Of a stretch of DNA of 64,000 nucleotides, positions 1-64,000 are shown piece by piece. Where the stretch lies: assembly GCF_003797835.1 (NCBI RefSeq), contig NZ_RKMF01000005.1, positions 1 through 64,000 on the forward strand. Direction: 5' to 3'. Each line of letters opens with the position of its first letter. Position 1 is the first letter of the stretch. The notes beneath the pieces were generated by a model. The model was not told where the DNA came from and made no database searches. It saw only the letters and a program-made list of their open reading frames with translations. Source of the stretch: Kocuria soli. Its GTDB lineage: Bacteria; Actinomycetota; Actinomycetes; Actinomycetales; Micrococcaceae. The position numbers and the translations under genes were made by a program.

Positions 1-132
1 ACCAGTGAGGCCGAACGAGAAGCCGCCTACACGCGGTGGCTCCATCACTACAATCACCACAGACCCCACACCGGCATCGGCGGCCAAACACCCTCACAAC
101 GCGTTCACAACGTCACGGGGAAGTACAGCTAG
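1..132 (+). mobile_element. 3' end of an IS481/IS3-type transposase
   Basis: Reading frame 1 is open from the window edge to a TAG at 130-132 and encodes 43 residues of a DDE (rve) transposase C-terminus: a W-L-x-x-Y-N-x-x-R-P-H-T-G-I-G-G core followed by T-P-x-Q-R-V. This is the usual tail of IS481-family enzymes, with the partner-strand pattern 'YN..RPH..I'. The rest of the element lies to the left of the window. No terminal inverted repeat could be fixed with confidence. The IS end must lie between the stop codon and about position 205, where HsdR similarity becomes clear. Confidence 0.8.
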
Positions 133-133
133 C

Positions 134-1558
134 TATGAGCACAGCGTCGTGACGAACGTCGCCGACTCGGTACGCAGTCGACGTCAGGCGGAGGCGGTCA
201 GGCAACAGAAGCGTGTTCGTGGTTTTAATGCGCTGTTCGCGACGGAGTCGATCGAAGCGGCGCGAATCTACTACAACCACTTCCAGCTGCAGATGCAGCA
301 GCTGCCGCCCGAGAAGCGCCTGAAGATCGGGCTGATCTTCAGTTACGGCGCGAACGAGGCGGAGGCCGACGGCATCCTGGACGACGAGGCCTTCGACACC
401 GACTCGCTCACAAGCGACTCCCGCTCGTTCCTGGAAGACGCAATCCAGGACTACAACGACATGTTCGGTACCACCTACGACACGAGCGCGGACCGGTTCC
501 AGAACTACTACAAGGACCTGTCGCAGCGGATGAAGAACCGCGAGATTGACCTGGTCATCGTTGTGAACATGTTCCTGACCGGCTTCGACGCCACGACGCT
601 CAACACCCTGTTCGTGGACAAGAATCTGCGTGCACACGGTCTGATCCAGGCCTACTCGCGGACGAACCGCATTCTCAACTCGGTCAAGACCTACGGCAAC
701 ATCGTCGCCTTCCGGCACCTCGAGGCGGAGACCAACCACGCTTTGGAGCTGTTCGGAAACAAGGACGCCAAAGGTGTGGTGCTGCTCAAGCCGTACGGCG
801 ATTACTACGGGGACTACGCCGACAAGGTGACGCAGCTGCTGACTGCATTCCCATTGGGTGCCCAGATCGTGGGTGAGCAGGCACAAAAGGACTTCATCCA
901 GCTCTTCGGTCAGATCCTGCGCCTGCGCAACATCCTGACCTCGTTCGATGAGTTCGCCGACAATGACCCGCTCACCGAGCGACAGCGGCAGGACTACACG
1001 AGCATCTACCTGCGACTGCGGGACGAGTTCACCCGCGATCGTGACGGTGACAAGGAACGCATCAATGACGACGTCGTCTTCGAGATCGAGCTGGTCAAGC
1101 AGGTCGAGATCAACGTCGACTACATCCTGATGCTCGTTGACAAGCTACGCACGGAAAAGGGCGACGGCGACGACAAGGAGATCCGTGCCGAGATCTCTCG
1201 GTCGGTCGACGCCAGCCCGAGCCTGCGCAGCAAACGCGACCTGGTCGAAGACTTCGTCGCGTCTGTCTCGCTGGACCGCGGGGTTGACGACCAATGGGAG
1301 GCGTTCGTCGCGGCCAGACGCGACGCGGAGCTCACAGCGATCATCGACGCCGAGGGTCTCAAGCCGGACGAGGCCCGCGACTTCGTGGATGCGGCGTTCC
1401 GCGACGGTCAACTGCGAGCTGCGGGCACCGAGATCACTCGCATCCTGCCGCCCACGTCACGGTTCAACCGCGCGGCCGGTCACGGCGAGAAGAAGAAGCG
1501 CGTGGTCGAGGCACTGACCACGTTCTTCGAACGCTACTTCGGGCTCGGAGGTCGTTGA
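134..1558 (+). pseudogene. hsdR: Type I restriction enzyme R subunit, 3' fragment
   Basis: About 475 codons in one frame match the C-terminal part of an HsdR motor subunit. From about position 205 the product carries the family motif G-F-N-A-L-F-A-T-x-S-I-x-A-A-x-x-Y-Y. The second RecA-like domain follows, with V-N-M-F-L-T-G-F-D-A (about 549-600) and the motif VI-like L-I-Q-A-Y-S-R-T-N-R-I (about 640-675). A long helical C-terminal domain completes it. The nuclease domain, Walker A/B motor half and start codon are missing, replaced on the left by the IS transposase end. No hsdM or hsdS is present on the right. No frameshift is seen inside the fragment, so the truncation looks recent. It cannot be a functional restriction subunit alone. 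The first 20 to 25 codons may be IS end rather than hsdR. Confidence 0.8.
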
Positions 1559-1642
1559 GCCGATCTGTGCGTCCCGTTCCGGGGCGGGGCGGAAGATCTC
1601 TGCTTGGAGGGTTGCCTGCCTGCTCTGCGTTGGGGGGGCAGC

Positions 1643-2242
1643 TCAGCCCAGGTGCTCGCGCAGCCCCGGCGCTGCGGCCAGCAGCTCCACGGTCTCGGCC
1701 ATCTTGTAACGCTCGTCCAGGATGGTCAGGAGGTTGGCCGCAGATAGCTTTGGGCCATTCCTTCCACTGCGTTCGCAGATCGCGACTACCGCCCTACAGG
1801 ACTGCATGAGATGCGCACGGACGGTGTCATAGGCGAAGTCACGCGGGGGGATCGCTCGGATGGGGGTGGGCAACAGCGACCTGGGGAAGTCCTTGAGGTT
1901 CTCGGTGACGATCACCTCGGCGCCGCACATCACTGCGGTCGCCAGCACATGCTCATCATCAGGGTCCGGCAGACCATAGCTGCCTTCCAATGGCTCCCAC
2001 TCGGTGACCAGGGCGTCGTCGAAGGCACTTGACATCTGGTTGATGAGGCGCTGAGCCGATCGCTCCGCGTCGTCGACGGCCACACCTCGCTCGACGAGCT
2101 TCGCGGCCTCATGGTATTCGAGCTCACCGAGGATCGCGGTGCTCCACTTGGGAGAGTACGTTCTCTCGGCAGCCAGCGACAGCAGGAAGTCCCGCTGCAG
2201 GCTGGGCCAGAGCACGCTCGTATCAAGCACGGCGGAGAACAC
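1643..2242 (-). CDS. PIN-domain ribonuclease, probable toxin
   Basis: A 199-residue PIN-like protein starting at GTG 2242. The N-terminus has the PIN hallmark V-L-D-T-S-V with Asp7. Further candidate acidic metal ligands are Glu40 (G-E-L-E), the Asp95/Asp96/Glu97 cluster in D-P-D-D-E-H-V-L-A-T-A, and the T-E-N-L-K-D-F-P segment near 113-120. PIN proteins of this type are Mg-dependent RNases and commonly act as toxins. It lies 14 nt downstream of an excisionase-type DNA-binding gene on the same strand, the usual order for antitoxin then toxin. At 199 residues it is longer than classical VapC (about 130); the extra C-terminal helices (about 130-199) fit the longer PIN subfamilies. RNA target unknown. 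Confidence 0.75.
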   Translation of the reverse strand: MFSAVLDTSVLWPSLQRDFLLSLAAERTYSPKWSTAILGELEYHEAAKLVERGVAVDDAERSAQRLINQMSSAFDDALVTEWEPLEGSYGLPDPDDEHVLATAVMCGAEVIVTENLKDFPRSLLPTPIRAIPPRDFAYDTVRAHLMQSCRAVVAICERSGRNGPKLSAANLLTILDERYKMAETVELLAAAPGLREHLG

Positions 2243-2256
2243 GCCACCAGCCTATT

Positions 2257-2784
2257 TCAATCAGCGTTCGACGCTCGGCGCTTGGCGGCCACCGCCTTGC
2301 GGGCACGGCGTAAGTCGGCCAAGGTCTGATCGATGTCATGAGTTTCATCGACGTCGACCGAGAGCGCGTTGATGGCCGCGTACTGTGCTTGTCGCCGTTG
2401 CTCGCGGTACTCGAGCACGTCGGGCAGGGCGATCCGACGGTGTGTGCCGGAGCGTGTGTAGGGCAGTCGTCCCTCATCGAGGGCTTTGATGAGAGTGGGG
2501 CGGCTGATGCCCAGAAGATCGGCGGCTTGCTGAGTGGTCAGGACCTGCGAAGTCGGCGAAACCGTCACGGACAGGCCCTTGCGCATGGCATCCACGACGT
2601 GAAGCAGAGCCTCGTAGACCTCTTTGGGGAGTTCAACGGGATCGTCGTCGAGTCCACCGACCAGGTAGTGGCGGGGTCGCGGGTTCAGAGCTTCCTCAGC
2701 GGTGAGCGCGTCGTAGAAGCGTCCGAGCTGCTGCTCGTCGCCGGCGGAGTAGGTCGACGGGGCGAGGGTCCTGTGCGCGGACAT
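2257..2784 (-). CDS. Excisionase-type HTH protein, probable antitoxin of the PIN pair
   Basis: A 175-residue protein with a MerR/excisionase-like winged helix at about residues 80-130. It shows L-T-T-Q-Q-A-A-D-L-L-G-I-S-R-P-T-L followed by G-R-L-P-Y and a T-H-R-R-I wing, the HTH_17 signature. The N-terminal 75 residues are acidic and may be the regulatory or dimer part; the C-terminus is basic. The ATG at 2784 has an AAGGAG site about 8 nt upstream. Its position directly before the PIN gene suggests an autoregulated antitoxin that binds the promoter near 2840-2860. A general Xis-like regulator is the alternative. Confidence 0.7.
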   Translation of the reverse strand: MSAHRTLAPSTYSAGDEQQLGRFYDALTAEEALNPRPRHYLVGGLDDDPVELPKEVYEALLHVVDAMRKGLSVTVSPTSQVLTTQQAADLLGISRPTLIKALDEGRLPYTRSGTHRRIALPDVLEYREQRRQAQYAAINALSVDVDETHDIDQTLADLRRARKAVAAKRRASNAD

Positions 2785-3106
2785 GGCCGACTCCTTAACT
2801 GCAGTAGGCGCAAATGGCTTGCGGTTGCTTCGAATAGTCTAGTCGTGGACGCTCCGTGCGCACAAGCAGCAGACCTACTCTCATAGGGAGCACACCGCGA
2901 TGTGCTGTCCGCCCGACTGTGCGGAGCCGTCGCACCTCCTGCCCCACCGCTTAGCTCTCACCGGGCTGCGAGATCACACCCCAGGACGTGCGGACTCACC
3001 GCTTTTGTGGGGGCTGGGCAGCAGAGTGGGAAGTGAACGACGACGGACCAACAGCGTACGATCGTCGGACATGGGGGAACCGCACGGGGGAACCAGAAGG
3101 AGAATC
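2785..3106. promoter_or_regulatory. Divergent leader between the PIN/HTH pair and dxs
   Basis: No gene is seen in this stretch of 322 bases. On the minus strand a possible -10 (TAGACT within 2846-2856) precedes the antitoxin gene, beside a short direct repeat TAGTC-TAGTC. On the plus strand TACGAT (3057-3062) is a good -10 for dxs. It sits 8 nt before an in-frame ATG at 3071 and about 45 nt before the Shine-Dalgarno-preceded ATG at 3107. Confidence 0.4.
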
Positions 3107-5152
3107 ATGAGCCTGCTCGAGAGCATCAACGGTCCCAGGGACCTCGACGCCCTGACACAGCAGGAACTGGAAGAACTGGCCGGTGAGATCCGCGATTTCC
3201 TGGTCACCAACGTCTCGGCCACGGGAGGCCATCTTGGCCCGAACCTGGGTGTGGTCGAACTGACGCTTGCCATCCACCGGGTCTTCGACTCGCCCAAGGA
3301 CCCCGTGGTCTTCGACACCGGTCACCAGTCCTACGTGCACAAGCTCCTGACCGGACGTCAGGATTTCACCACCCTCCGCCAACAGGGCGGCCTGGCCGGT
3401 TACCCGGACCGCGCGGAGTCCGAGCACGACGTCGTCGAGTCCTCCCACGCGTCCTCCTCCCTGTCCTGGGCGGACGGCATCTCCCGGGCCTTCGCCATGA
3501 CCGGTCAGGAGGATCGCACTGTCGTCGTCGTCGTGGGTGACGGTGCCATGACGGGTGGCATGACCTGGGAGGCCGCGAACAACATCGCCGGGGACCCGGA
3601 CCGCAAGGTCGTGATCGTGGTCAACGACAACGGGCGCTCCTACGCGCCGACCGTCGGCGGCCTGGCCCGGCAACTGCACAACCTCAAGGCCGACGTCCAA
3701 CAGGGCGTGGACGCGGTGCGCACGGACCGCCGTTACGAGGAACTGCTCACTTCCGTCAAGGACGGTCTGAAGAACGCCGGCCCGATCGGTCAGGCCGCCT
3801 ACCGTGGCCTGCACGGCATGAAAGTGGGTATCAAGGACGTCGTGGTCCCACACGGACTGTTCGCTGACCTCGGCATGAAGTACGTGGGTCCGGTGGACGG
3901 CCACGACCAGGGGGCCATGGAGCACGCCCTGCGCAACGCCAAGAATTTCGGCGGCCCCGTGATCGTGCACGCCATCACGGAGAAGGGGCACGGCTACGCC
4001 CCGGCGTTGGCCGACGAGGCGGACATGTTCCACGCCGTCGGCACGATCGACCCGGAAACCGGGCAGCCCGTGACCCCGAGCTCCGGACGGTCCTGGACCG
4101 CGGTGTTCCGGGACGAGATCGCGGCGATCGCCGACGAGCGCGACGACGTCGTGGGCGTCACCGGGGCCATGCTGATCCCCGTGGGGCTGCAGAAGATGCA
4201 GGCCGCGCATCCGGAGCGTGTGGTGGACGTGGGGATCGCCGAACAACACGCCTTGACCATGTCGGCAGGTATGGCCTTCGGCGGACTGCACCCCGTGGTG
4301 GCCCTGTACGCGACCTTCCTCAACCGTGGATTCGACCAGCTGCTCATGGACGTGGCCCTGCACAAGGCCGGTGTGACCCTGGTCCTGGACCGGTCCGGTG
4401 TCACCGGACCGGACGGCCCCAGCCACCACGGCATGTGGGACCTGGCCCTGCTGCAGATCGTCCCGGGTCTGCACCTGGCGGCCCCGCGGGATGAGGCGAG
4501 CCTGCAGGAGGAGCTGCGCGAAGCCGTGGCCGTGGACGATGCCCCCACGGTGATCCGTTACCCCAAGGGCAACGTGGGCCCGGAGATTCCCGCCGTGGAG
4601 CGACTCTCCGACGGCGTCGACGTCCTGTTGCGCACCGGAAGCGGCCTGGAGGTCCCGGATCACGACCGGGACGTCCTGCTGGTGTCGGTCGGTGCCATGG
4701 CCCAGACCTGTCTGGAGACCGCCCAACGGCTCGAGGCGCACGGGGTGACCTCCACCGTGGTGGACCCGCGCTGGGTCCTGCCCGTGCCGCAGTCCCTGGT
4801 GCAGTTGGCCGCCCGCCACCGGATCGTCGTGGTGGTCGAGGACGGGGTGCGTTCCGGGGGGATCGGCTCACTCGTCCGGCAGCGACTGCGGGAGGCGGGT
4901 GTGGACACCGCGCTCAACGAGGTCGGCCTGCCCACGGAGTTCCTGACCCACGCCTCGCGCGGGCAGATTCTGGACCGTGTGGGTTTGACCGCCCAGCGCA
5001 TTGCACAGGACACGCTGTCCTCCGTCCTGGGCACCAAGGTTCCGTACGCGCGCCGCGTGGACGACGAGGCGACTCGGGTGGCTGCCCGATCAGGGGCTGG
5101 TCGATCCGCTGCAACCGAGGAGACCGAGGCAACCGGATCGGCCGACGAATAG
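3107..5152 (+). CDS. dxs: 1-deoxy-D-xylulose-5-phosphate synthase
   Basis: A 681-residue TPP-dependent enzyme that condenses pyruvate and glyceraldehyde 3-phosphate, the first step of the MEP isoprenoid pathway. The N-terminal domain shows the substrate/TPP region [10 protein letters not shown] (about 67-76), the TPP-Mg motif G-D-G-A-M-T-G-G (about 143-150) and V-N-D-N. The central transketolase-type domain has V-G-I-A-E-Q-H-A (about 374-381) with the catalytic Glu, and the C-terminal transketolase domain follows. The chosen ATG has AGAAGGAG just upstream and gives the usual start M-S-L-L-E-S-I. An in-frame ATG at 3071, 8 nt after a -10 box, would add 12 residues in a leaderless mRNA. Length is near the family norm, with a slightly extended C-terminus. 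Confidence 0.97.
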
Positions 5153-5182
5153 CTCCTCGTTGTCGGCTCCGTCACATATCAG

Positions 5183-5188
5183 TAGGCT
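5183..5188 (+). promoter_or_regulatory. Candidate -10 box for the YtxH-like gene
   Basis: TAGGCT lies 30 bases after the dxs stop codon and 52 nt before the GTG start at 5241. The gene probably has its own transcript in addition to any read-through from dxs. No clear -35 is visible. Confidence 0.35.
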
Positions 5189-5240
5189 TAGTTGAGGATT
5201 GCGGACAGAGTGTCCGTCCAAGTGCAATGAGGAGGCCATC

Positions 5241-5579
5241 GTGTTGAAGAAGGCTGCATTCGTGGTGGGATTCGGTGCCGGGTTCCTGGTCGGGTCCTAC
5301 ATGGGACGCGAACCGTTCGAAAAGGTCCAGGCCAAGGTGACGGGCGTGGTCGAGGACCCCGAGGTCCGTCGCAAGGTTCAGGAGGGGACGCACAAGGCGA
5401 CCTCGACCGTCAAGGAGCAGGCCCCCGTCGTGGGCGAGCGCGCCGCCGACGCCGCCAAGTCCGCCACAGCCAAGGCCAAGGACAAGGTCAGCGGTGGGCG
5501 TTCGAACACCACCGACGACTCGGAGGGGACCGCCAACCTGGAGGGTTCGACCCGGCCCGTGCCGGGCTCCACCAGCTGA
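5241..5579 (+). CDS. YtxH-like small membrane-anchored protein
   Basis: A 112-residue protein starting at GTG 5241, after an AGGAGG site at 5229-5234. The first about 22 residues are a glycine-rich hydrophobic segment (V-V-G-F-G-A-G-F-L-V-G-S-Y-M-G) ending in R-E-P-F, as in YtxH-like proteins. A predicted amphipathic Ala/Lys-rich region (about 30-85) and a polar tail follow. Such proteins are membrane-linked and stress related in Firmicutes; the function here is unknown. It follows dxs by 88 nt and is closed by a strong bidirectional hairpin at 5644-5683. Confidence 0.65.
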   Translation: MLKKAAFVVGFGAGFLVGSYMGREPFEKVQAKVTGVVEDPEVRRKVQEGTHKATSTVKEQAPVVGERAADAAKSATAKAKDKVSGGRSNTTDDSEGTANLEGSTRPVPGSTS

Positions 5580-5643
5580 GTTCCGCTCGCCGGGTTCAGC
5601 CTTTGGTTTTCAACGGATGAACGGGCGACTCCGTGCCTGAGTA

Positions 5644-5683
5644 GGGGCGGTGGTCCGTGGAAGGACCCACGGACCACCGCCCC
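5644..5683. terminator. Bidirectional terminator hairpin
   Basis: Perfect 17-bp arms at 5644-5660 and 5667-5683 with a 6-nt loop, followed by TTCTT on the plus strand. It lies between the convergent YtxH-like gene and RNase D gene and can serve both. Confidence 0.85.
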
Positions 5684-5721
5684 TTCTTCGTGCTCCCGAG
5701 GATGTCCTGGACGCGCCGTCG

Positions 5722-7089
5722 TCAGCCGTGGGCGGGACCCGGTGCGTCCCGTTCCACGCGGAGCCAGGCGTCGATGAGCGCGGGGGCACATAGCTGGATC
5801 TGCCAGTGGCGCGCACCGATTTCCTCCAGGGCGTGGGCCACGGCCTCTTGTGATGTCGAGTGCGGGGGGTCCCAGGCGAAGCGCCGAAGGTGTTCCGGGA
5901 CCAACAGGTTTTCGGTGGGCATGCCGTGTTGTTCGGCCAGGTCGGCCACCACTGGTTTGAACACCTTGAGCCGGGCGGCGGCGTCCGGGCGTTTGGTGTC
6001 CCACGCCTTGACCGGCGGCAGGGCATCCGAGGCCACGGTGTACGGCACGAGGTCCTGGGCGTTCCGGGCCTCCTGGAGCGCAGTGAGCCACCGCGGGGCC
6101 TCCCTGGACGCGGCGCGACCGTGGAACCCCGGCGTCTTGAGCAGCTGGGGCACGGTGCGCGGCATGGTGGTGGCCGCAGCGACGAGCGCCGAATCCGGCA
6201 GCAGACGGCCGGGGGAGATGTCCCGGTTGCGTGCCAGATCCTCCCGTGCCAGCCAGAGGTTGCGCACGGCGGTGAGTTGACGTCGGTTGCGAACTTTGGT
6301 GATGCCGGAGGTCCTTCGCCAAGGATCCTTGCGTGGGGCAGCGGGCGGGGCGGAGCGAACGGCTTCGAACTCCTCGAGGGCCCAGTCCAGCTTGCCCTGC
6401 TCGCGCAACACGTCTTCCACGGCCCAGCGCAGCTGCACCAGCACCTCGACGTCCAGCGCAGCGTAGGTCAGCCACGGTTCGGGCAGGGGCCGCTTGGACC
6501 AGTCAACGGCTGAGTGTTCTTTGGCCAGAGTGAACCCCAGCAGCTCCTCGGTTTCCGCGGCCAGGCCCACGCGGCGCAGGCCCGCGAGCCGCCCTCCGAG
6601 TTCGGTGTCGAAGAGCCGGTCGGGGTGCATTTCCAGGTCCCTCAGACACGGGAGATCCTGGGTGGCCGCGTGCAGCACCCACTCGACCCCGCTCAGGGCT
6701 TCGTCCACGACGGCGAGCGACCCGACGGCCTCCGGGTCGATCAGGATCGTCCCCGCACCTTCGCGGCGAATCTGGACGAGGAACGCTCGTTGCCCGTAGC
6801 GGAAGCCGCTGGCTCGCTCGGTGTCGATCGCAACGGGCCCGTGGCCGTCGTGGAGTTCCGCTGCTGCCCGTTCGACCTGCGACCGGGAGTCGAGGACCCG
6901 TGGGAGCCCGTCGGAGGGGCGGTCCAGGTGGACTGTGGTGGGAACCGTGTAGTCCTCGAAACCCGGAACCACGATCGCCGTCGCACCGGTCGCCTTCGGC
7001 ACTGCGGGCGCACCGCCCCGTTCGGACGGGCCACCCCGGTCGGGGTGATCTCCGTCCTTCGTGTGCCGCGAAGTGCTCCGGGTGCTCAA
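5722..7089 (-). CDS. rnd: HRDC-domain 3'-5' exoribonuclease (RNase D family)
   Basis: A 455-residue DEDD exonuclease with ATG at 7089. Exo I is A-I-D-T-E-R (Asp89, Glu91). Exo II is T-Q-D-L-P-C-L in the region of Asp145. Exo III is Y-A-A-L-D (Tyr209 to Asp213). An HRDC domain follows at about 275-340 (N-L-W-L-A-R-E-D-L-A-R) and a second helical domain at about 370-440. The family trims tRNA and other stable RNA 3' ends. The first 35 residues are polar and probably disordered. The gene follows DUF3000 on the same strand, a common actinobacterial neighbourhood near dxs. Convergent to the YtxH-like gene. Confidence 0.9.
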   Translation of the reverse strand: MSTRSTSRHTKDGDHPDRGGPSERGGAPAVPKATGATAIVVPGFEDYTVPTTVHLDRPSDGLPRVLDSRSQVERAAAELHDGHGPVAIDTERASGFRYGQRAFLVQIRREGAGTILIDPEAVGSLAVVDEALSGVEWVLHAATQDLPCLRDLEMHPDRLFDTELGGRLAGLRRVGLAAETEELLGFTLAKEHSAVDWSKRPLPEPWLTYAALDVEVLVQLRWAVEDVLREQGKLDWALEEFEAVRSAPPAAPRKDPWRRTSGITKVRNRRQLTAVRNLWLAREDLARNRDISPGRLLPDSALVAAATTMPRTVPQLLKTPGFHGRAASREAPRWLTALQEARNAQDLVPYTVASDALPPVKAWDTKRPDAAARLKVFKPVVADLAEQHGMPTENLLVPEHLRRFAWDPPHSTSQEAVAHALEEIGARHWQIQLCAPALIDAWLRVERDAPGPAHG

Positions 7090-7225
7090 TGGTCGGTCAA
7101 TTCCTCGTGCTCGTTGCAGATTGTGGTGGTGGCAGGTGGCGGTCCGTGTCGCCGGCTCGTTGCGCAGCCAGGCTCAGGGCTCGGGCACCCGGGACGACGG
7201 GGCAGGGGGCGCCGGTTCTCCCGCC

Positions 7226-7816
7226 CTAACGTCCGGTGAGACTCACGACGCCGTCCGTCACGGGTGGGAGGCCGCCGAACGTGCAGACCATGTCTGCCCA
7301 GGCCTCGAGGTGTTTGCCGAAGTCCTCGTCGGCCGGCGTCCAGGAGGCGCGGAGTTCGACGTCGATGTCCTCGCCCGTGTCGGCCAATTGGCCGAACCCT
7401 TCGGCCAGGACACGGGAAGCGGTCCCGCCCTCCCGGGTGTATCCGGCCCCGTTGCGGTCCAATGCTTCGAGCAGCCAGCTCCAGGCCACGGAAGCGAGCA
7501 GTTGGTCGTGTCCGAGGTCGCGCTCGACCTGAGCCTTGACGTAGGTGACGATGCGGAAGGAGCCGCCCCATTCGTTCTTGCGGCTGGGGTCGTAGCTCAG
7601 GATGAACCGGCCGGTGGCGAGTTCCCCGGGTTCCCGTCGTCCGATGGCTGCCGTTGCGTCCGCGACGGTTGCGGAGAAGGCGACGGCGTCGCTCGGGCCC
7701 ATGGGGACGGGGATTTCGGTCAGCTCGATCTCGGGCCGACACTGAGCACCGCGCAAGGACGCCGTGGCCGATCGGAATCGGCTCGGCCTCCCGTGTAGAT
7801 CAGTCACCGCGCTCAC
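7226..7816 (-). CDS. DUF3000 family protein
   Basis: A 196-residue soluble protein of the actinobacterial DUF3000 family, recognised from F-R-S-A-T-A-S-L-R near the start, the R-F-I-L-S-Y-D-P-S-R-K-N-E-W-G-G-S-F-R segment, and a C-terminal W-A-D-M-V-C-T-F-G-G-L-P-P. The biochemical role is unknown. The GTG at 7816 is preferred because TACCCT (7824-7829 on the minus strand) ends exactly 7 nt upstream, the leaderless pattern seen repeatedly in this window. An earlier GTG at 7852 would add 12 residues but has no ribosome site. It sits 136 nt upstream of RNase D, which may share the transcript. Confidence 0.75.
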   Translation of the reverse strand: MSAVTDLHGRPSRFRSATASLRGAQCRPEIELTEIPVPMGPSDAVAFSATVADATAAIGRREPGELATGRFILSYDPSRKNEWGGSFRIVTYVKAQVERDLGHDQLLASVAWSWLLEALDRNGAGYTREGGTASRVLAEGFGQLADTGEDIDVELRASWTPADEDFGKHLEAWADMVCTFGGLPPVTDGVVSLTGR

Positions 7817-7932
7817 GCCTAACAGGGTAGGGCGATCGGTCCGTCGGCTCACGAGGGCACGCCGCCGCGTCCGTCGTCGATCTGTCCGAGTCGTGGCACA
7901 CGGCGCGGTCGGTCACGGGTGGAGCGCCGGGC

Positions 7933-8361
7933 TCACCCTTGCTTGGGAGCAAGGCGCATGGACACGGAGTTGATGCAGTAGCGCAGGTCGGTGGGGGTCT
8001 GGTAACCCTCCCCGGAGAAGACGTGGCCCAGGTGGGAGTCGCAGGCCGCGCAACGGACCTCCACGCGCTTCATTCCCAAGGAGGTGTCCTCGATGTAACG
8101 CACCCGGTCCTCGGCCAAGGGCTCGTAGAAGGACGGCCACCCGCAATGGGAGCCGAACTTCGTCTCGGACCGGAACAACTCGGCGCCGCAGGCCCGGCAG
8201 GAGTACACACCGTCGGTCTCCGTGTCCCAGTACTCACCCGTGAAGGGGCGTTCCGTGCCGCCCTCCCGGAGCACATGGAACTCCATGGGGGTCAGCAACT
8301 GCTTCCAGTCGGCCTCGCTGCGCTGGACGCCGGGCTGTTCGTGATCGGTTGAATCCGTCAT
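7933..8361 (-). CDS. msrB: Peptide-methionine (R)-S-oxide reductase
   Basis: A 142-residue MsrB that reduces methionine-R-sulfoxide in proteins. Zinc ligands are the pairs C-R-A-C (Cys55, Cys58) and C-A-A-C (Cys104, Cys107). The catalytic Cys129 is in R-Y-C-I-N-S, and G-H-V-F and G-W-P-S-F complete the fold. Cys73 in S-H-C-G-W-P-S-F is in the position used as recycling cysteine in many MsrBs. The ATG at 8361 has AGGAAGGA about 8 nt upstream. The longer frame to 8394 has no such site. The gene stands alone on the minus strand, and no msrA is adjacent. Confidence 0.95.
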   Translation of the reverse strand: MTDSTDHEQPGVQRSEADWKQLLTPMEFHVLREGGTERPFTGEYWDTETDGVYSCRACGAELFRSETKFGSHCGWPSFYEPLAEDRVRYIEDTSLGMKRVEVRCAACDSHLGHVFSGEGYQTPTDLRYCINSVSMRLAPKQG

Positions 8362-8498
8362 GGCATCGGTCCTTCCTGAGCTGCCTCGGATCATGAGGCG
8401 TGGTCAATGCATGGTGGCCTGTGCCACCGGTGAGGACAACCAATCCCGGCGGCCAGTTATGCCGTCCGGCCACGGGCGACCCGTGCCAGTATGGGCTC

Positions 8499-9899
8499 AT
8501 GGTCTTGCCGAGATCCCCTCTGTCGTCATGGTCCGCGGGTCCCACCCAGTCGGGGGTGTTCAGGAACCCCGTCGTCTCCGGGGCGGCACCCGCCCCGCAG
8601 GGTTGGAAGCGCGGTGCCGTGATCGGAGCGGCCGCCGTGGCCGGTGCGGCGTCCTTGACCTTCGGGTTGTCCTCGGCCGTCGCCGCCTACCTTGCGCGTC
8701 AGGTGGTCGTACCTCCCCGGTACCGGTCGGAGGACCTCACGATCTTCAACTACACGCCGCAGACGCCCACCTCCGAAAACACTGACGAGCCCGGCGACCA
8801 ATCAGGCGGGTCCGACGCCGCATCCCGCGCCCCGGACGAGGCCGAACCCTCGCGGACGACGGGGGTGGGTGAGGTCATGCTCGCCGCGACCGTGGAAACC
8901 ACCGTGGACGGCGTCTACAGCCTGCGTTTCCACGGCGGCGCCGGACACGCGCGGATCGGCGCCATCCGCTCCTGGGCACCGGCCACCGGCAGGGTCGTGC
9001 GGGAAGTCGAGGAGATCTACAGCGGTGACCTCTCGACGGCCACCAAGGGGTGGTGGTCCGGGACCGTCTACCCCGACCCCGCGCGCGCGGGGTTCCCGTA
9101 CGAGGACGTCGAGATTCCCATCGAGGTGGGGCCGGCGCCTGCTTGGGTGGTGCCCGTGGACGGGCGCCCTACGCCGCCGGGAGAACGACCCAGAATGCTC
9201 GAGGGCCCGTGGGCGATCATGGTGCACGGACGTGGGGCCCAGCGGATGGAGGGCCTGCGTGCGTTGAAGACCGCGCGTGACCTGGGGATGACCTCCATGC
9301 TGATCTCCTACCGCAACGACCGAGAGGCCCCGTCCTCCCTGGACAACCGCTACGGGTTGGGTTTCACGGAGTGGAAGGACGTCCAGGTCGCCATTTCCTA
9401 CGCCAAGTCCCGCGGAGCCACGGACATCGTCTTGTTCGGCTGGTCCATGGGCGGGGCGATCTGCCTGCAGACCGCGGACCTGTCCTTCTACCGTGACGAC
9501 ATCGCCGCCATGGTCCTGACCGGACCCGTGGTCGACTGGTTCACCCTGTTCACCCATCACACGGCCAGCCGGAAGCTGCCCGCCCAGATCGGCAACCTGT
9601 CCTCCGGTCTGATCAGTTCCCACAAGGGCCGGTACCTGACGGGCCTTGCCACCCCCGTGGACCTGGCGAGCCTGGACTGGGTCACCCGCTACAAGGAACT
9701 CCGCACCCCCACGTTGATCCTGCACTCCAAGGACGACGAGTTCGTCCCCGACAGCGCGGGCCGGGAACTGGCGCGGATCTCCCCGTTCGTGGACTTCGTG
9801 GCCTTCCGGCGTGCGCGCCACACCAAGGAGTGGAACGTCGACCCCCACCGGTGGGAGGACGCCGTCGCCAAGTGGCTACCGGGCCGTTTGCCGGAGTGA
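8499..9899 (+). CDS. Membrane-anchored alpha/beta hydrolase
   Basis: A 466-residue protein with a short polar N-terminus and one hydrophobic segment at about residues 40-65, so probably an envelope-facing enzyme anchored by its N-terminus. A linker rich in Pro, Thr and Asp follows (about 85-130), then an unrecognised domain and a serine hydrolase domain. The nucleophile Ser316 lies in G-W-S-M-G-G, an acid candidate at Asp412/Asp413 in H-S-K-D-D-E-F, and the catalytic His441 in R-H-T-K. The topology resembles prolyl-oligopeptidase/dienelactone-type hydrolases; substrate unknown. The ATG at 8499 is chosen because the upstream reading frame is low in coding character. It converges with ybaK, 24 nt away. 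Confidence 0.8.
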   Translation: MVLPRSPLSSWSAGPTQSGVFRNPVVSGAAPAPQGWKRGAVIGAAAVAGAASLTFGLSSAVAAYLARQVVVPPRYRSEDLTIFNYTPQTPTSENTDEPGDQSGGSDAASRAPDEAEPSRTTGVGEVMLAATVETTVDGVYSLRFHGGAGHARIGAIRSWAPATGRVVREVEEIYSGDLSTATKGWWSGTVYPDPARAGFPYEDVEIPIEVGPAPAWVVPVDGRPTPPGERPRMLEGPWAIMVHGRGAQRMEGLRALKTARDLGMTSMLISYRNDREAPSSLDNRYGLGFTEWKDVQVAISYAKSRGATDIVLFGWSMGGAICLQTADLSFYRDDIAAMVLTGPVVDWFTLFTHHTASRKLPAQIGNLSSGLISSHKGRYLTGLATPVDLASLDWVTRYKELRTPTLILHSKDDEFVPDSAGRELARISPFVDFVAFRRARHTKEWNVDPHRWEDAVAKWLPGRLPE

Positions 9900-9923
9900 A
9901 TGCTGCATTGAATGTGGCGGCGC

Positions 9924-10439
9924 TCAGGCACTCAGGGCTGCGGTCTTCGCGTTCAGCACGGACACCAGATCCTGCGGGGTGACCTCGACGTCCAGGCCCC
10001 GGCGTCCGCCGGAGACGTAGACGGTGGCGTGGTGCATCGCCGACTCGTCGATCACCGTGGGGGAGGGGAGCTTCTGTCCGAACGGCGAGATGCCTCCGAT
10101 GACATATCCCGTCCTGCGCTGGGCGACGGCGGGGTCGGCGAGCACGGCCTTCTTCCAGCCGAAGGCGGCCGCCGCGGCTTTCATGGCCACCCGGTGATCC
10201 ACGGGGAGCACGACGACGCCCAGCGCCTTGCCGTCGGCTTCGGCCACCAAGAGCGTCTTGAACACCCGCTCGGCGGACACACCGAGAGCTTGTGCGGCTT
10301 CGGCCCCGTAATCCGTCACGTCGTCGTCGTGCTCGTAGGCCGCCTCCTGGAAGGCGACGCCGCGGTCGTGCAGGAACCGCAGAGCCGGCGTCGCCTCGGA
10401 AGCGGTGCTGCCGTTGCCGTGCTTGGACTTCTTGCCCAC
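9924..10439 (-). CDS. ybaK: Cys-tRNA(Pro)/Cys-tRNA(Cys) deacylase YbaK
   Basis: A 171-residue YbaK/EbsC protein starting at GTG 10439, with GGAAAGG upstream. It contains the family pattern T-P-A-L-R-F-L, the motif R-V-F-K-T-L-L-V-A with the key lysine (about 62-66), and G-G-I-S-P-F-G-Q-K. It hydrolyses mischarged Cys-tRNA(Pro) in trans. It lies downstream of sseA-sufE on the same strand with a 48-nt gap, so it may be co-transcribed. Confidence 0.9.
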   Translation of the reverse strand: MGKKSKHGNGSTASEATPALRFLHDRGVAFQEAAYEHDDDVTDYGAEAAQALGVSAERVFKTLLVAEADGKALGVVVLPVDHRVAMKAAAAAFGWKKAVLADPAVAQRRTGYVIGGISPFGQKLPSPTVIDESAMHHATVYVSGGRRGLDVEVTPQDLVSVLNAKTAALSA

Positions 10440-10487
10440 TGTCCGTGGCCCTTTCCGATCCGGTAGCTGTCCGCTGCGTGTGTGTCC

Positions 10488-10967
10488 TCAGGCGCGGCGC
10501 AGTTGCCCGACCTGTCGACGGATGCGCTCGAGCATCGCGGACATCCCGCGCATGCGCAGGGGGGACACCAGTTCCGTCAGGGCGAAACGTTCGGTCAGGT
10601 CCGCCGGCAGGTCCCGGATCTGCGCTGCGGAGAGGCCGTCCAGGCCCTCGTGGAGGATGGAGGCGAAGCCTCGGGTGGTCGGTGCCTCCGGCGGGGCGGA
10701 GAAGAACAGCCGGACAGGGGTGTCGTCGGTGCCCGTCTCCGTCTGGTTCTCCCACTCGACCGTGAGGAACAAAGGGGACTGGCACTCGACCACTTGTTCC
10801 AGAGCCTCCGGGTGTTCCCCGTAGCGTTCGGGCAACTCGGGGAGTTGCCGGGAGAACTCGAGCAACAGCTGCAGGCGGTCCGTTGCCGGGACGGCCTGGA
10901 AGTCCTCGACCAGCTCGGCCAGTGACTCCGGCAGGCCCTCGGTCTGCGCTTCCGTTCCGGGGTTCAT
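10488..10967 (-). CDS. sufE: SufE-family sulfur acceptor
   Basis: A 159-residue SufE-like protein. The conserved sulfur-accepting Cys62 lies in V-V-E-C-Q-S-P-L, and the C-terminal P-L-R-M-R-G-M motif is typical. SufE proteins take persulfide sulfur from a cysteine desulfurase. The ATG at 10967 overlaps the sseA stop by 4 nt (ATGA), so the two are translationally coupled. The longer upstream frame lies inside sseA and is rejected. Pairing with a sulfurtransferase rather than sufS suggests it takes sulfur from, or gives it to, the rhodanese. Confidence 0.9.
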
Positions 10968-11875
10968 CGGCGGTTCTCCGGGGCTGCGCCGCGTTCGGAG
11001 CCCGACACGATCGGGACGCGCACGGAGTTGCCCCATTCGGTCCAGGAGCCGTCGTAGTTACGCACGCTGTCGAACCCGAGGAGGTGTTCGAGCACGAACC
11101 ACGTGTGGGCGGAGCGTTCACCGATCCGGCAGTAGGCGATCACCGGGTCGGAGGGGTCCAGTCCCACCTCGTCCAGGTAGATGGCCTCCAGGTCGGGGCG
11201 TGCCTTGAACGTGGAGTCTTCGGCGGCGGCACGTGCCCAGGGGACGGAGGCCGCCGTCGGGATGTGGCCGCCGCGCAGGACACCCTCCTGCGGATATTCA
11301 GCCATGTGGGTGCGCTGGCCCGTGTACTCGGGTTCGGAGCGCACGTCGATCAGGGGCACGGAGCCCAGGGCGTCGAGCACCTCCGGCTGGTAGGCGCGGA
11401 TCCGGGAATCGTCCCGCTCGACCACGGGGTACTCGCTCGCGGGTCGGGGAGTGACGGCGGTGGTGAGTTCGCGGCCTTCGGCCACCCACTTGTCGCGGCC
11501 ACCGTCCATGAGCCGGACGTCTTCGTGACCGAAGAGCGTGAAGACCCACAGGGCGTAGGCGGCCCACCAGTTGGACTTGTCGCCGTAGACCACGATCGTG
11601 TCCTCGCGGGAGATGCCCTTGCGGGACATGAGCTCGGAGAACTGCTGGCCGTCCAGGTAGTCGCGCACGTCCGGGAGGTTCAGGTCCGTGTGCCAGTCCA
11701 CCTTCACCGCGCCGGGCAGGTGGCCGGTTTCGTAGAGCAGTACGTCCTCATCGGACTCGATCACGACGACGCCGGGGTCGGCACCGTGCTCGGCGACCCA
11801 GCTGGTCGACACGAGCCGTTCCGGGTGGGCGTACTGGGCGAACTTGGCGTCGGTGGTGTCCACATCCACGGACAT
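10964..11875 (-). CDS. sseA: Two-domain thiosulfate/3-mercaptopyruvate sulfurtransferase (rhodanese)
   Basis: A 303-residue tandem rhodanese. The first domain (about 20-140) has no catalytic cysteine. The second (about 165-295) has D-V-R-S-E-x-E-Y and the active loop Y-C-R-I-G-E-R-S with catalytic Cys249. The loop C-R-I-G-E-R is that of actinobacterial CysA/SseA-type thiosulfate sulfurtransferases. The ATG at 11875 is preceded by a purine-rich GGAAATGAGG. It is the first gene of an operon with sufE (4-nt overlap) and possibly ybaK, divergent from zapE. Confidence 0.93.
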
Positions 11876-12119
11876 GGTGCTGGCCTCATTTCCTGTGACG
11901 ATTCCGAACGGTGCCAACACTATCGCCGTGGCCACCGCGGCGGGGCCCACCGGGGCGCTGTGCGCGAGGGGCGAACCCGGTGCGCGTGGGCGGTACCCGT
12001 GGGGCGGGTAAGCTCTGTCACGTTCCCCGTTCTCGACTCCCGCCGTCGACGTGTTCCGAACGTGTCGCCCCGTGTGCAGAAGGCACCGGTCGAGCCCCGG
12101 GCAGAAAGAGGTACCCCGC

Positions 12120-13181
12120 GTGAGCCCGCAGTTCCAGCGTCTGGTCGACCGTCGCCCGGCACTGTCCGCAGATGAGCTGCTGGACGGTTTCAGGCCCTCC
12201 GAGCGGTTCGGTGAAGTCTCCTTCGACACCTACCGCCCGGATCCCGCCCAACCGTCGCAGGCACAGGCCGTCGCAGAACTGCAGCGGTTCGCCGGGAGCG
12301 TGTCCGGTCCAGGTTCCGGTGGCAAGGGCGGCGGGTTCTTCTCCAGGATGTTCGGGGGTTCCTCCGGCGCTGCCAAGGGTTCCAAGCAGGGCATCTACCT
12401 CGACGGCGGATTCGGCGTCGGCAAGACACACCTGTTGGCCTCCCTGTGGCACGCGGTTCCCGGCCCCAAGGCCTTCGGCACGTTCGTCGAGTACACCAAC
12501 CTCGTAGGTGCGCTGACCTTCCCCAAGACCGTTCAAGCCCTGAGCCAGTACACCCTGGTGTGCATCGACGAGTTCGAACTCGACGACCCGGGGGACACGG
12601 TCCTCATGTCTCGGCTCATGCGCGAACTCTCCGACGCCGGGGTCAAGCTCGCGGCGACCTCGAACACGTTGCCGGGTTCCTTGGGGGAGGGGCGTTTCGC
12701 GGCCGCGGACTTCCAGCGGGAGATCCAGGTGCTTGCGGACCAGTTCGAGGTCCTTCGCATCGACGGCGAGGACTTCCGGCACCGAGGCCTTCCCGAAGCG
12801 CCGGCGTCCATCGCCGACGAAGCGATCGAGGCGACGGTCGAGCAGCGCTTCGACGGCAAGGTGGTTGCGATGGACGAGTTCAGTGAGCTCGTGGAGCACC
12901 TCAGCGTGGTGCACCCCTCCCGTTACCGCCATCTCATCAAGGACCTGGAGGGCATCGTGTGGCGCAACGTCCACACCGTCGATCAGCAGGCGCTCGCCCT
13001 GCGGCTGGTGGTGCTGGCGGACCGGTTGTACGACCGCGACCTGCCCATCGTGGCGTCGGGGACCTCCTTCGACGAGGTCTTCACTCCCGAGATGATGGCC
13101 GGTGGGTATCAGAAGAAGTACTACCGGGCCGTTTCCCGGTTGACGGCTCTGGCCCGGGAGGGCATGTCGGACAGAGCCTGA
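12120..13181 (+). CDS. zapE: AFG1/ZapE-family ATPase
   Basis: A 353-residue P-loop ATPase. Walker A is G-G-F-G-V-G-K-T-H (about 96-104) and Walker B is V-C-I-D-E-F (about 147-152). The Y-R-P-D-P-x-Q near residue 38 and the C-terminal [12 protein letters not shown] are characteristic of the family. ZapE/AFG1 proteins bind FtsZ or help quality control at the membrane. A Gly/Ser-rich loop of about 25 residues (62-90) precedes Walker A. The GTG at 12120 follows AGAAAGAGG. It is divergent from sseA, with 244 nt between them. Confidence 0.9.
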
Positions 13182-13229
13182 CCGACCTCACGTGCCCACC
13201 CGGGCGCGCGAGCTTGGAATGACGGACAT

Positions 13230-13265
13230 GAGGAAGGCCCCCACCAGATGGTGAGGGCCTTCCTC
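13230..13265. terminator. Hairpin between convergent zapE and small antitoxin-like gene
   Basis: Arms at 13230-13245 and 13250-13265, 16 bp with one mismatch, 4-nt loop. There is no U-tract on the plus strand. It is placed to terminate both convergent transcripts. Confidence 0.7.
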
Positions 13266-13309
13266 ATGGAGTTCGGTGGGCCATGGCCCGTGCCGAACGC
13301 GTCAGAAGA

Positions 13310-13477
13310 TCAGTTCTCCTGGGAGTCGCCGTTCAGCGAGTCCTTGGCCTGGTTGATCTGATCCTCGTACTGACCGCCGGACTTGTCGTTGGCAAAGTCT
13401 GCGCCCTTGTCCACAGCTTCCGGGTTGTCGGCAGCTGCGTCCTTGGCCTTGTCTGCAAATCCTCCGAGATCCCCCAT
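13310..13477 (-). CDS. MT0933-like antitoxin-family small protein
   Basis: A 55-residue acidic, hydrophilic protein. The pattern A-D-K-A-K-D-A-A-A-D-N-P-E-A-V-D-K-G-A-D then D-K-S-G-G-Q-Y matches the actinobacterial MT0933-like antitoxin family and resembles CsbD-type stress proteins. No toxin gene is adjacent, so a toxin-antitoxin role is doubtful here. The ATG at 13477 is preceded by AGGAGAG, a good ribosome site. Upstream residues in the longer frame are low in coding character. Confidence 0.7.
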   Translation of the reverse strand: MGDLGGFADKAKDAAADNPEAVDKGADFANDKSGGQYEDQINQAKDSLNGDSQEN

Positions 13478-13690
13478 GGGACTCTCCTCTCGGGTCGGAA
13501 TCGTTCGGACAGGACTCACTCTGCTTGACCCGGAACCAGTTGTCCAGAACATTTTTCGCAGATGGCACCCGTGTACGCTCACGGCAAAATTGCCGCTGAA
13601 TACATGTAAACGTCCTGGTCAGCAGTGGTAGTGAGCAACTTTCTGCTGAGGAGTGCTCTGTCTGGGAGGGGGCAGGGGCGGAGACATGAA

Positions 13691-13736
13691 CATGCAGAAG
13701 GCCCGACTGGAATATCCCGGTCGGGCCTTCTGCATG
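13691..13736 (-). terminator. Terminator of the tRNA-Gly-Cys-Val operon
   Basis: Arms 13691-13710 and 13717-13736 form a 20-bp stem with one mismatch around a 6-nt loop. It begins immediately after the encoded CCA of tRNA-Val (minus strand). No U-run follows. Confidence 0.75.
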
Positions 13737-13811
13737 TGGTGCGCGATACTGGGATCGAACCAGTGACCTCTTCCGTGTCAGGGAAGCGCGCTACCGCTGC
13801 GCCAATCGCGC
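13737..13811 (-). tRNA. valT: tRNA-Val (GAC)
   Basis: A 72-nt cloverleaf (13740-13811). The acceptor stem GCGCGAT pairs with ATCGCGC, and the anticodon loop CTGACAC gives GAC, which reads GUC/GUU. The T-loop is TTCGATC. CCA is encoded at 13737-13739, unlike the two upstream tRNAs. Last gene of a minus-strand tRNA operon. Confidence 0.95.
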
Positions 13812-13856
13812 TCACCGCGAGTTCACCAGCAACTCGTGAGCTTGGTGGGTTCACCG

Positions 13857-13927
13857 AGGTGGAGACGGGATTCGAACCCGCGTAGACGGCTTTGCAGGCC
13901 GCTGCCTAACCACTCGGCCACCCCACC
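13857..13927 (-). tRNA. cysT: tRNA-Cys (GCA)
   Basis: A 71-nt cloverleaf. The acceptor stem GGTGGGG pairs with CTCCACC (one G-U), the anticodon loop CTGCAAA gives GCA, and the T-loop is TTCGAAT. The discriminator is U73, the identity base of tRNA-Cys. No encoded CCA. Confidence 0.95.
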
Positions 13928-13953
13928 GGGACCTGTGTCCTGACGGACTTGGC

Positions 13954-13987
13954 CTGAGAAAACGACACCAAAGTGCCGTTTTCTCAG
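13954..13987. repeat. Inverted repeat between tRNA-Gly and tRNA-Cys
   Basis: Arms 13954-13968 and 13973-13987 are 15 nt with one mismatch around a 4-nt loop, starting one base after the tRNA-Gly discriminator. It is AT-richer than its surroundings (CTGAGAAAACG on each arm). It may be a processing stem or an internal terminator of the tRNA operon. Confidence 0.7.
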
Positions 13988-14060
13988 AGCGGTTGACGGG
14001 AGTCGAACCCGCGACCCTCACCATGGCAAGGTGATGCTCTACCAGCTGAGCTACAACCGC
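13988..14060 (-). tRNA. glyV: tRNA-Gly (GCC)
   Basis: A 73-nt cloverleaf. The acceptor stem GCGGTTG pairs with CAACCGC, the anticodon loop TTGCCAT gives GCC, and the T-loop is TTCGACT. The discriminator is U. No encoded CCA. First gene of the minus-strand operon Gly-Cys-Val. A -10 candidate TAGAGT lies upstream at 14106-14111 (minus). Confidence 0.95.
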
Positions 14061-14105
14061 ATTGTGAACCTGGATCCCGCTGCCGGGGCCAACGTTCGAT
14101 CGGAA

Positions 14106-14111
14106 ACTCTA
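14106..14111 (-). promoter_or_regulatory. Candidate -10 of the tRNA-Gly-Cys-Val operon
   Basis: TAGAGT on the minus strand, 45 nt before tRNA-Gly, preceded by a GTCAAA-like element about 14 nt further upstream. The 14112-14285 stretch holds no gene that I can recognise. Confidence 0.4.
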
Positions 14112-14310
14112 GCACAGCTTTTGACCTCCCCGGTTGCCCGGTGGTCGGCCGTTGCGGCGCTGTCCTTTCCGACGGCAGAGACTTTAGGGGACCGAATCAC
14201 ACCAGTGCAAATCGGCGTCGGGTCCACGATCCTGGGCCATCCTGGTGCGGCGCAGGCACGGCCTGCGGGCCGTGTCCCGTGGCGATTGGCACGGTGGGGC
14301 ACAACTGCGC

Positions 14311-14316
14311 TATGGT
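14311..14316 (+). promoter_or_regulatory. -10 box of tRNA-Val (CAC)
   Basis: TATGGT lies 13 nt before the tRNA 5' end, with TTGGCA at 14286-14291 as a -35 candidate (19-nt spacing). Confidence 0.5.
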
Positions 14317-14329
14317 TTCCAGGTCGCAA

Positions 14330-14401
14330 GCGCGATTGGCGCAGTGGTAGCGCGCTTCGTTCACACCGAAGAGGTCACTGGTTCGAACCCAGTATCGCGC
14401 A
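14330..14401 (+). tRNA. valV: tRNA-Val (CAC)
   Basis: A 72-nt cloverleaf. Acceptor GCGCGAT/ATCGCGC is identical to that of the tRNA-Val (GAC) about 520 bp away on the other strand. The anticodon loop TTCACAC gives CAC, which reads GUG. The T-loop is TTCGAAC. Discriminator A; no CCA encoded. The two valine tRNAs differ mainly in the anticodon arm and are probably duplicates. Confidence 0.95.
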
Positions 14402-14437
14402 CAATCACGTTCGAGACCTCGGACTCGAACGACTGGC

Positions 14438-14480
14438 ACAAGAGCCCCTCCCCGGAGATCACCTGGGGCGGGGCTCTTGT
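14438..14480 (+). terminator. Terminator after tRNA-Val (CAC)
   Basis: Arms 14438-14453 and 14465-14480 form a 16-bp stem with one mismatch and an 11-nt loop, 36 nt after the tRNA end. Confidence 0.75.
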
Positions 14481-14536
14481 CGTTCACCCGGTTCCGCCTT
14501 GCCCTCGACAGGCAGGGATGCAGCGTTGGAGAGGCG

Positions 14537-15403
14537 ATGACCCAACCCAGATTGGCCAAACAGACCGATCACGGCCGCATGTACGCGCGGTCGATCGGCG
14601 CAGCGGCCACAGTTCCTTCCATCACCACCGTGATCGGGCGCGCCGCCGTTGACCTCGGTGGGTGGCACGGGTGGTTGGCCGCCCAGGCGGTCGTGGAGGA
14701 CGATCGGCTGGCCGGTTCGCTCGGGTCGCCGTCGCGGTTGCGAACCGTCGCGCGGGAAGCGGCGGGGGCGGCCGAGCGCTACCGGGACCAGGCCGCTCTG
14801 CGCGGGGACCGCGTCCACGACTACTGCGAACAGGTCGCCTTGCGCACCATGGGACTGCCGCACGACGTGGACCGTGCCCGGAAGACCCTGGTCGAGCACC
14901 GGGAAGAGGCCTACGTGGTGCGGTTCGACGAGTGGTGGGACCTGTACTCCCCGGAACCGCTCGGCGCGGAAGTCACCGTCTGGAACCACAGCGTCGGCTA
15001 CGCGGGAACCTTGGACCTGGTGGCCCGGATCGCCGGCAAGGTCTGTCTGATCGACTACAAGACCAAAGCGACCGAGCGGAACGGGCGCGTGAAGGCGCTG
15101 GACCCCAAAGTGGTGACCCAGCTGGTCGCCGGTCTGAAGGCCGAGGAACAGCTCGTGGATGCCCAGTCCGGCGAATGGGAGCCGTGGAAGTACGGCGACG
15201 CCGATCTCCTCCTGGGGGTCGCCGTCGGCCCCACGGAGGTCGTCGCGCAACAGGCCGTGCCGGAGGTGTTGGAGGCGCACTGGCACAAGTTCTGTGCACT
15301 GCACAGGGTGTGGACCCACGAAACGCGGTTGGCCGCCACTCCCACCCAGCTGCGGCCGGTGCCACCGCCGCCCGTACGCGCTGAAACCGGCGGCCTAGAC
15401 TGA
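14537..15403 (+). CDS. RecB/Cas4-like PD-(D/E)XK nuclease-domain protein
   Basis: A 288-residue protein with a RecB-type nuclease core: His94 (D-R-V-H-D-Y), Glu145 region, Y-A-G-T-L-D (Asp160), L-I-D-Y-K-T-K (Asp173, Lys175) and a following Gln195 (T-Q-L-V-A-G-L). This is the His-Asp-Asp-Lys-Gln arrangement of the RecB/AddB exonuclease family. No helicase domain is present and no iron-sulfur cysteine set as in Cas4 is seen. It is a stand-alone enzyme with no CRISPR or recBCD context, set between a tRNA gene and def. The ATG at 14537 has GGAGAGG upstream. It is probably a DNA-processing nuclease; exact role unknown. Confidence 0.7.
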   Translation: MTQPRLAKQTDHGRMYARSIGAAATVPSITTVIGRAAVDLGGWHGWLAAQAVVEDDRLAGSLGSPSRLRTVAREAAGAAERYRDQAALRGDRVHDYCEQVALRTMGLPHDVDRARKTLVEHREEAYVVRFDEWWDLYSPEPLGAEVTVWNHSVGYAGTLDLVARIAGKVCLIDYKTKATERNGRVKALDPKVVTQLVAGLKAEEQLVDAQSGEWEPWKYGDADLLLGVAVGPTEVVAQQAVPEVLEAHWHKFCALHRVWTHETRLAATPTQLRPVPPPPVRAETGGLD

Positions 15404-15515
15404 GACCTGGTCCCTGCGAGGTGCGAACGATCCCGACCATGTCACTCGGCGCGGCTGGAACTTCCGCAGCACACCTTCCCACGTCCCGAACAACCCTCAG
15501 GAGAGCCCGGATTCC

Positions 15516-16127
15516 ATGGCAGTGCGCCCGATCCGTACCATCGGCGACCCGGTCCTACGTTCCGTGGCGGACCCCGTCCGCCACTTCGACACCCCCGAAC
15601 GCCCAGAGCTCCGCAAACTGGTCGACGACATGTTCGAGACCATGCATGACGTCGAAGGCGTTGGGCTGGCGGCGCCGCAGATCGGCGTCGGTCTGCGGAT
15701 CTTCGTGTACGACGTCGAGGGCTGTTCCGGGCACGTGATCAACCCGGAGATCAACGTCGGTACGCAGCCTCAGGACGGATCCGAGGGGTGCCTGTCGGTG
15801 CCCGGCATGGGCCACCCCACGCCGCGGGCCGAGCACGCGACCGTGCACGGGTACGACGTCGACGGCGCCCCCGTGACCGTCGAAGGGCACGGCCTGTTGG
15901 CACGGTGCCTGCAGCACGAAACCGACCACTTGAACGGCATGCTGTACGTCGACCGGTTGCGGGGCGAGGCCAAGAAGGAAGCCATGCGGACCATCCGCAA
16001 TCGTGAGTACTCCGCCGTCGTCTCGGACGTCCACGGCAAGAGGTCCTCGACGATCGTGTCGGGACGTGGATCGAGCTTCGGCGCAACGGTCACCGGCCCG
16101 CAGAGCCCCGCCGGGGGAGTCCGATGA
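15516..16127 (+). CDS. def: Peptide deformylase
   Basis: A 203-residue Fe/Zn deformylase that removes N-formyl from nascent proteins. Motif I is G-V-G-L-A-A-P-Q-I-G (48-57). Motif II is E-G-C-L-S-V-P-G with metal ligand Cys92. Motif III is Q-H-E-T-D-H (His134, Glu135, His138). The C-terminal about 35 residues after the core are polar. The stop overlaps the fmt start by 4 nt (ATGA), coupling deformylation and formylation genes. An upstream GGAG is near 15500. Confidence 0.97.
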   Translation: MAVRPIRTIGDPVLRSVADPVRHFDTPERPELRKLVDDMFETMHDVEGVGLAAPQIGVGLRIFVYDVEGCSGHVINPEINVGTQPQDGSEGCLSVPGMGHPTPRAEHATVHGYDVDGAPVTVEGHGLLARCLQHETDHLNGMLYVDRLRGEAKKEAMRTIRNREYSAVVSDVHGKRSSTIVSGRGSSFGATVTGPQSPAGGVR

Positions 16128-17056
16128 AGATCCTCTACGCCGGTACCCCGGACGTTGCCGTGCCACCGCTGCGCCACCTGACCGAGCAGCCGGATTTGGA
16201 CGTCGTCGCGGTCCTGACCCGTACCGACGCCCCCAAGGGCCGGAAGAAGACCCTGACCCCGTCGCCGGTCGCCGACGCCGCGACTGAACTCGGTATCCCC
16301 GTGATCAAGGCCAACCGAGTGGACGACACCATCACGGAGCAGATCCGTGCAACCGGTGCCGAGGCGGCGGCCGTGGTGGCCTACGGCGCACTGCTGCGGC
16401 GGGCAGCTCTTGACGCCGTACCCCTGGGGTGGGTCAATCTCCACTTCTCGTTGCTGCCGGCCTGGCGCGGGGCGGCCCCCGTGCAACGCGCCCTCATGGC
16501 GGGGGAGATGACCGCGGGCGCCACCACCTTCGTGCTGGACGAGGGCATGGACACCGGGCCCGTCCTGCGCACACTGACCGACCCTGTCCGTGACGACGAC
16601 GTGGCCGGCACGGTCCTGACCCGGCTCGCCCACCTGGGGGCACCGGTCCTGGCCGATTCCCTGCGCGACCTCTCCGCGGGCGTGCAAACAGCCCCCCAGA
16701 CGGGCGAATCGTCTCTTGCCCCGAAGCTGACCGGGGCGGACGGACGCATCGACTGGCAGGCCCCCGCCGATCGGATTTCCGCTCTGGTGCGGGCGGTGAC
16801 CCCGGAACCCGGGGCCTGGACCGAGCTGGAGGGGCAGCGGTTCAAGATCACGGGACGTGTCGTCGAACGCGCGGACCAGCCTGGCTGGAGTTCCGGCCAG
16901 GTCCGGTTGCACGACCGGGCAGTCCTGGTGGGAACGGGAACACACCCCGTGGAACTCACCGAGGTCCAGCCCTCGGGGAAGAAGAGCATGCAGGCCGGCG
17001 ACTGGGGCCGAGGACACCTGGCCCAGCACGGCGTCGGAGAAGTGAGGTTCACGTGA
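16124..17056 (+). CDS. fmt: Methionyl-tRNA formyltransferase
   Basis: A 310-residue enzyme that formylates Met-tRNA(fMet) with 10-formyl-THF. The N-terminal hydrolase-like domain begins I-L-Y-A-G-T-P-D-V-A-V and contains N-L-H-F-S-L-L-P-A-W-R-G-A-A-P (about 106-120) with catalytic Asn and His, and M-D-T-G-P-V-L. The C-terminal OB-like domain binds tRNA. Starts at ATG 16124 inside the def stop and ends in a GTGA overlap with rsmB. Confidence 0.97.
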   Translation: MKILYAGTPDVAVPPLRHLTEQPDLDVVAVLTRTDAPKGRKKTLTPSPVADAATELGIPVIKANRVDDTITEQIRATGAEAAAVVAYGALLRRAALDAVPLGWVNLHFSLLPAWRGAAPVQRALMAGEMTAGATTFVLDEGMDTGPVLRTLTDPVRDDDVAGTVLTRLAHLGAPVLADSLRDLSAGVQTAPQTGESSLAPKLTGADGRIDWQAPADRISALVRAVTPEPGAWTELEGQRFKITGRVVERADQPGWSSGQVRLHDRAVLVGTGTHPVELTEVQPSGKKSMQAGDWGRGHLAQHGVGEVRFT

Positions 17057-18678
17057 GTCAGGAACGACGCAACCCGGGCCGGACGGGCGGCAACCGAGGC
17101 TCCGACGGGCGACGGGGCGGGGACCGCGACCGCCGCGACGAGCGCGGTCGCCAACGCAACCGCCGGTCTGTGGGCCAACGGAAGTTCTCCGCCTCGGCCC
17201 CCTCACAACGCACCCGCGCCACGGACCCGGCACGCCTGGCGGCTTTCCGAACCCTGCGCGCAGTGACCTCCGACGACGCCTACGGCAACCTGGTTCTGCC
17301 CGAACAGATCCGACGCCTGGGCCTGAACAAGCGCGACGCCGCCCTGGCCACCGAGCTCGCCTACGGGGCACTGCGGCAGCAGGGCACCTGGGACGCCGTC
17401 CTGGCACGGTGCGTCGACCGTCCGCTGGCCAAGATCGACCCGCCGGTCCTGGACGCCCTGCGCCTGGGCACGCACCAGCTGCTGGCCATGCGGATCCCCG
17501 ACCACGCCGCCATCGACCAGACCGTCGGACTGACCCGGGCCGAAATCGGAGCCGGGCCGTCGGGCCTGGTGAACGCCGTGCTGCGCAAGGTCATGGCGAA
17601 GGACCTGGAGTCCTGGCTCACGGAACTGACCCAGGGGCAGGGGGAGATCGATCGGCTCTCCGTCGAGACCTCGCACCCCGCGTGGATCGTCCGGGCGCTC
17701 AAGCAGGCGCTCGCGATTCACGGTCGCCCCGCCAGCGAGCTGCCAGAGCTGCTGCGCGCGGACAACGAGGCTCCGAAGGTCCACCTGGTCGCTCTCCCCG
17801 GGCTGGCGGATCTCTCGGGTGCTCTCGAGCAAGGTGCCATCCCCAGTCCGCTGGTCCCGGGAGCCGCCGTCAGTGGCGGCGGCGACCTCCACCGCCTGGC
17901 CGACGTCCAGGACGGGACCGTCAGGGTTCAGGACTCCGGCTCCCAGCTCGTGGCCCGGTCCATGGTCGCGGCGGAACCTGTGCAATCCGGTGAACGGTGG
18001 CTCGACCTGTGCGCCGGACCCGGCGGCAAAGCTGCACTGCTGGCAGCGGAGGCGGCCCGTCACGGCGCCCATCTGCTCGCGAATGAAGTCGCGGAACACC
18101 GGGCGGGCCTGGTTCGGCAGGCGCTCGAGACCGTCCCCGAGCAGGCGTGGAGCATCCGCGTCGGTGACGGTCGGGAGATCACGGCCGAGGACGCACAGAA
18201 CTCGACCGGCCAGACCGGATTCGACCGCATCCTGGTGGATGCCCCGTGCACAGGGCTCGGTGCGCTGCGCCGTCGTCCGGAGTCCAGGTGGCGGCGCACG
18301 CCCCAGGACCTTGCCGAGCTCACGGTCCTCCAGACCCAGCTGCTCGCCACCGCGGCGGACGCCCTCAAACCGGGTGGTTTGCTCGTCTACGCGACCTGTT
18401 CGCCGCACGCCGCCGAAACCGCCGTCGCCGTCGACGACCTGTTGCGCACCCGGACTGACCTCACGCTGGTCGATGCAGGACCTGCCGCACGCGCGGCAGC
18501 CCTGCCCGGCGCCCTGGACGGTGAAGCTGATCCGACCAAGGCCTACGCGGGGCCCAACTCCGGACGTGCCGATGCCGGGGCGACGACCCTCCAACTGTGG
18601 CCGCACGTTCACGGCACGGATGCCATGTTCGTGGCCCACTTCCGCAAGCGCCCCGTAGCCAAGACTGACCAGGCCTGA
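17053..18678 (+). CDS. rsmB: 16S rRNA m5C967 methyltransferase (RsmB/Sun)
   Basis: A 541-residue NOL1/NOP2/Sun enzyme. An Arg/Gly-rich, disordered N-terminal tail (about 1-55) precedes a NusB-like RNA-binding domain (about 58-195) and the SAM-binding methyltransferase domain. That domain has D-L-C-A-G-P-G-G-K motif I (about 317-325), D-A-P-C-T-G-L-G with a catalytic Cys (about 396-403) and Y-A-T-C-S with the second Cys (about 446-450). The GTG start overlaps the fmt stop. The basic tail is longer than in E. coli. Confidence 0.95.
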   Translation: MSQERRNPGRTGGNRGSDGRRGGDRDRRDERGRQRNRRSVGQRKFSASAPSQRTRATDPARLAAFRTLRAVTSDDAYGNLVLPEQIRRLGLNKRDAALATELAYGALRQQGTWDAVLARCVDRPLAKIDPPVLDALRLGTHQLLAMRIPDHAAIDQTVGLTRAEIGAGPSGLVNAVLRKVMAKDLESWLTELTQGQGEIDRLSVETSHPAWIVRALKQALAIHGRPASELPELLRADNEAPKVHLVALPGLADLSGALEQGAIPSPLVPGAAVSGGGDLHRLADVQDGTVRVQDSGSQLVARSMVAAEPVQSGERWLDLCAGPGGKAALLAAEAARHGAHLLANEVAEHRAGLVRQALETVPEQAWSIRVGDGREITAEDAQNSTGQTGFDRILVDAPCTGLGALRRRPESRWRRTPQDLAELTVLQTQLLATAADALKPGGLLVYATCSPHAAETAVAVDDLLRTRTDLTLVDAGPAARAAALPGALDGEADPTKAYAGPNSGRADAGATTLQLWPHVHGTDAMFVAHFRKRPVAKTDQA

Positions 18679-18746
18679 GTCACCCGACCCGACCCATCTG
18701 ACCGCGAGCCCGCCCGGGTTCACGGAACACGAACTGAGGAGGCACC

Positions 18747-19409
18747 GTGTCCCGCTGCTGCATCAACCCCTCCATCCTGTCGGCCGACTTCGCCAACCTG
18801 CAGACGGAACTGGCCAAGATCGCCACGGCGGACGCCGCCCACGTGGACGTGATGGACAACCACTTCGTCCCCAACCTGACCTTGGGCCTACCGGTGGTCG
18901 AACGGTTGCAGCAGATCTCACCCGTGCCCCTGGACGTGCATCTCATGATCCAGGATCCGGACCGGTGGGCTCCCGGATTTGCCGAGGCAGGCTGCGACTC
19001 CGTGACCTTCCACGCAGAAGCTGCGACGGCCCCGGTTCGTCTGGCCCGGGAGCTGCGTGCCAGGAACGCCAAGGCCGGCCTGGCGGTACGGCCCGCCACG
19101 CCGATCGAGCCGTACCTGGATCTGCTTCCCGAGATCGACATGCTGCTGGTGATGACCGTCGAACCCGGGTTCGGTGGACAGAAGTTTCTCGACGTGACCC
19201 TGCCCAAGATCCGGCGGGCTGCCGAAGCGATCCGAGCAGGTGGGGGCCAGGTGGCCCTGCAGGTTGACGGTGGGATCACCGAGGAAACCATTGTCCGCGC
19301 GGCGGAAGCCGGTGCGGACGTCTTCGTGGTCGGCTCCGCGGTGTACGGCAAGGAGGACCCCGCGGCGGCGATCGAGGGACTGCGCGCCGCGGTCGCCCAC
19401 GTGTCATAA
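18747..19409 (+). CDS. rpe: Ribulose-phosphate 3-epimerase
   Basis: A 220-residue TIM-barrel enzyme interconverting ribulose 5-phosphate and xylulose 5-phosphate. Motifs are [21 protein letters not shown] (metal/catalytic Asp), [16 protein letters not shown] and V-D-G-G-I. The GTG at 18747 has GAGGAGG just upstream. It sits just before the FMN riboswitch; rpe supplies the ribulose 5-phosphate used by RibBA, so the context is sensible. Confidence 0.97.
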
Positions 19410-19425
19410 TCGGCAGCACGACACG

Positions 19426-19575
19426 ACGTGCTCCGAGATCGGTGAAATTCCGAGCCGGCGGTGACAGCCCGCTAACCGAGCACCAGGTTCGATCAGTTCG
19501 CTGACCCGAGCCCACGGTGCTTCGGCCTGACCGGTGAAATTCCGGTGCCGACAGAAAAGTCTGGACGGGAGGAGC
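19426..19575 (+). ncRNA. FMN riboswitch (RFN element)
   Basis: Contains the conserved RFN blocks in order: GATCGGTGAAATTCCGAGCC and GGCGGTGACAGCCCGC (19439-19473), then the second GGTGAAATTCCGGT (19532-19545), CCGACAGAAAAGTCTGGACG and GGGAGGAG to about 19575. The closing stem is formed by the TGCTCC / GGAGCA-type ends. It precedes pnuX-ribD-ribE-ribBA-ribH and should turn the operon down when FMN is high. Confidence 0.95.
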
Positions 19576-19577
19576 AC

Positions 19578-19610
19578 AGGTGGACGCCGGATTCGGCGTG
19601 CCACCTCTTT
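19578..19610 (+). terminator. Hairpin just after the FMN aptamer
   Basis: AGGTGGACGCCG (19578-19589) pairs with CGGCGTGCCACCT (19594-19606) with one bulged G, followed by CTTTCTCCC. It lies directly 3' of the aptamer and is the best candidate for the expression-platform terminator of the riboswitch. Confidence 0.55.
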
Positions 19611-19712
19611 CTCCCATGCCACGAGTCTCTTCGCCGCCGGTCGTCCTGCCGGTGGGCCCACCGGTGACCAGTACCAACGGGTGGCCCCCGCAGACCGGTG
19701 AGGAGATCGGAC

Positions 19713-20507
19713 GTGGAGCTCTTGCGATGGCTGTTCGATGCGCAGTTGCACATCGGGGACAGCTTCGTCCTGTGGCGGGAGGTCCTCGGCAACGTCTTCG
19801 GGTTGCTCTCCGCCCTGGGCGGTATGCGGCGGAAGCTGTGGGCCTGGCCGGTGGGCATCATCGGCAATCTCCTGTTGCTGACCGTGTTCCTGGGCGTCGT
19901 CTTCGGCTCGCCCAACCCCGTGAACCTCCTGGGGCAGGTCGGCCGGCAGGTCATGTTCATCGCCGTCGCCGTGTACGGGTGGCTGCGCTGGCGACAGAGC
20001 CGGGGCGATGCCGGTGCTGCCGTCACCCCGCGATGGGCGACCCCCAAGGAACGGATCCTTCTGATCGGACTGCTCGTGCTGGGAACCGCGGCGCTGACCC
20101 CCGTCTTCCGGGCGCTTGGATCGTACGAACCCGTGTGGGCGGACGCCTGGATCTTCGTCGGCTCCGTCCTGGCCACCTGGGGCATGGCGCGTGAATGGAC
20201 CGAGTTCTGGCTGGTGTGGGTGGCCGTGGACATCGTGGGAGTTCCCCTGCTGCTCAGCGCCGGGTACTGGGCCTCGGCAGCCATGTACGTGTTCTACGGG
20301 GCGTTCACGCTCACGGGATTCTTCATCTGGTGGCGGGTCCAGCGTGTCGACGGCGCCCGCGCGGCTGCGACTCCGGACGGGGCACCGAGGACCGGGTCGG
20401 TGGTGTCGGTCGAAACGGCCTTCCCCGATGTCTCGGTCTCCGTGACGCCCGCCAGGCCCGGGGCCGTGGACCCTGTCGCCGGAACCTCGGACGGGGGAAG
20501 GCCATGA
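19713..20507 (+). CDS. pnuX: PnuC-type riboflavin transporter (PnuX/RibM)
   Basis: A 264-residue membrane protein with about seven hydrophobic segments between residues 25 and 205 and a polar 60-residue tail. It has the PnuC-type opening W-x-x-E-V-L-G-N-V-F-G-L-L-S, the W-P-V-G-I-I-G-N segment, and a late W-V-A-V-D-I-V-G. PnuC paralogues placed under an FMN riboswitch in actinobacteria (PnuX/RibM) import riboflavin, and the context here supports that over nicotinamide riboside. The GTG at 19713 has AGGAG at 19701-19705. The stop overlaps ribD (ATGA). Confidence 0.88.
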   Translation: MELLRWLFDAQLHIGDSFVLWREVLGNVFGLLSALGGMRRKLWAWPVGIIGNLLLLTVFLGVVFGSPNPVNLLGQVGRQVMFIAVAVYGWLRWRQSRGDAGAAVTPRWATPKERILLIGLLVLGTAALTPVFRALGSYEPVWADAWIFVGSVLATWGMAREWTEFWLVWVAVDIVGVPLLLSAGYWASAAMYVFYGAFTLTGFFIWWRVQRVDGARAAATPDGAPRTGSVVSVETAFPDVSVSVTPARPGAVDPVAGTSDGGRP

Positions 20508-21595
20508 CCACGGATTCGGACACGATGTTCACCGCGGCGGAGACCGAGGCGATGGACCTTGCCCTGGCCGCGGCACTTCGCGGGCACCGGGGCGCCAACC
20601 CCCTGGTGGGGGCGGCAATTCTGGGGGAGGACGGTCGAGTCCTGCACGTCGGTCACCACCGTGGCGCGGGCACCCCGCACGCCGAGGTCGACGCGATCGA
20701 TCAGGCTCTGGACGCGGGCACGGACCTGACCCGCTGCACCATGGTCGTGACCTTGGAGCCCTGCAATCACACGGGCCGCACCGGGCCGTGCGCGGAAGCC
20801 GTCGTCGAGGCCGGAATCCCTCGCCTTGTCCACGCCGTGGCCGATCCCACGGAGAACGCCTCCGGTGGAGCCGCGCGGCTGCATGCTGCCGGGGTCCAGG
20901 TGCACAGCGGCCTGCGAGGGGAACGTGCCGAGCAGCTCAATCATCGGTGGGCCCGGGCACAGGGGGAGTCGCGCCCGTACGTGACCGTGAAGACTGCCCA
21001 GACCCTGGACGCACGGATTGCCGCCGCGGACGGGACCAGCACCTGGATCACCAACGAGGAATCCCGCGCCCACGCCCACGGCGTCCGCGCCCGGGTGGAC
21101 GCCATCGTGGTGGGGACGACGACGGTTCTCACCGATGACCCGCGACTCACCGTCAGGACACCGGCCGGCGACCAGGCCCGCGGTGACCAGAACACCAGTT
21201 CCCCCCTTCGGGTGGTCATGGGGCACCGTGACGTGCCCACGGCCGCCCGTGTACGCGGCGCGGACGGTCGTTTCCGGCACCTGCGCACGCACGACCCGGC
21301 CGTCCTCCTGACGGAGCTGTATGAGGAAGGCGTGCGGCACGTTCTCGTGGAGGGCGGCGCCACCGTCGTCGGGGCCTTCCTGGCAGCCGACCTGGCCGAC
21401 GAGGTCCTGGTCTACCAAGCCCCGTTGATCCTCGGCGCCGGGCGCCCCTCCTACCCGGACCTCGGCATCCAGACCCTGTCGGAGGCCCTGAAGTTCCTGC
21501 CCGACGAATCCGACGGGGGCAGCCTTCGACGTCTCGGCTCGGACGTGCTGTGGCACCTTCAGCCCGTCCCCGAGGCCAGAACACCCATGACGTGA
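20504..21595 (+). CDS. ribD: Bifunctional pyrimidine deaminase/reductase
   Basis: A 363-residue riboflavin-pathway enzyme. The N-terminal zinc deaminase domain (about 10-150) has H-A-E (His59, Glu61) and E-P-C-N-H-T-G-R-T-G-P-C (Cys87, Cys96). The C-terminal NADPH reductase domain (about 155-360) has R-P-Y-V-T-V-K-x-A-x-T-L-D-A-R-I and a late V-E-G-G-A. It performs the second and third steps after GTP cyclohydrolase II. Coupled to pnuX by ATGA; a 98-nt gap with a triplicated 12-nt repeat separates it from ribE. Confidence 0.96.
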   Translation: MTTDSDTMFTAAETEAMDLALAAALRGHRGANPLVGAAILGEDGRVLHVGHHRGAGTPHAEVDAIDQALDAGTDLTRCTMVVTLEPCNHTGRTGPCAEAVVEAGIPRLVHAVADPTENASGGAARLHAAGVQVHSGLRGERAEQLNHRWARAQGESRPYVTVKTAQTLDARIAAADGTSTWITNEESRAHAHGVRARVDAIVVGTTTVLTDDPRLTVRTPAGDQARGDQNTSSPLRVVMGHRDVPTAARVRGADGRFRHLRTHDPAVLLTELYEEGVRHVLVEGGATVVGAFLAADLADEVLVYQAPLILGAGRPSYPDLGIQTLSEALKFLPDESDGGSLRRLGSDVLWHLQPVPEARTPMT

Positions 21596-21643
21596 TCGCG
21601 CTGCCTGGCGTCGACGCGGCACGTCACGTCCAGACCCCATGTC

Positions 21644-21679
21644 AGTTCACAGAAGAGTTCACAGAAGAGTTCACAGAAG
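21644..21679 (+). repeat. Three tandem copies of a 12-nt repeat
   Basis: AGTTCACAGAAG occurs three times head to tail (21644-21655, 21656-21667, 21668-21679) in the ribD-ribE intergenic gap, ending 14 nt before the ribE ATG and just upstream of its AGGAGA site. It is AT-richer than the flanking DNA. Confidence 0.95.
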
Positions 21680-21693
21680 ATGCAGGAGACACC

Positions 21694-22353
21694 ATGTTCA
21701 CGGGAATCGTGGCCGGGACCGGCACCGTCATCGCCGTGCAGCCCAGTGCACACGGAACCACCGAGGGCACCACTCGGATCCGCATTCAGGCGGGAGAGAT
21801 CGTCCAGGATCTGCCCGTGGGTGGTTCCCTGGCCGTCGACGGCGTGTGTCTGACGGGCGGGACGGACCGGCCTGCGGACGGCGTCTTCGAAGCGGACGTG
21901 ATGGGGGAGACCTTGGCCCGCACCACTCTGGGGGAGCTCGCGGCCGGCGCGGTTGTGAACCTGGAACGCTGTCTGCCCGCCGACGGTCGGCTGGACGGTC
22001 ACGTGGTCCAGGGCCACGTCGATGCCACGGGTCAGATCGTGGCGCGCACGAACCACAGCGACTGGGAAGTGGTGCGCATCGGCGTGCCCGCTGATCTGGC
22101 GCCGTTGCTCGCGGAAAAGGGGGCAATTGCGGTGGACGGGGTGTCCCTGACCGTGACGGCCGTGAGTGCCCCGGAGGCCACCGAACACTGGTTCGAGATC
22201 GGCCTCATCCCCGCCACGCTGGCCACCACGGGGCTGGGGACCAAGACCACCGGCGCACGGGTGAACCTGGAAGCCGATGTCATGGCCAAGTACGCGGCCC
22301 GCCTCGCGGCCTTCCAACCGTGGACCGCGCCCCGGAACGGAGAGACCCGATGA
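21694..22353 (+). CDS. ribE: Riboflavin synthase alpha chain
   Basis: A 219-residue enzyme that converts two 6,7-dimethyl-8-ribityllumazines to riboflavin. It has the two tandem lumazine-binding barrels (about 1-97 and 98-205). The first begins M-F-T-G-I-V-A-G-T-G and includes the S-L-A-V-D-G-V-C-L-T motif. The second has G-H-V-V-Q-G-H-V-D and A-V-D-G-V-S-L-T-V. The ATG at 21694 follows CAGGAGA. Its stop overlaps the ribBA ATG. Confidence 0.96.
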   Translation: MFTGIVAGTGTVIAVQPSAHGTTEGTTRIRIQAGEIVQDLPVGGSLAVDGVCLTGGTDRPADGVFEADVMGETLARTTLGELAAGAVVNLERCLPADGRLDGHVVQGHVDATGQIVARTNHSDWEVVRIGVPADLAPLLAEKGAIAVDGVSLTVTAVSAPEATEHWFEIGLIPATLATTGLGTKTTGARVNLEADVMAKYAARLAAFQPWTAPRNGETR

Positions 22354-23738
22354 ACACCTCGGCCGGTTCGCCGACCAACACCGTGAACGACGACGGGACA
22401 CCCATTGTCCTGGCCAGCATCGAGACCGCCGTGGCGGCGATCGCTGCGGGGGGAGCCGTCGTCGTCGTCGACGACGAGGACCGGGAGAACGAAGGCGACC
22501 TGGTCTTCGCCGCCGAATTCGCGACCCCTGAACTCACCGGGTTCACGGTTCGTCACACCTCCGGTGTGCTGTGCGTCCCCATGACCGAAGCGCGGGCAGA
22601 CGCCCTGGGCTTACCGCCTATGACGGCTGTGAACGAGGACTCCAAGGGGACCGCGTACACCGTGACCTGCGATGCGCGGATTGGCGTCAGCACGGGCATC
22701 AGCGCGGCCGACCGCGCACGGACCGCCCGAGTCCTGGCCGCCGCGCAGAGCGGGCCGGAGAGCGTCACCCGACCCGGACACATGCTTCCGCTACGCGCAG
22801 TCGACGGCGGCGTCCGGCAACGCCCAGGACACACCGAGGCCGCCGTGGAGCTCTGCGCCCTGGCGGGCCTGCAGAAGGTTGGGGTGATCGCCGAACTCGT
22901 CCACGACGACGGTTCCATGATGCGCCTCCCCGCATTGCACAGGTTCGCGAGGGAGCACGGTCTCCCGCTCCTGAGCATCGAGGACCTCGTGGCCTGGGTG
23001 GGAGGTCAGGAAAGTGCTCCCCGCGGCGGCAAGGCCCGACCGGTGCTTGCCGTGTCGGAGGACGTGGTGATCCCCATGCCGGAGGGCCGCTTCTTGGTTC
23101 GTGGCTGGCAGGTCGAAGACCCGGACGGCACCACCGCGGGAGAGCACCTGAGTCTGACCGCGCTCGACCCGGCAACGGACCTTCCCTTGACGGGCCAGGA
23201 CGCACCGCTGGTCCGTCTGCATTCGGAGTGCCTCACGGGAGACGTCTTCGGGTCCTACCGCTGTGACTGCGGTGCCCAACTGCACCAGGCACTGAGCAAG
23301 CTGGCCCACGAGGGAGGGACGCTCGTCTACGTCCGGCGGCACGAAGGCCGTGGCATCGGCCTGGTCAACAAACTGCGGGCCTACCGCCTCCAGGACGGGG
23401 GAGCAGACACCGTGGAAGCCAATGAACTGCTGGGTCTTCCCGCCGATGCCCGGGACTGGGGCGCGGCGGCCACGATTCTGCACGAACTGGGCCTGAACCG
23501 CGTGCGGCTGCTGACCAACAACCCCGCCAAGCAGACCGCGTTGACCGACCTGGGCATCGAGGTCACCGCACTTGTTCCCAATGAAGTGCCGGCCCGTGCG
23601 GAGAACCACACGTACCTGGTCACCAAACGTGACCGCATGCGCCATCGACTGCTGCACATCGACGACGCAACCCATCCGGTCGTCGCACCCGGCAGTAAAG
23701 CACCATCCACCTCGAACCCAACGGAGAGAACCCCATGA
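22350..23738 (+). CDS. ribBA: 3,4-dihydroxy-2-butanone-4-phosphate synthase / GTP cyclohydrolase II
   Basis: A 462-residue fusion. The N-terminal DHBP synthase domain (about 18-225) has [11 protein letters not shown] (metal Glu) and R-P-G-H-M-L-P-L-R, and uses ribulose 5-phosphate. The C-terminal GTP cyclohydrolase II domain (about 270-440) has zinc ligands Cys294, Cys305 and Cys307 (S-E-C-L-T-G-D and C-D-C-G) and [10 protein letters not shown]. It supplies both branches of riboflavin synthesis. ATGA overlaps link it to ribE and ribH. Confidence 0.97.
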
Positions 23739-24214
23739 GCGGACACGGCGCACCCCAGAGCAAGCTCCAGCAGCTGTCCACGGACGACTTGAGCGTGGCC
23801 GTCGTCGCCTCGAGCTGGCACGACGAGATCATGAACGGCCTCCTGGACGGCGCGGCCCGCGCACTGCGTGACGCAAGGATCGACGACGCAGTGACCGTCC
23901 GAGTGCCGGGCTCCTTCGAGTTGCCGGTTGCCGCCGCACGGTTGGCGCAGAAGTACGACGCAGTGGTGGCTCTGGGGGTCGTGATTCGAGGCGGAACGCC
24001 TCATTTCGACTACGTCTGCCAGGCGGCAACCCTCGGTCTCACGGACGTGGCGACACGCTCCGGGGTCCCCATCGGTTTCGGCGTGCTCACGTGCGACACG
24101 GAAGAGCAGGGCATCGACCGTGCCGGACTGCCCGGGTCCAGCGAGGACAAGGGATACGAAGCGACCGCGGCAGCGATCGAAACCGCGCTGACCCTCAAAG
24201 CCCTGGGGGCATGA
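23735..24214 (+). CDS. ribH: 6,7-dimethyl-8-ribityllumazine synthase
   Basis: A 159-residue lumazine synthase. It has S-S-W-H/N-x-x-I near residue 27, V-P-G-S-F-E-L-P (about 58-65), [14 protein letters not shown] with the catalytic His, and G-F-G-V-L-T-C-D-T. Last gene of the riboflavin operon; start overlaps ribBA. A perfect hairpin follows 13 nt after the stop codon. Confidence 0.96.
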
Positions 24215-24227
24215 TCAGGTCCTGACA

Positions 24228-24270
24228 TGCAAGGGCGGGCCACCGAATGGATCGGTGGCCCGCCCTTGCA
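24228..24270. terminator. Terminator of the riboflavin operon, bidirectional
   Basis: Perfect 19-bp arms 24228-24246 and 24252-24270, 5-nt loop, between convergent ribH and the GNAT gene. No U-run on the plus strand. Confidence 0.85.
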
Positions 24271-24276
24271 CGCGTC

Positions 24277-24819
24277 TCAGAGCTCGTCGTCCTCGGCCTC
24301 TGGCTGCCAGCGGTTGAAGTCCAGGGTCAGGTACAGCGCGAGCGCAGGGGAGTTGTCCTCACGGATCCGCAGGCTCACACGGTCATGACCGGAGTCCTTG
24401 AGCGCGGCGGCCGACTGCCGCACGAGCCGCTCCGCCAACCCCTTCCGTCGGTGGGCGCTGTGCGTGAACAGCTCGAAGATGTAGGGCGCGTCCGGCAGAC
24501 CCTCGCCCGCGCGGCGCTGGACGACCAACGACGCCGCCACGATCTCGCCGTTGTCATCCTCGACCACCGGTGAAGCCTCCGGGAGGAACGGGCCGTACTC
24601 ACCATCGAACAGCCCCTGGACGATGTCCTTGGCCTGGTCCAGGGTGTCCACGCCGCCGCCGTTGGCGCTGTCGAGTCCCACGGCTTCATAAGCCGAGTAG
24701 AACAGCTGAGCCAGCGCGTCGCGATCCTCGGGCGAGGCCGGACGGGAAATGTGATCGGCTGTGTCCGCACGCGGGACGACGTCAGCGGTGCGCGCGATCA
24801 GGATGATGGTTCCGGTCAT
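24277..24819 (-). CDS. GNAT-family N-acetyltransferase
   Basis: A 180-residue protein with a GNAT fold: a central V-A-A-S-L-V-V strand, motif A H-R-R-K-G-L-A-E-R-L-V (about 123-133) for acetyl-CoA binding and a late L-Y-L-T-L-D-F-N-R-W motif B. The N-terminal 30 residues are an extra strand-like region. Acceptor unknown. The ATG at 24819 is preceded by GGAGGG. It is convergent with ribH and downstream of the qcr operon end, but that operon is separately terminated at 25005-25040. Confidence 0.8.
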   Translation of the reverse strand: MTGTIILIARTADVVPRADTADHISRPASPEDRDALAQLFYSAYEAVGLDSANGGGVDTLDQAKDIVQGLFDGEYGPFLPEASPVVEDDNGEIVAASLVVQRRAGEGLPDAPYIFELFTHSAHRRKGLAERLVRQSAAALKDSGHDRVSLRIREDNSPALALYLTLDFNRWQPEAEDDEL

Positions 24820-25004
24820 GAGAGCCCTCCGTGCGTGGATGTGCGGTGAATCGAGGCGAGCGTCCGATGAGGGCCGCTGGGTGCTGCTTCCTTGTAAGCG
24901 TACTCACTGGGTGGTGTGCATCCAGCGCCCGTGGCAGATCGTTTCACGGTCGTTGTGGACCGGCCACGGCCTTCGATCTGCGGGCCACCGGAGGAGGAAC
25001 GGAA

Positions 25005-25040
25005 AAGGGCCCCGGCGACAATGTCGTCGCCGGGGCCCTT
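25005..25040 (-). terminator. Terminator of the ctaE-qcrCAB operon
   Basis: Perfect 15-bp arms 25005-25019 and 25026-25040 with a 6-nt loop. On the minus strand the hairpin is followed by TTTTCC, a reasonable intrinsic terminator, 21 nt after the qcrB stop. Confidence 0.85.
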
Positions 25041-25061
25041 CACCTCAACGGAAGCGAAACC

Positions 25062-26744
25062 TCAGTGGCCGCTGCTGGAACTACCAGCCGATTCCAGCTC
25101 GTGCACGTCGTGGGCGTGCTCGTGGTGGGCGGCGTCGAGTTCGGCGGGGGTCACGGGTGCCACGCGGTCTTCGAAGAACAGGCGGGAGAGGCGTCCGCGG
25201 AGCTTCTCGGATCCGGTGACCTTGCCCTTGGCGTCCTGCTGGGCGGGCAGGACCTGGTTGTCCTCGAAGGCCACCAGCTTGTAGCGGCGGTATTCGTCCA
25301 GGGGCTCGTGGACTTCGATGAACTCACCATGGGGCAGCTGCTGGACCCGTCCGGTCTCGCGACCGTGCAGGACGATCTCGCGGTCCTTGCGCTGCAGCGC
25401 AAGGCACACGCGGCGGGTGATGATGAACGCGATGATCGGTCCGAAGAAGAACAGGAACCGCAGCAGGTAGATCACATCGTTGACCGCCAGATGGAAGTGC
25501 GTGGCGATCAGGTCACCGGTGGCGGCGATCATCAGGACGCCGTAGTAGACCATCGCGGCCACACCCAGACCCGTGCGGGCCGGTGCGTTACGCGGGCGGT
25601 CCAGGATGTTGTGGACCCGGTTGTCCTTGGTGACCCACCGCTCGATCCACGGCCAGGTGAACATCCCGATGATGAACACCGTGAGCGCCACGATCGGCAG
25701 CAGGATCGCCATGGGCAGCGTCACCAGACCGAAGAGGTCCCACTCCCACGTGAACGGCCAATTGCCCGGCATGATACGCAGGGCACCGTCGGTCCAGAGC
25801 ATGTACCAGTCGGGCTGGGAGCCTGCCTGGACGGGTGAGGGGTCGTAGGGGCCGTAGTTCCAGATCGCGTTGATCTGCACGGTCGCCGCGATGGCTGCCA
25901 GCACGCCGAAGACGATGAAGAAGAAGCCACCGGCCTTGGCCGCGTAGACCGGGCCGACGGGGAAGCCGACCACGTTGTTCTCGGTGCGTCCCGGGCCGGG
26001 GAACTGGGTGTGCTTGTGGACCACGACCATGAACAGGTGGACCACGACCAGGGCCAGGATGATCATCGGGACGATGAACACGTGCACGATGTACAGCCGC
26101 CCGATGATCCCGTGGCCTGGGAACTCCCCACCGAAGATCAACATGGAGATGTACGCGCCGACCAAGGGCACGGAGCGGGCCAAGCCGTCCACGATGCGTA
26201 GGCCGTTGCCGGAGAGGACGTCGTCGGGCAGGGAGTAGCCGGAGAACCCGGCGACCAGGGCCATGACGAACAGCAGGCAGCCCACGACCCAGTTCAACTC
26301 GCGCGGGCGGCGGAAGGCACCGGTGAAGAAGATGCGGGCCATGTGGACCATGATCGCCACGGAGAACAGCAGGGCTGCCCAGTGGTGCAGCTGGCGCAGG
26401 AACAGGCCACCGCGGATGTCGAAGGAGATGTTCAGCGAGGACGCGTAGGCCGCGGACATCTCAACACCCTGCATGGGCACGTAAGAACCGGTGTACTCGG
26501 TGGTGACCATGGTGGGGTCGAACCAGAAGGCCAGGAAGGTCCCGGAGAGCAGCAGGATGATGAAGCAGTAGAGGGCGACTTCACCGAACATGAAGGACCA
26601 GTGGTCCGGGAAGATCTTGCGCCCGAACTCCTTGATGATCGGCGACAGACCCACACGGGTGTCCACGAAGTTGGCGATCTTGCCGACGTTCGTGTCCGCC
26701 TGGTACTCGGCAGTGTTGCCCTGCGTCGTGGTGGAAGCAGACAT
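25062..26744 (-). CDS. qcrB: Cytochrome bc1 complex cytochrome b subunit
   Basis: A 560-residue cytochrome b of the actinobacterial menaquinol:cytochrome c reductase. Eight or more membrane segments span about 45-430, with haem-ligand histidines in the second and fourth helices (H-H-W-A-A-L-L-F-S and H-V-F-I-V-P region) and the quinol-site P-D-W-Y pattern (S-Q-P-D-W-Y-M-L-W). The cytosolic C-terminal extension of about 120 residues is typical of actinobacteria. Its ATG overlaps the qcrA stop by one base (TGATG). Confidence 0.96.
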   Translation of the reverse strand: MSASTTTQGNTAEYQADTNVGKIANFVDTRVGLSPIIKEFGRKIFPDHWSFMFGEVALYCFIILLLSGTFLAFWFDPTMVTTEYTGSYVPMQGVEMSAAYASSLNISFDIRGGLFLRQLHHWAALLFSVAIMVHMARIFFTGAFRRPRELNWVVGCLLFVMALVAGFSGYSLPDDVLSGNGLRIVDGLARSVPLVGAYISMLIFGGEFPGHGIIGRLYIVHVFIVPMIILALVVVHLFMVVVHKHTQFPGPGRTENNVVGFPVGPVYAAKAGGFFFIVFGVLAAIAATVQINAIWNYGPYDPSPVQAGSQPDWYMLWTDGALRIMPGNWPFTWEWDLFGLVTLPMAILLPIVALTVFIIGMFTWPWIERWVTKDNRVHNILDRPRNAPARTGLGVAAMVYYGVLMIAATGDLIATHFHLAVNDVIYLLRFLFFFGPIIAFIITRRVCLALQRKDREIVLHGRETGRVQQLPHGEFIEVHEPLDEYRRYKLVAFEDNQVLPAQQDAKGKVTGSEKLRGRLSRLFFEDRVAPVTPAELDAAHHEHAHDVHELESAGSSSSGH

Positions 26745-27844
26745 CAGTTACCGTTCTCCTCTTCCATCTCGTTGACGGCGATCACGCGCTGCGAGTAGGT
26801 CGGGCCGACAGGCTCCGTGAAGTCACTCCGGGCGACCAGGTAGCCCTCGTCGTCGACCTGGATGGGCAGCTGGGGCAATGGGCGGGAGGCGGGTCCGAAG
26901 ACGACCTCGCACTCGTTGGCCAGGTCGAAGGTCGATTGGTGGCACGGGCACAGGAGGTGGTGGGTGTGCTGCTCGTAAAGTGCAATCGGGCAGCCGACGT
27001 GGGTGCAGACCTTCGAGTAGGCGAAGATTCCATCGACGTTCCAGTCCTCGCGTCCCGGAGTCACTGTCACGATGTCCGGGTCCAGACGCATGAGCAGGAC
27101 CACTGCCTTGGCCTTCTGATCGAGGTAGCCCTCCTCGTGGCCCAGGTCCATGAGGTTCTCCGGGAGCACGTGGAACGTGGAGCCCAGGGTGACGTCCGAA
27201 GCCTTGATGGGCGTGCCGGAGGGGTCACGGACAAGGCGAACGCCTTGGTCCCACAAGGTGTGACGCAGCGGGGTCAGGTTCAGCGGCCCCAAGTCTTTGA
27301 GCAGGCCGACGAACGGCAGGGGAGCCAGGACGGCCGCACCGATGAGGGTGTTGCGGATCAGCGGACGGCGCTTGATGCCGGACTCGTCCAGGATCGTGCC
27401 GACAATCTGTTCCGCCTCGGCGCGCTGGTCCTCGGTCACGACGTCGTGCCGCTCCTCAACCAGCTCGTGGTCCGGCATGAGCGTACGAGCCCAGTGCACG
27501 ACGCCGACGCCGATGCCGAGCATGCCGAGGGCGATGCCGCCACCGAGCAGGAGGTTCTGCAGGCGCAACGCCGCGGTCGGAGCGCTGTCCGTCACCGAGT
27601 AGATGTCACCGTCCACGCGGACACCGAAGTAGCCCACGAAGAAGAGGATCGAGCCGATGATCGAAATGGCGAACAGCAACGCCACCTGGCGCTCGGCTCG
27701 CTTGGCCGCGCCGGAGTCGACGTCGGTGGTGCGCGGACGGTGCGGGGGCAGACCCGGGTCCTGGAAAACCGCCTGTTCGTCCGCGCTGCGGTCGAGCAGG
27801 TTTCCCTTCTTCCCCTGGGGAAGGCCGTCACGGTGGTCAGCCAT
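26744..27844 (-). CDS. qcrA: Cytochrome bc1 complex Rieske iron-sulfur subunit
   Basis: A 366-residue Rieske protein. Three hydrophobic segments (about 55-75, 92-115, 165-185), as in actinobacterial QcrA, precede the Rieske domain. The [2Fe-2S] ligands are C-T-H-V-G-C-P (about 278-284) and C-P-C-H-Q-S-T-F (about 298-305). It transfers electrons from menaquinol to QcrC. The N-terminal 50 residues are polar. The start ATG at 27844 follows GAAGAAGAGGGA. Co-transcribed with qcrC (84-nt gap) and qcrB. Confidence 0.96.
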   Translation of the reverse strand: MADHRDGLPQGKKGNLLDRSADEQAVFQDPGLPPHRPRTTDVDSGAAKRAERQVALLFAISIIGSILFFVGYFGVRVDGDIYSVTDSAPTAALRLQNLLLGGGIALGMLGIGVGVVHWARTLMPDHELVEERHDVVTEDQRAEAEQIVGTILDESGIKRRPLIRNTLIGAAVLAPLPFVGLLKDLGPLNLTPLRHTLWDQGVRLVRDPSGTPIKASDVTLGSTFHVLPENLMDLGHEEGYLDQKAKAVVLLMRLDPDIVTVTPGREDWNVDGIFAYSKVCTHVGCPIALYEQHTHHLLCPCHQSTFDLANECEVVFGPASRPLPQLPIQVDDEGYLVARSDFTEPVGPTYSQRVIAVNEMEEENGN

Positions 27845-27928
27845 GTGGTCCCTCTTCTTCTCTAGTTCGAAATGTGGTGCTTGGTGCCGGGTACCGGCAT
27901 TACTGCGTGAGTGAGCTGGGCGCCCGGA

Positions 27929-28717
27929 TCAAGCCGACCGAGAGGTGAGCCAGACGGCAAACCCGATGATGATCAGCAACCCGATGGTCCAGATGAACAG
28001 GCCTTCCGAAACAGGCCCGAGGGAGCCCAGACCAAAACCACCGGGATCCGTGTTGTTCTCCATGGTCTTCAGGTAGGTGATCACATCCCGCTTCTCGTCG
28101 GGAGTGATGTTGGCGTCGTTGAAGACGGGCATGTTCTGCGGGCCCGTCTGCATGGCCTCGTAGATTTGCTTCTCGTCCACGCCCATCAGCGACGGCGCGT
28201 ACTTGCCGCGGGTCAGGGCGCCACCGGCACCGGCGGCGTTGTGGCACATGGCGCAGTTGGCAAGGAACACCTTGGCGCCGTTGGCGGCGTCGCCCTGGCT
28301 GACGTCAAGGCTCTCCTCGTCCGGGACCTCCGGGCCGGCACCCAGGGAAGCGACGTAGGCGGCCAGCTGGCGGGTCTGTTCCTCGTTGAACTGTGCCGGC
28401 TTGACCTGTGCCTGGGGGCCCTGCATCTGCATGGGCATACGGCCGGTGCTGACCTGGAAGTCGACCGAGGCCGCGCCAACTCCGACCAGGGACGGGCCCG
28501 AGTCGGAGCCTTCGCCGTTCATGCCGTGGCAGGTGGAGCAGTTGGAGATGAACAACTTGCTGCCCTCGTCAACGTCCGACGCGGTGTAGTTTTCAGCGGC
28601 CTTGGCCTGGTTGGTGGTCGTGGCGACAGCGTAGAGACCACCGGTCAGGAGGAGGGCACACACGAGCAGTGCCAGCAGAGCCAAAGGGTGGCGTCGCTTC
28701 TGTGAGAGAGCCTTCAC
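27929..28717 (-). CDS. qcrC: Di-haem cytochrome c subunit of the bc1 complex
   Basis: A 262-residue cytochrome c with an N-terminal hydrophobic anchor (about 11-33), haem site 1 C-S-T-C-H (60-64), haem site 2 C-A-M-C-H (155-159), and a C-terminal membrane segment (about 235-257). The duplicated haem domain replaces a soluble cytochrome c and passes electrons directly to the aa3 oxidase in the actinobacterial supercomplex. The start at GTG 28717 has AAGGAA upstream. It lies 51 nt downstream of ctaE. Confidence 0.96.
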   Translation of the reverse strand: MKALSQKRRHPLALLALLVCALLLTGGLYAVATTTNQAKAAENYTASDVDEGSKLFISNCSTCHGMNGEGSDSGPSLVGVGAASVDFQVSTGRMPMQMQGPQAQVKPAQFNEEQTRQLAAYVASLGAGPEVPDEESLDVSQGDAANGAKVFLANCAMCHNAAGAGGALTRGKYAPSLMGVDEKQIYEAMQTGPQNMPVFNDANITPDEKRDVITYLKTMENNTDPGGFGLGSLGPVSEGLFIWTIGLLIIIGFAVWLTSRSA

Positions 28718-28767
28718 GTCAGAAGTTCCTTAAAGGTCGGGCGGGGCGGGGCTGTGTGGTGCGGTGG

Positions 28768-29409
28768 TTATCGCAGGAAGTACACGATGATGAACAGCGC
28801 GATCCAGATGACGTCCACGAAGTGCCAGTAGTAGGACACGACGATGGCGGACGTGGCTTCGAAGTGGCCGAAGCGCTTGGCCAGGAAGGCGCGGCCGATG
28901 ATGATCAGGAACGCGATCAGACCGGCGGTCACGTGGAGGGCGTGGAACCCGGTGGTGATGTAGAACGCCGACCCGTAGGCGTGGGCGGGGATCGTCACAC
29001 CGTGCGAAATGAGCTCCGCGTACTCGTAGGCCTGCACGGAGACGAAGATCGCGCCCATGAAGAACGTGAGGATGAACCACTCGACCATGCCCCACTTGGC
29101 GACCTGCAGCAGTCCGCCGGTGCGGCGCGGCTGCAGCCGTTCGGCGGCGAACACGCCGAACTGGCAGGTCACGGAGGAAAGGACCAGCACCGTGGTGTTG
29201 GCCAATGCCATGGGCACGTTCAGTTTGGCGGCTTCTTCGGTCCACAGCTCCGGCTGCGTTGCGCGAAGCGTGAAGTACATGGCGAACAAGCCCGCAAAGA
29301 ACATGAGCTCCGAGGCCAGCCACACAATGGTCCCCACCGCGGTGAGGTTGGGGCGGTTGATGGCCGGGGCGGGCTGCCGCGCTGCTGGGGCATGGGTTGC
29401 TGTCGTCAC
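28768..29409 (-). CDS. ctaE: Cytochrome c oxidase subunit III
   Basis: A 213-residue protein with five hydrophobic segments (starting at [14 protein letters not shown]) and the conserved [11 protein letters not shown] and [10 protein letters not shown], typical of the short subunit III of the aa3 oxidase. First gene of ctaE-qcrC-qcrA-qcrB. The GTG at 29409 is chosen because family members begin with the T-T-A-T-H-A-P sequence directly after it. An ATG at 29418 would add three residues but lies within a likely -10 region (TAATGT, 29415-29420). Confidence 0.92.
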
Positions 29410-29613
29410 GAACGACATTATGTCGCCAAACTGTCGCCCGGACCAACCTAGACACCCCGGACGTGCCGTCCAGTTCCACCTGAATCCGACTGCGTTACGG
29501 GAAATCACAAGGGATCCGGCCCGAGTCTTTGCTCAGAATCCTCCGGCAACTGAGCGCATCCGAACGGTGAATCCACTCAGAAGTCGCGCTCGGGGCCGGC
29601 CCGCGGACAACGA

Positions 29614-29619
29614 TAGAGT
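29614..29619 (+). promoter_or_regulatory. -10 box of leaderless trpD transcript
   Basis: TAGAGT ends 7 nt before the GTG of trpD. No Shine-Dalgarno sequence lies between. The 205-nt divergent gap to ctaE holds nothing else recognisable. Confidence 0.6.
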
Positions 29620-29626
29620 GCTCCAC

Positions 29627-30703
29627 GTGACTTCCAACCACGTTTCGTCGTCAGAGCCCCACCGCGCCCTGGACTGGCCCCAGATGACCACGGATCTGAT
29701 CGCAGGCAAGGACCTGACACCGGAGCAGACATATGCGGCCATGGACGCCGTGATGTCCGGCGAGGTCTCGGAAGTGACCCTGGCCGGTTTCCTCGTGGCA
29801 CTCAGGGCCAAGGGTGAAACCGTGGGTGAACTGCGTGGGCTGGCCGATGCCATGGTCGAGCACGCGCGTCCCATCGCCGTCCAGGGCCCTGCCGTGGACA
29901 TCGTGGGGACGGGAGGCGACCGGCTGCGGTCGGTCAACATCTCCACCATGGCGGCCCTGGTCGCTGCAGCGGCCGGCGCGAAGGTGGTCAAGCACGGCAA
30001 CCGCGCGTCGTCGTCGAAGTCGGGTTCCGCCGACTGCCTCGAGGCCCTGGGCGTCCAGCTGGACATGCCCGTGGACATGGTTGCCTCCTGCGCGGAGAAC
30101 GTGGGTATCACCTTCTGCTTCGCCCAGACCTTTCACCCGTCCATGAAGTACGCCGCGGGGGCCCGGAAGCAACTGGGAGTGGCCACAGCGTTCAACTTCC
30201 TGGGACCGATCACCAATCCCGCCAAGGTCGAGGCGTCTGCGATCGGTGTTGCGGATCGCGCATTGGCGCCCATGATGGCGGGCGTCTTCGCCGAGCGTGG
30301 CGATCGCGCACTGGTTTTTCGGGGGGAGGACGGTTTGGACGAATTGACCGTCACGGGAACCTCCGACATCTGGGAGGTCCGTGACGGCGAGATTCAGGAG
30401 CACGTTCTGGATCCGCTGGAACTGGGCATGCCCCGGGCCACGGTGGAAGACCTGCGTGGTCAAGACGCGGAATACAACGCCCAGGTCGCGCGCCGAGTGC
30501 TGGCGGGGGAGACGGGGCCGGTGCGCAACGCCGTCCTGTTGAACGCAGCGGCCGCGTTGGTCGCACTTGACCCCAGTGGAGAGGCACCCTTTGCGGAGCG
30601 GTTCCGTGCCGGCGTCACACGAGCGGCCGATGCCATCGACTCGGGTGCTGCCGAACAGCTGCTGCGGCGGTGGATCGAGCACTCGCGATCGACCGCGAGC
30701 TGA
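29627..30703 (+). CDS. trpD: Anthranilate phosphoribosyltransferase
   Basis: A 358-residue enzyme of tryptophan synthesis that joins anthranilate and PRPP. Motifs are D-I-V-G-T-G-G-D (about 92-99), [23 protein letters not shown] (about 121-135), [12 protein letters not shown] and G-P-I-T-N-P. It stands alone, away from other trp genes. The GTG at 29627 sits 7 nt after TAGAGT, so the mRNA is probably leaderless; the longer open frame upstream is antisense to ctaE. Confidence 0.96.
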
Positions 30704-30738
30704 GTCGGTTGACGGCCTGGGGTTGGGGTACTCGCCCC

Positions 30739-31017
30739 TCAGTCCATCCCCAGCGCGAAGGCATCGTCCAGGTCGTGCTTGCTGTAGGTGCGGAACGCGA
30801 TCTGCGTGACCGTTTCGACCACTCCCTCGACCTTCGACAGGCGATCGGCGATGACGTCCGACAACGCATCGTGTTCCCGGACCCTGACCATGGCGATCAG
30901 GTCCCACTCGCCGGTCACGGAATAGACCTCGGAAATGCCCTTGAGTTCTGAGATCTTCTCGGCGACCTCCGGGATTCGGGAGGCATCCGTTCGAATCATG
31001 ACGATCGCGGTGAGCAT
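30739..31017 (-). CDS. Stand-alone Lrp/AsnC ligand-binding (RAM) domain protein
   Basis: A 92-residue protein made only of the alpha/beta sandwich ligand-binding domain of Lrp/AsnC regulators (pattern I-x-E-V-x-x-V-x-G-x-W-D-L-I-A-M-V). No DNA-binding helix-turn-helix is present. Such short proteins form oligomers that bind amino acids. The ATG at 31017 has GGAG upstream. It is convergent with trpD (35-nt gap), suggesting but not proving a link to amino-acid sensing. Confidence 0.85.
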   Translation of the reverse strand: MLTAIVMIRTDASRIPEVAEKISELKGISEVYSVTGEWDLIAMVRVREHDALSDVIADRLSKVEGVVETVTQIAFRTYSKHDLDDAFALGMD

Positions 31018-31062
31018 GGGGCTCCTTCGTGAGGGGGCGTCGGGCCACCGACAGGTGAGCGT

Positions 31063-31092
31063 CCCGGGCACGCAGGGGTTCGCGTGCCCGGG
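31063..31092 (-). terminator. Hairpin between DUF3054 gene and the Lrp-domain gene
   Basis: Perfect 11-bp arms 31063-31073 and 31082-31092 with an 8-nt loop, 61 nt after the DUF3054 stop on the minus strand. No U-run. Confidence 0.6.
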
Positions 31093-31153
31093 CTGGGTTC
31101 GATTCCCACTCTAGCCCGCGGTATCGCTGACGGTCACGGTGGGCAGGGCGTCG

Positions 31154-31669
31154 TCAGTCCTGCGGCCGCCCGGGCTGTCGACGGCGGAGGATCAGCCAGG
31201 CGATCACGCGCCAGCCCACCAGGAAGATCAACAACACGGTGGCCGCCACGAACACGAAGGACATGGCCACGCCCTCACCGGTGACCGCCCGTAGGGTCAT
31301 CCCGCCGGCCACGGTGACCAGCCAGAGCATCAGACCCGAGAGGATCGAGACACCGGGGCGTCCTGCCACCGCGATCAGGAACCACCCGACGGCCGTTGCG
31401 GCCAGGAACGGCCAGGCCGTGTCCAGGAAGCCCCACGCGCTTTCACCGTGTGACGCCCTGCCGACAGCGGCGAACACACAGACCAGAAGCACATCGATCA
31501 AGATCCACGCCACCACGGAGGCTCGTACGTTCTTGACGGGAAGCTCCTCGCCCGTGGCTTGGGGAGTCGGTTCCGGGATCATGTGGTGCTGCCTTTCCGT
31601 GCGGACCGGTGCCGCAGACGGCCTGCGGTGTCCAAGGGCGTAGGAGTCGGTGGATGAAGCGGCCGTCAC
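31154..31669 (-). CDS. DUF3054 family membrane protein
   Basis: A 171-residue protein with four hydrophobic segments between residues 48 and 162. The segment D-V-L-L-V-C-V-F-A-A-V-G-R-A-S-H-G-E is the DUF3054 signature. Function unknown. The N-terminus is uncertain: GTG 31669 has AGGAG only 3 nt away, while ATG 31582 (GGAAAGG upstream) would give 142 residues and still keep all membrane segments. A -10 candidate TAAAAT is at 31703-31708 (minus). Confidence 0.75.
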   Translation of the reverse strand: MTAASSTDSYALGHRRPSAAPVRTERQHHMIPEPTPQATGEELPVKNVRASVVAWILIDVLLVCVFAAVGRASHGESAWGFLDTAWPFLAATAVGWFLIAVAGRPGVSILSGLMLWLVTVAGGMTLRAVTGEGVAMSFVFVAATVLLIFLVGWRVIAWLILRRRQPGRPQD

Positions 31670-31739
31670 GATCTCCTGCGTGATGTGGTGCTCCTGGTGT
31701 CAATTTTACGTGACCCGTTGGCAGGCCCTGATTCGTGGA

Positions 31740-31745
31740 TAGGGT
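31740..31745 (+). promoter_or_regulatory. -10 box of leaderless tpx transcript
   Basis: TAGGGT ends exactly 7 nt before the ATG of tpx at 31753. No ribosome-binding site is between. A minus-strand -10 for DUF3054 lies 32 nt away, so the two promoters are back to back. Confidence 0.6.
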
Positions 31746-31752
31746 GTAACGC

Positions 31753-32247
31753 ATGGAGACTGCATTTCAGGCCAATCCCGTGCACACCGTCGGCGAACTG
31801 CCCAGCGTAGGGTCCTCCGCACCGTCTTTCGACCTGGTGGGTTCCGACCTCTCTCCGGTCGCCTCCCAGGACCTTGCCGGGCGTCGCCTGGTCCTCAACA
31901 TCTTCCCGAGCGTGGACACCGGTGTCTGCGCCGCATCCGTGCGCAGGTTCAACGAACTGGCAGCCGGGCTGGAGAACACAACCGTACTGTGCGTGTCCGC
32001 AGATCTGCCGTTCGCGCACGCCCGGTTCTGCGGGGCGGAGGGCATCGAGAACGTCGTGAGTGCTTCGAGCTTCCGCTCGAGCTTCGGTCAGGACTGGGGG
32101 GTTCGGATGACGGACGGGCCGCTCGAAGGGCTTCTGGCGCGTTCCGTCGTCGTCCTGGACGCCGACGGGAACGTCGTCCACACGCAGCTCGTCCCGGAAA
32201 TCACGGAAGAGCCCGACTACGACGCCGCCGTGGCCGCCCTGAAGTGA
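31753..32247 (+). CDS. tpx: Thiol peroxidase (Tpx-type peroxiredoxin)
   Basis: A 164-residue atypical 2-Cys peroxiredoxin. The peroxidatic site is F-P-S-V-D-T-G-V-C with Cys59, and the resolving Cys93 is in R-F-C-G-A-E-G. It reduces hydroperoxides with thioredoxin. The start fits a leaderless mRNA (TAGGGT 7 nt upstream). A perfect 13-bp hairpin (32291-32320) follows 43 nt after the stop. Confidence 0.95.
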
Positions 32248-32290
32248 CCCGCTGGGTCAGGATGAATCCCGAATTCGTATGTTCCATTGC

Positions 32291-32320
32291 CCGACCGGTG
32301 TCCACCCGGACACCGGTCGG
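32291..32320 (+). terminator. Hairpin between tpx and aroD
   Basis: Perfect 13-bp arms 32291-32303 and 32308-32320 with a 4-nt loop, followed by ACCTGTTCGT. It probably ends tpx transcription. It would fall inside aroD if an earlier ATG at 32262 were used, which argues for the later start. Confidence 0.65.
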
Positions 32321-32342
32321 ACCTGTTCGTGGAGGAAATGAC

Positions 32343-33131
32343 GTGGATGCAGCATTGGCGGTCCGTGACCTGACGCTCAGTGCCCGGAATCCGGCGATCA
32401 TCGTCCCTGTGATGCCGCAGCATCGTTCCGACGTCGCCGGTGAGTGTGCCGCGGCGGTGGCCGTGGGCGCCCAGGTGGTCGAATGGCGGGTCGACGCCTT
32501 GCAGGACCTTGATGCAACGACTGGGGGGCCGGCCGAACCGGACCTGGACCTGCTGGTCGACACGGCAGACGAACTGCGGTCGGTGCTGGGTGAGGTGCCG
32601 TTGCTCTTTACTGTGCGAACAACGGCAGAGGGCGGCCATGGCCCCAGTGACCAGCGGTACGTCAGGCTCCTGGAAGCCGTGATCAGGGCGGGCGCGGCGG
32701 ATCTTGTCGACGTCGAGTACCGCAGGGATGGGGCGGCCGACCTGTTCGAATTGGCGGGCCGACACGGAGTGCCGGTCGTGGCCAGCTATCACGACTTCTC
32801 GGGTACCCCGTCCGCGGAGGAAATCGAGGGGATCCTGGCGGCCCAGGAAGCCATGGGGGCAGCGATCGCCAAGGTCGCGGTGATGCCCCGGAACCAGGCC
32901 GACGTCGCCACGCTGCTCCTGGCCACCGCCCGCCGGGCCGAGTCCGCCGCCGTACCCCTCATCACCATGTCGATGGCCGGAACCGGTGCAATCTCACGCA
33001 TGGCCGGTCATTTGTTCGGTTCCTGCGGGAGCTTCGGGACCGTGGGCCAGGCGTCTGCTCCGGGCCAGATTCCGGTTGCGGACCTCACGGAACTCATGGA
33101 GCGGGTCACTGCCGCTTCGCGTCAGAGCTGA
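32343..33131 (+). CDS. aroD: Type I 3-dehydroquinate dehydratase
   Basis: A 262-residue TIM-barrel enzyme of the shikimate pathway. It has V-V-E-W-R-V-D (Glu47, Arg49), catalytic His150 in S-Y-H-D-F and the Schiff-base Lys177 in I-A-K-V-A-V-M-P, then M-S-M-A-G-T-G-x-x-S-R and the late F-G-S-C-G-S-F-G. The GTG at 32343 is chosen: it follows GGAGGA by 7 nt and gives the family opening V-R-D-L. Its last 26 bp overlap the convergent MFS gene. Confidence 0.93.
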   Translation: MDAALAVRDLTLSARNPAIIVPVMPQHRSDVAGECAAAVAVGAQVVEWRVDALQDLDATTGGPAEPDLDLLVDTADELRSVLGEVPLLFTVRTTAEGGHGPSDQRYVRLLEAVIRAGAADLVDVEYRRDGAADLFELAGRHGVPVVASYHDFSGTPSAEEIEGILAAQEAMGAAIAKVAVMPRNQADVATLLLATARRAESAAVPLITMSMAGTGAISRMAGHLFGSCGSFGTVGQASAPGQIPVADLTELMERVTAASRQS

Positions 33132-34560
33132 CCGACGGGGCACCGCCGGGCTTGAGAGCGTCCACCAGGGACACGATCAGCGCCAGGATGATCACCACGC
33201 CGATCAACACGTAGGTGGTGTCAGCCGCCTTGTGGGCGCCCTGCGGAAGTACGTGGAAGTACACGCCCGTCATCGCCGCCGTTCCGACGGCGGTTCCGAT
33301 CCGCTGCCCGGTCTGGGTGATGGCTGCCGCCGTGCCGCCGTCGGAGACCGGAACCTCTCGAAGCGTGAGGGTCTGATTGGGGCTGGTGACCATGCCACCG
33401 CCGATGCCGATCGGCGTCATGACCGCGCCCAACAGCCACAGCGGGGCCGTTTGGTCGGCCACCAGCGGAGTCATCAGCACCGTGGCACCCAGGCCGACGA
33501 GCATGATGACCAGTCCGATCACGACGGTCCAACGACCGATGGTGACCACCAGACGTCCCCCTACTTGAGCCGCGATGGCCGTGCAGACGGCTGCCGGGAC
33601 GGTGAGCAGGCTTGCCGTGAGTGCCGATTGTCGGAAACCCTGCTGAACCAGCTGCGCCTGGATGACCCAGATGGAGGTCGAGGCCATGAAGTAGATACCG
33701 ATCATCAGGGAGCCCAGCGTGAAGCTGCGGATCCGGAACAACCGCAGGTCGACCATCGGTTGCCGACCCGCTTGTTGGTAGCGGCGCTCCCACCGGACCC
33801 ACAGCCAGACCGAAGCCCCTCCCAGGGGCAGGAGCAACCATGCCCAGGGCTCGTCCGAGGCCAGCATGAACGGCAACATGATCAGGAGGACTGCCAGGCC
33901 CAGGATGACGGCACCCACGGGATCGAGGTCCAGCTTCCGCGTCGACCGAGGTGCCGGGCGCAGATCCATCCAGCGCAACGCCAGGACCGTGATGGCCGCG
34001 CCGACCGGGACGTTGATCGCCAGGGTTGTACGCCACCCGATCGCGGCCGGGAACATTCCCAGGAGGAAGCCGCCGATGACCGGTCCCACGGCCACGGCCA
34101 CTCCGACCACGCCGCCGAAGGCGGCGAAGGCCTGGGCTCGCTCGCGCCCCTGGTAGTGCTGCTGGATCAAACCGGCGACCTGCGGATTGACCATCCCAGA
34201 GGCCACGCCCATGACCAACCGGGCGATGTTCAGCCAGAAGATGTCCGGAGCCAGGGCTGCGGCCAGGGACGACACCGTGAACAACGCGATGCCACCCACG
34301 AAGATCCGCTCCCGCCCCAGGAGATCCCCGCTCCTGCCTGCGGCCACCAGGACGATGCCGAAGGACAGTGCGTATCCGGAGAGGACCCACTGCAGGCCCG
34401 TGTCCGAGGCGCCGAGGCCGCGCTGGATCGAGGGCAGCGTGACATTGACAATGCTGACAGCCATCAACGCCATGAACAGCGAGCCCAGCAGCAGGGTCAG
34501 AATTCGACCGCGGCGTGGATCCGGGGTGGGGTCTGGTCGCTGTTCCGGGGCTGAAGTCAC
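33106..34560 (-). CDS. DHA2-family MFS multidrug efflux transporter
   Basis: A 484-residue permease with about 14 hydrophobic segments. It has the DHA2 motif N-V-T-L-P-S-I near segment 1, the G-R-S-G-D-L-L-G-R-E-R cytoplasmic loop motif, and an R-L-V-M-G-V-A-S-G pattern in segment 4. EmrB/QacA-like proteins expel drugs with protons; substrate unknown. The GTG at 34560 sits 7 nt after TAGCAT (34568-34573, minus), a leaderless start. No regulator gene is adjacent. Overlaps aroD at its 3' end by 26 bp. Confidence 0.88.
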   Translation of the reverse strand: MTSAPEQRPDPTPDPRRGRILTLLLGSLFMALMAVSIVNVTLPSIQRGLGASDTGLQWVLSGYALSFGIVLVAAGRSGDLLGRERIFVGGIALFTVSSLAAALAPDIFWLNIARLVMGVASGMVNPQVAGLIQQHYQGRERAQAFAAFGGVVGVAVAVGPVIGGFLLGMFPAAIGWRTTLAINVPVGAAITVLALRWMDLRPAPRSTRKLDLDPVGAVILGLAVLLIMLPFMLASDEPWAWLLLPLGGASVWLWVRWERRYQQAGRQPMVDLRLFRIRSFTLGSLMIGIYFMASTSIWVIQAQLVQQGFRQSALTASLLTVPAAVCTAIAAQVGGRLVVTIGRWTVVIGLVIMLVGLGATVLMTPLVADQTAPLWLLGAVMTPIGIGGGMVTSPNQTLTLREVPVSDGGTAAAITQTGQRIGTAVGTAAMTGVYFHVLPQGAHKAADTTYVLIGVVIILALIVSLVDALKPGGAPSVSSDAKRQ

Positions 34561-34567
34561 CCACGCG

Positions 34568-34573
34568 ATGCTA
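34568..34573 (-). promoter_or_regulatory. -10 box of the leaderless MFS transcript
   Basis: TAGCAT on the minus strand, separated from the GTG start (34560) by 7 nt with no ribosome site. Confidence 0.55.
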
Positions 34574-34650
34574 CGCCCACGGGTCAGTGCTCACAGACCG
34601 ACGTTCAAAAACTGGAGGGCATTGCGGTCGGGTGAGTAGACGCAAAAGCC

Positions 34651-34686
34651 GCTGGCCCCCGGACGCTTTGGTGTCCGGGGGCCAGC
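34651..34686 (-). terminator. Terminator of the metalloprotease gene
   Basis: Perfect 14-bp arms 34651-34664 and 34673-34686 with an 8-nt loop, 22 nt after the metalloprotease stop. On the minus strand it is followed by GGCTTTTGCG. Confidence 0.8.
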
Positions 34687-34708
34687 GGGGCGAACGACGA
34701 CGCCTTCG

Positions 34709-35545
34709 TCAGGCGCCATAGGCCCTCTGCACGCCTTGACGGTCGAGGTCAGAGAAGCTCAGGCTCTGGGATCCACCGTTGCACTGGGGGTAGTGCATGA
34801 TCGACACCGAGTCGTACGGGGTCAACGGGCTCCAGTTGTTGTCCTCGAAGCAGGTTCCGGCCTCCGGACGGGTGTGCTCGTGGCGGAAGCCCAGCACGTG
34901 TCCGAGTTCGTGAGCCAGGATCGCGTCCTGCTGCCACCCGGAGGAGTAGAACTGGTCGGCGACGAGCACGTTGCGCTGGGACTTGGGGGAGTCCGGGAAG
35001 AAGGCACGGGCGATGTACCCGGTCTCGGAGGTGGGCTCGACCGAGAACACGACGTTGTTGTTGGACGTGTTGCAGTCGCCGTCCTCGGAGGACACGTACG
35101 TGAAGTCGATGCCCGACGAGGCGTCCTCCCACATGGCGGCGCCACCTTCCATGGCGTTGACGACGGTCGACTTCTGGCTTCCGAAGTCGTCCGAGACGCA
35201 ATAGGTCAGGTCCTGTGCCTCAGATGCCGACCACAGGGTCTGGTTGCCGTACACGTCCGTGTTGGCGATCAGATCACCTGTGCCTCCCGAGGATTCCTCA
35301 GCCACGGGCCCCGACGGGAGGGATTCGTAGAAGGAGAACAGAGAGGCGGTGTCGGACACCGGGATGTCACCGTCGACGATGTACTGACCGTCGGCGGAGC
35401 GGTAGGTGTCAGCCTGGAACTGTTCCCAGGTCGGCTTCTGTCCGGTGGATGCGGAGTCGTCTTCCTGTGCGACGGCCGCCGGTGCGATGCTGAACACCAT
35501 TGCTCCGGCTGCAACCGCGGCGCCAAATCGGTGGAGGGTTTTCAT
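34709..35545 (-). CDS. Secreted metzincin-type zinc metalloprotease
   Basis: A 278-residue protein with a Sec signal peptide (positive M-K-T-L-H-R, hydrophobic 8-24, cleavage near A-V-A at about 26). The zinc site is H-E-L-G-H-V-L-G-F-R-H-E-H (212-224): His212, His216 and His222 with catalytic Glu213. The Met-turn is S-I-M-H-Y (248-252). The H-E-x-x-H-x-x-G-x-x-H-E pattern with Met-turn places it among astacin/matrixin-like metzincins. Cys116 and Cys158, and Cys232 and Cys255, could form disulfides. Residues 30-110 may be a pro-region. The ATG at 35545 has AAAGGA upstream; the longer frame adds non-coding-like sequence. Target unknown. Confidence 0.85.
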   Translation of the reverse strand: MKTLHRFGAAVAAGAMVFSIAPAAVAQEDDSASTGQKPTWEQFQADTYRSADGQYIVDGDIPVSDTASLFSFYESLPSGPVAEESSGGTGDLIANTDVYGNQTLWSASEAQDLTYCVSDDFGSQKSTVVNAMEGGAAMWEDASSGIDFTYVSSEDGDCNTSNNNVVFSVEPTSETGYIARAFFPDSPKSQRNVLVADQFYSSGWQQDAILAHELGHVLGFRHEHTRPEAGTCFEDNNWSPLTPYDSVSIMHYPQCNGGSQSLSFSDLDRQGVQRAYGA

Positions 35546-35904
35546 GGGAGAGTCCTTTCGCCCGGATGAATGATTCATCCGAATATTCTTCGGCACGGCG
35601 GGCCCAATACTTCGGGAGATCCAGGGGTTCGGATTCGTCCCGGGGTGGTATCGCCATGTTGGGATAAAGGGCGTTCTGACTAGTCGAAACAGCTTCACCG
35701 TAACGGTTTGGCAACGATGAAATAAACCCGTCACAAGGGGTGACGGGTCAATGGATCCGAAATGGGGGCGGTGTTCGTGGGAAGTTTTCCGCTTAGTCCG
35801 CGGCAGGGCGCGGATCTCTCTGTTGAGTCATGAGTTGCGTAAAGATGCGAAGTAAAATGCACATGCAACAACAATGGATGCAGATGGGACAAAACGGTGG
35901 TTTT
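35546..35904. promoter_or_regulatory. Leader of the metalloprotease gene; no gene
   Basis: This 359-nt AT-richer stretch has no gene. Near the metalloprotease ATG it holds a palindrome with 7-bp arms (35564-35580, centre TGA) directly followed by the 8-bp palindrome GAATATTC (35581-35588). At 35726-35748 there is a 9-bp hairpin whose minus-strand 3' side continues into TTTATTTC, a likely terminator for the YjbR-like gene. A -35-like TTGCCA on the minus strand lies near 35710. Confidence 0.45.
35726..35748 (-). terminator. Probable terminator of the YjbR-like gene
   Basis: Arms 35726-35734 and 35740-35748, 9 bp, followed on the minus strand by a TTTATTTC tail. It is 157 nt beyond the YjbR stop. 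Confidence 0.55.
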
Positions 35905-36279
35905 TTATCGCAAGCGGTCGGTGATGAGGGGGCGCAGCGCCTTCGGGAGCTTCTCCACCACCAACCGGTAGGCGTCCTCGACCATCTCTTCCACCAGTCG
36001 GGCGGTCACGGATTCGTGGCCGGCCGCGGAGACCCAATGCTTCTTGTTCATGTGGTAGCCGGGGCTGATCGACGGGTACTGCTGGCGCAGTGCGAAGGAA
36101 TCCTCCGGTTCGCACTTAAAGGTGATGATGGGCTCGCCCGTGACATCCGTACACATCAGGAAGACCTTCCCCCGGACCTTGAAGACCTCGTGCTCCGGGC
36201 CAAAAGGGTACGACTTGTCCGCGCCCGGTAGTTCGAGCGCAGTGCGTCGAGCGCGATCTTGAATGGCGTGACCGTCCAT
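35905..36279 (-). CDS. MmcQ/YjbR family protein
   Basis: A 124-residue protein with the MmcQ/YjbR double-wing fold, seen from E-V-F-K-V-R-G-K-V-F, the central I-T-F-K-C and the signature G-Y-H-M-N-K-K-H-W-V-S. The family is thought to bind nucleic acid or a ligand; no reaction is known. The ATG at 36279 is 6 nt after TACCCT (36286-36291, minus), a leaderless-type start. Stands alone, divergent from the DUF3500 lipoprotein. Confidence 0.85.
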   Translation of the reverse strand: MDGHAIQDRARRTALELPGADKSYPFGPEHEVFKVRGKVFLMCTDVTGEPIITFKCEPEDSFALRQQYPSISPGYHMNKKHWVSAAGHESVTARLVEEMVEDAYRLVVEKLPKALRPLITDRLR

Positions 36280-36370
36280 GCCGCCAGGGTAGTGACTCGA
36301 TTCTGTGGTTCACATCCAGGACACAGCTTCCGCATGTCGTCGACATGGAAAAGCCCGCGAATCTCGAACC

Positions 36371-37720
36371 ATGACGAATCACGAGCAGAACACCAGCCCG
36401 ATCACCTTCTCCGCCACGGACCAGAACACAGGTTCCACACTCTCGAATCGTACGGGCGGGACCGCGAAGCCCACGCTTCGGAACCGGCTACGGACCGGGG
36501 CAGCCGGTTTGGTGCTTGCCGCCATGCTGGCCACCACCGCGTGCAGCACCGCGAATTCCGTGGAGGCCACTTCTGAGACCTCCTCCACCGGCTCAAGTGC
36601 CTCTTCGAGCACAGCAACCGAGACGACCACAAGCAGTGACCAGAGTGGCACCGGGAGCGCCGCCGAGGTCCAGGCCCTGGCCGAAGCGTTCGCGGACACG
36701 CTGGATGACGAGCAGCGAGCACAGCTCTACCAGGACTACAGCTTCGACAATGCGTCCAACTGGTCGAACTTCCCCCAGCAACTCCTGCAGAACGGGATGG
36801 GCGGCATGGGCGCGCCGGGGGAACAGGACGCGAGCGCCGGGTCGTCGTCGGAGTCCTCCTCCACCTCCTCGTCCAGTTCCTCAAGTGGTCGTGTGGGACT
36901 GGACCTCGGTTCGCTGAACGAGGAGCAACGCTCTGCCCTCGAGGAGCTGATGAAGGCCGCGATGGGCTCGGAGGACAACGAGGGCTATGACGAGGTCATG
37001 TCGATCCTTGCTGCCGACGACTACCTGGCCGAGCAGAACGCGTCCAGCACGGAGTACGGATCGGACAACTACTACATCGCCTTCCTGGGCGAGCCCACGG
37101 ACTCCGGCACCTGGGAGTTGCAGTTCGGTGGACACCACCTCGCGGTCTCCAACACCTACACCGACGGGGAACTGGTCAGTGCGACGCCGTCGTTCCGCGG
37201 TACCGAACCCACCGGCGAGTTCACCTACGACGGCGAAACCTACGATCCGCTGACCCAGGAGACGCACGCGTTCACGGCGTTGCTGGACTCCCTGACCGAC
37301 GAACAACGGGCGGAGGCGGAGATCGACCAGTCGAACCTCCTGCTGGGCCCGGGGTCGGACTGGCAGTTCCCGGAGGAGGCCGAGGGCATCAAGGTCTCGG
37401 AGCTCACGGATGAGCAGAAGCAGCTGGTCCTGGACGCCATTGCCACCTACGTGGACGATCTGCCGGAGGAGCAGGCGGCCGAGTACATGCAGCGGTACGA
37501 GGCGGAGTTGGACGACACCTACATCTCCTTCTCGGGCAACAGCGACTTCGCCAGCGTGGGGGACTACGTGCGGATCGACGGGCCCAGCGTGTGGATCGAG
37601 CTGGCGATGCAGAACGGGGTGGCCACCTCGACCCCGCACATCCACTCGGTGTGGCGCGATTCCGAGACCGACTACGCGGGGCTCACTGCCGAGGAGGAGA
37701 CGGACACTTCCCAGTCCTGA
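36371..37720 (+). CDS. DUF3500-domain lipoprotein
   Basis: A 449-residue secreted protein. A basic N-region (R-N-R-L-R-T) and hydrophobic core at about 43-56 end at T-T-A-C-S, a lipobox-like site with an unusual Thr at -3. The linker is Ser/Thr-rich (about 60-98). The remainder resembles DUF3500: repeated L-x-D-E-Q-x-x-A segments at about 112, 178, 312 and 345, F-L-G-E-P and W-E-L-Q-F-G-G-H-H-L. A second Ser-rich run (about 155-178) interrupts the domain. The family is found in actinobacterial envelopes and has no known activity. The 3' end lies 16 nt before the next gene. Confidence 0.78.
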   Translation: MTNHEQNTSPITFSATDQNTGSTLSNRTGGTAKPTLRNRLRTGAAGLVLAAMLATTACSTANSVEATSETSSTGSSASSSTATETTTSSDQSGTGSAAEVQALAEAFADTLDDEQRAQLYQDYSFDNASNWSNFPQQLLQNGMGGMGAPGEQDASAGSSSESSSTSSSSSSSGRVGLDLGSLNEEQRSALEELMKAAMGSEDNEGYDEVMSILAADDYLAEQNASSTEYGSDNYYIAFLGEPTDSGTWELQFGGHHLAVSNTYTDGELVSATPSFRGTEPTGEFTYDGETYDPLTQETHAFTALLDSLTDEQRAEAEIDQSNLLLGPGSDWQFPEEAEGIKVSELTDEQKQLVLDAIATYVDDLPEEQAAEYMQRYEAELDDTYISFSGNSDFASVGDYVRIDGPSVWIELAMQNGVATSTPHIHSVWRDSETDYAGLTAEEETDTSQS

Positions 37721-37723
37721 CGC

Positions 37724-37729
37724 TAGCCT
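37724..37729 (+). promoter_or_regulatory. -10 box of the leaderless hydrolase transcript
   Basis: TAGCCT is separated from the ATG at 37737 by exactly 7 nt; no ribosome site. Confidence 0.55.
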
Positions 37730-37736
37730 GGGGGTC

Positions 37737-38543
37737 ATGGCATCGACCACCGGTTCTACACCCCCCGACAGCGGCATCCACATCCAGCGCGTGGGGGAGG
37801 GCGAGAAGAACCTCGTCTTCCTCCACGGCTTGATGGGGCGGGGGAAGAACTTCGCGCGCTTCGCCAAGGAACTCTCCGAGGAATGCACCGTCCTGCTGGT
37901 CGACCTTCCCAACCACGGTGCCTCGGCCTGGACGGAATCGGTCGATTATCCGAACCTGGCCGCGGCCGTTTCCAAGGCGATCAACGAAGAACTGGGCAAC
38001 CAGCCCTACTACCTCGTGGGTCACTCCATGGGGGGCAAGGTGGCCATGACCATGGCCCTCACGCAGCCCGAGCTGATCCTCAAGCTCATGGTCGTGGACA
38101 TCTCACCGGTCAAGAGCTGGAACAGCGGGGGAGAGTTCCCGCACCTGCTGGGCAGTCTCCTGTCCGTGGACCTCAACCAGGTGGCGAACCGGGCGGAGGT
38201 CGAGCAGAAACTCAAGGACCCGATCCCTCACCCCACCGTCAGGGGATTCCTGATGCAGAACCTCCGGTACTCGGGCGGTGGCTTCGGGTGGCAACCGAAC
38301 CTGGAACTGCTCTACGACAGCCTGGACACCATCGGGGGTTTTCCCGAATTCACGACGACGTACGACCGCCCGGTCATGTGGGTGGCCGGTGGTGAATCGC
38401 AGTACGTCAAGGACGAGTACCGGCCGGTCATGCAGAAGCTGTTTCCGCAGGTCCGCAAGATCACAGTCAAGGGCGCCGGGCACTGGGTGCACTCCCAGAA
38501 GCCGGAGGAGTTCACGGAGCTGTTGCGGCACTTCCTCAGCTGA
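37737..38543 (+). CDS. Alpha/beta-fold hydrolase
   Basis: A 268-residue serine hydrolase. It has the oxyanion motif V-F-L-H-G-L-M-G (27-34), nucleophile Ser97 in V-G-H-S-M-G-G, and a catalytic His in G-A-G-H-W-V-H near residue 250. It resembles YbfF-like esterases (L-H-G-L-x-G, L-x-D-x-x-N-H-G). Substrate unknown. The start fits a leaderless mRNA. Confidence 0.88.
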   Translation: MASTTGSTPPDSGIHIQRVGEGEKNLVFLHGLMGRGKNFARFAKELSEECTVLLVDLPNHGASAWTESVDYPNLAAAVSKAINEELGNQPYYLVGHSMGGKVAMTMALTQPELILKLMVVDISPVKSWNSGGEFPHLLGSLLSVDLNQVANRAEVEQKLKDPIPHPTVRGFLMQNLRYSGGGFGWQPNLELLYDSLDTIGGFPEFTTTYDRPVMWVAGGESQYVKDEYRPVMQKLFPQVRKITVKGAGHWVHSQKPEEFTELLRHFLS

Positions 38544-38574
38544 GAGCGTGTTCCGTCACCTCCGGCGCGCGGCC

Positions 38575-38580
38575 TAGGGT
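38575..38580 (+). promoter_or_regulatory. -10 box of the leaderless macrodomain transcript
   Basis: TAGGGT lies 6 nt before the ATG at 38587; no ribosome site. Confidence 0.55.
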
Positions 38581-38586
38581 GACGTC

Positions 38587-39111
38587 ATGGACATGCGGAT
38601 ACAGCTCGGTGACATCACGACCGTGGCCGTCGACGCCGTCGTCAACGCTGCCAACTCCACCCTCATGGGTGGAGGAGGAGTGGACGGAGCCATCCATCGG
38701 GCTGGTGGTGACACGATCCTGGCCGAGTGCAAGCAGTTGAGGGCGGAGGCCTGGCCCCATGGACTGCCGACCGGCCGTGCGGTGGCCACCACGGCGGGGG
38801 ATCTGTCTGCGCGCTGGGTCATTCACACCGTGGGGCCTGTGTACTCAACCACGGATGACCGTTCCGAACTCTTGGCGTCCTGCTATCGGGAATCGTTGCG
38901 TGTGGCCGCCGAGCTCGGCGCGCAAACCGTTGCTTTCCCGACCATCTCGGCCGGAATCTACGGGTGGCCCCTGGAAGACGCCACGCGGATCGCCGTCGAC
39001 ACCGTGCAGGACATGACCGACGAGGTGGGGGAGCAGGTCCGTGAAGTCCTGTTCGTGGCGTTCAGCGAAGCGGCAGAGGATGCGTATCGGCGACATCTGG
39101 CGGGGTGCTGA
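38587..39111 (+). CDS. Macrodomain protein (O-acetyl-ADP-ribose deacetylase-like)
   Basis: A 174-residue single macrodomain. The ADP-ribose loop N-A-A-N-S-T-L-M-G-G-G-G-V-D-G-A-I-H (21-38) with Asn and Asp is that of MacroD/YmdB-type hydrolases. The second loop F-P-T-I-S-A-G-I-Y-G-W-P (about 119-130) is also present. Such enzymes remove ADP-ribose from proteins or deacetylate O-acetyl-ADP-ribose. No sirtuin or ADP-ribosyltransferase is nearby. Leaderless-type start. Confidence 0.93.
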   Translation: MDMRIQLGDITTVAVDAVVNAANSTLMGGGGVDGAIHRAGGDTILAECKQLRAEAWPHGLPTGRAVATTAGDLSARWVIHTVGPVYSTTDDRSELLASCYRESLRVAAELGAQTVAFPTISAGIYGWPLEDATRIAVDTVQDMTDEVGEQVREVLFVAFSEAAEDAYRRHLAGC

Positions 39112-39142
39112 CGGCACCATCCCGCAACGGTGTCCTCTTGCC

Positions 39143-39169
39143 TGTCACATCTGGGCTTTGGCCTGCGTC
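39143..39169 (+). promoter_or_regulatory. ECF41-type promoter
   Basis: TGTCACA (39143-39149), a 16-nt spacer, then CGTC (39166-39169). This agrees with the published target promoter of ECF41 sigma factors (-35 TGTCACA, -10 CGTC). It lies 46 nt before the first gene of the CMD-ECF41 pair, so the sigma factor probably drives its own operon. Confidence 0.8.
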
Positions 39170-39214
39170 AAGTGGATGACGGTGCACGGAGCGCCGCTGG
39201 AAGGAGCTCGGAAG

Positions 39215-39643
39215 ATGCCTCGACTGAACATGCGGAAGACCCACAAACTCGGTATGGCTGCAGTGCTTGGGCTGGAGGGATACACCCGAACACGCCTGCC
39301 GAGTGAACTCAATGAACTGATCAAGTTGCGGACGTCATTGCTTAACGGTTGTCAGTTCTGTATCGCCATGCACTCCGAGGATCTGAGGCGGGCAGGGGAG
39401 ACGCAGGAGCGCCTGGCGGCATTGGAGCAGGATGATCCCGGGGAGCTGTTCGACCCCCGTGAGCGCGCTGCACTGGCACTGACCGATGCGGTGACTCGCC
39501 TGGGTGAAGGCGGCGTGTCAGATGACGTCTGGGATAGAGCGGGGGAGTTCTTCTCCTCGACGCAGCTTGGGGACCTGGTGCTGGCGATTGCGACGATCAA
39601 CGTGTGGAACCGGATCGGGATTGCAACCAGGCTTGAAGCATGA
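39215..39643 (+). CDS. Carboxymuconolactone decarboxylase-family protein (AhpD-like), ECF41 partner
   Basis: A 142-residue alpha-helical CMD/AhpD-like protein. The active-site pattern N-G-C-Q-F-C-I-A-M-H has Cys46, Cys49 and His53, the redox CxxC of peroxidase-type members, and L-P-S-E-L-N-E-L-I-K-L-R-T-S precedes it. ECF41 sigma factors are commonly next to such CMD (or oxidoreductase or epimerase) genes. The ATG at 39215 has AAGGAG 8 nt upstream; its stop overlaps the sigma gene by ATGA. Confidence 0.9.
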   Translation: MPRLNMRKTHKLGMAAVLGLEGYTRTRLPSELNELIKLRTSLLNGCQFCIAMHSEDLRRAGETQERLAALEQDDPGELFDPRERAALALTDAVTRLGEGGVSDDVWDRAGEFFSSTQLGDLVLAIATINVWNRIGIATRLEA

Positions 39644-40485
39644 GCTCCCGTTCGAGGATGTCAGAGGACGTGTGGTTGGCAGAGCGCCCGCGCCTGCTGT
39701 CCCTGGCGTACCGAATCCTGGGGAGCTGGCACGACGCCGAGGATGTCGTCTCACAGGTGTGGTTGCGAAGTGCTGACCGCACAGACGTGGCCAATGCGCC
39801 AGCTTGGCTGACCACGGTCACCACCCGTCTTGCCATCGACCAGGGGCGTCGGCTCAAAGCACTCCGGGAGGAGTACATCGGGCCGTGGCTTCCTGAGCCC
39901 GTCGCTACCGAACTCCTGCCGGAGGAGTCGGCCGTTCAGCGCGAGAGCCTTCACCTTGGTTTGTTGCGCCTGATGGAGGAGCTTTCGCCCGAGGACCGTG
40001 CCGTCGTTGTACTGAGGGAGGCTTTCGATGTGCCTTACGCAGAAATTGCCGACTGTGTGGGGAAGTCGCTTCAGGCCTGCCGACAGGTTGTCTCTCGAGC
40101 AAAACAGCGGCTCCCGCGTGTGACTCATGCTCCTGAACGCGATGAACGACTCATGGCCGCACTCGTCACTGCACTCGCGGCGGGAGACATGGCGGCAGCG
40201 GTGGAGCTTCTGAGTGAAGGGTGCGTGCTGTGGACCGATTCCGGCGGAGCCACCAAGGCTGCGCGTCGCCCGGTGATCGGCGCGGACAAAGTGGCGCGCT
40301 TCCTGATCGGCGTCTCCGCCGCAGTACCAGGGAGCTCGGCCGATCCCGTAAATGTCAACGGAGCTCCGGCCTTCCGCCTGAAGTGGCCGGGTGGTACGCG
40401 CATCGTGGTGCTCGAACATGACGGGGAGAATATTTCGGGCATGCAGATCCATTCGAACCCGCACAAACTGGAATTCGCCCTGTAG
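39640..40485 (+). CDS. ECF41-family RNA polymerase sigma factor
   Basis: A 281-residue ECF sigma factor. Region 2 is at about 12-75 (L-L-S-L-A-Y-R-I-L-G-S-x-x-D-A-E-D). The linker has the ECF41 hallmark W-L-P-E-P (83-87). Region 4 is at about 105-160 (L-S-P-E-D-R-A-V-V-V-L-R-E-A-F). A SnoaL-like C-terminal domain of about 115 residues ends in N-P-H-K-L, close to the N-P-D-K-L motif of the family. In ECF41 proteins this domain acts in place of an anti-sigma factor, moderating activity in cis. No separate anti-sigma gene is present, as expected. Coupled to the CMD gene by ATGA. Confidence 0.93.
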   Translation: MSSRSRMSEDVWLAERPRLLSLAYRILGSWHDAEDVVSQVWLRSADRTDVANAPAWLTTVTTRLAIDQGRRLKALREEYIGPWLPEPVATELLPEESAVQRESLHLGLLRLMEELSPEDRAVVVLREAFDVPYAEIADCVGKSLQACRQVVSRAKQRLPRVTHAPERDERLMAALVTALAAGDMAAAVELLSEGCVLWTDSGGATKAARRPVIGADKVARFLIGVSAAVPGSSADPVNVNGAPAFRLKWPGGTRIVVLEHDGENISGMQIHSNPHKLEFAL

Positions 40486-40534
40486 CCGACGGGGACGAGT
40501 CGGGGGCGACGATCAACCCTGATGCGCAGCCACC

Positions 40535-41029
40535 TCAAGGCCGAAGCTGACGTCGCACCGCGTCGGTGGTCCACATCCAGAAGGCGTGGCCGAAGAACTC
40601 CGAGAGGTGTTCGCTCATCGGACGCTTCCACGGGGCGGGGACGGTATGCGTCAATGACATCAAGACGACGTGGGTCGCACCCCACACAAAGATCCCGTAG
40701 CCCGTTCCGCGGCCGAAGGTGATCTTGGGCCAGCGTTGGGCCACCAGGTCGTACGTGACGGCAGTGCCCACGGAGAACGCAAAATGAGCGCCCAGACTAA
40801 CCACCGGAACGTCGTGACCGGCCACCGTGACAGCGTGGTGAGTGAACTCGGGGGAGAAGCCGACCTGTTCCAACAAGGTCTGCGGCGGATCGGTGGCTTC
40901 CCGCTCCGGCGTGCGCGGCGGGAAGGGGACCTCCCAGCCCAACCTCGCGAAGCCACCGGCCACCCCGGATGCAGCCCCGACGAATACGGTTGTGGCCCAG
41001 GAACGAGAGCGACGGGGACTTCGATGCAT
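40535..41029 (-). CDS. YagU-like (DUF1440) inner-membrane protein
   Basis: A 164-residue protein with about three hydrophobic segments (about 10-28, 85-105, 112-132). It has the YagU signature W-E-V-P-F-P-P-R after the first segment. E. coli YagU is linked to acid resistance; no mechanism is known. The ATG at 41029 has AGGAGAAG directly upstream; the longer upstream frame is rejected. Convergent with the ECF41 gene (49 nt). Confidence 0.85.
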   Translation of the reverse strand: MHRSPRRSRSWATTVFVGAASGVAGGFARLGWEVPFPPRTPEREATDPPQTLLEQVGFSPEFTHHAVTVAGHDVPVVSLGAHFAFSVGTAVTYDLVAQRWPKITFGRGTGYGIFVWGATHVVLMSLTHTVPAPWKRPMSEHLSEFFGHAFWMWTTDAVRRQLRP

Positions 41030-41109
41030 GGGCTTCTCCTGGTCCGTTGCGTTGTCGACACGGGTATTCGTCGTCGTTGGCTGCTTGGAACCTTCGGCAG
41101 ATGGGGTTG

Positions 41110-41220
41110 TCCCGCGCCACTGATGTGATCGGTGGCGTCGACGCGTGGCTCGCGGCCGGTTTGCCCACGACGACTGTGGCACCGGGGACTGGGTCGGAGA
41201 GCGGCGAACGGATTGCGTGA
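41110..41220 (+). pseudogene. C-terminal rhodanese-like remnant
   Basis: A 36-codon stretch ending at TGA 41218-41220 encodes A-T-D-V-I-G-G-V-D-A-W-L-A-A-G-L-P-T, the closing motif of single-domain rhodaneses. The catalytic cysteine half is absent, and upstream sequence in this frame is the reverse of the YagU 5' region. It looks like a broken gene left beside YagU. Confidence 0.45.
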
Positions 41221-41269
41221 TTCCCGGCCACCGGGCACCAGAAGGGGCGCACTCTCTGCGCCACTTTAC

Positions 41270-41283
41270 ATAATGTACATTAT
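41270..41283. promoter_or_regulatory. Perfect 14-bp palindrome, candidate operator
   Basis: ATAATGTACATTAT is a perfect palindrome in an AT-rich island of an otherwise GC-rich divergent gap between YagU (minus) and the GNAT gene (plus). It resembles TetR- or MarR-type operators. No regulator gene of those types is next to it. Confidence 0.65.
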
Positions 41284-41326
41284 CGGCGAAGTGTTCACTG
41301 ACCTTCTGAGTGAGGCGTTCAGGCCC

Positions 41327-41332
41327 TAGTCT
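41327..41332 (+). promoter_or_regulatory. -10 box of the leaderless GNAT transcript
   Basis: TAGTCT sits 7 nt before the ATG at 41340 without a ribosome site. Confidence 0.55.
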
Positions 41333-41339
41333 GGTCCGC

Positions 41340-41849
41340 ATGGCCGCTTCCAGTGTTGATCTACCCGCGCCGACCGCGGCGTCGGCTCGGGACGTACGCG
41401 GCATCCATCAACTACGCCGCCAGCTCGAAGATTGGCTCTCGAGCCGCGGCGTCAACCAATGGTCCGCCGGCCAGCTGTCCGAGAACTCCATACGGAATCA
41501 GGTCGCCAGCGACCTGTGGCGCGTCGCGAAAACCGACGACGGCGAGATCATCGGTGCCTTCCGGATTCAGGACCAAGACCCTTCGTTCTGGCCCGAGAAT
41601 CCCGCGGATTCCGTATTCCTGCATGCCCTGATGGTGGATCGATCATGGGCAGGCTGCGGACTCGGCACGCACCTCGTGGAGTTCGCGTCTCATGAAGCTC
41701 GGGAAGCCGGCGCCCAGTGGTTACGACTGGACTGCGCGGCCGAGAACAAGCGCCTGCGATCGTACTACCGGCACCTCGGGTTCCAGGAAGTTCGAGACCA
41801 GGACGTGGACGGGCTGTTCATCGTCACACTCATGCAGAAAGCGCTCTGA
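41340..41849 (+). CDS. GNAT-family N-acetyltransferase
   Basis: A 169-residue GNAT enzyme. The N-terminal helix (R-Q-L-E-D-W-L-S-S-R-G-V-N-Q-W) and I-G-A-F-R-I strand are followed by L-M-V-D-R-S-W-A-G-C-G-L-G-T-H-L (acetyl-CoA motif A, about 100-115), W-L-R-L-D-C and Y-Y-R-H-L-G-F motif B. Substrate unknown. The start matches the leaderless pattern. Its last 20 bp overlap the convergent dehydrogenase gene. Confidence 0.85.
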   Translation: MAASSVDLPAPTAASARDVRGIHQLRRQLEDWLSSRGVNQWSAGQLSENSIRNQVASDLWRVAKTDDGEIIGAFRIQDQDPSFWPENPADSVFLHALMVDRSWAGCGLGTHLVEFASHEAREAGAQWLRLDCAAENKRLRSYYRHLGFQEVRDQDVDGLFIVTLMQKAL

Positions 41850-42900
41850 CCACGGCGGATCCGAGCGAGTCGGTCGTCGCGGATCCGCCCATGTCAGGGG
41901 TCAACTCCCCCGTTGCAAGCGTGGATTCGATCGCTTCGAGAACGGCTGCCGCTGCATCGCGTTCGCCGAGGTGATCGAGCATGAGGCTTGCGCTCCAGAT
42001 CTGACCGATCGGATTGGCGATCCCCTGTCCGGCAATGTCCGGCGCGGAGCCGTGAACGGGTTCGAACAGGCTCGGGAACGTCCCTTCCGGGTTGATGTTG
42101 GCGCTCGGTGCAATACCGATGGTTCCCGTGCACGCCGGGCCGAGGTCCGAGAGGATGTCGCCGAACAGGTTGCTGGCTACGACGATGTCGAACCAGTCCG
42201 GGTGCATCACAAAGTTCGCCGTGAGAATGTCGATGTGATAACTGTCAACATCAACCTCAGGGTACGACGATTGCATGGCTTTCACGCGTTCGTCCCAATA
42301 CGGCATTGTGATCGAGATGCCATTGCTCTTGGTTGCCGACGTCAGGTGTTTCTCGGGTCGGTCCTGCGCCAGGTTGAATGCGTACTTGAGAATCCGATCC
42401 ACGCCGGTGCGGGTCATGACCGTTTCCTGGATGACCGTCTCACGTTCCGTGCCTTCGAACATTTTTCCACCGATGGACGAGTACTCCCCTTCGGTGTTCT
42501 CGCGCACCACCAGGAAATCAACATCGCCGGGTTCACGCCCCGCCAACGGGCTGGCGACCCCGGGCATGAGTTTCACGGGTCGGAGGTTGACGTACTGGTC
42601 GAAATGCCTCCGGAACTGGAGCAGACTCCCCCACAATGACACATGATCGGGCACCACATCCGGCAGTCCGACGGCGCCGAAGAACAGGGCGTCGAATCCC
42701 TCGAGCTGTTCGAACCAGTCGTCCGGGAGCATTTTCCCGTGTTGCTGGTAATACTCGGCGCACGCGAAATCGAAATATTCCAAGTTCAGGTTGAAGTCGA
42801 AAAGTTGTGATGCCGCTTCAAGGGCTCGTACTCCCTCTGGCATGACTTCTTTGCCGATGCCGTCTCCAGGAATCACCGCGATGTCGTACGTCTTGGTCAT
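41830..42900 (-). CDS. Tartrate/D-malate dehydrogenase-type decarboxylating dehydrogenase
   Basis: A 356-residue member of the isocitrate/isopropylmalate dehydrogenase superfamily. It has I-P-G-D-G-I-G-K-E-V near the start, the substrate-binding L-R-P-V-K, R-E-N-T-E-G-E-Y, T-S-A-T-K-S-N-G and D-x-x-x-D metal region (S-N-L-F-G-D-I-L-S-D), and E-P-V-H-G-S-A-P-D-I-A-G. The V-V-R-E-N-T-E-G-E-Y-S-S-I-G-G with L-W-G-S-L-L-Q-F is closer to tartrate/D-malate dehydrogenases than to LeuB. Leader of about 108 nt with an 11-bp inverted repeat. Overlaps the GNAT 3' end by 20 bp. Confidence 0.88.
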   Translation of the reverse strand: MTKTYDIAVIPGDGIGKEVMPEGVRALEAASQLFDFNLNLEYFDFACAEYYQQHGKMLPDDWFEQLEGFDALFFGAVGLPDVVPDHVSLWGSLLQFRRHFDQYVNLRPVKLMPGVASPLAGREPGDVDFLVVRENTEGEYSSIGGKMFEGTERETVIQETVMTRTGVDRILKYAFNLAQDRPEKHLTSATKSNGISITMPYWDERVKAMQSSYPEVDVDSYHIDILTANFVMHPDWFDIVVASNLFGDILSDLGPACTGTIGIAPSANINPEGTFPSLFEPVHGSAPDIAGQGIANPIGQIWSASLMLDHLGERDAAAAVLEAIESTLATGELTPDMGGSATTDSLGSAVVRALSA

Positions 42901-42965
42901 GCCTTGTCTCGATTCTCGCTCGGCGGGCGATGCGCGATGAGGGGATGTGCTTCGCCGGTGGGCAT

Positions 42966-43002
42966 CCGGTGCGTGAAAGACGTGCGCTGCCTCACGCACC
43001 GG
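42966..43002. promoter_or_regulatory. Inverted repeat in the dehydrogenase leader
   Basis: Perfect 11-bp arms CCGGTGCGTGA (42966-42976) and TCACGCACCGG (42992-43002) with a 15-nt loop. The minus-strand -10 candidate TAGGAT is at 43015-43020, so the repeat overlaps the expected start of transcription of the dehydrogenase gene. It may be a regulator-binding site or an RNA hairpin. Confidence 0.65.
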
Positions 43003-43058
43003 TGGTCTGCCCAGATCCTACGGGGTCACCGGCTGTTCTCTCGACCCGCATCAAGCGC

Positions 43059-43064
43059 TACGGT
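43059..43064 (+). promoter_or_regulatory. Candidate -10 for the small gene at 43156
   Basis: TACGGT, about 91 nt before the ATG at 43156. No good -35. Confidence 0.3.
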
Positions 43065-43155
43065 TGAACCGACAGTCGGCGCGCGAAGCGACGACACCGC
43101 CGTCCACTCACGGGAATGCCGTTCCGAGGTCGAACGGCGCAGGAAGGTCGCGGTC

Positions 43156-43380
43156 ATGAGCAAGGAGCTCGAGTTCATCAAGGGCGTGGACAAACTCCAT
43201 GCCTTCTACACCGAGAACGTCCGAATGCTGGCTCACGCCTACGACATCGACGAGGCGACTGCGGCTCGGCTGTTGGACCGCTATGACTACCGGAACGTGG
43301 CGCGCAGCATTCTGCGACCGCCACGCGTCGACATCTTGGGCGAGATCACGGGCGACTCCCCTGGTGAGCGTCTCGAGTGA
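43156..43380 (+). CDS. Small protein of unknown function
   Basis: A 74-residue, mostly helical, charged protein (M-S-K-E-L-E-F-I-K-G-V-D-K-L-H then A-x-L-L-D-R-Y-D-Y-R-N-V-A). The ATG has AGGAAGG at 43141-43147. The codon use looks normal for the region. The 3' end overlaps the convergent gene at 43346 by 35 bp. I do not recognise the family; it has no membrane segment or cysteine. Confidence 0.55.
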   Translation: MSKELEFIKGVDKLHAFYTENVRMLAHAYDIDEATAARLLDRYDYRNVARSILRPPRVDILGEITGDSPGERLE

Positions 43381-43771
43381 CCTGGGGCTCGTAGCTTGCC
43401 TCGGTGAAGTGCCGACTGAAATCTGCCGGAGTGTGCTCAGCCAGATGAGTTGCGCGTCGTCGGGCCTTCTCCGAGGCGTTGGCCGGCAGGCGTAGGTCGA
43501 TGAGTACGACGGCGACGCCGTGCTCGGCTTCCAGCGCAGCGCGCATGATCTGAGTGGGATCCGGTGTGCCGGTGTTCAGGTTTTCCCGGCTGGGCAACTC
43601 CCCCGTGCACACCAGGACCAGTTTTCCGTCCAGGTGCGGTTCGGGTTTCATGTGCCACGCCATGATGGCGGGCAGTTTCGCCTGGGCCGAGGACAGGGCC
43701 AGCACTCCGCCGGCCAGGCCCGTGGCGCCCGCTCCGAGGGTGGATGCCAGGATCGTTGTCAGGATTCGCAC
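43346..43771 (-). CDS. Secreted or membrane-anchored protein of unknown function
   Basis: A 141-residue protein. The N-terminus has a single Arg then a hydrophobic Ala/Gly/Leu-rich segment (3-29) ending A-Q-A, a likely signal peptide or anchor. The remainder has a strand-like H-L-D-G-K-L-V-L-V-C-T-G-E-L and V-A-V-V-L-I-D-L-R-L-P-A. The GTG at 43771 follows a strong GGAGGTGA, supporting a real gene. Promoter candidate TAGAAT at 43831-43836 (minus), with a 5'-UTR hairpin at 43804-43822. No family recognised. Confidence 0.6.
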   Translation of the reverse strand: MRILTTILASTLGAGATGLAGGVLALSSAQAKLPAIMAWHMKPEPHLDGKLVLVCTGELPSRENLNTGTPDPTQIMRAALEAEHGVAVVLIDLRLPANASEKARRRATHLAEHTPADFSRHFTEASYEPQVTRDAHQGSRP

Positions 43772-43949
43772 GGCATCACCTCCGGGTCGTCACGTCATGG
43801 CCTGCGCCCCCGTTGTGGGCGCGTCGCATCATTCTAGGAAAGTGAACGCGCCATGAACAGGGGGTGTCCGATGGGTTTGATCTCATCCCCACGTCACAAC
43901 TTGGCATCTCATGCGCGCGCCGGTGTGACGACACGAACAGTCGAATGAT

Positions 43950-43955
43950 TACAAT
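43950..43955 (+). promoter_or_regulatory. -10 box of the nfeD-stomatin operon
   Basis: TACAAT, 52 nt before the nfeD GTG, with a TGTGACG element about 20 nt further upstream as a weak -35. Confidence 0.4.
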
Positions 43956-44007
43956 GGCAAACGTATGCATCGCAAGGTGACGGACAGGTGGGAGGGCTGG
44001 GAACACC

Positions 44008-44490
44008 GTGCTGGACTGGGTTCTGACCAATGGATGGGCTGCGTGGCTGATCATCGCGCTGTTGCTGGGCGTGATCGAGGTGCTGACCCTGGACCTCACG
44101 TTCCTGATGCTCTCGGGCGGAGCGCTGGCGGCAGCTGCACAGTCCGGAGTCACAGGCGGAAACGTGGTCCTGGAAGTGATCACCTTTGTCGTGGTCGCCG
44201 TACTCCTGTTGTTCGCCCTCCGACCCCGCCTGCTGCGCCGACTCCACCGTGGACCGGGTGCAGATGCGCTCTCCAACACCGACCGTCTTCCCGGCCAGCC
44301 TTGCGTGGTGCTCGAGCAGGTCAGCGAGCAGACCGGCCTGGTCCGCCTGGACGGAGACGTTTGGACGGCGCGCTCCGTGTCAGGCACCGTCTATCCGGTG
44401 GACCAGGCGGTGTTCGTGCAGCGCGTCGAGGGTGCGACCGTCGTGGTCACCCACAACAATCCGCGCCCCACCGGTGGTGTCCAGAACTGA
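44008..44490 (+). CDS. NfeD-like membrane protein
   Basis: A 160-residue short NfeD: two or three hydrophobic segments (about 10-35, 52-75) then an OB-fold (about 95-155) with G-L-V-R-L-D-G-D-V-W-T-A-R-S. Short NfeD proteins work with SPFH/stomatin proteins in membrane-domain organisation. The next gene, 94 nt on, is such a partner. GTG start with GGGAGGGC further upstream. Confidence 0.88.
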   Translation: MLDWVLTNGWAAWLIIALLLGVIEVLTLDLTFLMLSGGALAAAAQSGVTGGNVVLEVITFVVVAVLLLFALRPRLLRRLHRGPGADALSNTDRLPGQPCVVLEQVSEQTGLVRLDGDVWTARSVSGTVYPVDQAVFVQRVEGATVVVTHNNPRPTGGVQN

Positions 44491-44584
44491 CCGACGAGTC
44501 CTGTGGGGCGAGACCCGGGCGCCGGGTGAGACCCGTACGACCGACCGAACCGAAGTGAACTACCCGACGAAATGAGGACGGACC

Positions 44585-45784
44585 ATGGTCATCACGATCT
44601 TGCTCCTGGTACTGGTGATCCTGGCGGTGGTGACACTGCTCAAAGCGGTGCGCATCATCCCCCAGGCGCGTGCCGGGATCGTCGAACGATTGGGCAAGTA
44701 CCAAGCCACCTTGAACCCCGGGCTACACGTCCTGGTGCCGTTCATCGACCGGCTCTTGCCGTTGATCGACCTTCGCGAACAGGTGGTCTCCTTCCCGTCC
44801 CAGTCGGTCATCACGGAGGACAACCTGGTGGTCGGGATCGACACGGTCGTCTACTTCCAGGTGACCGACCCGCGTGCGGCGACCTACGAGATCACCAACT
44901 ACATCCACGCGGTGGACGAACTGACATCGGCCACCCTGCGTAACGTCGTCGGTGGTCTGAACCTTGAAGAGACGCTGACCTCCCGCGACAAGATCAACGC
45001 CGAACTGCGCGGCGTCCTGGACAACACCACGGGCCGATGGGGCCTGCGGGTCTCCCGTGTGGACATCAAGGAGATCACTCCCCCGCCGTCGATCCAGGAT
45101 TCGATGGAGAAGCAGATGCGTGCCGAGCGCGATCGCCGCGCCGCCATTCTCACCGCTGAAGGCCAGAAGCAGTCCCAGATCCTCACGGCCGAGGGTGAGC
45201 GGCAGGCCGCTGTGCTCTCCGCAGAAGGTGACGCGAAGGCCGCGATCCTCCGCGCCGACGGTGAAGCACAGGCCATTCAGAAGGTCTTCGATTCGATCCA
45301 CCGGGCCAAGCCCACCCAGAAGCTGCTGGCGTACCAGTACATCCAGACGCTGCCGAAGGTGGCCGAGGGCTCGGCCAACAAGGTCTGGATGATTCCCGCG
45401 GAACTGGGCGATGCCTTGCGCGGCGTCGGAGAGTTCCTGGGCAAGCCGGACCAGGGGCGCGACTGGGGCGACGTCATGGCGGAAGAGGACCAGGCCGAGG
45501 ACGAAGCTCGCGCGGCCGCCAAGGCCGAGGGCGGCATCGTGAGGTCGGAGACCGTGAAGGTCACCGACGAGGACCTCAAGCCCTCCACCGCACTCAGGGA
45601 CCCGGACGCCTTCACGGTTCCCGAACCGGAGACGATCGACCCGAACGCCCCGGTCGATCTGGACGCGCCTCTGCCGGGCACCGATTCGGGTGCGCAGCGG
45701 CAATCGCCGTTCACGGACGAGCACCAACAGTCCTACGGCATTGTCCCTGGCCAGCACAACGACGGGTCGGCAGGCCAGCGGTGA
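44585..45784 (+). CDS. SPFH/stomatin-family protein (QmcA-like)
   Basis: A 399-residue protein. An N-terminal hydrophobic anchor (2-22) is followed by the SPFH domain (V-R-I-I-P-Q-A-R-A-G-I-V-E-R-L-G-K-Y; about 25-190) and R-V-D-I-K-E-I. Then comes an Ala/Glu-rich coiled-coil (about 185-235) with repeated I-L-T-A-E-G and L-S-A-E-G units. The C-terminal about 110 residues are acidic and low complexity. It probably scaffolds membrane microdomains with the NfeD partner upstream. Confidence 0.92.
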   Translation: MVITILLLVLVILAVVTLLKAVRIIPQARAGIVERLGKYQATLNPGLHVLVPFIDRLLPLIDLREQVVSFPSQSVITEDNLVVGIDTVVYFQVTDPRAATYEITNYIHAVDELTSATLRNVVGGLNLEETLTSRDKINAELRGVLDNTTGRWGLRVSRVDIKEITPPPSIQDSMEKQMRAERDRRAAILTAEGQKQSQILTAEGERQAAVLSAEGDAKAAILRADGEAQAIQKVFDSIHRAKPTQKLLAYQYIQTLPKVAEGSANKVWMIPAELGDALRGVGEFLGKPDQGRDWGDVMAEEDQAEDEARAAAKAEGGIVRSETVKVTDEDLKPSTALRDPDAFTVPEPETIDPNAPVDLDAPLPGTDSGAQRQSPFTDEHQQSYGIVPGQHNDGSAGQR

Positions 45785-45895
45785 CCGACCGTTCCCAGCG
45801 GTCCCGTCCAGCCATGGGCGGGACCGGGCCGGGAACAAACGGGAACACCGATCCGTTGAGCCAGGACGGTGGGGTGGGTGCGTTCAGGCACCCGG

Positions 45896-45901
45896 TAGGA
45901 T
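45896..45901 (+). promoter_or_regulatory. Candidate -10 of rbpA
   Basis: TAGGAT, 52 nt before the rbpA ATG. The ATG has its own AGGAG ribosome site, so this transcript has a leader. Confidence 0.45.
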
Positions 45902-45953
45902 GGCCCGCCGAAGAAGTTTCGTATGTGTCTTCCACTGACAGGAGTTGCACCTG

Positions 45954-46289
45954 ATGAGTGACCGCAGCCTGCGAGGTATGCGTCTGGGCTCACAGTCCAT
46001 GGAGTCCGAGGCCGGTGTCGAGCCGGCTCCGCGGCAGCGCGTCGAATACCGCACCCAGGACGGCGAGCAGGTCTTCGTGACTTTCGCTTCCGAGGCCGAG
46101 ATCCCTTCGGTCTGGGTCTCCAAGTCGGGCAAGGAAGCGGTGATCGTCAACGGCGAGAAGCCCGAGAACCCGAACGAGAAGCACCAGCGCACCCACTGGG
46201 ACATGTTGATGGAACGGCGCAGCACGGAGGAACTGGAAGAGATCCTGGAACAGCGCCTGCAGTTCTACCGGGAGCAGCACGCCATCTGA
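45954..46289 (+). CDS. rbpA: RNA polymerase-binding protein RbpA
   Basis: A 111-residue RbpA, an actinobacterial protein that binds the principal sigma factor and the RNA polymerase to stabilise open complexes. It has the N-terminal R-G-x-R-L-G-S-Q-S, the core V-E-Y-R-T-Q-D-G-E-Q-V-F, the basic linker K-P-E-N-P-N-E-K-H-Q-R-T-H-W-D-M-L-M-E-R-R and the sigma-interaction domain L-E-E-I-L-E-Q-R-L. The usual core cysteines are replaced (F-V-T-F, no zinc set), as in several actinobacteria. AGGAG is 9 nt upstream of the ATG. Confidence 0.95.
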   Translation: MSDRSLRGMRLGSQSMESEAGVEPAPRQRVEYRTQDGEQVFVTFASEAEIPSVWVSKSGKEAVIVNGEKPENPNEKHQRTHWDMLMERRSTEELEEILEQRLQFYREQHAI

Positions 46290-46308
46290 GCGTGCGAGAT
46301 CGGCTACT

Positions 46309-46352
46309 ACGACGGGGCCCGGACCACCACTTGGTGGTCCGGGCCCCGTCGT
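46309..46352. terminator. Bidirectional terminator between rbpA and ppm1
   Basis: A long near-perfect hairpin with about 21-bp arms (46309-46329 and 46332-46352) between the two convergent genes; loop very short, probably opening at CCACTTGG. Confidence 0.85.
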
Positions 46353-46377
46353 CGTGGCCGGTTGTGGGTGCTGTGTC

Positions 46378-47124
46378 TCAGCGACCCACGAGAGCGTTGA
46401 ACTTGTCCCGGAGCACGCGGGCGCGGGCGGTGGTCCCCCACTTGGCCACGTTGATCACGGCTTCCTTGGTGATGTCGCCGCTCATCTTGGACACGCCTTC
46501 AGCGCGTTCGACGAACGTGATGGGAACCTCCACGACCTTGAGCCCGGCCAGCTCGGTCCGCCAGCCCAGGTCGATCTGGAAGCAGTAGCCGCGGGAGGTC
46601 ACGGAATCCAGGTCGATGGCCTTGAGGGTCGACGCGCGGAACGCACGGTAGCCCGCGGTGATGTCCTGGATGTTGGAACCCAGGAAGAAGCGTGCGTAGA
46701 TGCCGCCGCCGCGTGAGATGAACTGCCGGTACCACGGCCAGTTCACGGTGGAGCCGCCGGGGACGTAGCGGGAACCGATGGCCAGGTCCGCACCGTCTTC
46801 CACGGCCTGCAGCAGCTTGGGCAGTTCCTCGGGCTGGTGCGAGCAGTCAGCATCCATCTCGACCAGGATCTCGTAGTCGTTGTCCATGCCCCACTTGAAT
46901 CCGGCGATGTACGCCTGGCCCAGGCCGTTCTTCTCCTTGCGGTGCAGGACGTGGATCTGCGGATCGGCTGCGGCCATGGCATCGGCCAGGTCCCCCGTAC
47001 CGTCGGGGCTGTTGTCGTCGACCACCAGGACGTCGCCCTGGGGTACGGAACGACGGAGGCGGTCCATGACAGTCGGCAGGGACTCACGCTCGTTGTAGGT
47101 GGGAATGATGATGAGGGACCGCAC
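46378..47124 (-). CDS. ppm1: Polyprenol monophosphomannose synthase
   Basis: A 248-residue GT2 glycosyltransferase that moves mannose from GDP-mannose to polyprenyl phosphate. It has [10 protein letters not shown] (about 35-44), [12 protein letters not shown] (DXD-type metal site, about 90-101) and [10 protein letters not shown]. It lacks membrane segments, as catalytic domains of this family in actinobacteria often do. It feeds lipoglycan and glycoprotein mannosylation. GTG start with GAAAGGAAG upstream. Confidence 0.93.
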
Positions 47125-47367
47125 GCGGTTTGCTTCCTTTCACCGACAGACTCGGGAGGATCAGGGCAGGCTTCCGATACCACTGGACGAACCGGGTGCC
47201 TTCGGCCCGGCCCAGATCCGCACGAAACGGCTCTGGACAGTTTTCCAGGGGCGCCCGGCCCGGCCGGCAGCAGGCTGCCAGTTTATCGACGGGCCCGAGG
47301 CAGACAAATAACTAGAGGTCACTTTGCCACGAGTTGGCACGGCCTCCGGTGACGACAGGCCGGGTGT

Positions 47368-48519
47368 TCAGCGGGCGTACAGTTCGCGACCTTCGGCCAC
47401 GGTGCTCATGCACACGGGCAGGGACTCGTCCTCCAGGGCGGGCAGCAGTGGTGTGCGAGCCCTTGGGTCGGTGCTCCACGAGGCACCGGTGCCACTGGCG
47501 GCCTGCACCATGAGCGCCTCGACCTGCCACCGCGAGTAGGTCGCCGGTGCCCCGGGAACCAATTGGCCGGCCAGGGGGCCACCCTGCCCCAGCGCGCGCC
47601 ATGCTCCACGGGTGGCTGCCGTGAAGGCCGCCCTGGCGGAGATCCTCTGTTCGGGCTCCGGGTGATTCACCAGAGACTTCACGGCATCCCACGGGTCCAG
47701 TGGAGTGTGACCGCCGCCCAATGCCACGGGAATCCCTCGGCGGTAGTACTCGGCGGCAAGCGGCGTGGTCGCGGGGTCCATGCACACCGAGAAACCGAAC
47801 CCGTCCAAAGCATCGAGCACCGCCTGGATCTCGGCGGCCGTGAGTTCCTTTGCGAACTCCAGACGCAACCCCGAGGCGTTGACGGCGTGCACGCCGAGCT
47901 TCTCCCGAGCCGCTTCCAAGGCCGTCCGGAGGACCGGTCCCGTGCCCGGACGGTCCACCACGAGTGCTGGACGGAGTGAGTCGGTGATGCAGGCGGTCAG
48001 GAACCCTTCGAGGTCGGCTTCGGAAGCATCCCCTGTCACGGCGCGCCACCCCACTGAACCAGTGGAAGGAACGGCATCGGTCGAGGCGGTTCCGGCACCG
48101 ATGTCGGTGAGCCCGGCCGTGGGCCACCGCAGGATGGTCAGTTCCCGGTCTCCGGTGTCGACGGCGCGGGTACCGACGGGGCTCGCATCGGTGCTGTTCG
48201 ACTGGGCCGGGTCGGCAGCGGAGCGGGAGACGCATGCGACGTCGACGGCGACCGCGATCCCCCAGCCGGCCAAACCGCTCGCCTGCTCGGAGGCCTCGAG
48301 CGTCACCGCGGAATCCACGAAGGCGGGGGTGACCAGGTCACCGTCCAGGTCGATGACCTCCATGCGGTTATCCGCCAGGGAGTCCGCTGCCTGTTCGGAT
48401 CCCACCCAGACCACCTGCGATCCTTCGACGATCATGGCCGAAGCGAACGGGTCCGCCGTCGAATAGACGGAGCCGTTGCGGAGAAGGACAGGGCGGGCGG
48501 CGGAATCAGCGCTGTTCAT
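47368..48519 (-). CDS. Amidohydrolase-superfamily homologue lacking the metal site
   Basis: A 383-residue protein with the fold pattern of an imidazolonepropionase/adenine deaminase-type amidohydrolase. It has the N-terminal L-L-R-N-G-S-V-Y small beta domain, V-I-D-L-D-G-D-L-V-T-P-A-F-V-D-S, a C-terminal G-I-P-V-A-L-G-G-G and A-A-F-T-A-A-T-R-G-A-W-R-A-L-G. The metal-binding His-x-His that should follow F-V-D-S is absent (A-V-T-L-E), and the later catalytic Asp before H-T-P is Gly. It is therefore probably not a metal hydrolase. ATG 48519 with GAAAGA upstream. Minus strand, 113 nt after helY and 243 nt before ppm1. Confidence 0.75.
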   Translation of the reverse strand: MNSADSAARPVLLRNGSVYSTADPFASAMIVEGSQVVWVGSEQAADSLADNRMEVIDLDGDLVTPAFVDSAVTLEASEQASGLAGWGIAVAVDVACVSRSAADPAQSNSTDASPVGTRAVDTGDRELTILRWPTAGLTDIGAGTASTDAVPSTGSVGWRAVTGDASEADLEGFLTACITDSLRPALVVDRPGTGPVLRTALEAAREKLGVHAVNASGLRLEFAKELTAAEIQAVLDALDGFGFSVCMDPATTPLAAEYYRRGIPVALGGGHTPLDPWDAVKSLVNHPEPEQRISARAAFTAATRGAWRALGQGGPLAGQLVPGAPATYSRWQVEALMVQAASGTGASWSTDPRARTPLLPALEDESLPVCMSTVAEGRELYAR

Positions 48520-48632
48520 GAAGGTCTTTCGTTGCGGGTGGACGGGTGGACAGATGGTCAGGAGTTCGGGGCATGACACACGGCGTGGTGAAGCCCGTGA
48601 CGGTCAGGCCTGCGATCGAGTCATGCGCAGGG

Positions 48633-51596
48633 TCATTCGGAGGGTTCGTCCAACACGGACTGGACCACCACGCCCCGGTGGATGAGTTCGACGGCGCGTT
48701 GACACGCCGTGCGGAGATTGCGATCCAGCGAGGAGATGGAGGCGATCTGGTCCAGGAGGTCGATCACCTGCTTGGCCCAGCGGACGAAGTCCCCGGCGGC
48801 CAACTCCGTATCCTCGATCGTCAGGTGCAGGGAAGCTCCCCGAGCCCACCGGTACATGGGGCCCACGAGTCCCAGTTCCGGCTCCGCCGTGGTCTTGACC
48901 TTGTGCTGCTCCTCCAGGTCCGTGAGTTCGGACCACAATGCGACCACGGAACTCGCGGCACGTTCGATCTCGGCAGTGGGCAATTTGGGGCGGATCCCGG
49001 CGTCCTCGCGTTTCGCCTGGTAGACCATGACGGTTGCGGCCGCGGCGACCGCCGCCGGGTCCAGTTCGTCCAGGACGCCGTCACGCAGGGTCAACGCGAG
49101 CAGCAGATCGCGGTCACCGTAGATGTGGCGAAGCTGCTCCCCCGCGGGCGTGGGGACCAGCCTCCCGTCGTCGTGGCGGTCCAGGTAACCGAGTGCGTAC
49201 AACACACCGCAGATCCGGTCGAAGGTCACGGCCACCGCGTTCGTACGGTTCTGCAACTGGCGGAGGAGCCCGTCCGTGTCCTTGCGGAGCCGGGACCACC
49301 GCTCGGCCCATCGCGCGTGGTGTTCCCGGTCGCTGCAGCCGTGGCAGGGGTGCTCCCGCAGGCGCCGTCGGAGGTCGGTGATGCGGGCCTCGGCACCGGA
49401 ATCCCCGCGGGCGAAATGGATGGTGGAGGACCGCCGACGGGATTCCCCTCCCTCACCGGAGGAAGTGCCGCGTGCCGGCCGTCCTTCCTGCAGCGCCGTG
49501 CGCATCCAGCCGGCGATGGACTTGCGGTCCTTCGTGCCGTCCGTGCGCAGACGGTTCGGCAGTTTGACGAAGGACACGGGCGTCAGCGGGCCGTCGAGGT
49601 CCTGGGCGCCCAGACGACGCAGATTGGCGTCATAGGTGACCACCACGGGGCGGGGTTCCTCGGCCCGCGGGTCCGTGGCCACCACGACGGCGTAGCCGCG
49701 GTTGCGTCCGTGGGGGATGTCCACCACGTCCCCGGGTCGCAGATCGGACAGGGACTGGCCCGCCTGGCTGCGGCGAGCCACGGAACGCGACTTCTCCGCG
49801 GCCTTCTCCGCGTCTTTCAGGTCCCGGCGCAGCTGGGCGTACTCGGTGAAGTCGCCGAGGTGGCAGGTCATGGACCGTTCGTAGCCGGCCAGGGCCTCCT
49901 CGTTGGAGCGGACCCTGCGTGCCAGGCCCACGACCGAGCGGTCAGCCTGGAACTGGGCGAAGGAGGATTCCAGGATGGACCGTGAACGATCCGCTCCGAA
50001 CCGCGCGATGAGGTTGACCGACATGTTGTAGGTCGGCCGGAAACTCGAGATCAGTGGGTAGGTCCGTTTGGAGGCCAACCCCGCCACCATGCGAGGGTCC
50101 AGCCCAGGACGCCACAGGACGACGGCGTGACCTTCCACGTCGATCCCGCGACGACCGGCCCGTCCCGTCAACTGGGTGTACTCCCCCGGTGTGATGTCCA
50201 CCCTGGATTCACCGTTGAACTTGTCCAGCCGCTCGAGGACCACCGATCGGGCAGGCATGTTGATACCCAGGGCGAGGGTCTCCGTGGCGAAGACGGCCTT
50301 GACCAGGCCCTGCACGAACAGTTGCTCGACCACTTCCTTGAACAGCGGCAACAGGCCGGCGTGGTGGGCGGCGATGCCGTGCTCCAGCCCGTTGCGCCAC
50401 TCGTAGAACCCGAGCACGTCCAGATCGGAGGCGTCCAGGGCCGAGGCCGCCTCGGCCACGACCGCACGGATGGTTTGGCGTTCCTGATCGGTGGTGAGCC
50501 ACAAGTCCGCAGCCAGGCACTGCTTCACCGCGTCGTCGCACCCGGCGCGGGAGAAGATGAAGGTGATGGCTGGTAGGAGCCCCTCGGACTGCAGGCGGCG
50601 GATCATCTGCGGCCGCGAGATCCGATGATTGTTCCCCAACCGCCCGGCGACCCCGGACCCCTGGCTCCCCCACCGACCGCCGCCACGGGACTCGTACCCG
50701 TGGGATTCGTAGCGATGACCACCGCGGTTCCTGCCGCCGCCGCGTCGGCCCCGGCCACCGTTGGCGAAGCGCTCGCGGGACCGCCCCCCACGCGAGCCAC
50801 TGCCCGGGGGCTGGCTGCGCGCCAGGTGGAGCAGTTCCGGATTGACCGCCGGGCCGTCGTCGTTGCCGTTGTCCCGGGAACGACGACGCCGGTCCACAGC
50901 GTGCTCCACCGTGGAGTCGTCCACGAACAGGTCCATGAGTTCGGTGCCCACCTGCACGTGCTGCCACAGTGGCACGGGACGATGCTCGGAGACGATCACC
51001 TCCGTGCTCCCGCGCACGGTGTCCAACCAGTCACCGAACTCCTCGGCGTTGGACACGGTGGCCGACAGGCAGGCCATCTGCACGTGGGCGGGGAGGTGGA
51101 TGATGACTTCTTCCCACACCGCGCCGCGGAACCGGTCGGCCAGGTAGTGCACCTCGTCCATGACCACGAATCCGAGGTTCTCCAGAGTGGAGGACCCCGC
51201 GTAGAGCATGTTGCGCAGCACCTCGGTGGTCATCACCACCACGTCGGCCTCGGAATTCACGGCGGTGTCGCCCGTGAGGAGTCCGACCTTGTCGGAGCCG
51301 AAACGCCGGGAGAAGTCGTGGTACTTCTGGTTGCTCAGGGCCTTGATGGGCGTGGTGTAGAAGGCCTTCTGGCCTCGCGCCAACGCCAGGTGTACGGCGA
51401 ACTCGCCCACGATGGTCTTGCCCGCACCGGTCGGTGCAGCCACCAGAACCCCGTGTCCTGACTCCAAGGCTCGGCATCCTTGGTCTTGGAAGTCGTCCAT
51501 CTGGAAGTCGAGAGTGGCCGCGAACCTGGCACGTTCCGTCCTGGCCTCCGCGTTGCGTTGCTTGGCTGCCAAGTAGCGCTCAGAGGGTGACGACAT
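48633..51596 (-). CDS. helY: Ski2/Mtr4-like DEAD/DEVH RNA helicase HelY
   Basis: A 987-residue superfamily 2 helicase. Walker A A-P-T-G-A-G-K-T (54-61), D-E-V-H (147-150), S-A-T-V motif III (about 179), F-I-F-S-R (about 345), motif VI Q-L-T-G-R-A-G-R-R-G-I-D (about 476-487), then the Ski2-type C-terminal ratchet. A Gly/Arg-rich insertion of about 60 residues (265-330) separates the two RecA domains, likely an RNA-binding tail. The ATG at 51596 is 6 nt after TAGGGT (51603-51608, minus), so it may have its own leaderless transcript beside read-through from tatC (43-nt gap). Confidence 0.93.
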   Translation of the reverse strand: MSSPSERYLAAKQRNAEARTERARFAATLDFQMDDFQDQGCRALESGHGVLVAAPTGAGKTIVGEFAVHLALARGQKAFYTTPIKALSNQKYHDFSRRFGSDKVGLLTGDTAVNSEADVVVMTTEVLRNMLYAGSSTLENLGFVVMDEVHYLADRFRGAVWEEVIIHLPAHVQMACLSATVSNAEEFGDWLDTVRGSTEVIVSEHRPVPLWQHVQVGTELMDLFVDDSTVEHAVDRRRRSRDNGNDDGPAVNPELLHLARSQPPGSGSRGGRSRERFANGGRGRRGGGRNRGGHRYESHGYESRGGGRWGSQGSGVAGRLGNNHRISRPQMIRRLQSEGLLPAITFIFSRAGCDDAVKQCLAADLWLTTDQERQTIRAVVAEAASALDASDLDVLGFYEWRNGLEHGIAAHHAGLLPLFKEVVEQLFVQGLVKAVFATETLALGINMPARSVVLERLDKFNGESRVDITPGEYTQLTGRAGRRGIDVEGHAVVLWRPGLDPRMVAGLASKRTYPLISSFRPTYNMSVNLIARFGADRSRSILESSFAQFQADRSVVGLARRVRSNEEALAGYERSMTCHLGDFTEYAQLRRDLKDAEKAAEKSRSVARRSQAGQSLSDLRPGDVVDIPHGRNRGYAVVVATDPRAEEPRPVVVTYDANLRRLGAQDLDGPLTPVSFVKLPNRLRTDGTKDRKSIAGWMRTALQEGRPARGTSSGEGGESRRRSSTIHFARGDSGAEARITDLRRRLREHPCHGCSDREHHARWAERWSRLRKDTDGLLRQLQNRTNAVAVTFDRICGVLYALGYLDRHDDGRLVPTPAGEQLRHIYGDRDLLLALTLRDGVLDELDPAAVAAAATVMVYQAKREDAGIRPKLPTAEIERAASSVVALWSELTDLEEQHKVKTTAEPELGLVGPMYRWARGASLHLTIEDTELAAGDFVRWAKQVIDLLDQIASISSLDRNLRTACQRAVELIHRGVVVQSVLDEPSE

Positions 51597-51602
51597 GCCT
51601 CA

Positions 51603-51608
51603 ACCCTA
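51603..51608 (-). promoter_or_regulatory. -10 box for a leaderless helY transcript
   Basis: TAGGGT on the minus strand ends 6 nt before the helY ATG. It lies in the 43-nt tatC-helY gap. Confidence 0.5.
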
Positions 51609-51639
51609 CGCGCTGGTGCCCGCAGACCGAGCCAGGGCG

Positions 51640-52557
51640 TCACTCCCCGGCATCCACCTGGATGCCGCGCAATTCCTGCTCGCTGGTGGCCTTGACGGCC
51701 GAGCGGTCGTAGGTGGCTTCCTGCTTGGCGCGCTTCTTGGCACGACGACGATCGTTGAGCAGGCAGACACCCACGGCAAGGAAGAACAAGACCATCAATG
51801 GTGCAGAGATGTAGAACATCACCATCATGTCCGGGCCCGGGGCCACGACCGCCGCGAGGAGCAGGACGAAGATCACGACCCAGCGCCAGGACCTCAGCAG
51901 GGTTTTGCCGGGCAGGACGCCGATCATGTTCAGTCCCACCAGCAGGACCGGAAGGACACAGGCCAAGCCGATGGCCAGCACAAGTTGCAGGACGAACCGG
52001 ACGTACTGCACGGCATCGATCACGTTGGCCGTGTTGTCCGGGTTGAAGGCGGTCAGGGCGAAGACGGCGCTCGGCAGGGTGGCAATACCCAGGGCGCAGC
52101 CGCCCAGGAACAACGGCACAGCGGCAATCACGAAGGCGTACGCGTACCGCTTCTCGTTCTTGTGCAGTGCAGGGGTGATGAAGGCCCACAACTGGTAGAG
52201 CCACACCGGGCTGGCCAGGATGAGTCCCAGGATGACGGAGACCTCCACCATCACGCTGAACGGGCCGCCGACTCCCCCGAAGTTCAGGACGGCTTCGCGG
52301 GTGTCCTGTTCGTTGAGCGCCTTGATGGGTGCCGAGAGCCACTCCATGAACGGGAAGTACAGGAAGAAGCCCCCGACCATCCCGATCACCGTGGCCACGG
52401 CGGAGATGATGAGTCGGTTACGGAACTCCCGCAGATGCTCGGTCAGTGCCATCTGAGCCTGCGGGTTGTTCCGCCGTCCGCGCTTCTTGCGGGCTGCCTT
52501 CTGGGCGCTCGTTCCGCCGTTGTCGCCGGGCGGAGTCGTGCGGGTCTTTTCAGTCAT
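51640..52557 (-). CDS. tatC: Twin-arginine translocase subunit TatC
   Basis: A 305-residue six-span membrane protein and core receptor of the Tat pathway. It has the opening M-A-L-T-E-H-L-R-E-F-R-N-R-L-I (about 36-50), F-M-V-E-V-like P-F-S-V-M-V-E-V-S, and a C-terminal charged tail. ATG 52557 with AGGACC upstream. Follows tatA by 81 nt on the minus strand. Confidence 0.95.
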   Translation of the reverse strand: MTEKTRTTPPGDNGGTSAQKAARKKRGRRNNPQAQMALTEHLREFRNRLIISAVATVIGMVGGFFLYFPFMEWLSAPIKALNEQDTREAVLNFGGVGGPFSVMVEVSVILGLILASPVWLYQLWAFITPALHKNEKRYAYAFVIAAVPLFLGGCALGIATLPSAVFALTAFNPDNTANVIDAVQYVRFVLQLVLAIGLACVLPVLLVGLNMIGVLPGKTLLRSWRWVVIFVLLLAAVVAPGPDMMVMFYISAPLMVLFFLAVGVCLLNDRRRAKKRAKQEATYDRSAVKATSEQELRGIQVDAGE

Positions 52558-52638
52558 CAAGGAATGGTCCTGTCAGGCGAACTCACCCGGACGGTGTGTG
52601 GACCGGTCCGGGTGAGTTCGAGAGTGTGGCATAAAGGG

Positions 52639-52941
52639 TCAGCGTGCCGTGCCGTCCGTGTCAGGGGCCCCCGTGGAGTTCGTCCCCTGAGCGTTGGTGG
52701 TGCCCGCCGAGTTCGCGCTCGTGGACGTGGACCCCGTGGAGTCAGAGTTCACGGTCTCGCCGTTGACCACGGTGGAGTCCTTGTCGTCGTCCTTCATCTC
52801 GCGGACCTCGGACTTGAAGATGCGCATGGACTGACCCAGGCTGCGCGCCATCCCCGGCAGCTTCGGCGCACCGAAGAGCAGGACGATGACCAGCAGGATC
52901 ATGATGACAACCATGGGGTTGTCGAAAAGTCGACCGAACAT
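52639..52941 (-). CDS. tatA: Sec-independent protein translocase subunit TatA
   Basis: A 100-residue TatA. One hydrophobic span (8-23, [12 protein letters not shown]) is followed by [20 protein letters not shown] amphipathic helix and an acidic, Thr/Ser-rich tail. It forms the transport pore with TatC. The ATG at 52941 has AAAGGA upstream; a longer frame is rejected. It lies between a small membrane gene and tatC. Confidence 0.93.
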
Positions 52942-52957
52942 GATGTTCCTTTCGGTG

Positions 52958-53305
52958 TCACCGAGAGAAGTCAGAGACCCTCTGCGGCTGGCCCAGCGAT
53001 CGGCGTCGTGCCGAACGGCGTTGGGATCGGGCCGTGCGTCGTTCTTGTTTGCCACTACGGTACTGCCTCCGGGCTTCGGGCCAGGGCGTGTACACGTCCG
53101 AACGGCGTGGCCGGGGTGGCAAGTCGCCTCCCCCGTCCGTGGCGGCTTCGAGCTGTTCGTTGATCGAGTCACCGAAGTCGCCCAGGTCGTGAAGTGCCCT
53201 GGAGACCTGCCGCCACAGGCGCAGGGCGAGCAGCGACAGAAATGCGGCGCTGAGAAGGACTACGACGGTCCACAACAGCACCCACATCCACCAGGACATG
53301 GCCAT
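52958..53305 (-). CDS. Small membrane protein between pafBC and tatA
   Basis: A 115-residue protein. One strong hydrophobic span ([13 protein letters not shown], about 6-28) is followed by a helical, then basic Arg-rich tail (about 85-115). The ATG at 53305 overlaps the pafBC stop by one base (TGATG), and tatA begins 16 nt after its stop, so it is an operon member. The span-plus-helix layout resembles TatA/TatB, but the conserved Tat N-terminal and hinge residues are not visible. Function unknown. Confidence 0.75.
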
Positions 53306-55563
53306 CAGTCTAGCGGCGCCGTGTCCGCGCCATCGCCGATCCGGTATCCGGCCAGAGCAGTGTTCACCCAGAGTTGCCCGCGAGCCACGTGGAAGCCCGG
53401 CTGGACGATGCCCACCTGACCGCCGAAGCGGGTGAGCAGGGAGAACGCAAGCTCCTCCGTGGTGAAGGAGATCTCGGCCGCCTCGAACTCCACCGGTGTC
53501 CCCGCCCCCGAGGGGCGGGCACGGCGGCCCGGCTCTTCGGTTGCACCCGTGTCCGCGGACAGTGCGTTGACGCGGGGCAGCTGGACCTGAGCGGTGCGGC
53601 TCGCGCGGTACTGGTCGGCGATCCACCTGGCCCGGCGGTCCGTGACCAAGACGATGTCTGTCTCCGCCGACGTCACGGTCGCCACGTCGGTGCGTACTGC
53701 TGCGACATCCTGGTGCGGCTCGGCGGGGCCGACGACGGCCGCGGAGCGGATCCGGTCCAGGCGGAAGTCCCGGAAGTCCTTGGCGCGTTCGCACCAGGCC
53801 ATGACGTACCAGTGGTTGTTGGCGGAAACCAACCGCACGGGGTCGATCTCACGGTCGGTGACCTCGTCGCGGGAGGCGACGATGTAGTTGATCCGCAGCC
53901 GTTGTTCGGCGTCGATTGCATCGCGAACGGTTGCCGAGACGGCGGCGGCGTCCGTGTGCTCGGTTGCCTCCTCGGCGGTGGCGTCGCCTTGCACCGGCGT
54001 TTCGGGGCGATCGCCGGTGTGACGAGCCCGGGCCGTTGCCTCGGCGAGCGCCAGGAACGAGTCATCCGGGCGGGCCCCCACGGCATCGGCCAGTGCGGCG
54101 GGCTCCCCCGCTGCTTCAGCCACCTTCCGCAGTGCGGATTCAATAGCGGGGGTGTGCTCGCCCGGCAAGGAACGCAGGGTCTGTAACCCCACCAGGAGCG
54201 CCGCGGCTTCCGGCTGGGTCAGCCGCACGGGAGAGGAGATCTCCTCGGCGTTGGACACGGTCACGGAGCCTTCGTCCCAGGAGGCCTCGATGAGTTGGTC
54301 GGGAGTGTGGCCGGGGCGCCCGCACACGAACAACGTGGTGAGGTCCTCGACCACCTGATCCGTGCTCGCCTCCACGTGGGTGGCGACCTCCGAGAGTTCC
54401 ACGCCCTGGTGCGCGTAGACGTACCGGACGATCTCGAGCATGCGGGCGAGTCGTTCGGCACTCGAGTTGGAGGCCCGGCGGGGCCTGCGGGAGACCCTTG
54501 TCCAGTCCACCTCCACGCCGGCCACCCGTTGCTGGAAGGCTGCGGCCGCTTCCAGGCGTCGCAGGACACTGCCGCGGACCCGGGCCTGCAGCGACACCGG
54601 GGCCTCGGGACGCGCGTCGTCGTCCTCGGGGACCACGGCGTCGGGTCCGACGGCGGCGATCTCCGCGGCCACCCGTTCCGGCTCGGTCACGGGAATGACG
54701 AGTCGATCCCACGGCTTCCCGTCCGGGGCGGTGCGGCGCCCGGGTAGGACGCCGGAGGCCATGCGGCGCAGCATCTGGGCCCGGCCCGGGGCCACGTCCA
54801 CGGTCATGGAACCGAGTTCCGGGGCGGCTTCCATGGCGTCCAACCGCTCGTTCATGGAGAACTTCTCGGGGGGCACGAACGTGTGGGTGGTGGATCGGAC
54901 GTCGGAGACGATGCGGGAGAGCCGGAACGTGCGTTCGGCCTGGCGATCGAGGTCCCAGCCGATCACGTACCAAGAGCCGAACCGGGAGCCGACGCCCCAA
55001 GGTTCCAGACGCCGCGTGGACAGTTCGTCCGTGGAGGCCGCCAGGTAGTCGAAACGCACCTGACGGTGTTTGAGCACGGCGTCCATCAACGGGGCGAAGG
55101 CCGGCTCCTGGACGCTGATGGTGGGCTGGACCAGAGGAGCATCCTCGTCGTCCCCGGCCGCGGGTTCCAACACGGGCTCGAGCTTCCGCAACGCCCGCCG
55201 GGCGGTGGTGCCCAGGGAAGTTTCCGTCCAGGCATTGGCCGCCAGCGCCAGGACCGCGGTTTCCTCCGCGGTGAAGCGCAACGCGGGCAGCGCGAAGGAA
55301 CCCCTGGCGATCCGGTAACGGAATCCGGAATCCTCCTCGAAGAACGCGTCCTCCGGGACTTCCTCGATGGGGAAACCGAGCGCGCGCAGCTCCTGCTTGT
55401 CACGTTCGAAAGCGCGTTCGAAGGCGGCGTCCGACGGCATGGCGGTGTAGTCGGGCACGGCCGCACGCAATTCGGCACGGGTGTAACCCCGCTCCCGGTA
55501 GAGCAGGGCGAAAATCAGGTTCAGACGGCGCTCGGATGCGCGTCGTTGCTGGTCAACGGGCAC
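53305..55563 (-). CDS. pafBC: Fused PafB-PafC WYL-domain transcription activator
   Basis: A 752-residue protein of two similar halves, each with a winged helix (about 8-70 and 372-430) and a WYL domain (about 160-225: R-F-D-Y-L-A-A-S and G-S-W-Y-V-I-G-W; about 560-625: I-N-Y-I-V-A-S and N-H-W-Y-V-M-A-W). A C-terminal extension follows each WYL. It is fused here as in some Micrococcales, whereas mycobacteria have two genes. PafBC activates the DNA-damage response. GTG start at 55563. It overlaps the small membrane gene and heads an operon towards tat and helY. Confidence 0.9.
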   Translation of the reverse strand: MPVDQQRRASERRLNLIFALLYRERGYTRAELRAAVPDYTAMPSDAAFERAFERDKQELRALGFPIEEVPEDAFFEEDSGFRYRIARGSFALPALRFTAEETAVLALAANAWTETSLGTTARRALRKLEPVLEPAAGDDEDAPLVQPTISVQEPAFAPLMDAVLKHRQVRFDYLAASTDELSTRRLEPWGVGSRFGSWYVIGWDLDRQAERTFRLSRIVSDVRSTTHTFVPPEKFSMNERLDAMEAAPELGSMTVDVAPGRAQMLRRMASGVLPGRRTAPDGKPWDRLVIPVTEPERVAAEIAAVGPDAVVPEDDDARPEAPVSLQARVRGSVLRRLEAAAAFQQRVAGVEVDWTRVSRRPRRASNSSAERLARMLEIVRYVYAHQGVELSEVATHVEASTDQVVEDLTTLFVCGRPGHTPDQLIEASWDEGSVTVSNAEEISSPVRLTQPEAAALLVGLQTLRSLPGEHTPAIESALRKVAEAAGEPAALADAVGARPDDSFLALAEATARARHTGDRPETPVQGDATAEEATEHTDAAAVSATVRDAIDAEQRLRINYIVASRDEVTDREIDPVRLVSANNHWYVMAWCERAKDFRDFRLDRIRSAAVVGPAEPHQDVAAVRTDVATVTSAETDIVLVTDRRARWIADQYRASRTAQVQLPRVNALSADTGATEEPGRRARPSGAGTPVEFEAAEISFTTEELAFSLLTRFGGQVGIVQPGFHVARGQLWVNTALAGYRIGDGADTAPLD

Positions 55564-55593
55564 CTAGGGGGCCTGCGGTCTCGATGAGGCGGG

Positions 55594-55989
55594 TCAGCGC
55601 ACGTCGACCAGGTCGACGACGAAGATCAGGGACTCGTTGGGCCCGATCACCCCACCCGCACCGCGTGCGCCGTAGGCCATCTCCGACGGGATCTCCAGGC
55701 GACGTCGACCGCCGACGCGCATGCCGAGCAGGCCCTGGTCCCAGCCCTGGATGACCTGTCCCACGCCGACCGTGAAGTCCAGCGGCTGGTTGCGGTTCCA
55801 GGAGGAATCGAACTCTTCACCGCCGGAGAAGGTCACGCCCACGTAGTGGCAGGAGACCTGCTTGCCGGGTTCGGCCACGGCGCCCTTGCCTTCGATCAGG
55901 TCCACGATCTTCAGTTCGGTCGGGGCATCGCCTTCCGGGAAGTCGACCTCGGGCTTGGTGCGGTCAAGGTTGCGCTGTCCAAAGGACAC
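55594..55989 (-). CDS. FKBP-type peptidyl-prolyl isomerase
   Basis: A 131-residue cytosolic FKBP domain. It has C-H-Y-V-G-V-T-F-S-G-G-E-E-F-D-S-S-W (about 47-64), V-I-Q-G-W-D-Q-G-L-L-G-M-R-V-G-G-R-R-R-L-E-I-P and A-Y-G. The active-site Asp and Trp are present. The GTG at 55989 has AGGAGGA upstream. The pair with the FKBP lipoprotein next to pafBC is seen in many actinobacteria. Confidence 0.92.
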   Translation of the reverse strand: MSFGQRNLDRTKPEVDFPEGDAPTELKIVDLIEGKGAVAEPGKQVSCHYVGVTFSGGEEFDSSWNRNQPLDFTVGVGQVIQGWDQGLLGMRVGGRRRLEIPSEMAYGARGAGGVIGPNESLIFVVDLVDVR

Positions 55990-56082
55990 GGGTTCCTCCT
56001 GATGTGGTGCTGCGTGGTGCGGATGGGACGTCGTTGCGGCGCTCATGCACCGCTGGGTGGTGGCGTGGTACCCACGCCGTGC

Positions 56083-57780
56083 TCATTCCGTGGCCGAGGC
56101 ACTGGGGGACGCATCGGCGGCGGCCGGTGTGTCCGAGGCGCCCAGAATGTCGACCACGAAGACCAAATCGCCTTCTGGTGCTCCGGTATTCCCGGATTCC
56201 TCGATTTCTTCCTTGGAACCGTACGCCTTGTCGGAGGAGACGGAGATGATCACACGCGAACCGGCCTTCTTACCGACCAGACCCTCGGACCAACCTTCGA
56301 TCACACCGTCCAGGGGGAAGGCCGTCGGTTGGCCGCGTTCGTAGGACGAGTCGAAGACCTCGCCGTCCTCCCACCGGGCCCCGACGTAGTTGACCGCAAC
56401 CGTCTGGCCTTCCTTGACCTCGGCACCGTCACCTTCGATCAGGTATTCGGAGGTCACGTCCTTGGGCGCGTCCCCCTCAGGCTTGGCGATTTCCGGGGTG
56501 CCGTCCTCTGTTTCCGTCACGGCCGGCAAGCCCTCTGGGGTGGGCTGCATCTCCCCCTCGATCTCGGACGGGATCACCTCGCGCACGGAGTAGCGGGTGG
56601 TGCTCTCGGTGGTCTGTCCGGCACCGGCGTCGGAGGTTGTGGTGACGTCCACGGTGGTGCCGACACGGGCCTTGCTGAGCTGGTCGTAGAGGAAGGAGTC
56701 CTCCTCCCGCATGGAGTCGTCGAGGGTGACCACGGACGGAGTGGCGTCGGCCGCCTCCCCGTCCTGGACCGGGGCACTTGTCATGAGCAGGGTGTCGCCG
56801 TCGTTGACCTCCTGCCCGTCGCCCTCGTTGACCGTGGAAGAAGTGGGATCCGGAAGGGGCTCAGGCTCGGGCGTGTCTTCGGCTGCGAGGATGTCGACGA
56901 CGAACAGGAGGTCACCGGTCGGGTATCCGGAGTCCGCACCCAGCTCCTCCTCCGTGCCGTAGGCCTTGTCGGCGGGGACGGAAAGGATCACGCGCGAGCC
57001 GACCTTCTTGCCCACGAGCCCCTCGGACCACCCTTCGATCGAGGTGTCCAGGGGCAGCGCTGCGGGGGTTCCGGAGTCCCACGTGGACTCGAACGGCTTG
57101 CCGTCCTCCCACCGCGCGCCCACGTAGTCGACCACCACGGTCTGGCCTTCCTTGACCTCCGCACCGTCGCCGTCGATGAGGTTCTCCGCGACCAGGTCCT
57201 TCGGGGCCTCCTCGTCCATGTCACCGATCTCGGGAACGCCCTCGTCGTTCTCCGTGACCTCGGGCAGCCCCTCCGGGGAATCCTTCATCTCCCCGTCGAT
57301 CTCGCTGGGGATCTTCTCCACGATCTCGTAGACCTCCACGGAGGTGGACTCGTCGCCCTCCTGCCCGGAGTTGCCGGCTGTCGACGGGGAGGAGTAGGCC
57401 AGGATCCCCCCGACCTTCATACCGCCCGTCAGGGCTTCGTAGAGCTCGGGCAGCTGGTCCTTCATCTCGGAATTGACCTTGAGCACCTGACCGGCACCCG
57501 AGGAGTACGACTCCCCCAGCTCTTCGCCGTCGGAGCCCCGGTAGAGGGCCGCCTGGACCAGCAGGGTCGAACCGTCCTCGATCTCCTCGCCGTCACCTTC
57601 GCGCAGGACCTTCGTCTGGTTCTCGTCCACCTCGACGGGCGTGTCGAACGTGACTTCGGGGACCTCGCCGTCGGCGGGGTCGTTGCTGAGCTCGACCGAG
57701 TTGAATCCGCCGCTCGTACAGGCCGTGAGCAGAACGGCTGCTCCGATGGCGGTGCCGGTCCTCAGCAATGCCTTACGCAC
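56083..57780 (-). CDS. FKBP-type lipoprotein with internal duplication
   Basis: A 565-residue secreted lipoprotein: basic start (M-R-K), hydrophobic core and lipobox L-T-A-C (Cys21). Four modules follow: an FKBP-like degenerate module (about 55-165), an FKBP domain (about 195-305, V-D-Y-V-G-A-R-W-E-D and I-E-G-W-S-E-G-L-V-G-K-K), a second degenerate module (about 318-415) and a second FKBP domain (about 440-550). The two halves share I-P-S-E-I-x-G-E-M, P-E-G-L-P-x-V-T-E and the FKBP core nearly word for word, so a tandem duplication is clear. Typical relatives have a single pair. The GTG at 57780 has GGAGG upstream. Confidence 0.9.
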   Translation of the reverse strand: MRKALLRTGTAIGAAVLLTACTSGGFNSVELSNDPADGEVPEVTFDTPVEVDENQTKVLREGDGEEIEDGSTLLVQAALYRGSDGEELGESYSSGAGQVLKVNSEMKDQLPELYEALTGGMKVGGILAYSSPSTAGNSGQEGDESTSVEVYEIVEKIPSEIDGEMKDSPEGLPEVTENDEGVPEIGDMDEEAPKDLVAENLIDGDGAEVKEGQTVVVDYVGARWEDGKPFESTWDSGTPAALPLDTSIEGWSEGLVGKKVGSRVILSVPADKAYGTEEELGADSGYPTGDLLFVVDILAAEDTPEPEPLPDPTSSTVNEGDGQEVNDGDTLLMTSAPVQDGEAADATPSVVTLDDSMREEDSFLYDQLSKARVGTTVDVTTTSDAGAGQTTESTTRYSVREVIPSEIEGEMQPTPEGLPAVTETEDGTPEIAKPEGDAPKDVTSEYLIEGDGAEVKEGQTVAVNYVGARWEDGEVFDSSYERGQPTAFPLDGVIEGWSEGLVGKKAGSRVIISVSSDKAYGSKEEIEESGNTGAPEGDLVFVVDILGASDTPAAADASPSASATE

Positions 57781-57972
57781 GTGGTCCTCCAGTTGCGCCC
57801 AACGGCGCGGGGTTGCGATGGATGGTCGCTGCGGCTGATGGGCAGCAACCGGCGGGTGTCAGTGGCAAGGGTAGCCTCGTGCCCTGGGTGCTGGCTGAAG
57901 CGCACCGCGGACCCCGCCGATCATTGGGCGAGCTCCCAGGTGGCTCCGAGCCACCGGCAAGCCCACCCGTGG
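57781..57972 (-). promoter_or_regulatory. Short gap between trmI and the FKBP lipoprotein gene
   Basis: 192 nt with a 7-bp hairpin (57939-57955) 3' of trmI and a -10-like TACCCT on the minus strand near 57868-57873. No gene or obvious remnant is visible. In many actinobacteria the proteasome/pupylation genes sit here. Confidence 0.5.
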
Positions 57973-59025
57973 TCAGTTGTCGTTGCGGCGGGCCTCGGCG
58001 TCGGCGACGGCGGAGCGTTCGGCAAGGTGCTGGGCGTCCCGGCTCGCACGGCGCGCCTTCTTGGCGGTCACCTCGCGCTCCCCGAGTGCCACCGGGGTCC
58101 AGGCCTGCAGGTCCTCTTCCGTGTAATCGGACTTCGAGGCGCGTCGCTTGGGGGCCAGACGGGGCGATCCGTCTGCCAACCGACGGGCGGTGATCAGGAA
58201 GCCCGTGTGCGCGACCATGCGGTGGTCCGGGCGCACGGCCAGCCCCTCCACATGCCAGCCACGGACCATGGTTTCGTGTGCGTCGGGCTCGGTGTAGCGG
58301 CCGTCGGCCCGCATGGCCTCGGCCGTGCGGGAAAGCTGCGTCACGGTCGCGACGTAGCAGATCACCACGCCGCCGGGTGCGAGCGCTTCGGCCACCGCAT
58401 CCAGGCATTCCCAGGGGGCCAGCATGTCCAGCACCACCCGGTCCACCGTCCCGGGCTGTTCGGTGCGGCCCAGTTCCTCCGCCAGATCACCGATCGACAA
58501 CTGCCACGCGGGGTGCTCACCGCCGAACATGGTTGCGATGTTCCCGGCGGCCACCTCCGCGAACTCGTCGCGTCGTTCGAAGGAATGCACGTGGCCCCCG
58601 TCGCCCACGGCCCGCAACAGGGCGATCGTGAGGGCCCCCGAGCCGACGCCGGCTTCGACCACGCGTGCACCCGGGAAGATGTCCCCCATGGTCACGATCT
58701 GCCCGGCGTCCTTGGGATAGACGACCGCAGCCCCCCGTGGCATGGACAGGACGAAATCCTTCATGAGCGGTCGCAGTGCCAGGTACTGGATCCCCACCGA
58801 GTTCTGCACCACCGTTCCCTCGGGCTGCCCGATCAACAGCTCGTGCGGGAGGACTCCCTTGTGGGTCTGATACTCGGCCCCGGCGGTGAGCGTGATCGTG
58901 GTGAGGCGGCCCTTCTCGTCCGTGAGCTGGATCCGCTCCCCTTCCCGCATGGCACCGCGGCGGTTGACGGCACCCGTGGGGCCCGCCGGGGTGGTCGAGT
59001 TCGGTGAGGGTTGGGGTTGGGTCAT
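57973..59025 (-). CDS. trmI: tRNA (adenine-58-N1)-methyltransferase TrmI
   Basis: A 350-residue SAM methyltransferase that modifies A58 in the T-loop of tRNA. It has the N-terminal G-E-R-I-Q-L-T-D-E-K-G beta domain, P-K-D-A-G-Q-I-V, motif I E-A-G-V-G-S-G-A-L-T-I-A-L-L (about 122-135), D-M-L-A-P-W-E and the actinobacterial C-terminal extension (about 290-350, R-R-A-S-K-S-D-Y). The ATG at 59025 has GGAAAGCGAG upstream. Confidence 0.93.
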   Translation of the reverse strand: MTQPQPSPNSTTPAGPTGAVNRRGAMREGERIQLTDEKGRLTTITLTAGAEYQTHKGVLPHELLIGQPEGTVVQNSVGIQYLALRPLMKDFVLSMPRGAAVVYPKDAGQIVTMGDIFPGARVVEAGVGSGALTIALLRAVGDGGHVHSFERRDEFAEVAAGNIATMFGGEHPAWQLSIGDLAEELGRTEQPGTVDRVVLDMLAPWECLDAVAEALAPGGVVICYVATVTQLSRTAEAMRADGRYTEPDAHETMVRGWHVEGLAVRPDHRMVAHTGFLITARRLADGSPRLAPKRRASKSDYTEEDLQAWTPVALGEREVTAKKARRASRDAQHLAERSAVADAEARRNDN

Positions 59026-59152
59026 GTGCTCGCTTTCCACGAATGGTCCGGATTCTCGGCGCGCGGAGAACGCATCGCTCACCGGGCCGGAACGCAGACC
59101 ATTGTGACACCGCACGGGAACGAATCGGTGCCCTCACCACGCGCGGCCCGGT

Positions 59153-60358
59153 TCAGGGGATGAGTCCCGCACCCCGCAGGACATCGTTCAGACGCGCCGC
59201 CCTCAACACACCCAGGGGCGTCCCGTCGTCGTCCACGACCACGAAAGTGCTCAGGTGAGCTCCCGCCGTGACCTCCAGGAGGTGGATCCCCGAGAGCCCC
59301 GGCCGGATCGAGGCCGAGCGCGGTAGCGGATCCGTGATCGTGGACAGGACGGCTCCGGCGCGTTCGGCGGGGGGCACACTCGTGACCTGCGCCGGTGTCG
59401 CAACGCCCGTGGGCAGGCCCGCATGGTCCAGGGCAACGACGGCGACCGGGCCCAGCGGCACAGCGGTCCCCGCACGGTTGTCGAAGGATTCGCGCAGCAA
59501 TGCCTCCACCTTGTCAAGTGACGTCGTGCCCGGCACCGCGATGGCGGGTTCCATGAGCTGGCCAGCCCGGACCCCCTCCATGGCCTGGGCGGCGCGGGAC
59601 CGGCGCAGCCCAGCCGAAGCGCCGGAGAACAGCATCCACGCAAGCATCACGGCGAGCACGACGACGGGCAGCGACTGCCACAGGCCCGTGAGTGCCACGG
59701 CGACAACAATCGCCAGCGCGATGAGCCTTCCGGCCCAGGCCGCGACGGTGGTGCCCACGTGTTGACGTCCCGTGAGGCCCCAGGCCACTGCCTCCAGGGC
59801 GCGTCCACCGTCCAGGGGCAGGCCCGGGATCAGGTTGAACACACCGACGAACAGGTTGGCCCACGAGGTCATCTCGATCAGGACGATCCCGACCTCGGCG
59901 ACGGTTGAGAGGCCCTGCATGGGCAGCAGGCCAAGTGCCAGCCATCCGCCGAAGCCGATCACCAGGTTGGCCACCGGGCCCAGGACCGACACCACGAAGG
60001 AGGCGCCCCAGGACTGCTGCGTGGTGCCGAAACTCGTGTGGCCGCCCATCAGGGACAGGACAATGTGGGAGACCAGCCAACCGAAGGCACGCGCGGCCCA
60101 GGCGTGGGCAAGTTCGTGCAGAAGGACCGATACCGCCAGCAGCAAGCAGAAGACGCCGGCAAGCACGTAGGCCCAGGCACCGATCTGCGGCACGGTGCGT
60201 CGCAGGACCGGTGTGTAGAGGAGCACCACGACGATCACGATCAAGAACCAGGAACGGTCCAGGAAGACCGGGAAGCCGCCCAGGCGCCCGAGGCGCAGAG
60301 AACCCGTCCGGGGGGCGGCTGGATCGTCCTCCCGGGGTAGGGGGCCCGCAGGGGTCAC
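59153..60358 (-). CDS. Site-2-type M50 metalloprotease with CBS domains
   Basis: A 401-residue membrane protease. The zinc motif H-E-L-A-H (81-85) lies in a hydrophobic segment and the third ligand Asp183 in N-L-I-P-G-L-P-L-D-G-G. Six hydrophobic segments span about 35-250. A C-terminal pair of CBS-like domains (about 265-400) places it with the Rip3/SpoIVFB-CBS group. It cleaves membrane-bound regulators; substrate unknown. GTG start overlaps the HAD stop (GTGA). Confidence 0.92.
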   Translation of the reverse strand: MTPAGPLPREDDPAAPRTGSLRLGRLGGFPVFLDRSWFLIVIVVVLLYTPVLRRTVPQIGAWAYVLAGVFCLLLAVSVLLHELAHAWAARAFGWLVSHIVLSLMGGHTSFGTTQQSWGASFVVSVLGPVANLVIGFGGWLALGLLPMQGLSTVAEVGIVLIEMTSWANLFVGVFNLIPGLPLDGGRALEAVAWGLTGRQHVGTTVAAWAGRLIALAIVVAVALTGLWQSLPVVVLAVMLAWMLFSGASAGLRRSRAAQAMEGVRAGQLMEPAIAVPGTTSLDKVEALLRESFDNRAGTAVPLGPVAVVALDHAGLPTGVATPAQVTSVPPAERAGAVLSTITDPLPRSASIRPGLSGIHLLEVTAGAHLSTFVVVDDDGTPLGVLRAARLNDVLRGAGLIP

Positions 60359-61212
60359 CGGTGCCGTGCTCCATCGTCACCGAGCTGATCCGATGGTTTC
60401 GGGTGAGCGTCGGTGTGCCGGACCTCCCCGATCCACCGGCTCAGGGTGGACAGCGTGACACCGGCCAGCGATTCCGGAGTGACGTGCGCGACCGACACCG
60501 CTTCGGGCGACAGGGGCGCCATGTTGGGCACCCCCACCACGACGGCGCCGGCGGCCCGGGCCGACCGCAATCCGGTCAGGGAGTCCTCGATCGCGATCAT
60601 GTTGTGGACGGTGGCTCCCGGCCGTCCCTTTTCGGAGTACAGGGCCGCCAGCCGCCGAGCTGCGAAGACGTAGGGGGCCGGATCCGGCTTTGCAGGCAGT
60701 CCCAGGTCGCCCGTGACGGTCACGTCGAACAACGGTTCCGAAATGCCGTGGCCCTGGGCCAGTGCGGTCAGCCGCGTGCTCACGGCACCGGCCAGCGCGG
60801 AGCTGCTGTTGGTGACCAGAGCCAGCGGAACTCCTGCGGACCGGGCTTCGACCAACAGCTCCAGGGCACCGGGCCGTACCGGGAGGTCGGCTGCAATGGC
60901 CTCCAGGACGCGGGATTCGAGCTCCGCGCCGATCTGCTCCGCGGTGAGCTGCAAACCCTTGCCGCGCATGTAGGCGGCCGTTTCCGGCAGGGCGAAGCCC
61001 AGCATGTGCATGGAGTCCTCCGTGGACCACGGCACCCCGTGGTCCGCCATGAGCGCAGCCTCCGCCGTGAACCAGTGTCCTTCGGTGTCCACCAGGGTCC
61101 CGTCCATGTCGCACAGCAGGGCGTCGGGCAAGGATGTGCCGACGGAGGAACCGATCTCGACCGAGGAAGCGGTGGGTCCGGGGGTGCCCTGCTCGGGGCC
61201 GGAGGTAGCCAT
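60355..61212 (-). CDS. HAD-superfamily hydrolase (phosphatase-like)
   Basis: A 285-residue HAD protein. Motif I is C-D-M-D-G-T-L-V-D-T-E-G (nucleophile Asp35, Asp37), motif II V-T-N-S-S (about 128), motif III K-P-D-P-A-P-Y with lysine (about 164) and motif IV I-E-D-S-L-T-G. The first 28 residues are a polar tail. ATG 61212 is 7 nt after TAGGAT (61220-61225, minus), a leaderless start. First gene of HAD-M50. Substrate unknown. Confidence 0.88.
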   Translation of the reverse strand: MATSGPEQGTPGPTASSVEIGSSVGTSLPDALLCDMDGTLVDTEGHWFTAEAALMADHGVPWSTEDSMHMLGFALPETAAYMRGKGLQLTAEQIGAELESRVLEAIAADLPVRPGALELLVEARSAGVPLALVTNSSSALAGAVSTRLTALAQGHGISEPLFDVTVTGDLGLPAKPDPAPYVFAARRLAALYSEKGRPGATVHNMIAIEDSLTGLRSARAAGAVVVGVPNMAPLSPEAVSVAHVTPESLAGVTLSTLSRWIGEVRHTDAHPKPSDQLGDDGARHR

Positions 61213-61219
61213 GGCAGGG

Positions 61220-61225
61220 ATCCTA
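61220..61225 (-). promoter_or_regulatory. -10 box of the leaderless HAD-M50 transcript
   Basis: TAGGAT on the minus strand ends 7 nt before the ATG at 61212. It faces the PAC2 -10 at 61271-61276 in a 71-nt divergent gap. Confidence 0.6.
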
Positions 61226-61270
61226 TCCGTGCGGACCCGGCCCCGGGCAGTGCTCCCGGCCGGGTCCGCG

Positions 61271-61276
61271 TAGAGT
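61271..61276 (+). promoter_or_regulatory. -10 box of the leaderless PAC2 transcript
   Basis: TAGAGT ends 7 nt before GTG 61284. An earlier in-frame GTG at 61275 overlaps the -10 itself and is rejected. Confidence 0.6.
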
Positions 61277-61283
61277 GAGAAAG

Positions 61284-62201
61284 GTGAGTGGATCCGATCA
61301 GAACAACACACCGTCCGCCTCGGACCCCGGCGGCGGACCCCAGCCCGGGCCGTTCGGCGTCGTCCGCGAGGGGGGTTCCTCGGAACGGGTCCGCGTCCTC
61401 GTGGCCGCATTCGAAGGCTGGAACGACGCCGGGGACGCCGCCACGGACACCGTCAAGTTCCTGCGGGAGAACTACTCGGCGCGGGAAATCTTCGAGGTCT
61501 CTCCGGACGAGTACTACGACTATCAGTACTCCCGCCCGCAGATGACCCGCTCGGCCACGGGTGAACCCAAGCTCGTGTGGCCCAGCACCAAGCTCTCGGC
61601 AGCCTCCGTGGAGGGCACGAATCTCGACCTGGTCCTGCTGCACGGGTGGGAGCCGTCCTACCGGTGGCGCGGGTTCTGCGCAGAGATTCTGGAGCAGGCG
61701 GCGCGGATGGACGTGGACTTCATCGTCATGGTCGGTGCCCTGCTCGCCGATGTCCCCCACACCCGGCCCATTCCCGTGTCGATCACTTCGGACACGGAGG
61801 AGCTGCAGGACGAACTGGACGTGACCGGTTCGGAGTACGAGGGCCCCAGCGGCATCGTGGGTGTGCTGTCCCACCTGGCGGCCGTGTCCGGCATTCCGAC
61901 CGTGAGTCTGTGGGCCGCCGTTCCGCACTACGTGGCGCAGCCCCCCTCCCCCAAGGCCCAGTTGGCTCTCATGCGGCGCCTCGAAGACCTGCTGACCCTC
62001 AGCTTCCCGCTCGAGGAGCTCGAGGAGGACGCCGAGGCCTGGGAGCGCGGTGTCAACGAACTGGCCGAGGACGACCCCGAGATTGCGGCGTACGTCGCCA
62101 AACTCGAGGAGGCCAAGGACACGACGGACCTCCCGGAAGCCAGTGGCGACGCCATCGCGCAGGAGTTCGAACGCTTCCTGCGACGTCGCGAGCAGGATTG
62201 A
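61284..62201 (+). CDS. PAC2-family protein
   Basis: A 305-residue PAC2 (proteasome assembly chaperone 2-like) protein. It has L-V-A-A-F-E-G-W-N-D-A-G-D-A-A (about 38-52), F-E-V-x-P-D-E-Y-Y-D-Y and the central G-A-L-L-A-D-V-P-H-T-R. It is common in actinobacteria and is not proof of a proteasome. The GTG at 61284 is picked from the leaderless promoter. Followed by a 12-bp hairpin (62205-62235). Confidence 0.9.
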   Translation: MSGSDQNNTPSASDPGGGPQPGPFGVVREGGSSERVRVLVAAFEGWNDAGDAATDTVKFLRENYSAREIFEVSPDEYYDYQYSRPQMTRSATGEPKLVWPSTKLSAASVEGTNLDLVLLHGWEPSYRWRGFCAEILEQAARMDVDFIVMVGALLADVPHTRPIPVSITSDTEELQDELDVTGSEYEGPSGIVGVLSHLAAVSGIPTVSLWAAVPHYVAQPPSPKAQLALMRRLEDLLTLSFPLEELEEDAEAWERGVNELAEDDPEIAAYVAKLEEAKDTTDLPEASGDAIAQEFERFLRRREQD

Positions 62202-62204
62202 GAA

Positions 62205-62235
62205 CCGCCCGGCACCAAAGAGGGGTGCCGGGCGG
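62205..62235. terminator. Bidirectional hairpin between PAC2 and mshC
   Basis: Perfect 12-bp arms 62205-62216 and 62224-62235 with a 7-nt loop, starting 3 nt after the PAC2 stop, followed by CTTTC on the plus strand. Confidence 0.7.
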
Positions 62236-62238
62236 CTT

Positions 62239-62287
62239 TCAGGACCGCGCTTTCCAGGGCAGGGCCTTCCAGAACAGGGCCTTCCAC
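62239..62287. repeat. Imperfect 15-nt tandem repeats downstream of mshC
   Basis: On the minus strand three degenerate 15-nt units of the form GGAAGGCCCTG-NNNN follow one another between mshC and the hairpin. They may be remnants of slippage; no gene. Confidence 0.6.
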
Positions 62288-62309
62288 GAACGAGGGGCCC
62301 GGGTGGGGA

Positions 62310-63653
62310 TCAGAGCGTGATGCCCAGACGAGCTTCGACCGCCGCCCGTGCCAGGGCGTCGCCGTTGCCGGGGGCACCGGCGATGGCTGCCTGCGCCCAT
62401 TCGTCGACCGCTGCGAGCGCGGCGGGGGTGTCCAGATCGGTGGCCAGCGCGGTCCGCAGCTTCTCCAGCGCGACGTCGAAGGACCTGGCGGGCGCCAGAT
62501 CGGCGGCCTGCCGCCACAGTGCCAGACGCTTGCGCGCCGTCTCCAAGAGTTCGTCCGTCCAGAACCAGTCGGTGCGGTAGTGCTGGGACATGATGGCCAG
62601 GCGGATCGCGTTGGGGTCCTCACCCTGCGCGCGTAGCTTGGAGACCAGCACCAGATTACCCAGCGACTTGGACATCTTCTCCCCGTCCAGGCCCACCATG
62701 CCGGTGTGCATGAAGCTGCGCGCCATGGGGTGCCCGGAGATGGACCAGCTGTGTCCGGCCCCCATTTCGTGATGCGGGAAGACCAGGTCGGACCCGCCGC
62801 CCTGCACCGTGAACGGAGCGGGAAGGTGGCGCAGCGAGATCAACGAGCACTCGATGTGCCAGCCCGGGCGCCCCCGGCCGAGGTCGCCACCGTCCCATGA
62901 CGGTTCCCCGGGTCGTTCGACTCGCCACAACAGGGGGTCCAGGGGGTCCCGCTTGCCGTCCCGCTGCGGGTCGCCCCCGCGTTCAGCGAACAGGTGAAGC
63001 ATGTCTTCCCGGCTCAGGTTCGAAATCTGGCCCAGGTGCCACGACCCGGGGCAGGCACCGGTTCCGCCGTCGTCGGGACCGCACGGTGCGGCCAGCTCCG
63101 AGAGCGGGGTGTCAGGGGTGTTCTGGTCCTCCGTCAGGGCGCTCGCGGCGGCGACGTCGAAGTAGACGTCACCGTCCGGCTCCCCCGCCGCGCCCGGAAC
63201 ACGATATGCAAGCCCACGGGCCAGAAGGTCTTCGACGGCGGGCACGATCCACTCGACGGACTCCGTGGCCCCCACGTAGTGCGCCGGCGGAAGCACGTTC
63301 AAGGCCGTCATGTCGGTGCGGAACAGCTGGATCTGGTCGGCGGCGAGGTCCCGCCAGTCGATCCCGTCACGTTCAGCCCGCTCGAGGAGGGGGTCGTCAA
63401 CGTCGGTCACGTTCTGCACGTAGTCGACCGGCATGTCGGCGTCCAACCAGGCGCGGTGGAGGACGTCGAACGCGACGTAGGTGGCCGCGTGTCCCATGTG
63501 CGTGGCGTCGTACGGGGTGATGCCGCAGACGTAAAGACTCGCGCGCTCCTGCCGGGGCAACTGCTCGACCCGCTGGGTGCGCGTGTCGAAAACTGTGGGA
63601 ACGGGGGCACGGCCCGGAAGTTCGGGGGCAGGGCGTGCGGACCAGGACTGCAT
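62310..63653 (-). CDS. mshC: L-cysteine:1-D-myo-inosityl-2-amino-2-deoxy-alpha-D-glucopyranoside ligase (MshC)
   Basis: A 447-residue enzyme of mycothiol synthesis, related to cysteinyl-tRNA synthetase. The start M-Q-S-W is the MshC hallmark. Cys43 in [15 protein letters not shown] is part of the zinc/HIGH-type site, with G-W-H-I-E-C-S (second Cys), F-P-H-H-E and [10 protein letters not shown] (KMSKS). No anticodon-binding domain is seen, unlike CysS. ATG 63653 with GAGG upstream. It shows the organism makes mycothiol. Confidence 0.95.
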
Positions 63654-63712
63654 GGGCACCTCGGATCGAAAGGGAAGCTCTTCTGGCTGCGGGGGGATGG
63701 AGAGGGACGACG

Positions 63713-64000
63713 TCAGGCTGCGCCGACGGCCGCGGGCACGGCGGAGATCACGCCGAAGCCCAGCAGGACGAACAGCACGATACCCAGCCCGATCCGGTAC
63801 CAGACGAACAGGGCATAGGACCGACTGGAGATGTAGCCCATGAACCAGCCGATGATCACGTAGGCGATGACGAACGCGACGACCGTGGCCACCAGCGTCT
63901 GAGGCATCGAGTACGCCGCCGGCGAGGGGTCGGTGATCTCGGAGGCTAGCTTGTAGAGCCCGGAGGCGAACACGGCGGGAATGGCCAGCAGGAAGGCGTA
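63713..64000 (-). CDS. uppP: Undecaprenyl-diphosphatase UppP, C-terminal part (runs off the window)
   Basis: The last 95 codons of UppP/BacA, continuing beyond position 64000. [18 protein letters not shown] is the motif before the last segments, followed by two hydrophobic spans (W-F-M-G-Y-I and [11 protein letters not shown]). It recycles the undecaprenyl carrier of peptidoglycan. The start lies beyond the window. Confidence 0.9.

Follow-up and report, generated by a model that had tools for sequence, protein, structure and literature searches.

What does a sigma factor gene do when it follows a carboxymuconolactone decarboxylase-like (CMD) gene and a promoter-like element and has no anti-sigma gene beside it? 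ECF41 sigma factors pose this question as a group. According to Wecke et al. (2012, PMC3426412), they number about 400 proteins, have no obvious anti-sigma gene, and neighbour genes for CMD proteins, oxidoreductases or epimerases; their hallmarks are the promoter TGTCACA-N16-CGTC (spacer 16 ± 1), a C-terminal extension and a linker that contains WLPEP. We analysed one such locus within a stretch of 64,000 nucleotides (the window). The best explanation is a two-gene autoregulatory ECF41 operon with a regulatory tail, to which we assign a probability of about 0.9. What is established here is which parts the locus has and in what order, the family and predicted fold of the sigma factor, and that the promoter-like site is conserved. 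The locus is complete yet an ordinary ECF41 module of a well-described type, and the novelty is limited to this individual copy, as the first-pass annotation had held and as both the literature and our comparisons agree.

Layout of the locus and genomic setting

The window (G+C 66.6%) is part of a 204,583-base contig in a genome of 2.95 Mb and 31 contigs. On the plus strand, which carries all features of the module, TGTCACA-N16-CGTC at 39143-39169 (TGTCACATCTGGGCTTTGGCCTGCGTC) is followed by an AhpD-like CMD gene at 39215-39643 and an ECF41/SigJ-type sigma factor gene at 39640-40485; this arrangement across 39143-40485, ATGA overlap included, had been proposed earlier and was confirmed in the sequence. 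The -35 element TGTCACA occupies 39143-39149 and is identified by its sequence, the consensus in PMC3426412 and its conservation in CMD-first loci. The -10 element CGTC lies at 39166-39169, as judged from sequence and locus comparison, and transcription would be expected to start a few bases 3' of it. A gap of 45 bp separates the promoter-like element from the CMD ATG at 39215, and GAAGGAG at 39200-39206 is, by eye, the likely ribosome-binding site of that gene. The CMD gene encodes 142 amino acids and stops at 39641-39643, sharing the ATGA at 39640-39643 with the start of the sigma gene, which encodes 281 amino acids.

A Pfam scan showed an alpha/beta hydrolase gene and then a macro-domain gene on the 5' side, both on the plus strand, and a convergent DUF1440 gene, to which no function is assigned, on the opposite strand 3' of the sigma gene. 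Among the neighbour genes scanned, Pfam found no anti-sigma domain, in keeping with the first-pass annotation. Inverted repeats 3' of the sigma gene are short. Elsewhere in the window, 31753-32247 is a redoxin-family gene. The protein encoded at 36305-37720 belongs to DUF3500; by eye, its start resembles that of a lipoprotein and a long part of it is rich in Ser. A putative secreted metalloprotease (34709-35734, minus strand; by eye) contains HELGHVLGFRHEH, which we take to be a zinc-protease motif.

The sigma factor is of the ECF41 type

The sigma factor scores above the cut-off for both sigma2 (PF04542, 43.4 bits) and sigma4 (PF08281, 44.3 bits). An alignment of relatives places YIGPWLPEP, the sigma2-sigma4 linker motif, at residues 79-87 (39874-39900). 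In the C-terminal tail (residues about 163-281; 40126-40482), it places DSGGA, a divergent form of DGGG[K/R], at residues 200-204 (40237-40251), and NPHKL, a variant of NPDKL, at residues 273-277 (40456-40470), with the protein ending four residues on. W-L-P-E-P and N-P-H-K-L, both named earlier, are thereby located. The tail scored 21.1 bits against Pfam SnoaL_2, below the cut-off of 27, so its assignment as SnoaL/NTF2-like rests on the predicted fold. The AlphaFold2 model (pLDDT 86.6, pTM 0.83, from 35 aligned sequences) predicts a tail folded as in SigJ and NTF2-like proteins.

By sequence, the nearest solved relative is Mycobacterium tuberculosis SigJ (E 7.6e-40), with SigG1 far behind (2.9e-8). 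SigJ is also the best Foldseek match of the model (5xe7_A, E 2.4e-18, TM 0.79/0.80, over the whole length), slightly above SigG1. VIA-align ties the two (SigG1, Z 25.6, rmsd 2.9 over 269; SigJ, Z 24.8, rmsd 2.8 over 259), so the fold cannot separate ECF41 from ECF56, but the motifs can. This bears on the reading that our protein is an ECF56 or SigG1-like factor, with a SnoaL tail and a separate anti-sigma protein encoded elsewhere. SigG1 is an ECF56 member described as having a SnoaL_2 tail and the anti-sigma factor RsfG, and it is reported to lack NPDKL (PMC7730460), whereas the linker motif and NPxKL are both present here. Despite the equal structural closeness, we consider an ECF56 assignment very unlikely: the sequence search clearly favours SigJ, Foldseek does so slightly, and where ECF56 would have a cotranscribed anti-sigma gene the next gene is the convergent DUF1440 gene.

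The sigma factor scored below the cut-offs of two NCBIfam models, SigX4 (TIGR02957, 258.0 against 323.25) and SigJ (NF007214, 247.1 against 271), which are naming thresholds of those models and no defining feature of ECF41. Of nine relatives run against the same two models, five failed both (G022, locus L135, from a genome of the same genus, and L009, L012, L013 and L026), two passed both (L024, L038), and two passed the SigJ model only (L011, L080). SigJ itself shares the full-length fold with a SnoaL_2 tail (PDB 5xe7) and differs in sequence, with about 33% identity; its own tail reads DSNGK, off DGGGR.

We counted motif residues in those named relatives whose sigma frame reached 200 amino acids or more; 76 remained once L083 and L085 (cut short or with a broken frame) and L087 and L088 (not ECF41) had been dropped from a set of 80 loci. 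Linker residues Y79, G81 and W83 and tail residues D200, N273, P274 and K276 are invariant in 76/76. Position 275, His in our protein, is Asp in 51 of the 76, Glu in 10 and His in one; position 204, Ala here, is Lys or Arg in 56. Of the core residues of the two tail motifs, NPHKL retains the N, P and K of NPDKL, and DSGGA retains the D and two G of DGGG[K/R]; the remaining positions deviate. With His at position 275 and Ala in place of the K/R of DGGG[K/R], this protein might differ in its control by the tail. The genome holds no second sigma homologue at E ≤ 0.01, the sole match being the protein itself.

The CMD protein keeps four of the five proton-relay residues

The CMD protein matches PF02627 (54.5 bits, cut-off 23) and the AhpD core model TIGR00778 (55.7 bits, cut-off 27.8), and structures of the AhpD-like protein PA0269 (2ijc, 2o4d; PMC3141380) are among its nearest solved relatives (E 1.9e-29). 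It is the sole CMD homologue in the genome at E ≤ 1e-10. The CxxC-x3-His site claimed by the first-pass annotation is present as Cys46-Gln-Phe-Cys49 (39350-39361) and His53 (39371-39373), with Glu34 before it. Glu34, Cys46, Cys49 and His53 are kept at relay spacing, and Phe48 occupies the Tyr/His position. The relay is given as Glu36, Cys48, Tyr50, Cys51 and His55 in PA0269 and as Glu118, Cys130, His132, Cys133 and His137 in M. tuberculosis AhpD, and conservation of the Tyr/His position is described as not absolute (PMC3141380). Our protein thus resembles PA0269 in the relay Glu, both Cys and the His, and differs in having Phe48 for Tyr50.

The same annotation had taken this site as a hint of peroxide or carbonyl stress. 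The site stands, but the hint is weak because of Phe48 in the relay and because oxidant phenotypes in other species are weak or absent. PA0269 showed weak peroxidase activity (PMC3141380). In PMC3426412, four oxidants are reported to have made no difference to ECF41 and CMD mutants of two species, and an M. tuberculosis sigJ mutant is cited as having slightly raised sensitivity to H2O2. A peroxide role of the CMD protein, suggested by its sequence, is possible and weakly supported. The AhpC-type 1-cysPrx_C domain (PF10417) was not found in the genome by a search that was positive in 8/14 named genomes as a control, which leaves room for other peroxiredoxins in the genome.

The promoter-like site is conserved in position, not enriched in number

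The element matches the ECF41 consensus given in PMC3426412, as the first-pass annotation had stated, and the match is conserved in related loci. By number, the motif is at the level of chance. TGTCACA-N14-18-CGTC occurs once in the window, compared with a mean of 0.26 in shuffled windows (at least one in 23/100), and the same exact motif occurs twice in the 2.95 Mb genome, versus three times for the reversed control, so the motif count by itself proves nothing. By arithmetic, the genomic rate corresponds to about 1e-4 sites in any one 250-bp segment of one strand.

A genome search for more TGTCACA-N16-CGTC sites, proposed earlier as a check, yielded one extra exact site, with a spacer of 17 and no conservation (G000:C11:177723-177750, equal to L001:1501-1528 on the minus strand; G000 is the genome of the window). 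It is oriented toward an acyl-CoA ligase gene, 53 bp 5' of its GTG and 59 bp 5' of its ATG, with a divergent response-regulator-like gene on the other side; both genes were named by eye. The orientation, the distance and the published spacer range (PMC3426412) would suit a wider regulon in which the sigma factor also drives the ligase gene. However, no site of this type was found in about 220 bp 5' of the ligase orthologue in any of the 22 congeners examined (26 congeners have it; G001, G007, G012 and G024 were left out), the ECF41 carriers G022 and G004 included, and we rejected the site as a further regulon member for this lack of conservation. Motif counts in the genome are near control as well: when one mismatch was allowed at N16, 32 sites were found versus 23 for the reversed control, an excess so small that it points at no gene. 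Exact sites at N15-17 number 4, 1, 1, 2 and 1 in G022, G004, G020, G019 and G010, with 2, 3, 6, 3 and 2 for the reversed controls; the module itself accounts for one of those in G022 and for the sole one in G004. In PMC3426412, the partner gene or operon is described as the only detectable ECF41 target, three in silico candidates in Bacillus licheniformis having tested negative. Taken with these points, control of the ligase gene by this sigma factor is highly improbable.

Unlike the motif count, the position and conservation of the site argue for more than chance. In the 80 named loci, which were gathered by sigma-protein similarity, TGTCAC[A/G]-N-[C/T]GTC appears on the coding strand 52 times at spacing 16 and at most 6 times at every other spacing from 5 to 29. 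The relaxed site at N15-17 is present in 53/80 loci and absent from 27/80, some of which are cut short or not ECF41; its reversed pattern occurs in none of the 80, and the strict TGTCACA-N16-CGTC occurs in 26. Since the relaxed pattern was defined after the hits had been inspected and several loci are closely related, these counts are a description rather than a test of independent events. Among 16 CMD-first loci, 15 carry TGTCAC and [C/T]G[T/A]C in the 130 bp 5' of the CMD gene, at the published spacing give or take one base; the exception, L054, has no such site in front of its CMD gene, and L014 and L016 have CGAC as their -10 element. The CMD and sigma genes overlap by a 4-base ATGA or GTGA in nine of the 16, with G022 and Corynebacterium L009, L010, L013, L015 and L018 among the loci with such an overlap. 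L005, L026 and L081 also have a CMD gene and the site, and stand outside the 16. The least likely of the alternatives is that the match arose by chance and that transcription of the operon begins at some other promoter, with read-through out of the macro-domain gene as one example. In its favour, the motif counts are at chance, the upstream hydrolase and macro genes share the strand, and a search of the plus strand of 38400-41100 found nothing resembling a terminator. Against it stand the like sites of the CMD-first loci and of G022 and G004 in the genus, and the search of 38400-41100 likewise found no sigma-70-like promoter.

In L013:2481-2525 (Corynebacterium glyciniphilum), two overlapping ECF41-type sites lie 18 bases apart 5' of the CMD gene. 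GGTGTC replaces CGTC in the -10 region of L028, L029, L032, L037-L039, L042, L043, L045, L049, L050, L058-L061, L063, L069 and L078; these loci are mostly from mycobacteria and Microbacterium or Brachybacterium, and their spacing is unchanged except for N17 in L078.

A model for control of the operon

From its relatives, we infer that the promoter of the two-gene ECF41 operon is active, that the operon is autoregulated and that the sigma factor is regulated in cis. In the model, the sigma factor would recognise TGTCACA-N16-CGTC and drive a single transcript for the CMD protein and for itself, with sigma translation probably coupled to CMD translation. Partner-gene-first loci are the commonest partner-linked class in PMC3426412 (107 loci, 97 with the promoter), and the promoter is suggested there to transcribe both genes; this layout and our locus comparisons support the earlier view that autoregulation is likely.

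No separate anti-sigma factor would be employed. Instead, the fused SnoaL/NTF2-like tail may fold onto the sigma2-sigma4 linker, with NPHKL against YIGPWLPEP, and so set activity. Some signal could shift the sigma factor to its active form, and a small molecule bound by the NTF2-like pocket may be that signal. By analogy, NPDKL is reported to contact the linker motif YVGPWLPEP (PMC7730460), and a review describes the ECF41 tail as inhibitory through contact to the linker motif (PMC8999054). For SigJ, PMC7730460 also reports an opposing proposal, in which the compact form may be the one that recognises the promoter. Partial truncation raised activity about 20-fold in Ecf41Bli (residues 1-204) and about 120-fold in Ecf41Rsp (1-206), whereas removal of the whole extension abolished the activity of the B. 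licheniformis and Rhodobacter sphaeroides ECF41 proteins (PMC3426412). Regulation in cis by the tail, as the first-pass annotation expected, thus fits the predicted SigJ-like fold and the published truncations. Its choice of a sigma factor without the whole C-terminal domain as an informative test form does not hold: complete removal of the tail abolishes activity in the published systems, so a null result with a tail-less sigma factor would not refute autoregulation.

The closest described systems are Ecf41Bli-YdfG of B. licheniformis and Ecf41Rsp-RSP_0606 of R. sphaeroides, which share with ours the promoter consensus, a CxxC CMD gene and an adjacent WLPEP sigma gene, as well as a tail of about 100 amino acids and no anti-sigma gene as described in PMC3426412. 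They differ from the system in the window in that its tail reads DSGGA and NPHKL and in that it is known from sequence alone. The instance adds a clean single-copy ECF41 module from an actinobacterium-like genome and leaves the picture of the group unchanged. Among the matches listed from open-licence papers, we found none that deals with this instance or with corynebacterial ECF41.

The module is patchy in the genus

Sigma matches at E ≤ 1e-20 occur in 5/27 genomes of the genus, the window's own genome included. The CMD gene, the site and ECF41 occur together in three of the 27, G000, G022 (59%) and G004 (47%), a patchy distribution; the matches in G023 and G018 and a second match in G022 (34-37%) come from loci that lack the site. 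In G022 the module sits at the same place, behind the hydrolase and macro genes; G020 has that place without the module. G004 carries a more distant module at another place, and it groups with Millisia in the tree. The macro gene is found in 18 genomes and is adjacent to the hydrolase gene in G000, G022, G020, G004, G010 and G011; within the stretches examined, the module follows the macro gene in G000 and G022 alone. A mobile origin of the module was considered and not adopted. A plasmid collection contained 450 records with relatives, all below 60% identity.

Variation of the tail-linker contact in Corynebacterium

The comparison set offers natural variation in the published tail-linker contact. 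In all six Corynebacterium ECF41 proteins found (L009, L010, L013, L015, L018 and L026), the linker ends in WLPE/D-I, -V or -T, and D275 and L277 are lost too; among the other 70 relatives, L277 is kept in 68 and Asp or Glu stands at position 275 in 61. The six form one clade (100/99) in a tree that additionally left out L006, L007, L008, L074 and L076, so the joint loss of the linker Pro, D275 and L277 may be one event. This joint loss fits the published contact between tail and linker.

The window protein and G022 join the Corynebacterium clade (96/92); support for a pair made up of just these two is uncertain (94/55). The corynebacterial loci resemble ours in being CMD-first, with the ATGA overlap and the site. 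Their proteins differ in having lost the last linker Pro and in reading NPxK[V/I] or NPSKG, whereas the window protein retains YIGPWLPEP. One proposal, which we hold to be improbable, is that a corynebacterial-type ECF41 subclade including the window protein has a remodelled tail-linker latch, in a milder form here (NPHKL and DSGGA with an intact linker). If it were true, these naturally occurring proteins could show some constitutive activity or respond to a different ligand, and the autoinhibition model could be tested without designed mutants. As a separate observation, five of the six Corynebacterium proteins end at most three residues past their counterpart of NPDKL.
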